From Thermodesulfovibrionia bacterium (GTDB lineage Bacteria; Nitrospirota; Thermodesulfovibrionia; UBA6902), in NCBI GenBank assembly GCA_947258735.1, contig CAMYJJ010000026.1, positions 1-19,467 on the forward strand: a DNA stretch of 19,467 nucleotides, read 5' to 3'. This document shows, piece by piece, positions 1 to 19,467 of the stretch. The position numbers and the translations under genes were made by a program. How positions within the stretch are numbered: the first letter of the stretch is position 1; each line of letters starts with the position of its first letter. Under the pieces are notes generated by a model. It saw only the letters and a program-made list of their open reading frames with translations, was not told the origin of the DNA and searched no databases.

Positions 1-55
1 CACTAATATTTTCTTTAGTTTTTTATTCATCTTTTCCTCTGCTTATTATGTCTCT

Positions 56-3000
56 TTAAAATCCATACATCTTCCACACACCAATTTCATCCTTTACAAA
101 AATTAACGGATATGCAAATATCCCGCCACTTTCTGTCCTAATCAACCCACACTCAGCCATATTTTCAGACTGACTCAATAATTCAAATCCCTCAAAGCTT
201 GAAAGTATTGCATTTAACTCAACAGTACCAAGATTATCAAATAAATTGTTATACCTGCTTTTACTCTCATCCACAAAATAATTAAGAGCTGACGAAATAT
301 CACCAGCCATCAAAGCCGTCTTCATCCCATTCCACTTACTCTGCAGCAATGCATCAAAATCAGTCTGATTCAGCACAACTAGCGCAATTGTATCCGTATA
401 CGTATTATTCTGATCATCTGTCACCGTTATGGTCGGGTAATAGACACCTTCAATGTGATATGTAAAATCCATGTTTTCAAATGAAGTCCCGCTATAATCA
501 ATAATCGCATTCCCCTCGTAATCGAGGTCATATGATGTAACGGTGTGCGGTATGCTAGTTGAAACTGAGAAATACGTATTAAGCGGTGCGATACCCGATT
601 CGATGTTTGCCTGCAATGTAACATGAGGAATCGTGTGATCAGCATCTGCTGATATTTCATATCTCGCTATAATTTGTTCCTTATCAACCGCAACTGCTGA
701 AATCGTATTCTGCCCCTCCTGTAATGGCACATGATTCACAAAGAACTCTCCATTGTATACAACAGCCACAATCCCGTTGACCGTCACCCCTGTTTCATAT
801 CCCAAGGTATTTGTCACCGTCCCTTTCACCATAACATCAGGCCTGTTTATCATATCGTTACCAAGCGGAGACGTTATCGATATGCTAACAGTACTTAATG
901 TGGTAAATGCATTATCTACTGAGGATGAAGATGTATTGAGACTGCTAGTTGATGTAATCTTGAAATGATAAATAGTCCCCGGCAATAAGTCTGTCAGTGA
1001 TAAGCTGTGACTTGTCATCAGTGCTGCATCAGATACAGATGAGCCATAAGATGAAGTCGCTCCGTAATCCACCTTACTGTCTGATGGCAGGTCTGTTGTC
1101 CAGCTGATTGTAGCTGAAACCTCGGTTATGTTCGACACGCTGATATTACTTATGACCGGATACATCGGATCTAACGCAGCATCTACAGTAACCGTCTGCT
1201 GGGGGAGCACAAATCCTGAGAGGAGATAGGTGACATAACCGGTCTTTGTAACGGTCCCGCTAATAGTGCCTTGAGCAACATCATTGATCACAAATGTACC
1301 ATCAGCAGCTGTTGATGTATTCTGTGAATCATTTAAGGAATCAGTGACAGACACAGTTGCTGATGCAATGGGAAGACCTGTTGATGAGTCTGTAACCGTA
1401 CCGGTGATGCTTCCTTTTAATTCCAATGACACTGCAATACTGTCCGACGATACATGACCGTACTGGTCTGAAGCCACAGCAGTAATCGTATTTGGACCTT
1501 CTGTGAGCGGTACCTGCGCAGAAAACGAATTTTCTATGATAGCAGCAGAAACTCCGTTGACAGTCACATCCACGAGGTTTGGGTCTACACCATACACAGC
1601 CAGTTGATTCTGACCGGTTGACCAGTAGCCCTGCATTATATCGAGCTGACTGTCTATATATACCCGAAAAGTGGTATCTACATAAGGCCCGAGGTCGCTC
1701 CAAATGCCGCTGTCACTCCGATATGTCATGCCATCCGAATAATAGTCAGTTACGAAACCCCCGTGAACTTTCCACCACTCTATGTAGTTTATATTATCGT
1801 GCACCGTCCTCCAGAGTTCCATATAATATGTATTTCCTGCCGTAACTTGGGGAGGAACTGAAAAGCTGAATGTTTTCCATTCATTATGAGATAAAGAAAC
1901 AGACATGGCAGATATCATATTGCTCATTGCTACAGGACTGCCACCGGGTTGAGTCGTAATCTTTACATATAGATCGCCTCCCGCGTTGCCCACTCTCGTA
2001 AGTATCAATGCTATTGCATCCAGCTCCCCTGAGGCAACTGGTTTAAATGACTGGGCATGCTCCTCTGAATAACCGCCGGTTCCGGCAGTGTTGAATACAT
2101 CACCCGTGACCGTCACCGGTGAAGAGTGTACCGTACTTCCATTCTGGGGAGTATGAATTGTTACTATTATCGGTGGAAATAGCGTGACAGATATGTTCAG
2201 GGTCTGGGTCTGGCTGAACTGATCGGTTGCTATAGCTGTTATTGTGTTTTGCCCCTCAATGAGAGGGACCGATGCTGAAAAGCTATACCCCGTTACTGTG
2301 GCAGGAATACCATTTACCGTAACCGTGGAGTTACTTTCCACATATCCGGTAACCGTCACAGGTGTTAAGTCTATAACCGCTCCGTCAGCAGGAGATGTTA
2401 TCATGAATGAAACCGGAGTCATTTCTATGTCGGAAATCACTGTCTGCCCTGCTATGAATATGCCAGTTTCGGTCTGTCCGATGTAATCAGCTTTCGTAAA
2501 CGTTGCAGTGAAATTGCCGGCAGCCGGTCCTTTTATGGCATAAAATCCGATTGAATCAGTAGCACTTTCATAACTGGTACCGGTGGAGTCTATCACGGTT
2601 ACCGTAACACCCTCTAAAGGCTGCCCTCCTTCGGTGATTATTTCCCTCACCGTTCCGCTTAATGACGGAATGATCGACAGTTGAACATCAAGTGTCTGAG
2701 TCTCTCCCGGACTGAGTGTGCCGCTTACTTCCAGCTCTTCATAACCAAGTTTTGTAGATGTTACAGTGTAATTTCCAGAATTTAATTCGGATAAAATATA
2801 CTGACCATTTGAATCTGTAATTGTGGATTCCGATCTCTCGAATTCTGCTTGATATAAATCAGTGGCCAAGGAAACAAATGAATCATAAATACTTATTACT
2901 CTCGCAGAAACCCAGCCATCGATATCATAATAATCATTTAAATTCGTTGCTATCGTATTCTCAATATCAAAATCGTATCCCCCGGATGAATATCCGATGT

Positions 3001-6000
3001 TCAATTCTATCCAGGAGTTTGTGCTCTTATTATAAATCTGACTTGTGACACTCTTATCATAATATCCTGATAAAATCTCTTCTCTATAATAAGCAGTTTG
3101 CTGTTGATCAATGGTGTCGTTAATGTAAGTTTTAAAGAGTAATTGGAAATAAGATTTCCAGGCACCATAATCTCGACGATAATTTTGCCCTCTATTATAG
3201 GAAAGGACGGTTCCAACGCCCATATTGATAGTTAAAGTTTCAGTTGGTTTATTTACTTCCAAATAATATGTTTGATCTTTATTTAGAAACACAGGAGTTG
3301 AAAAATAAAAGTCTGTCCAAGAATGTTCATTGCTTATTGCATTCATAGGAACAGCATCACTCACGGCCAATATGTTATCCACTTCACTGCCCAAAGCCGA
3401 TTTTAAATATACCGATACATACCCCGAGGTGGCGTTACCAGGTATGCCAAGGTATAAACTAACTTTGGTTAACGGTCCGGCTATTTCAGGCTGAAAACTC
3501 TGAGAATAAAATTCATACCCAGAACCTCCAGAGACACCATTCCAAGTGACTTTAATTGAATCCGTATTATTCAAGGGATTTTTGAACTTAAAAAGGTTTA
3601 CGCAGTATTTCCCTCCCCACGAATTATTAGCTACTGCTATTTTTTGACCGTCATTATACCTGTAACTTTCATATGGTCCTTCAAGTGAGCTCAATCCCGC
3701 ATATGATGACAAGTCAGAATCGTCTGAAGGGAGATTTGTCAATTTTCCGTAAGTATGATGGACGTCACTTGGACTTAAGTTAATGTTTCTAATCTGCTTA
3801 ACAGTAACCATAGCATCAGAAACCGGCAGTCCTGTATCACTGTCAGTAACAGTTCCAACTAACGCAGCCAGTGTCGATGCACTTCCCGTAACATTCAACA
3901 GTACTATTAAATTATCACCGTCATTGGATGGTATTAATAGGCTTTCGGTAAAAACCCCGGCAGACGCAGGTGTGAACGTTATAATCACTGAACAAGACAT
4001 TGAATCCAAAAGTGTTTGACCAGAGCACTCATCTGAAAGAATCTCAAAAGGTGCGGTCGGTGCTCCAATTGTACCGATGACTAAATCACCAGTGCCGACA
4101 TTGGATACAGTAACTCCCAGCCCGGAATAACCACCTACATCGATTGATCCGAAGTCAAGCGGAGTTGGGTTAACCGAAATACTCCAATCATCCAGGGTAC
4201 GATCAGATGTCCCCGTTATTTGTGCTTCAGCAACATCAAACCAGCCAGAGACATACACAACCCTGAATTTTATATAGCCATACCCCTGCATAAGAGTCAG
4301 GAGTTGCGTTACATCAAGATCATTCCACCCGGCTGTAAGAGTTACATCCACTGCAGTCGCTGTCTGCAATGAAATTCCATCTGAGTTATATGCATATACT
4401 TTAGCGGGCTGAGCACTCCCACTAAGATCGCTTATGTAGATCTTCAGGACACTGGAGGCAAGATCTGCAGCCTCAATGTCTGACCGAAAACTCACGGCAC
4501 TGTATTTACCTTGAGATCGCTGTACCGTTCTGCTGTCAGTGAAGAGTCCATCAACCATTAATGCGCTAACATCATTCGTATTGATTTCATTATCTGTTAC
4601 ATTTTTTAATGCCGTGATATAAGTCGAAATGTTCAGGAGATCGGTACTATCGTCACATACATCGCCTATACCGTCATCATCGAGGTCAAACTGATTAGAG
4701 TTGCTCAACCCGGGACAGTTGTCACACACAGCACCAATAGCATCAAAATCGTCATCAATCTGGTCTGGATTAAATTCAGCACAGTTATCACATACATCAC
4801 CAATTCCATCCTGATCTGTGTCATGCTGGTCAGGAGATGAAATGGTTGGACAGTTGTCACAAGAATCACCAATACCGTCTTCATCAGTGTCACGCTGATC
4901 AGGATTTGCATGATTCAGACAGTTGTCACATACATCACCTGCTCCATCTTCATCAATATCGAGCTGATCAGGATTCAAGGCTGACGGGCAGTTATCTGCA
5001 GCATTCAGAAGTCCATCACCATCAATATCGTCGTCACATACATCTCCAGTGCCGTCATAATCAATGTCACTCTGGTCGGAATTTGATTCTGTCGGACAGT
5101 TGTCACATACATCACCCACCCCATCTTCATCAACATCAATCTGCTCTGTATTGGCATTTGACGGGCAGTTATCTGCAGCATTCAGAAGTCCGTCTGCATC
5201 AATATCATCATCGCATATATCTCCAGTGCCGTCATTATCAATGTCACTCTGGTCAGCATTTAAATACGCAGGACAGTTGTCACATACATCACCCACCCCG
5301 TCTTCATCGCCATCATCCTGAAATATGTTTGCGATAAAAGGGCAATTATCACGTGAGTCAATAATATCATCACCATCAGAATCTATGTCAACCTCTATAT
5401 AATCAGTTCTGAGAGAAGTATCACTATTTCCAACTGAATCCATAACCGTTAGACTCACTGTATATATTCCTGTAGAATTATATGTATATGAAGGGTGTTG
5501 CAAAGTGGAGTCTACTGCTCCATCATTATCAAAATCCCACTCCCATGATACGGCAGGCCCCTGTGTGGAAAACGATATGTCTTTAAAATTGACTGTCAGA
5601 GGGGCCGTGCCATGAAAAGGGTTTGCGATAAAGGAAGATGTAAGAAGGTCCTGATACTCATCCGCACCCATATCAACAGTGCCTCCGGCTATTCTCGGAT
5701 GGCCTTCAAAGTCTGCCGACGGGAGTGACGGCGCTGCATTACTGCCCATGTTTCTTGCAGGAGAAGCCTGGGTCAGACGATAGGAACTGTCCAGCATCGG
5801 GTTGGCATTTATATTGTTCCCCGAATTGTGAATCCCGTTCCAGTTGAAGGAAGCTTTTGCAGGATCATAGTCATTGTTAAACGCGTCGGTCGTATTACCA
5901 GATACGTCCATGTCACTACTGGAGGATGTTGCCAGGTTTCCCCAGATGATGTTGTTGTATATATTAATCTTATTTGCCGATACTTCTAAGCCGCCTCCAC

Positions 6001-7720
6001 TGCCTACACCATCGAGCCTCCTTGCGATATTGCCTGTTATCGTATTGTTTATTAAGGTCAGATTTTCAGCCTCTGCATAAATTCCGCCACCATATGGTAC
6101 GTGGGATGTTGGATTGTTGGCGTTGTCCGCTACTATATTGTTTAGTAAGACCGCGTCACGTGACGTGATGATATACATTCCGCCGCCATGAGGGTCCCAA
6201 CCGTACGACCATGGTATATTATTCCAAATTGTGTTTGAAGTTATGATATTCCTGTACAATTCCACACCCATATCGCCTTCAACACAGATTCCGCCGCCGT
6301 TAGCGTAAGAGCGGTTTCCTGTTACCACATTGTCACTCATGATAATTTTCCCATTAGTATTGAGGTCGCCGCCGCCGCATGTATGATCGTGAACAAAGTT
6401 ATCAGAAACTATATTACGGGAAAAAACTATTTCCTGATTTCCGTCAGTTAAAATGAACACCCCTCTGTAGCCTGAGTTAACCGTTATGCCCTCTACAGAA
6501 ATTCTTCCTACGGAAGAATTAACTCCCCCATTATTTATAATATATAGGACAGATAAAGACTTTGTTCCATCAATGAGGACCGTATTTTCCGGATTCAAAT
6601 CTCTGGCGCTGCATGCATTGGTGTAACCGCCTGCGAGATACATTCCATAAATTTCCTGGGATACATAATTAAACATGGGATTCGCAGCAGTTGCATCTGT
6701 ATAACTCCCCTGTTCAATCCTGATAATGTCATACATGCCATTTGACTGGGCTTCGGAAAGGGCCTGCTGCAGTTCAGCGGTCGTTGACACACAATGATAC
6801 GCGGTACATTCATCGCCAATCCCATCATTATTAGTATCAAGCTGGTTAACATTAGATACAGTTGGGCAGTTATCACATGCATCGCCTATACTGTCTCCGT
6901 CTACATCTTCCTGCCCTGAATTGGAAATTATTTTGCAGTTATCATCCTGGCACGTGTTTGCCGCATATCCAGGATTACCATAACCATCTCTATCCGAATC
7001 CGTGCAGGTATCACAGATATCTCCAATGTTATCCCAGTCAGCATCAAGCTGGTCAGGATTACTCAGAAAAGGACAGTTATCTGAAGCATTTTCAATACCG
7101 TCTCCATCATCATCTTCAGAAAAAGTAGTGGCACTGACCTCATTGCTGTAGCCTGAATCCCCGATCGGATTAAATGATTTAACCTGATAATAATACGTAC
7201 TATCAGGGGTCAGCAGAGGATCAGTATCTGAATATGCAGTAATATTTGTTTCCACACTGCCGACCTCCAAATATGTACCATCTGAACCCGTTTTTCGTTC
7301 TATCTTAAAGCCTGACTCAGTATCAGAGTTATCTGTCCATGAAAGGTCTATCTGGCTTGAGGACGTTACTGTGGCTGTCAGATCTGAGGGTGCAGCCGGA
7401 GTTGTGATAATATCTGAGATATGAAGATCTGCACTGGAACTCAATGTAACTGTTCCCGTATAGCCAGTATTTATTGAAAGTGATAAAAGAGTAACACTGA
7501 AATCCCAAGTACAATTTTTTGACGATGTTACATCAAAAACAACATCATCACCATATTGAGGCTTGTTGCCACCTGACCAGTTATCCAGATTTGAAGCAAG
7601 ATAGTCTGTGCCGCCGCCACCCCATGTAACAGTCGCCGCAGTCGCAGAAGCACTACCCCCTATAATGAAGAAATACAGCAATACGCCTAATGTGATTGAT
7701 GTAACTTTAACCCGCTGCAC
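56..7720 (-). CDS. Giant secreted multidomain surface protein (FN3, TSP3, beta-helix, PKD, Hydin-like, Ig-like)
   Basis: This 2554-residue protein is probably an exported adhesin-like or matrix protein; no enzyme motif is visible. The start is GTG, 4-6 bases after GGAAGGGG. The signal peptide is about residues 1-29 (MQRVK, then a hydrophobic stretch, then SASA-TAA). Domains in order, approximate: FN3 109-199; three calcium-binding thrombospondin type 3 units 200-305; parallel beta-helix 306-690, ending in the usual DMGADEY; PKD 691-775; nine further type 3 units 776-1027; a beta-sandwich 1030-1175; Hydin/choice-of-anchor-D-like 1176-1283; a carboxypeptidase-regulatory-like fold split by a large insertion 1284-1680; a second such fold 1683-1770; Ig-like 1772-1850; Ig-like with an insertion 1851-2105; a third regulatory-like fold 2104-2187; FN3 2189-2277; Ig-like 2278-2354; PKD-like 2355-2447; and a C-terminal domain 2448-2554 that may be NTF2-like. 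I see no LPXTG, PEP-CTERM or transmembrane anchor. Export and calcium binding follow from the families; the adhesin role is inferred. Confidence 0.9.
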   Translation of the reverse strand: MQRVKVTSITLGVLLYFFIIGGSASATAATVTWGGGGTDYLASNLDNWSGGNKPQYGDDVVFDVTSSKNCTWDFSVTLLSLSINTGYTGTVTLSSSADLHISDIITTPAAPSDLTATVTSSSQIDLSWTDNSDTESGFKIERKTGSDGTYLEVGSVETNITAYSDTDPLLTPDSTYYYQVKSFNPIGDSGYSNEVSATTFSEDDDGDGIENASDNCPFLSNPDQLDADWDNIGDICDTCTDSDRDGYGNPGYAANTCQDDNCKIISNSGQEDVDGDSIGDACDNCPTVSNVNQLDTNNDGIGDECTAYHCVSTTAELQQALSEAQSNGMYDIIRIEQGSYTDATAANPMFNYVSQEIYGMYLAGGYTNACSARDLNPENTVLIDGTKSLSVLYIINNGGVNSSVGRISVEGITVNSGYRGVFILTDGNQEIVFSRNIVSDNFVHDHTCGGGDLNTNGKIIMSDNVVTGNRSYANGGGICVEGDMGVELYRNIITSNTIWNNIPWSYGWDPHGGGMYIITSRDAVLLNNIVADNANNPTSHVPYGGGIYAEAENLTLINNTITGNIARRLDGVGSGGGLEVSANKINIYNNIIWGNLATSSSSDMDVSGNTTDAFNNDYDPAKASFNWNGIHNSGNNINANPMLDSSYRLTQASPARNMGSNAAPSLPSADFEGHPRIAGGTVDMGADEYQDLLTSSFIANPFHGTAPLTVNFKDISFSTQGPAVSWEWDFDNDGAVDSTLQHPSYTYNSTGIYTVSLTVMDSVGNSDTSLRTDYIEVDIDSDGDDIIDSRDNCPFIANIFQDDGDEDGVGDVCDNCPAYLNADQSDIDNDGTGDICDDDIDADGLLNAADNCPSNANTEQIDVDEDGVGDVCDNCPTESNSDQSDIDYDGTGDVCDDDIDGDGLLNAADNCPSALNPDQLDIDEDGAGDVCDNCLNHANPDQRDTDEDGIGDSCDNCPTISSPDQHDTDQDGIGDVCDNCAEFNPDQIDDDFDAIGAVCDNCPGLSNSNQFDLDDDGIGDVCDDSTDLLNISTYITALKNVTDNEINTNDVSALMVDGLFTDSRTVQRSQGKYSAVSFRSDIEAADLASSVLKIYISDLSGSAQPAKVYAYNSDGISLQTATAVDVTLTAGWNDLDVTQLLTLMQGYGYIKFRVVYVSGWFDVAEAQITGTSDRTLDDWSISVNPTPLDFGSIDVGGYSGLGVTVSNVGTGDLVIGTIGAPTAPFEILSDECSGQTLLDSMSCSVIITFTPASAGVFTESLLIPSNDGDNLIVLLNVTGSASTLAALVGTVTDSDTGLPVSDAMVTVKQIRNINLSPSDVHHTYGKLTNLPSDDSDLSSYAGLSSLEGPYESYRYNDGQKIAVANNSWGGKYCVNLFKFKNPLNNTDSIKVTWNGVSGGSGYEFYSQSFQPEIAGPLTKVSLYLGIPGNATSGYVSVYLKSALGSEVDNILAVSDAVPMNAISNEHSWTDFYFSTPVFLNKDQTYYLEVNKPTETLTINMGVGTVLSYNRGQNYRRDYGAWKSYFQLLFKTYINDTIDQQQTAYYREEILSGYYDKSVTSQIYNKSTNSWIELNIGYSSGGYDFDIENTIATNLNDYYDIDGWVSARVISIYDSFVSLATDLYQAEFERSESTITDSNGQYILSELNSGNYTVTSTKLGYEELEVSGTLSPGETQTLDVQLSIIPSLSGTVREIITEGGQPLEGVTVTVIDSTGTSYESATDSIGFYAIKGPAAGNFTATFTKADYIGQTETGIFIAGQTVISDIEMTPVSFMITSPADGAVIDLTPVTVTGYVESNSTVTVNGIPATVTGYSFSASVPLIEGQNTITAIATDQFSQTQTLNISVTLFPPIIVTIHTPQNGSTVHSSPVTVTGDVFNTAGTGGYSEEHAQSFKPVASGELDAIALILTRVGNAGGDLYVKITTQPGGSPVAMSNMISAMSVSLSHNEWKTFSFSVPPQVTAGNTYYMELWRTVHDNINYIEWWKVHGGFVTDYYSDGMTYRSDSGIWSDLGPYVDTTFRVYIDSQLDIMQGYWSTGQNQLAVYGVDPNLVDVTVNGVSAAIIENSFSAQVPLTEGPNTITAVASDQYGHVSSDSIAVSLELKGSITGTVTDSSTGLPIASATVSVTDSLNDSQNTSTAADGTFVINDVAQGTISGTVTKTGYVTYLLSGFVLPQQTVTVDAALDPMYPVISNISVSNITEVSATISWTTDLPSDSKVDYGATSSYGSSVSDAALMTSHSLSLTDLLPGTIYHFKITSTSSLNTSSSSVDNAFTTLSTVSISITSPLGNDMINRPDVMVKGTVTNTLGYETGVTVNGIVAVVYNGEFFVNHVPLQEGQNTISAVAVDKEQIIARYEISADADHTIPHVTLQANIESGIAPLNTYFSVSTSIPHTVTSYDLDYEGNAIIDYSGTSFENMDFTYHIEGVYYPTITVTDDQNNTYTDTIALVVLNQTDFDALLQSKWNGMKTALMAGDISSALNYFVDESKSRYNNLFDNLGTVELNAILSSFEGFELLSQSENMAECGLIRTESGGIFAYPLIFVKDEIGVWKMYGF
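1640..2085 (-). other. Inserted beta-sandwich module, copy 2, within the giant protein
   Basis: Residues about 1878-2028 repeat the pattern of copy 1: GTGGY...QSFKP..SG...W..F.FS.P...TYYMEL...TTFRVYI...LDIMQ. The module lies inside an Ig-like fold. The first half of that fold carries SSPVTVTGDVF and the second half carries VDVTVNGVSA and EGPNTITAVASDQ. The uninterrupted neighbouring fold at residues 1772-1850 shows the same two parts joined directly (TPVTVTGYVESNSTVTVNG). The two module copies are diverged at DNA level. Confidence 0.65.
3110..3530 (-). other. Inserted beta-sandwich module, copy 1, within the giant protein
   Basis: Residues about 1397-1540 form a module with the pattern GGSGY...QSFQP...G...W..F.FS.P...TYYLE...LLFKTYI...IDQQQ. 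It resembles the choice-of-anchor R type of beta-sandwich, judged by recalled pattern only. It interrupts another sandwich-like region, whose halves appear to be about 1320-1395 and 1547-1623. That region in turn separates the halves of a carboxypeptidase-regulatory-like fold (GTVTDSDTGLPVSDAMVTV and ITDSNGQYILSELNSGNYTV). The outer split is clear; the middle layer is inferred. Confidence 0.65.
4927..5280 (-). repeat. Two tandem 177-base repeats encoding thrombospondin type 3 units
   Basis: Two adjacent near-identical copies lie inside the second type 3 block of the giant gene. The shared stretch that begins acgggcagttatctgcagca occurs at 4984 and 5161, exactly 177 bases (59 codons) apart. 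Each copy encodes two type 3 units, including the string DGLLNAADNCP. The other units of the block are clearly more diverged, so this pair is probably a recent in-frame duplication. Confidence 0.85.
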
Positions 7721-7733
7721 ATGTCCCCTTCCA

Positions 7734-7762
7734 CGTTAATCATTCATAAATAAATATTAACG
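7734..7762 (-). promoter_or_regulatory. Inverted repeat in the leader of the giant gene
   Basis: A perfect 7-base inverted repeat (cgttaat at 7734-7740, attaacg at 7756-7762, 15-base loop) lies just upstream of the ribosome binding site and downstream of the predicted promoter. It could be an operator or an RNA hairpin near the binding site. Nothing else supports a choice between these. Confidence 0.35.
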
Positions 7763-7781
7763 CTAAACCCGAAAGTACATC

Positions 7782-7810
7782 ATTCTAAATAAATAAATTA
7801 TAAAATGCAA
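7782..7810 (-). promoter_or_regulatory. Predicted sigma70-type promoter of the giant gene
   Basis: On the minus strand, TTGCAT (7805-7810) and TAGAAT (7782-7787) are separated by exactly 17 bases. Transcription would begin near 7775, giving a leader of about 55 bases before the GTG start. The surrounding DNA is very AT-rich, which raises the chance of accidental matches. Confidence 0.5.
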
Positions 7811-8058
7811 TAAAAAAATTACTTCAGATAGAAATCTTTACGATAAAAATAAAAAACAGTCTTTTTAAAATAGCAGACATATCAGGTGATAATGAGATTG
7901 ATGATAAAGAATTCTAAAAATCGGGAGTATAAGAGTCAGTATATCCGGGGGCTACATTTTCATACTTTTAATAAAGCGAAGAATAAAAATTGAAATTGAT
8001 CATGGAGCAGAGAGCTTAATATTGTTCATCTCAATGAATAAATCCAGACAATATAATC
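7811..8058. other. AT-rich intergenic stretch without a recognised feature
   Basis: About 250 bases between the giant gene's promoter and the small membrane protein gene. I see no reading frame with a ribosome binding site, no RNA gene and no convincing terminator. Confidence 0.5.
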
Positions 8059-8163
8059 TTATCCAGTAGAGATCAAGATAATAAGTGCAAACATGATAGC
8101 AAACAAAAACATACTACCTAAATACTTTAGTATTACATTTCTATTTTCCTCGGTTATTTTCAT
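8059..8163 (-). CDS. Small single-span membrane protein, 34 residues
   Basis: The ATG start follows GAGGAGG by nine bases, one of the strongest ribosome binding sites in the window. The peptide has a charged N-terminal part (MKITEENRNVILKY) followed by a hydrophobic span of about 19 residues (GSMFLFAIMFALIILISTG) and then TAA. One inner-membrane helix is predicted, with charged residues at the N-terminus. I do not recognise a family. It lies upstream of the giant gene on the same strand, about 340 bases away, but that gene appears to have its own promoter, so co-transcription is uncertain. The strong binding site and the clean split into polar and hydrophobic halves support a real gene. Confidence 0.6.
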   Translation of the reverse strand: MKITEENRNVILKYLGSMFLFAIMFALIILISTG

Positions 8164-8312
8164 GTTTACCGGCCTCCTCAAATATTAACCATCACAAAAA
8201 TCATATCGGCACATTATTGTATCTTCTTAAGGTATGAACTGAGATATCTTTTGTTTATAAAATTCTGAATTAAAGATGTTGGCTTGTCATTCTCAGTGCA
8301 TAGATAATAGAT

Positions 8313-8490
8313 TGGACTTCCCCCGAATTGGTGGACACGCCTGAGAATTAGTACGATTAAAAAGGAGGTGTACAAATGGGGGAAATAATTCGTCATTTCA
8401 GGCGAGAGTTCAAAGTTAATGCAGTCCAACTGGTGACAGAGAAAAAGATGTCATTACGTCATGTAGCAGAGGATTTGGATATTCACCCTC
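8313..8490 (+). mobile_element. Truncated left end of an IS3-type insertion sequence
   Basis: The stretch starting tggacttcccccgaattggt at 8313, followed by ggacacg, resembles an IS3-family terminal inverted repeat. It is followed by a perfect ribosome binding site (aaaggaggtg) and the first codons of orfA. No matching right end, orfB or remainder of orfA is present. The element therefore survives only as its first 180 bases or so, cut where the DUF1554 fragment begins. Confidence 0.7.
8376..8490 (+). pseudogene. Truncated IS3-family transposase orfA (N-terminal helix-turn-helix part)
   Basis: The ATG lies 6 bases after GGAGG. The first 36-38 residues (MGEIIRHFRREFKVNAVQLV, then EKKMSLRHVAEDLDIHP) match the start of the transposase orfA helix-turn-helix domain, which normally continues with a leucine-rich helix and a KW motif. 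After DIHP the frame runs into unrelated DNA that codes on the other strand. The open frame continuing to 8636 is therefore an accidental fusion. The product cannot be a working transposase. Confidence 0.75.
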
Positions 8491-8493
8491 CCT

Positions 8494-8693
8494 CCTCAGA
8501 CATCTGCGCCCGCCTCGGTAACGCTGATTGTCACAAGCAAGGAGCCGTCGGTGAGGTCAGCCCAGTCATCGGCAACTTTCACCTTGTCAACTCTTTTATA
8601 TGGCATGTCGCTTCTGTTCAATCTGGTACTGGATGATTGTGTTGCATCAGAGATCCATGCCTTATAGGCCCCGGGGGTCCTCGTCCGAAGCAC
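8494..8693 (-). pseudogene. Orphan DUF1554 domain fragment
   Basis: Minus-strand codons from 8672 down to 8496 read GAYKAWISD...RLNRSDMPY...ADDWADLTDGSL...ISVTEAGADV. This lines up without gaps with the middle of the C-terminal domain of the collagen-like protein next door (GTYKAWLSN...RLTKHDVPY...AADWVDLTDGSL...ISLNEYGMEV), about 28 of 57 residues identical. The domain's beginning (the FVT...GGADAKC part) and its C-terminal cysteine half are missing. The lower-coordinate end is cut at the insertion sequence junction; the upper end meets a GC-rich hairpin. GC content is about 48%, lower than in the intact copy. No start or binding site suggests independent translation. Confidence 0.75.
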
Positions 8694-8714
8694 CGCCCCC
8701 CGGGGAGGCGGTGC
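8690..8714. terminator. GC-rich hairpin just past the collagen-like gene
   Basis: gcaccgcc (8690-8697) and ggcggtgc (8707-8714) form a perfect 8-base stem about 22 bases beyond the stop codon of the collagen-like gene. No T-run follows on either strand, so it is not a standard intrinsic terminator. It may slow polymerase or protect the 3' end, or it may be a recombination scar, since it lies exactly where the orphan DUF1554 homology begins. Confidence 0.35.
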
Positions 8715-8736
8715 CGCGGGCTTCAGACCCTAAGAA

Positions 8737-10524
8737 CTAGAATGCCACCTGATCCTGCTGGACGCAGTATAACCGGCCGAAAAGGTTGCACCGCTGGTTG
8801 TTTGATGTCGTCCAGGAGGTAGTGGTTTGATTGGCGCTCCCGCCCTTACCTGTCCAGCCCGAAGAGGGCCCGCTCCAGTTGTTGCACGCGCTCCCGCAGC
8901 CGGGGTTGCAGTCCGTCGAGGTGCGGTTTCCGTCGGAATTGGTGTTGGTCCAGACGTTGATGGGGGCTTCGACCTCCATGCCGTACTCGTTGAGGCTGAT
9001 CGGTTCGTCGAGGCTGCCGTCCGTCAGGTCGACCCAGTCGGCAGCGATTCTCGTCCCGTCTGTGCGGATGTAGGGCACGTCGTGCTTCGTCAGTCGATCG
9101 GCAGCAATGTCGATATTGTTCGACAGCCAGGCCTTGTAGGTTCCCATAAGGCCAGCCTCCTCGGCACTGTTCTGGCATTTGGCATCCGCCCCTCCCAAGC
9201 CACCCAGGGCGCCAGTGTAGGTGCCCCCGGTCACGAAGATGATCCTGTAGTCGCAGAAAAGAGGGGCTTCAGCACCTTCGGCGTGGTAGATCTGGCAGAG
9301 CGCGATCTTGGTTACGGGTCCCGGCGGTCCTGTTTCACCCTGCGGTCCTGTTTCACCCAGCTGTCCTGTTTCACCCTGCGGCCCCACACAGTCTTCTGCA
9401 CTACAGTCCCCATCTCCACTGCTGTCCTCAGTCGCTACATCACACTCACCATTTCCGTTCAGGTCCCAGCAGTGTATGCCGTCTGCTCCTGCTTCCCCTG
9501 CCTCTCCGGGTGCTCCATCTTCACCATCTGCTCCATCATCGCCCGGTGGTCCCGGCGGGCCATCTGCTCCTGGAGGTCCCACAGCACCAATTGTCAGGTC
9601 ATATTCAGATGTCTTCCCGTCAGCTGTCTCAACGATCAACAGATAATCCCCGTCAGGTATGCCGTCCGGCAGTATGCAGTCGATCGAGTCATTATCAGTA
9701 CAGACCAGGGGATCAACGTAGTCACCCAGTGTGACTATTAAATTCACGTTTATATTATCACCTTCAATGTGTATCGATTCTCCTGACGGATCCAGATGCA
9801 CCTCGGTGATCTTGGGCTGGCCTGTTATACACGCAGGATCTCCATCGCAGTCCCCATCATCACAATCAATGTCATTATCGCCGTCATCATCTATGAAATT
9901 GTCACATATCTCCTCGGTCACCTCTTCGCAATTGGTAGGATCAATTTCCTTTAGTATAGAATCATCATCAGGCGTTTCCGTTCCCTTTGTGATATATATG
10001 GCATCAAGTTTATGCCCGCTCTCCCGTATCCATACATTTATCTCATGTGTGTCTGCCGTATTAATGAGGATGGTGTTGTCGCCCGATGGTGAAGTATTTT
10101 GTACACTATTTGACCATACCCATTGTCCATGAACCCTGTTATGGTTTAATGCCCCTACACATTGACCATCAACCCCGATAAACACCGAGTCAGACCTGCC
10201 TCCGGATGATTTTCCCCTTATCCATACCTTGTAAATTCCTGTATCAGGAAAATGAAGTGCATACTTCTTCCCTTCAGACGTCGATGGACAACTGGATGAC
10301 GTCCCGGTTCCTGCCAGCAGGTACGAAGCGCCTAAAAACTCTGTATCTGCAGTTGACGTTGCATATGTCCCTCCCTGAAATATGGTATCTGTGAAATTCT
10401 CTGCCTCAATATACGTACCGTCCGGGTCAGCTTCACATGCCCCTTCTGACAGCCCTGGAATCAGCAATACCAGGAACATCAATGAGATAACGTATACTTT
10501 GTTGATCGATATATCAGACATCAT
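8737..10524 (-). CDS. Secreted collagen-like protein with C-terminal DUF1554 (C-type-lectin-like) domain
   Basis: I place the start at the ATG at 10524, four bases after GGAGGG. This gives 595 residues with a clean signal peptide (MMSDISINKVYVISLMFLVL, cleavage near SEG-A). An upstream in-frame TTG at 10593 has no binding site. Domains: a CBM6/35-like beta-sandwich at about 31-185; an acidic Cys/Asp-rich segment with IDDDGDNDIDCDDGDCDGD at about 205-235; an IPT-like segment up to 315; 11 Gly-X-Y triplets at 316-348; a 31-residue interruption containing HCWDLNGNGECD; 8 more triplets at 381-404; then a DUF1554 domain at 405-595 (FVTGGTY..GGADAKCQ, GTYKAWLSN, DWVDLTDGSL, RLYCVQQ). The triplets suggest a trimeric stalk presenting a globular tip outside the cell. 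DUF1554 belongs, as I recall, with C-type-lectin-like folds; the ligand is unknown. The tip coding region is about 60-65% GC against about 43% for the N-terminal part. The leader carries a c-di-GMP-I riboswitch. Confidence 0.88.
   Translation of the reverse strand: MMSDISINKVYVISLMFLVLLIPGLSEGACEADPDGTYIEAENFTDTIFQGGTYATSTADTEFLGASYLLAGTGTSSSCPSTSEGKKYALHFPDTGIYKVWIRGKSSGGRSDSVFIGVDGQCVGALNHNRVHGQWVWSNSVQNTSPSGDNTILINTADTHEINVWIRESGHKLDAIYITKGTETPDDDSILKEIDPTNCEEVTEEICDNFIDDDGDNDIDCDDGDCDGDPACITGQPKITEVHLDPSGESIHIEGDNINVNLIVTLGDYVDPLVCTDNDSIDCILPDGIPDGDYLLIVETADGKTSEYDLTIGAVGPPGADGPPGPPGDDGADGEDGAPGEAGEAGADGIHCWDLNGNGECDVATEDSSGDGDCSAEDCVGPQGETGQLGETGPQGETGPPGPVTKIALCQIYHAEGAEAPLFCDYRIIFVTGGTYTGALGGLGGADAKCQNSAEEAGLMGTYKAWLSNNIDIAADRLTKHDVPYIRTDGTRIAADWVDLTDGSLDEPISLNEYGMEVEAPINVWTNTNSDGNRTSTDCNPGCGSACNNWSGPSSGWTGKGGSANQTTTSWTTSNNQRCNLFGRLYCVQQDQVAF
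9326..9379 (-). repeat. Three tandem 18-base repeats in the collagen-like stalk
   Basis: Three adjacent units at 9326-9343, 9344-9361 and 9362-9379 differ at one or two positions from ggtcctgtttcaccctgc. Each encodes two Gly-X-Y triplets of the second collagen tract. Gain or loss of units would stay in frame and change stalk length. Confidence 0.8.
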
Positions 10525-10546
10525 GTTTCCCTCCTTTTTATTTTCC

Positions 10547-10587
10547 TTATCTATACACAGATAAGGATGTTTATCTATAAACAGACA
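10547..10587. promoter_or_regulatory. Repeated operator-like motif upstream of the collagen-like gene
   Basis: ttatctatacacagataa (10547-10564) is an inverted repeat with perfect 6-base arms. A related copy, ttatctataaacagaca, starts 24 bases further on at 10571. Repeats spaced by about two helical turns between the riboswitch terminator and the start codon could bind a regulator or fold in the RNA. No known motif is recognised. Confidence 0.3.
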
Positions 10588-10661
10588 TGACAACGGTTGC
10601 TTCCTCTGACTGACCAGTAATGTGTAGTGAGATAAGAAACACTGGTTGTGGCACCTGCCAT
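10575..10661 (-). CDS. Possible 28-codon leader peptide after the riboswitch terminator
   Basis: An ATG at 10661 lies six bases after GGAG and opens a 28-codon frame (MAGATTSVSYLTTHYW..., ending TAG at 10575). It sits between the riboswitch terminator and the collagen-like gene. It contains two Cys and two His but no hydrophobic span. It may be a real leader peptide whose translation affects the leader RNA, or a chance frame. Only the ribosome binding site supports it. Confidence 0.25.
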   Translation of the reverse strand: MAGATTSVSYLTTHYWSVRGSNRCHVCL

Positions 10662-10676
10662 CGCTATCTCCTGAAT

Positions 10677-10713
10677 AAAAAAAGCCGAACTCACCAAAGG
10701 TTCATCCTTCGGC
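10677..10713 (-). terminator. Riboswitch-associated intrinsic terminator
   Basis: On the minus strand GCCGAA (10708-10713) pairs with TTCGGC (10684-10689), followed directly by seven T. It lies between the aptamer and the collagen-like gene. Its 5' arm overlaps the aptamer's conserved 3' segment (GGGCTGCCGAAG). Aptamer folding and terminator formation could therefore exclude each other, predicting that ligand turns the gene on. The 5' partner strand of aptamer helix P1 is not clear to me, so the direction of control is inference. Confidence 0.75.
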
Positions 10714-10784
10714 AGCCCGGCTATCTTATGTAAGACCCGTTGCTTTCTGCCCCCTTCTCACGAAGGGTTTGGCTTTTTCGGGCA
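10712..10784 (-). ncRNA. Cyclic-di-GMP-I (GEMM-I) riboswitch aptamer
   Basis: Read on the minus strand, the aptamer shows the GEMM-I signature in order. These are AAAGCCAAACC; a hairpin CCCTTC-GTGA-GAAGGG with a GNRA tetraloop; GCAGAAAGC; CGGGTCTT; and AAGATAGCCGGGCTGCCG, which holds the tetraloop receptor side and the conserved 3' strand. The usual G21-C46 pair (Vibrio Vc2 numbering) appears swapped to C-G, a covariation that supports a real fold. The position aligning with ligand-contacting G20 is G. That favours c-di-GMP over the cyclic AMP-GMP variant, which has A there. It precedes the collagen-like gene by about 190 bases with a terminator in between, so c-di-GMP probably controls that gene's expression. 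Confidence 0.87.
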
Positions 10785-11074
10785 TCTCTCTATCTGATTA
10801 TCTTTTACCCGATATTTTTCTGCCTGTCTAATGAGATATTTTAATTTCCATATTAAATTAAAGCATTCCAAAGAAGAAAGGATTCCTATTGTCTTTAAGA
10901 AGAAATAAAGTGAGGGAAATGATGGATTATCAGTAGACTGTTGACTTAATCGATTTTATTGATAAATTCAACAGATCTTCAATATCCGAGCAGACTCAAT
11001 TTCATTGACTTGGCTGATGAATGCTTAAAAATCAGTAAGTTACAGAATCGCTGACTTGACTGATGAGTCTTTGA

Positions 11075-11282
11075 TAATAGGACTATCAATAGATTGTTTA
11101 TACTGGGTAGAAGTGTGGATAATTCCGTGATTTAACAATAACTGATTGAAAGTTTCATTATATGATTTATGTCATATCATTCATTCGATATTTAGAAGTA
11201 ATATTAAGTGAAAGTTCGGCTAAAAGTAACTTTCAATTTTCCCCGAGGCAGTCAGCCCCCCCTGGCTGCCTCACTTCTTTTT
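11075..11282 (+). ncRNA. Candidate small RNA ending at the orphan terminator
   Basis: The stretch before the terminator has small perfect hairpins (ATATGA/TCATAT around 11165; GAAAGTT/AACTTTC around 11212-11234) and no credible coding frame. A transcript starting after tttatact near 11100 would be about 180 bases. The promoter match is weak, so existence and 5' end are speculative. Confidence 0.25.
11245..11282 (+). terminator. Strong intrinsic terminator with no assigned gene
   Basis: GAGGCAGTCAG (11245-11255) and CTGGCTGCCTC (11262-11272) form an 11-base stem with one G-U pair and a six-C loop, followed by acttcttttt. The T-run is on the plus strand. No protein gene ends here: the 66-codon frame at 11162-11362 runs straight through it and lacks a binding site. 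The terminator may end a small RNA. Confidence 0.75.
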
Positions 11283-11436
11283 CATTTAGCATAATTGCAC
11301 AATTAGACCTATATAAAATTTTTATAGCCGTTATAAGAAGGTTCCTATTGCTTATCATTTGAATATATAATAATTGGACTATCTATTTTGGGCCTACTTT
11401 TATTGCAGGGCAGAGAAAATATTAGGGGGGGTATCC

Positions 11437-11466
11437 GGTAGAGTCAGAAATGGCTCTGCCTTTTTT
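11437..11466 (+). terminator. Second intrinsic terminator with no assigned gene
   Basis: GGTAGAG (11437-11443) pairs with CTCTGCC (11454-11460) through one G-U pair, followed by six T. A second copy of the 5' arm, GGCAGAG at 11409-11415, could pair with the same 3' arm without mismatch. Two alternative hairpins are therefore possible. No protein gene ends here. Confidence 0.65.
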
Positions 11467-11739
11467 ATTTACTTCATATGGCATTAATCTCCTCTAATCA
11501 TTATTTGAAGGTTATCCAATTTTTGAAGACTCATCAGTCAAGTCAATGAAATGGCATCAGTTAAAAATCTGCAGATAATTTGCAATTATCAATAACTTAG
11601 ATTCAGTCTGCATATTACTGACTTGTTGAGTTATCAATAAAATAAACCAGTTATAAATCCAAAGATAATTCTCTATTATTCTCAAGGCTAATTTTCATAC
11701 ATAATTAAAGATTTCTACCGCAAATCAACAATAACATTC

Positions 11740-11769
11740 TTGTCATTTCTCTGGAGTGTCAGGTATATT
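11740..11769 (+). promoter_or_regulatory. Possible promoter of rsgA
   Basis: TTGTCA (11740-11745) and TATATT (11764-11769) are separated by 18 bases, about 50 bases before the rsgA start. The match is moderate and the region is AT-rich. Confidence 0.4.
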
Positions 11770-11823
11770 TTCGTATATACACAGAAACTATATTATTACT
11801 TGTTAGGTGTTTAATAATTTCTC

Positions 11824-12906
11824 ATGAAAAACATTTCATGCAGTATAGAAAAACTTGGTTTTGATAAATGGTTTCAGGATAGTGTTGATCCTGAGAGTTT
11901 GGAGGAGCTTGAGATAGCAAGAGTGATTGCTGTTCATAAAGACAGCTATACGATAACAAATGGTGAGAATGATGTTTTTGCTGAGTTGGTAGGAAAAATA
12001 ATATACAGTTCGGCTTCTCCGATTGATTATCCTGCTGTTGGGGATTGGGTATTTGCCAAGTTTTATGATGAAAATACTTTTTCATTAATACATGAGATCA
12101 TCCAGAGAAAATCCTTGCTGAAAAGAAAAACACCGGGAAAGAAAATAGATTTTCAATTGATTGCTGCCAATATTGATGTAGCATTTATTGTCCAGTCTCT
12201 GGATGATAATTTTAATCTAAGGCGACTCGAGAGATATCTTGTTATGATTAACGAAAGCAAAATCAGGCCAATTGTTTTATTAAGCAAGAGTGATCTTCTA
12301 ACCTCAGAAGAGATTGTAAGCAGGATTGATGAGATTTATAAAATAATGCCGAGTTTACATGTACAACCATTCAGTAACAAAGATGAATCCGGCTTGAAAA
12401 GTGTAACCGATCTTCTAAAAGAAGGGTTAACATATTGTTTGTTAGGATCTTCAGGTGTGGGCAAGACAACCTTGTTAAATAATCTCATCGGTGAATCCTT
12501 ATTTAAAACAAAAACGGTCAGAGAAAAGGATAGTAAAGGAAGGCATGCTACAACATATAGGCAATTGATAAAGTTAGATTGCGGAGCAATGGTAATAGAC
12601 ACTCCCGGAATGAGGGAACTTGGGAATTTTTCTGTGGAAACAGGCCTTGATGAAACATTTGCTGACATAATTGAGCTATCAGGAAAATGTCATTTTAATG
12701 ATTGCTCTCATATTGCTGAAAAAGGTTGTGCAGTGTTACGTGCCATAAAGGATGGCAAGTTGTCCGAGAAAAGATACCAGAATTACATAAAAATGAACAA
12801 GGAAGTTATTTACAACGAAATGTCATATTTTGAGAAGAGGCAAAAAGATAAACAGTTTGGAAAATTCATTAAAACTGTGATGAAGCACAAGAAGAATCAG
12901 AGATAG
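11824..12906 (+). CDS. rsgA: Ribosome small subunit-dependent GTPase A (RsgA)
   Basis: RsgA is a circularly permuted GTPase that acts late in 30S subunit maturation. The 360-residue length is normal for the family. An N-terminal OB-fold region (about 25-105) precedes the GTPase in permuted order: G4 as SKSD (154-157), P-loop GSSGVGKTT (208-216), switch I RHATTY (240-245) and G3 DTPG (259-262). The zinc-binding C-terminal region has C289, C294, H296 and C302. G4 reads SKSD rather than NKxD, which occurs in this family. The ATG at 11824 has only a weak binding site (TTAGGTG, about 15 bases upstream), but the N-terminus has normal family length. It is monocistronic as seen here, facing the transglycosylase gene. 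Confidence 0.95.
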   Translation: MKNISCSIEKLGFDKWFQDSVDPESLEELEIARVIAVHKDSYTITNGENDVFAELVGKIIYSSASPIDYPAVGDWVFAKFYDENTFSLIHEIIQRKSLLKRKTPGKKIDFQLIAANIDVAFIVQSLDDNFNLRRLERYLVMINESKIRPIVLLSKSDLLTSEEIVSRIDEIYKIMPSLHVQPFSNKDESGLKSVTDLLKEGLTYCLLGSSGVGKTTLLNNLIGESLFKTKTVREKDSKGRHATTYRQLIKLDCGAMVIDTPGMRELGNFSVETGLDETFADIIELSGKCHFNDCSHIAEKGCAVLRAIKDGKLSEKRYQNYIKMNKEVIYNEMSYFEKRQKDKQFGKFIKTVMKHKKNQR

Positions 12907-13266
12907 CTCCCATTAAACGCCAATATCGCTCCAATCCATTTGCAACAGATTATTTACAGTGTTACAGAAGACTTTAACCGTTAATCATCAATTCTGATCT
13001 TGCTCAAAATCATTGATAAGAAGGTGTTAGCAACAATCTGTGCCCTTCATCAATTCTGCTGATAATCACATTATATCGCTTTCCAAAGATCATCGTTCAG
13101 TCTGAAGACTTCATGATGTTATAGTGATTCTGCTGTCATCACAATTCTTGAAGCTAATAGAGATTTAGTGATGAAATAAGATCTGCTGGCAAATCACTCA
13201 TTATTAGATATTAGTGTCAGAATAGGCGGCAGTAGTAAGCTGTTTGAAATTTATTATCCGAAATGG
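12907..13266. other. Intergenic stretch between converging genes, no gene seen
   Basis: About 360 bases between the ends of rsgA and the transglycosylase gene. It holds a short direct repeat (tcatcaattctg at 12985 and 13047) and many related ATCA/TGAT words. I find no coding frame with a binding site and no clear terminator for either gene. Confidence 0.5.
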
Positions 13267-13995
13267 TCAGCTAGGGTTTGCGTCACTGTTATAAATGGCA
13301 AGGACGCGTTTCACGTATTTTTGCGTTTCTCTTATCGGCGGGACACCCCTGAATTTTATTATTCTTCTTGGCCCTGCATTATATGCAGCGATCGCCAGGG
13401 TAATATCTCCCCCAAATTTATCCAGTAGATATCTTAGGTACTTAATACCCCCTTCAATATTGTCGGCCGGGTTATAGGGATCATTTATTCCCATTGCGTT
13501 TGCCGTAGCAGGCATTAACTGCATGAGACCTATTGCACCCCGATGTGATACGGCCTCTGTATTCCAGTTTGATTCCACGGTGATTAAGGCATGGACCAGC
13601 GACGGTTCTATACCATGTGTGCGGGCTAACTTATAAATGATATTCCTGTATTGGGAAGGCTGTTTCAGCCTGACTTTCCTGGTCTTAATAGCCGGTTCTT
13701 CTGCTGCAGCATGCTGCGGATTGATTTTCACACTCTTGGAGTCTGCATGTTCTGTAGAAGAGCTCTGGGATTTATTTATTTCAATCTCATGATCCGCACC
13801 TTCTTTTGTATCTTCTGAATCAGATGCTGCACGATCAATGCCATCAGAATTTGCAGATAAGTCCTCATGCGTTTCTTGACTCGCTGTCATGCTTAGTAAT
13901 ACAGGATCGTCAACGTACATCTCCATGACGCAGATCATGCCCAACATGGTAAACGTTAAAATAGATATTAAGCTGCAAACGATTGCTTTTGTCAT
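13267..13995 (-). CDS. Membrane-anchored lytic transglycosylase (SLT domain)
   Basis: The 242-residue protein cleaves peptidoglycan glycan strands in the periplasm, by family. A hydrophobic N-terminal segment (about 4-26) is a signal anchor or uncleaved signal peptide. An acidic, Ser-rich linker (about 35-105) follows, then an SLT domain (about 115-235). The catalytic Glu is E141 in ALITVESNWN. Other family motifs are GAIGLMQLMPATA, NIEGGIKYL and LAIAAYNAGP. The protein is small, with no substrate-binding repeats. Such enzymes often open the wall for secretion systems or pili, but no assembly genes adjoin this one. The ATG has little ribosome binding site; a well-matched promoter lies about 50 bases upstream. 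Confidence 0.92.
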   Translation of the reverse strand: MTKAIVCSLISILTFTMLGMICVMEMYVDDPVLLSMTASQETHEDLSANSDGIDRAASDSEDTKEGADHEIEINKSQSSSTEHADSKSVKINPQHAAAEEPAIKTRKVRLKQPSQYRNIIYKLARTHGIEPSLVHALITVESNWNTEAVSHRGAIGLMQLMPATANAMGINDPYNPADNIEGGIKYLRYLLDKFGGDITLAIAAYNAGPRRIIKFRGVPPIRETQKYVKRVLAIYNSDANPS

Positions 13996-14043
13996 AATTT
14001 TTATGTTTAAAAATTTTTAAGAAGCTGAAGGGAATATATATAC

Positions 14044-14071
14044 ATTATACACTGGGATCACTATTCGTCAA
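14044..14071 (-). promoter_or_regulatory. Sigma70-type promoter of the transglycosylase gene
   Basis: On the minus strand TTGACG (14066-14071) and TATAAT (14044-14049) are separated by 16 bases. This is 11 of 12 consensus positions, the best promoter match in the window. Transcription would start near 14037, about 40 bases before the ATG. Confidence 0.75.
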
Positions 14072-14327
14072 GCAAAAAAAAATATTATGCAATATTTATG
14101 TATGCATAATTGTGCAGATAGTTATTTGCTTTATTCCTGGTTACATTAGAAGACTCAGTCAGGACGAAAATAAATTACGTTTGATATAGAAACATGCATT
14201 ATTTCTGTAATGAACTGATACTTTTTTGCAATCTAATTTGACAAATGGATGGTAATTTTACACTTATAGTAAATGAAATTTATACCAAAATTATATAAAA
14301 ACACAGGTATCGGGATTAAAAAAGTAG

Positions 14328-14412
14328 TGGTGGGCGTGGAGGGACTCGAACCCCCACGGGTTGCCCCACTAGATCCTAAGTCTAGCACGTCTGCCAATTC
14401 CGCCACACGCCC
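14328..14412 (-). tRNA. tRNA-Leu (anticodon UAG)
   Basis: An 85-base type II tRNA on the minus strand. The acceptor stem GGGCGTG pairs with CACGCCC, then comes A and an encoded CCA. The anticodon stem-loop CTAGA-CTTAGGA-TCTAG gives UAG. A long variable arm (TGGGGCAACCCG) and the T-arm GTTCGAGTCC are present. It reads CUN leucine codons, chiefly CUA. A T6 run follows a few bases downstream. Confidence 0.95.
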
Positions 14413-14520
14413 TTTGAAAAGATCCAAAAAAGCTGCAGATACTGAAGGTCTGTTAACCGCGGGTTATATTAAAACCTGTGCATGATTTTACAGGATGGTC
14501 TGTATGTTTGTCTAATTGTT

Positions 14521-14597
14521 ACAGGTTATGTGTTATGGATAATAAGTAATAGATATAAAGGGAAGAAGTTCCCCATGACCTATAACCTATCACCTGT
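14521..14597. repeat. Short imperfect inverted-repeat element past the NMO gene
   Basis: acaggttatgtgttatgg at one end and ccatgacctataacctatca at the other, which continues cctgt, are imperfect inverse complements. An internal hairpin (gggaa-gaag-ttccc) sits between them. The element lies just beyond the stop codon of the monooxygenase gene. It looks like a small dispersed palindromic repeat and may also act as that gene's terminator. Confidence 0.5.
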
Positions 14598-14600
14598 CTT

Positions 14601-15608
14601 TTAAGCTTCTGCGTACTCTTCAACCAGAGAAGCGATAAGCTTTTTGACAGGGATGATTTCATTACATCTGTAAGCATTGGAACCGGCAAATACAAAGCCT
14701 TTATCAAGATTGCCTTCCGCTGCATTGGCAAGCGCCTTGGCAATGCAGTAAGGGGCTGTTTTGGGACTGCATGTTTTAAGACAGTGAAAATTACAGGCTG
14801 TAGGACCTGTATGGCCCTTCATTATGTCTTTGACAAATTTATTCTTGAGTACTCTTCCGGGTAATCCAACGGGGCTTTTTATGATAACGAGATCATCCTT
14901 TGTTGCGTTTATGTAGGCCTGTTTAAAACTTTCATGTACATCGCATTCATCGGTACAGACAAACCGTGTTCCCATCTGAACACCGGATGCCCCCAGCCCC
15001 AGGTAATGTGCAATGTCCTTTCCATCAAAAACACCACCGGCAGCTATGACCGGAATGTTGGGGTTATACGTATTTGCCAGTGTCACAACTTCCCTGACCT
15101 GGTCGTCAAGTGAAGCGGCCTTTCCTTCTATAACATCCTGATAATCATATCCTATATGGCCGCCTGCCTTTGAGCCTTCAACTATGACCGCATCAGGGAG
15201 TCTGTCAAAGTTCCTCTTCCATTTACTGCAGATAATCTTTAATGCTCGCGCTGAAGGGAGCCCTGCGCCGGATATTATCAGATCAATCCCTTCATCAACT
15301 GCAGTCTTTATCAGAGGTTCAAAGTTAGAAAGGACAACCATCAGGTTTACCCCGATTATTCCTTTAGACATGCTCCGGGCTTTTCTAATCTCTTCTCTGA
15401 GAGCGTCATTGTTAAGGGATTCAAATTCAGAGCCGGGCCTGTTTTCAAACTTGCCCAGACCCACGCCGGCAATTACGCCGACACATCCTTCATTGGCAAC
15501 TGCCGCTGCCAGTCCTGAACGTGAGACCCTGACGCCCATTCCACCCTGAATGATGGGAGGATCAACCTTAAGGTCTCCGATATATAAAGAAGGTAATTTC
15601 TTATCCAC
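14601..15608 (-). CDS. Nitronate monooxygenase / 2-nitropropane dioxygenase-family flavoprotein
   Basis: The 335-residue FMN-binding TIM-barrel protein belongs to the family that oxidises nitronates; relatives include the enoyl-ACP reductase FabK. Motifs: PIIQGGMGV near the N-terminus, ISGAGLP, KAGGHIGYD with the candidate catalytic base H151, PVIAAGGVFDG, and GASGVQMGTRF, the FMN phosphate region. Near the C-terminus is a cysteine cluster, CNFHCLKTC then SPKTAPYC (spacing CxxxCxxxCxxxxxxxC). This could bind a metal or cluster, though I have no proof. The start is GTG at 15608 with no obvious binding site, chosen because the barrel's first strand follows at once. The true substrate cannot be told from sequence. 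It stands alone, with no fatty acid genes nearby. Confidence 0.85.
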   Translation of the reverse strand: MDKKLPSLYIGDLKVDPPIIQGGMGVRVSRSGLAAAVANEGCVGVIAGVGLGKFENRPGSEFESLNNDALREEIRKARSMSKGIIGVNLMVVLSNFEPLIKTAVDEGIDLIISGAGLPSARALKIICSKWKRNFDRLPDAVIVEGSKAGGHIGYDYQDVIEGKAASLDDQVREVVTLANTYNPNIPVIAAGGVFDGKDIAHYLGLGASGVQMGTRFVCTDECDVHESFKQAYINATKDDLVIIKSPVGLPGRVLKNKFVKDIMKGHTGPTACNFHCLKTCSPKTAPYCIAKALANAAEGNLDKGFVFAGSNAYRCNEIIPVKKLIASLVEEYAEA

Positions 15609-16072
15609 TTATAGTCTGTTTATACAACCTGCTGCAAGATACCAAGTAAGTAATGCCTCATGTACTGCTTTATCCATTAGCTACTGAATATCTTTGGTTT
15701 ATACCCATTTCTCCGGGCGTTGAAAGAGTACTTTTTTTGCTGAAAAATATACATGTCCGGCCCCTGTACTCAATACGATAGCGATGATTCATGTTTACCG
15801 CCCACATTTTAACATTTCTTGCACCAATTACGAAAATAGACGTACATGACAATACATTTATCCTTCAGCGGCGTATGCAGAACCATAAAAATCCATCTGT
15901 TTGATATCCGGCCTCATAATCAATTTCCTGAACGTCTTCACATTATGCCAAAACGCAACATACGATCATCATCACAATTTTCTACAGTTAATACACTAAA
16001 CATCCGAAACATATGATAGGAACCGGCACATAAAGGCTGTTTCCCCGTCACACTGCATCATGGAGAAAAGAT
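15609..16072. other. Divergent intergenic region
   Basis: 464 bases separate the monooxygenase gene (minus) from the MshEN gene (plus), so promoters in both directions are expected. I see no strong sigma70 match. ccggcacataaaggctg near 16022 resembles a sigma54 site but its GG-GC spacing is one base short. A 60-codon minus-strand frame (15670-15852) has no binding site and is not called. Confidence 0.4.
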
Positions 16073-17137
16073 ATGTCTGAATGGAAGAATATAGGAACAC
16101 TGCTTATCGAATATGGACTGATCACGGAAACTGATCTTAAAGAAGGCATCAGTCATCAGGAAAAGTCAGGTATCAGGCTCGGAGAGGCCCTGGTCAAACT
16201 GGGTAAAGTGAGCATGGAAGATATTGATTATGTGCTGAGCAGGCAGCTCGATATCCCCTTTGTTATTGTGGAAGATATTACTGTTGACCCTGACCTGCTG
16301 AGTCAATTTGAGAAAACCTTTTTGATCCAGAACAAGGTATTGCCCCTTCACGAATCCCATGATCAGATATCCATAGTAATGCAGGATCCTTTTAACAGGA
16401 GCGCCATTGATACGGTCAGTGATACGATAAAGAAAAAAGTTAATGTATCTTCAGGCAACGGAGATAAAATAGAAGAACTTCTCAGAGTAAGCTTTGAAAA
16501 AGTCGGTATACCCACGTTGGTGTCTTCCATCAAAGAGATTATTGAAAAAATCAGGGACACATCCTTTTACAGGATAGATTTTTTTCTAGACGAACATGAA
16601 TGCAGCATCAGTGTATTCGGGAATGGAATTATAAAGGAGATGTTAAAAGTCAAAGCTGCCTTCAACAAGGAAGACGTGTTTAGATCTTTTGACAGCCTTG
16701 ATATCCCGCTCCTGTATGACATTGCATGCTCAGAAGGTTCTACATTTCTTGCAATTTATCCATTAACAAACAGGATGCCTTTAACCGGATACCCTGTGAT
16801 AGTGGGATGTTATGGTTTATACCTGCCAGACCATGTGTCATTTGCCGATGCGAACGTATATCGCATGCCCCATCTCTTCCATAGCAGTGACCCGCCCATG
16901 GGATACCCGTTTCTTACCACAAAAACCGGCCATACCGGACACGATATGATCATTTATACGCTGGATTCAATGCCGAAAAAAACTGCAGAATGCTACGTTC
17001 ATACGTTTATCCCTGAGGTCTGCATTGCATGTAATGGACATGGATGCAACACATGCAGCGAGCTGGGATATACATTTTATAAAATGGAAGGAATGTATTC
17101 TGCCGAAGATATAAGAAAGAGGATGAAAGATAAATAA
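16073..17137 (+). CDS. MshEN-domain protein resembling a PilB/MshE ATPase without the motor core
   Basis: The 354-residue protein begins at an ATG 7 bases after GGAG. The N-terminal part (about 1-150) is a MshEN/T2SSE_N domain with tandem motifs. The second is complete (R35-L36-G37, L40-V41, G44, Q58); the first has N6-I7-G8 in place of RLG, then G15 and Q29. MshEN domains of this motif type bind c-di-GMP in MshE. The middle recalls the N2 region of GspE/PilB, weakly. The end has C317, C320, C325, C328 and then LGY, like the tetracysteine tail of those ATPases (C..C....C..C..TGY). Yet no Walker A, Walker B, Asp or His box is present, and the length is far below the usual 560 or so. It may be a c-di-GMP-sensing adaptor or an inactive ATPase relative. 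It ends one base before pilT, so the pair is almost surely co-transcribed. Confidence 0.8.
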   Translation: MSEWKNIGTLLIEYGLITETDLKEGISHQEKSGIRLGEALVKLGKVSMEDIDYVLSRQLDIPFVIVEDITVDPDLLSQFEKTFLIQNKVLPLHESHDQISIVMQDPFNRSAIDTVSDTIKKKVNVSSGNGDKIEELLRVSFEKVGIPTLVSSIKEIIEKIRDTSFYRIDFFLDEHECSISVFGNGIIKEMLKVKAAFNKEDVFRSFDSLDIPLLYDIACSEGSTFLAIYPLTNRMPLTGYPVIVGCYGLYLPDHVSFADANVYRMPHLFHSSDPPMGYPFLTTKTGHTGHDMIIYTLDSMPKKTAECYVHTFIPEVCIACNGHGCNTCSELGYTFYKMEGMYSAEDIRKRMKDK

Positions 17138-17138
17138 C

Positions 17139-18197
17139 ATGGCTGAGATAGACGCTTTATTTACGTACATGCTTGAAAACGATGCCAGTGATCTTCATTT
17201 GTGTACCGGATCAAAACCAAAAATAAGAAAGCATGGTGAGCTGGAGGAGATGGATGCACCTGTACTCACCGATGACGGACTGCGTTCGATGCTCTTTGAG
17301 ATTACCAGTGAAGAACAGAAAGATATATTCCTTGCAAAAAAAGACCTTGATTTTGCATATGAAATTCCTGATGTTTCAAGGTTCCGTGCAAACTTCTTTG
17401 AACAGAAAAGAGGCACCGGTGCTGTTTTCAGAGTAATACCAACAAAAATTCTTACTGCAGAAGAGCTGGGCCTGCCACAACAGATATTACGATTTACCCA
17501 GCTGAGCAGAGGGCTTGTACTGGTAACCGGTCCTACGGGAAGCGGCAAGTCCACTACCCTGGCTGCGATTATTGACTACATTAACAGGAACAGAAAAGAG
17601 CATATCCTGACCGTGGAAGATCCGGTTGAATTTGTTCATCAGAACCAGCAGTGCCTTGTTAACCACCGTGAGGTAGGAACGCACACCGAGTCATTTTCTG
17701 CTGCATTACGGGCTGCTCTCAGAGAAGACCCGGATGTCATACTCGTAGGAGAAATGCGGGACCTTGAGACCATAGAGCTGGCTATCACCGCCGCAGAGAC
17801 AGGGCACCTTGTGTTTGGCACACTCCACACAAACTCTGCAGCAAAGACCATAGACCGGATTATAGATGCATTCCCTGCGGGACAGCAGGCACAGATACGA
17901 ACAATGCTGTCCGAGTCATTGAAGGGGGTCATCTGTCAGCAGCTCCTGAAGAGAACAGACAAACCCGGAAGGCTTGCAGCACTTGAAATACTCTACTGCA
18001 AGACAGCGGTCGCTAACCTGATCAGAGAAGCAAAGACATTTCAGATACCGTCCATGATCCAGACGGGAAAGAACGAAGGCATGCAGCTCATGGACCAGGC
18101 GATCATGGACTTTCTCATGAAGAAGCAGGTCTCCCCTGATGAGGCATATCTCAAGGCAAACGACAAGAATGCCTTTGAGCGGTTTGTTAAGAAGTAA
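17139..18197 (+). CDS. pilT: Type IV pilus retraction ATPase PilT
   Basis: The 352-residue hexameric ATPase depolymerises type IV pili at the inner membrane. All motor motifs are present: Walker A GPTGSGKST (131-139), Asp box ILTVEDPVEF, Walker B DVILVGEMRD with E205, and His box TGHLVFGTLHTN. The C-terminal AIRNLIRE-type motif reads AVANLIRE and precedes MIQTGKNEGMQLMD. The N-terminal PAS-like region has DASDLHL. Length and motifs are those of an ordinary PilT. The ATG lies one base after the stop of the MshEN gene, with no well-placed binding site (GAGG is about 16 bases upstream), so translational coupling is likely. No pilin, PilB or PilC gene is in the window. Confidence 0.95.
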   Translation: MAEIDALFTYMLENDASDLHLCTGSKPKIRKHGELEEMDAPVLTDDGLRSMLFEITSEEQKDIFLAKKDLDFAYEIPDVSRFRANFFEQKRGTGAVFRVIPTKILTAEELGLPQQILRFTQLSRGLVLVTGPTGSGKSTTLAAIIDYINRNRKEHILTVEDPVEFVHQNQQCLVNHREVGTHTESFSAALRAALREDPDVILVGEMRDLETIELAITAAETGHLVFGTLHTNSAAKTIDRIIDAFPAGQQAQIRTMLSESLKGVICQQLLKRTDKPGRLAALEILYCKTAVANLIREAKTFQIPSMIQTGKNEGMQLMDQAIMDFLMKKQVSPDEAYLKANDKNAFERFVKK

Positions 18198-18266
18198 TTA
18201 TTGAATTTGCTCTCATCCTCTGATAATGAACTATATTCGTTGTTCTTCTCCCATTTAGTTGCAAAG

Positions 18267-18417
18267 AAGGGGTCAAGGATTCCAGGTTTCAAGGGTTCAA
18301 GTGATTATTCTCCAGAGACGTAATAAGCGCTTTAAGCATTCTTTTCACCTATGCCAGAACTTTTATTCCTTGTAGTTATTTAGCATTTCACTCGCATCCT
18401 GGAACCCTTGACCCCTT
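18267..18417. repeat. 151-base element with 20-base terminal inverted repeats
   Basis: aaggggtcaaggattccagg (18267-18286) and cctggaacccttgacccctt (18398-18417) are inverse complements with one mismatch. They bound 111 bases without a coding frame, and the left repeat is followed by the similar word tttcaagggttcaag. The element sits between pilT and the dehydrogenase gene. It has the shape of a miniature inverted-repeat element. It is also the only candidate for ending the pilT transcript, since no classic terminator is visible. Confidence 0.7.
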
Positions 18418-18471
18418 AAGATTATCGCACTTTTTTAGGAATTGATCCTATATTCTAAAGCAATAAGGTAT

Positions 18472-18477
18472 TATAAT
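18472..18477 (+). promoter_or_regulatory. Possible -10 element of the dehydrogenase gene
   Basis: A perfect TATAAT lies about 44 bases before the ATG. The -35 region at optimal spacing is poor, so this is a weak call. Confidence 0.35.
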
Positions 18478-18520
18478 TTATTCATCTCTCCATGATGAGT
18501 CCGGACAAAGGAATTCGAAT

Positions 18521-19467
18521 ATGCCCGATTATAAAATTAAGGTTATAAATAAAATAGCTGCTGAAGGTCTTGACCTGTTGAAAACCGGTTATGCGGTTAA
18601 TGTTGACGAGCAGGACCCGGCAGGTATTCTGGTCAGGAGCACAACAGTTGATACTGATGATTTCCCATCATTGCTGGCAGTGGCACGCGCAGGCGCTGGT
18701 GTTAATAATATTACCGTTGAAAAGGCGACTGACAGGGGAATATGTGTATTCAACACACCCGGGGCAAATGCCAATGCAGTTGCAGAACTGGTCTTTATCA
18801 TGCTGGGCATTAGCGCCCGGAATATTCACCTGGCAATTGACTTCTGCCGGAACCTGACAGGACTGAGCGATGATGAGGTCACGTCACAGGTAGAGTCCAA
18901 AAAATCAGGATTCCGCGGGTTTGAACTGGCAGGCAAGACACTTGGCGTGCTCGGGCTGGGAAAGATAGGGGTGCTTGTTGCAAACGGAGGGGTCCAGAGA
19001 CAGATGAATGTCATCGGGTTTGACCCGTTCCCTGCCATGGAGAACATTCACCAGCTCAGACCTGATGTACACCTTGCCAGAAGCTGGCGTGAGGCCGTAA
19101 GCCGGTCAAACGTGCTCAGTCTTCATATGCCATTCAATGAGAAGCTTCACCATTTTATAAATGCCGATAGATTAAAACGTCTGCCCAAAGATGCAATCCT
19201 TGTAAATTATGCCCGCGGCCCGCTGGTTGATGAAGCCGCTGTCCTCAATGCTCTGGACAGTGATCAGCTCAGTTCCTATATAACAGATTTCCCGTCCTCT
19301 ACCATGCTGCGGCATCCAAAGGTCATATCATCACCGCATCTCGGCGCCAGTACCGAGGAGTCGGAAGAAATGTGCGCCCTCATGGCAGTGCAGGAAATGA
19401 AAGATTATCTTGAGTACGGGACCATAACGAACAGTGTTAATTTCCCCACTGTGGAATCCATTCCTTC
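18521..19467 (+). CDS. serA: D-3-phosphoglycerate dehydrogenase, 3' end beyond the window
   Basis: The enzyme oxidises 3-phosphoglycerate with NAD in the first step of serine synthesis. The frame starts at ATG 18521, eight bases after AAAGGA. It stays open to the window's last base, giving 315 of an expected 380-400 residues; the missing part would hold any C-terminal ACT domain. Seen: MPDYKIKVINKIAAEGLDLL, the substrate-binding VARAGAGVNNI, FNTPGANANAVAELV, the NAD fold GVLGLGKIG, NYARGPLVDE with the family's catalytic Arg, and SPHLGAST with the catalytic His. The type matches the short phosphoglycerate dehydrogenases with TDFP near the active site. Other 2-hydroxyacid dehydrogenases are less likely given AGAGVNNI and the ANANAV motif. 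Confidence 0.88.
   Translation, partial: MPDYKIKVINKIAAEGLDLLKTGYAVNVDEQDPAGILVRSTTVDTDDFPSLLAVARAGAGVNNITVEKATDRGICVFNTPGANANAVAELVFIMLGISARNIHLAIDFCRNLTGLSDDEVTSQVESKKSGFRGFELAGKTLGVLGLGKIGVLVANGGVQRQMNVIGFDPFPAMENIHQLRPDVHLARSWREAVSRSNVLSLHMPFNEKLHHFINADRLKRLPKDAILVNYARGPLVDEAAVLNALDSDQLSSYITDFPSSTMLRHPKVISSPHLGASTEESEEMCALMAVQEMKDYLEYGTITNSVNFPTVESIP

What the first reader, a model, noticed from the sequence alone, without database searches (positions are those of the whole stretch)
1640..3780. Nested domain-in-domain insertions in the giant protein, using the same module twice
Two copies of one beta-sandwich module (QSF.P...W..F.FS.P...TYY.E...F..YI) lie inside loops of unrelated host folds. 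Copy 2 splits an Ig-like fold whose uninterrupted sister stands just before it. Copy 1 splits a sandwich-like region that itself splits a carboxypeptidase-regulatory-like fold, apparently three levels deep. Both copies have matching boundaries (GGxGY at the start, I/L-D-x-x-Q at the end). A module that repeatedly enters loops of other domains, rather than joining end to end, is uncommon in bacterial surface proteins. It suggests a loop-grafted binding head.
Basis: partly seen in the sequence, partly recalled or inferred. Interest (0 to 1): 0.72.

Follow-up and report, generated by a model that had tools for sequence, protein, structure and literature searches.

The report
Domains nested inside domains, surface protein
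A giant bacterial surface-type protein carries the same small module twice, each time grafted into a loop of another domain, once apparently three layers deep; predicted structures and relatives with unfilled domains support the nesting, and the module may be a binding head held out on split-domain pedestals, as in known bacterial adhesins.

Summary

Corrections. The boundary motifs are mostly not conserved. Each host seems to have been entered about once, weakly supported. Heads on 'split domains', even nested, are published for RTX adhesins (PMC12077191). This is a non-RTX variant with other hosts, another module and large inserts in small hosts. Ligand binding is inferred, not shown.

The parts
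56..7720 (-). ORF of the giant protein, 2554 aa, GTG start, signal-peptide-like N terminus (by eye)
3794..3865 (-). outer host, N half (res 1286-1309): first strands of a CarboxypepD_reg / transthyretin-like domain
3536..3733 (-). middle sandwich, N half (res 1330-1395)
3098..3535 (-). module copy 1 (res 1396-1541)
2840..3097 (-). middle sandwich, C half (res 1542-1627)
2672..2833 (-). outer host, C half (res 1630-1683) of CarboxypepD_reg
   Evidence: PF13715 best stretch 1630-1681
2414..2665 (-). unsplit CarboxypepD_reg sister (res 1686-1769)
2177..2410 (-). unsplit Glucodextran_B sister (res 1771-1848)
2093..2173 (-). split Glucodextran_B host, N half (res 1850-1876), three strands
1619..2089 (-). 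module copy 2 (res 1878-2034)
1418..1570 (-). split Glucodextran_B host, C half (res 2051-2101), five strands; res 2035-2050 before it is a linker, largely of low confidence in the model
1172..1411 (-). unsplit CarboxypepD_reg sister (res 2104-2183)
   Evidence: PF13620 2104-2183

Best explanation
A secreted, fibre-like giant protein made of small Ig-like, transthyretin-like, PKD and thrombospondin-3 (Ca-binding) repeats displays two copies of one PHR-like beta-sandwich head. Shown by computation: each head is spliced into a turn of a host domain. Copy 2 sits between strands 3 and 4 of a Glucodextran_B domain. Copy 1 sits in a jelly-roll-like middle domain (less certain), and that pair sits after the second strand of a CarboxypepD_reg domain. 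Inferred: because a head's two ends leave from one side, the split host works as a rigid pedestal that holds the head out sideways from the fibre, with its far face free to bind a glycan, a surface or a partner. Inferred from relatives: the layers were added in a few old events (middle plus module, that pair into CarboxypepD_reg, module into Glucodextran_B) and then inherited, the Glucodextran_B domain being filled in some relatives and unfilled in others.
Confidence: 0.62

Rival explanations
1. The insertion architecture is real, but the modules bind nothing: they are bulky spacers or stiffeners that the giant fibre tolerates.
For: No binding evidence; Glucodextran_B hosts exist unsplit in relatives, so the module is dispensable for the fold; the module's nearest families are DUF4082 and choice_anch_R, of unknown function as named.
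Against: 8 invariant columns are kept in 18 modules, 29-60% identical to the first row; fold shared with phage baseplate and fibre chains; kept through long divergence in three contexts.
Confidence: 0.25
2. For copy 1 the middle sandwich and module are one composite domain, so the nest has two levels, not three.
For: Middle sandwich not seen without the module: none in the 80 proteins and loci scanned with a profile of its halves (the 16 proteins used to build it were chosen for having the module) and 2 of 395 genomes matched by its C half, both with the module. None of 10 C halves has a Pfam match better than E 0.05.
Against: The module occurs without the middle domain: in Glucodextran_B (7 modules), at the C-terminal end of 13 frames and near the N terminus of a viral-contig frame. 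The middle halves give one structural match spanning model 32..350.
Confidence: 0.2
3. The module is still a mobile domain that keeps jumping into loops.
For: Same module in different hosts in one protein; presence or absence in Glucodextran_B differs between relatives. The Glucodextran_B group is one side of a branch in only 38% of bootstrap trees.
Against: Module tree groups by host context: 4 changes, least possible 3, shuffled mean 14.6 (3 of 24 inner branches well supported). The two copies in the window are 31% identical, not recent duplicates.
Confidence: 0.08
4. Ordinary end-to-end domains that only look interleaved.
For: Remote module relatives are mostly C-terminal, end to end (13 of 15), and one viral-contig frame has it near its N terminus.
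Against: Halves of both outer hosts superpose on single solved stretches; unsplit sisters and relatives line up with the joined halves at 35-53% identity.
Confidence: 0.03

Closest known systems
[quoted passage not shown] PMC12077191, PMC10865825)
   Same: A head emerges from a split Ig-like domain so that its ends lie on one side; AhLap also has an insert in a vWFA domain that itself emerges from the RTX roll (passages).
   Different: Here no RTX repeat family was listed by Pfam at E <= 1; hosts are CarboxypepD_reg, a jelly-roll-like middle domain and Glucodextran_B; one module family serves two unrelated hosts in one protein.
Nested domain insertions catalogued in ECOD (PMC13114784)
   Same: A1-B1-C-B2-A2 pattern; six-level nesting in cyanobacterial RNA polymerase (passages).
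   Different: That survey reports inserts consistently smaller than hosts (median 115 vs 199). Here inserts of 320 and 164 residues sit in hosts of 78 and 88 (with the C half of the second host taken from residue 2041).
DUF4082 (PF13313) and choice-of-anchor R domain (NF041539)
   Same: Sequence similarity of 11 of 18 and 13 of 18 modules at E <= 0.1.
   Different: The window's own protein scores below the DUF4082 cut-off (22.9 of 28.4 bits) and does not list choice_anch_R at E <= 1.
Phage baseplate and central-fibre chains (9euj_G phi812, 8zdq_v Douge) and PHR domain of BTBD2 (3no8_A)
   Different: No sequence match in PDB chains; a shared fold shows no function.

Membership tests
CarboxypepD_reg (PF13620/PF13715), outer host | Profile match and transthyretin-like fold | tested here: met
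Glucodextran_B (PF09136), host of copy 2 | Profile match and Ig-like fold like the sister | tested here: met
DUF4082 (PF13313), module | Curated score cut-off 28.4 bits | tested here: not met
   22.9 bits for the window protein. Best of the 18 modules E 5e-07, its bits not listed, so a relative may pass.
choice_anch_R (NF041539), module | Curated score cut-off 30 bits | tested here: not met
   Not listed for the window protein at E <= 1; P0035 module 25.7 bits; best of 18 modules E 4.1e-08, bits not listed, so a relative may pass.
RTX adhesin | RTX nonapeptide repeats | tested here: not met
   No RTX repeat family among the 21 Pfam families listed at E <= 1.
[quoted passage not shown]
   No call looked for it.
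RTX-type split domain (mechanism) | Head buds from a split Ig-like domain and binds a ligand | tested here: inconclusive
   Budding from a split domain supported; ligand binding not testable here.
PHR domain | PHR fold | tested here: inconclusive

The most novel reading that the evidence does not exclude
Outside RTX adhesins, giant surface proteins of Nitrospirota-type bacteria use a recursive display scheme: one PHR-like head family is grafted into turns of tiny stalk domains, and head plus pedestal is then grafted again into another stalk domain, with the Glucodextran_B site filled or unfilled between relatives. The outer inserts outweigh their hosts, against the size rule reported for domain insertions.
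Probability: 0.35. Interest if true: 0.6.

Novelty: new variant of a known kind. Interest (0 to 1): 0.45.

Why it matters
It suggests that a criterion already used for RTX adhesins also picks likely binding heads in giant proteins of uncultured bacteria: look for what buds out of a split stalk domain. It also gives a natural series (unfilled domain, module alone, module in pedestal, pedestal in a second host) in which stepwise nesting of domains can be tested, and a case where very small hosts hold inserts up to four times their size. Domain callers that expect end-to-end domains may miscut such proteins.

Tried and rejected
End-to-end reading: rejected for both outer hosts. Recent internal duplication of the module: rejected, the copies are 31% identical and fall in different groups of the tree. 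Boundary motifs as a signature: rejected, 1 of 23 and 9 of 23. RNA element for the giant gene: no Rfam match reaching its gathering score in 7600-8736 (one chance-level hit at 8746-8826); the one riboswitch lies before the neighbour gene, and none was found in 5 relatives' loci (the contig of L025 is short). PDB sequence searches with both regions and with the module profile gave no match better than E 0.05. Third protein search with copy 2 alone in proteins of about 440-1400 aa: 385 candidates, none at E <= 0.001; the tool needs shared five-residue words, so this is weak evidence that close relatives live only in giants. Viral fold library gave many phage tail and baseplate proteins, but for the whole model, so not read further. 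Middle domain's C half: 2 of 395 genomes, both with the module. A loose pattern for Glucodextran_B matched 80 places in 43 of 85 sequences, 60 with a gap of at most 30 residues, 10 of 31-120 and 10 of over 120, but some long gaps are chance pairings, so I did not use these as rates. Ascertainment: searches used queries that included the hosts, which favours inserted modules. The host-free searches (10 of 395 genomes at E <= 1e-8; [quoted passage not shown]). Papers: searches; one search listed one paper naming DUF4082 (not opened), and searches listed none on insertion in CarboxypepD_reg. This is one open library, not the literature.

Full report
Observation. The ORF at window 7720-56 (minus) encodes 2554 residues. 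Pfam gives thrombospondin-3 repeats, PKD, fn3, an ASH/HYDIN-like Ig domain, three stretches of CarboxypepD_reg and three of Glucodextran_B. NCBIfam adds choice-of-anchor D and Q domains. The two copies of the module align over nearly their whole length, 31% identity, E 4e-14.

Hosts by sequence. Copy 2 (1878-2034) interrupts a Glucodextran_B domain. Joining its halves (1850-1876 and 2051-2101) in a script gives 47% identity to the sister at 1771-1848 and 52-53% to unsplit domains of P0051 and P0022, with shuffle z-scores of 16-18; in these alignments the module with its linkers stands where the unsplit domains have about three residues. The outer host of copy 1 (1286-1309 with 1630-1683) gives 35-46% identity to unsplit CarboxypepD_reg domains, z 8.7-15.7. 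The middle sandwich (1330-1395 with 1542-1627) has no convincing Pfam match in its C half, but the same two halves, 143-172 residues apart, were located in the 16 module-bearing proteins that I compared.

Relatives. Two protein searches with the whole protein gave 80 distinct proteins, the window's own included, besides its identical record P0002. Sixteen of the 80 hold 18 modules, and five more modules were read in loci L001 and L004-L007. Contexts of the 23, read by eye from printed flanks: 10 in the three-level nest (P0001 copy 1, P0003, P0006, P0014, P0019, P0047, P0049, P0065, L006, L007); 6 in the middle sandwich standing on its own (P0036 first copy, P0039, P0042, P0043, P0044, L001); 7 in Glucodextran_B (P0001 copy 2, P0035, P0036 second copy, P0037, P0038, L004, L005). 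Host-free profile searches found the module in 10 of 395 genomes of one phylum at E <= 1e-8 and in 16 of 176 of one order at E <= 1e-6 (overlapping sets). The 5 strong loci are the inserted ones. Of the 15 weaker loci, 13 have the match 4-31 residues from the C-terminal end of frames of 540-598 aa and 2 (L011, L020) lie elsewhere; the N-terminal part of one of the 13 (L008) is a transglutaminase core. A viral contig has a relative near the N terminus of a 288-aa frame. So the superfamily is not an obligate insert; the clade seen here is inserted wherever found.

Unfilled domains. P0022, P0039 and P0051 have Glucodextran_B unsplit just before the same kind of CarboxypepD_reg neighbour. L028 is collinear with residues 2-1812 (47% identity), holds the three-level nest and has a Glucodextran_B without module before that neighbour; L026 has the split Glucodextran_B after an unsplit CarboxypepD_reg. 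For the outer CarboxypepD_reg host only unsplit homologues were found, not a proven same site. The window's NMO protein is 78% identical to one in G159, the genome of L026, so the window probably comes from the phylum of G001, whose L001 contig is titled a Nitrospirae MAG. That placement is an inference.

History. A tree of 27 modules (23 inserted, 4 end to end) needs 4 changes of context against a least possible 3, shuffled mean 14.6. Three of 24 inner branches are strongly supported, the remote rows have very long branches, and the Glucodextran_B group is one side of a branch in 38% of bootstrap trees (82% for the three-level and 93% for the two-level group), so this is a trend. The order of the nesting events is not shown.

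Mechanism. Shown by prediction: the architecture of the two outer hosts. Fairly likely: the third level. Inferred from RTX adhesins: split domains hold a ligand-binding domain out sideways with its ends on one side (PMC12077191 and PMC10865825, passages). The module's fold matches phage baseplate and fibre chains, which suits a recognition role but does not prove it. Secretion is read by eye from the hydrophobic N terminus; no anchor was identified.

Comparison and novelty. Nested insertion in a bacterial adhesin is already described (AhLap, passages), and six-level nesting in RNA polymerase (PMC13114784, passages). New here, as far as searches could tell, are the hosts, the module, its double use in one protein and outer inserts that outweigh their hosts (320 in 78 and 164 in 88 residues; 146 in 152 for the middle domain). 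I rate it a new variant of a known kind.

Noticed in passing
window 10707-10782 (-): c-di-GMP-I-GGC riboswitch, 68.1 bits, just upstream of the 618-aa collagen-repeat plus DUF1554 ORF (10593-8737, -). Papers on cGAMP riboswitches in Geobacter appeared in a search listing only.
   Followed up: partly
window 8500-8620 (-): Stretch reading like a decayed second copy of part of the DUF1554 region of the neighbouring ORF (by eye in the sequence).
   Followed up: no
L001 12062-14320 (+), L027 2871-5255 (-): A similar 753-795-aa frame follows the giant gene in two relatives (similar C termini, by eye); the window ends too soon to tell whether it is there.
   Followed up: no
window 4644-5383 and 6813-7118: Repeated thrombospondin-3-like stretches, mostly at 69-nt and 177-nt spacing, in the same ORF (PF02412).
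   Followed up: no
L002 4929-5790 (+): Viral contig frame (288 aa) with a module relative near its N terminus.
   Followed up: partly
L008-L010, L012-L019, L021, L022: 13 frames of 540-598 aa from the phylum and order of G001 end with a remote relative of the module; the one scanned (L008, its N-flank) has a transglutaminase core.
   Followed up: partly
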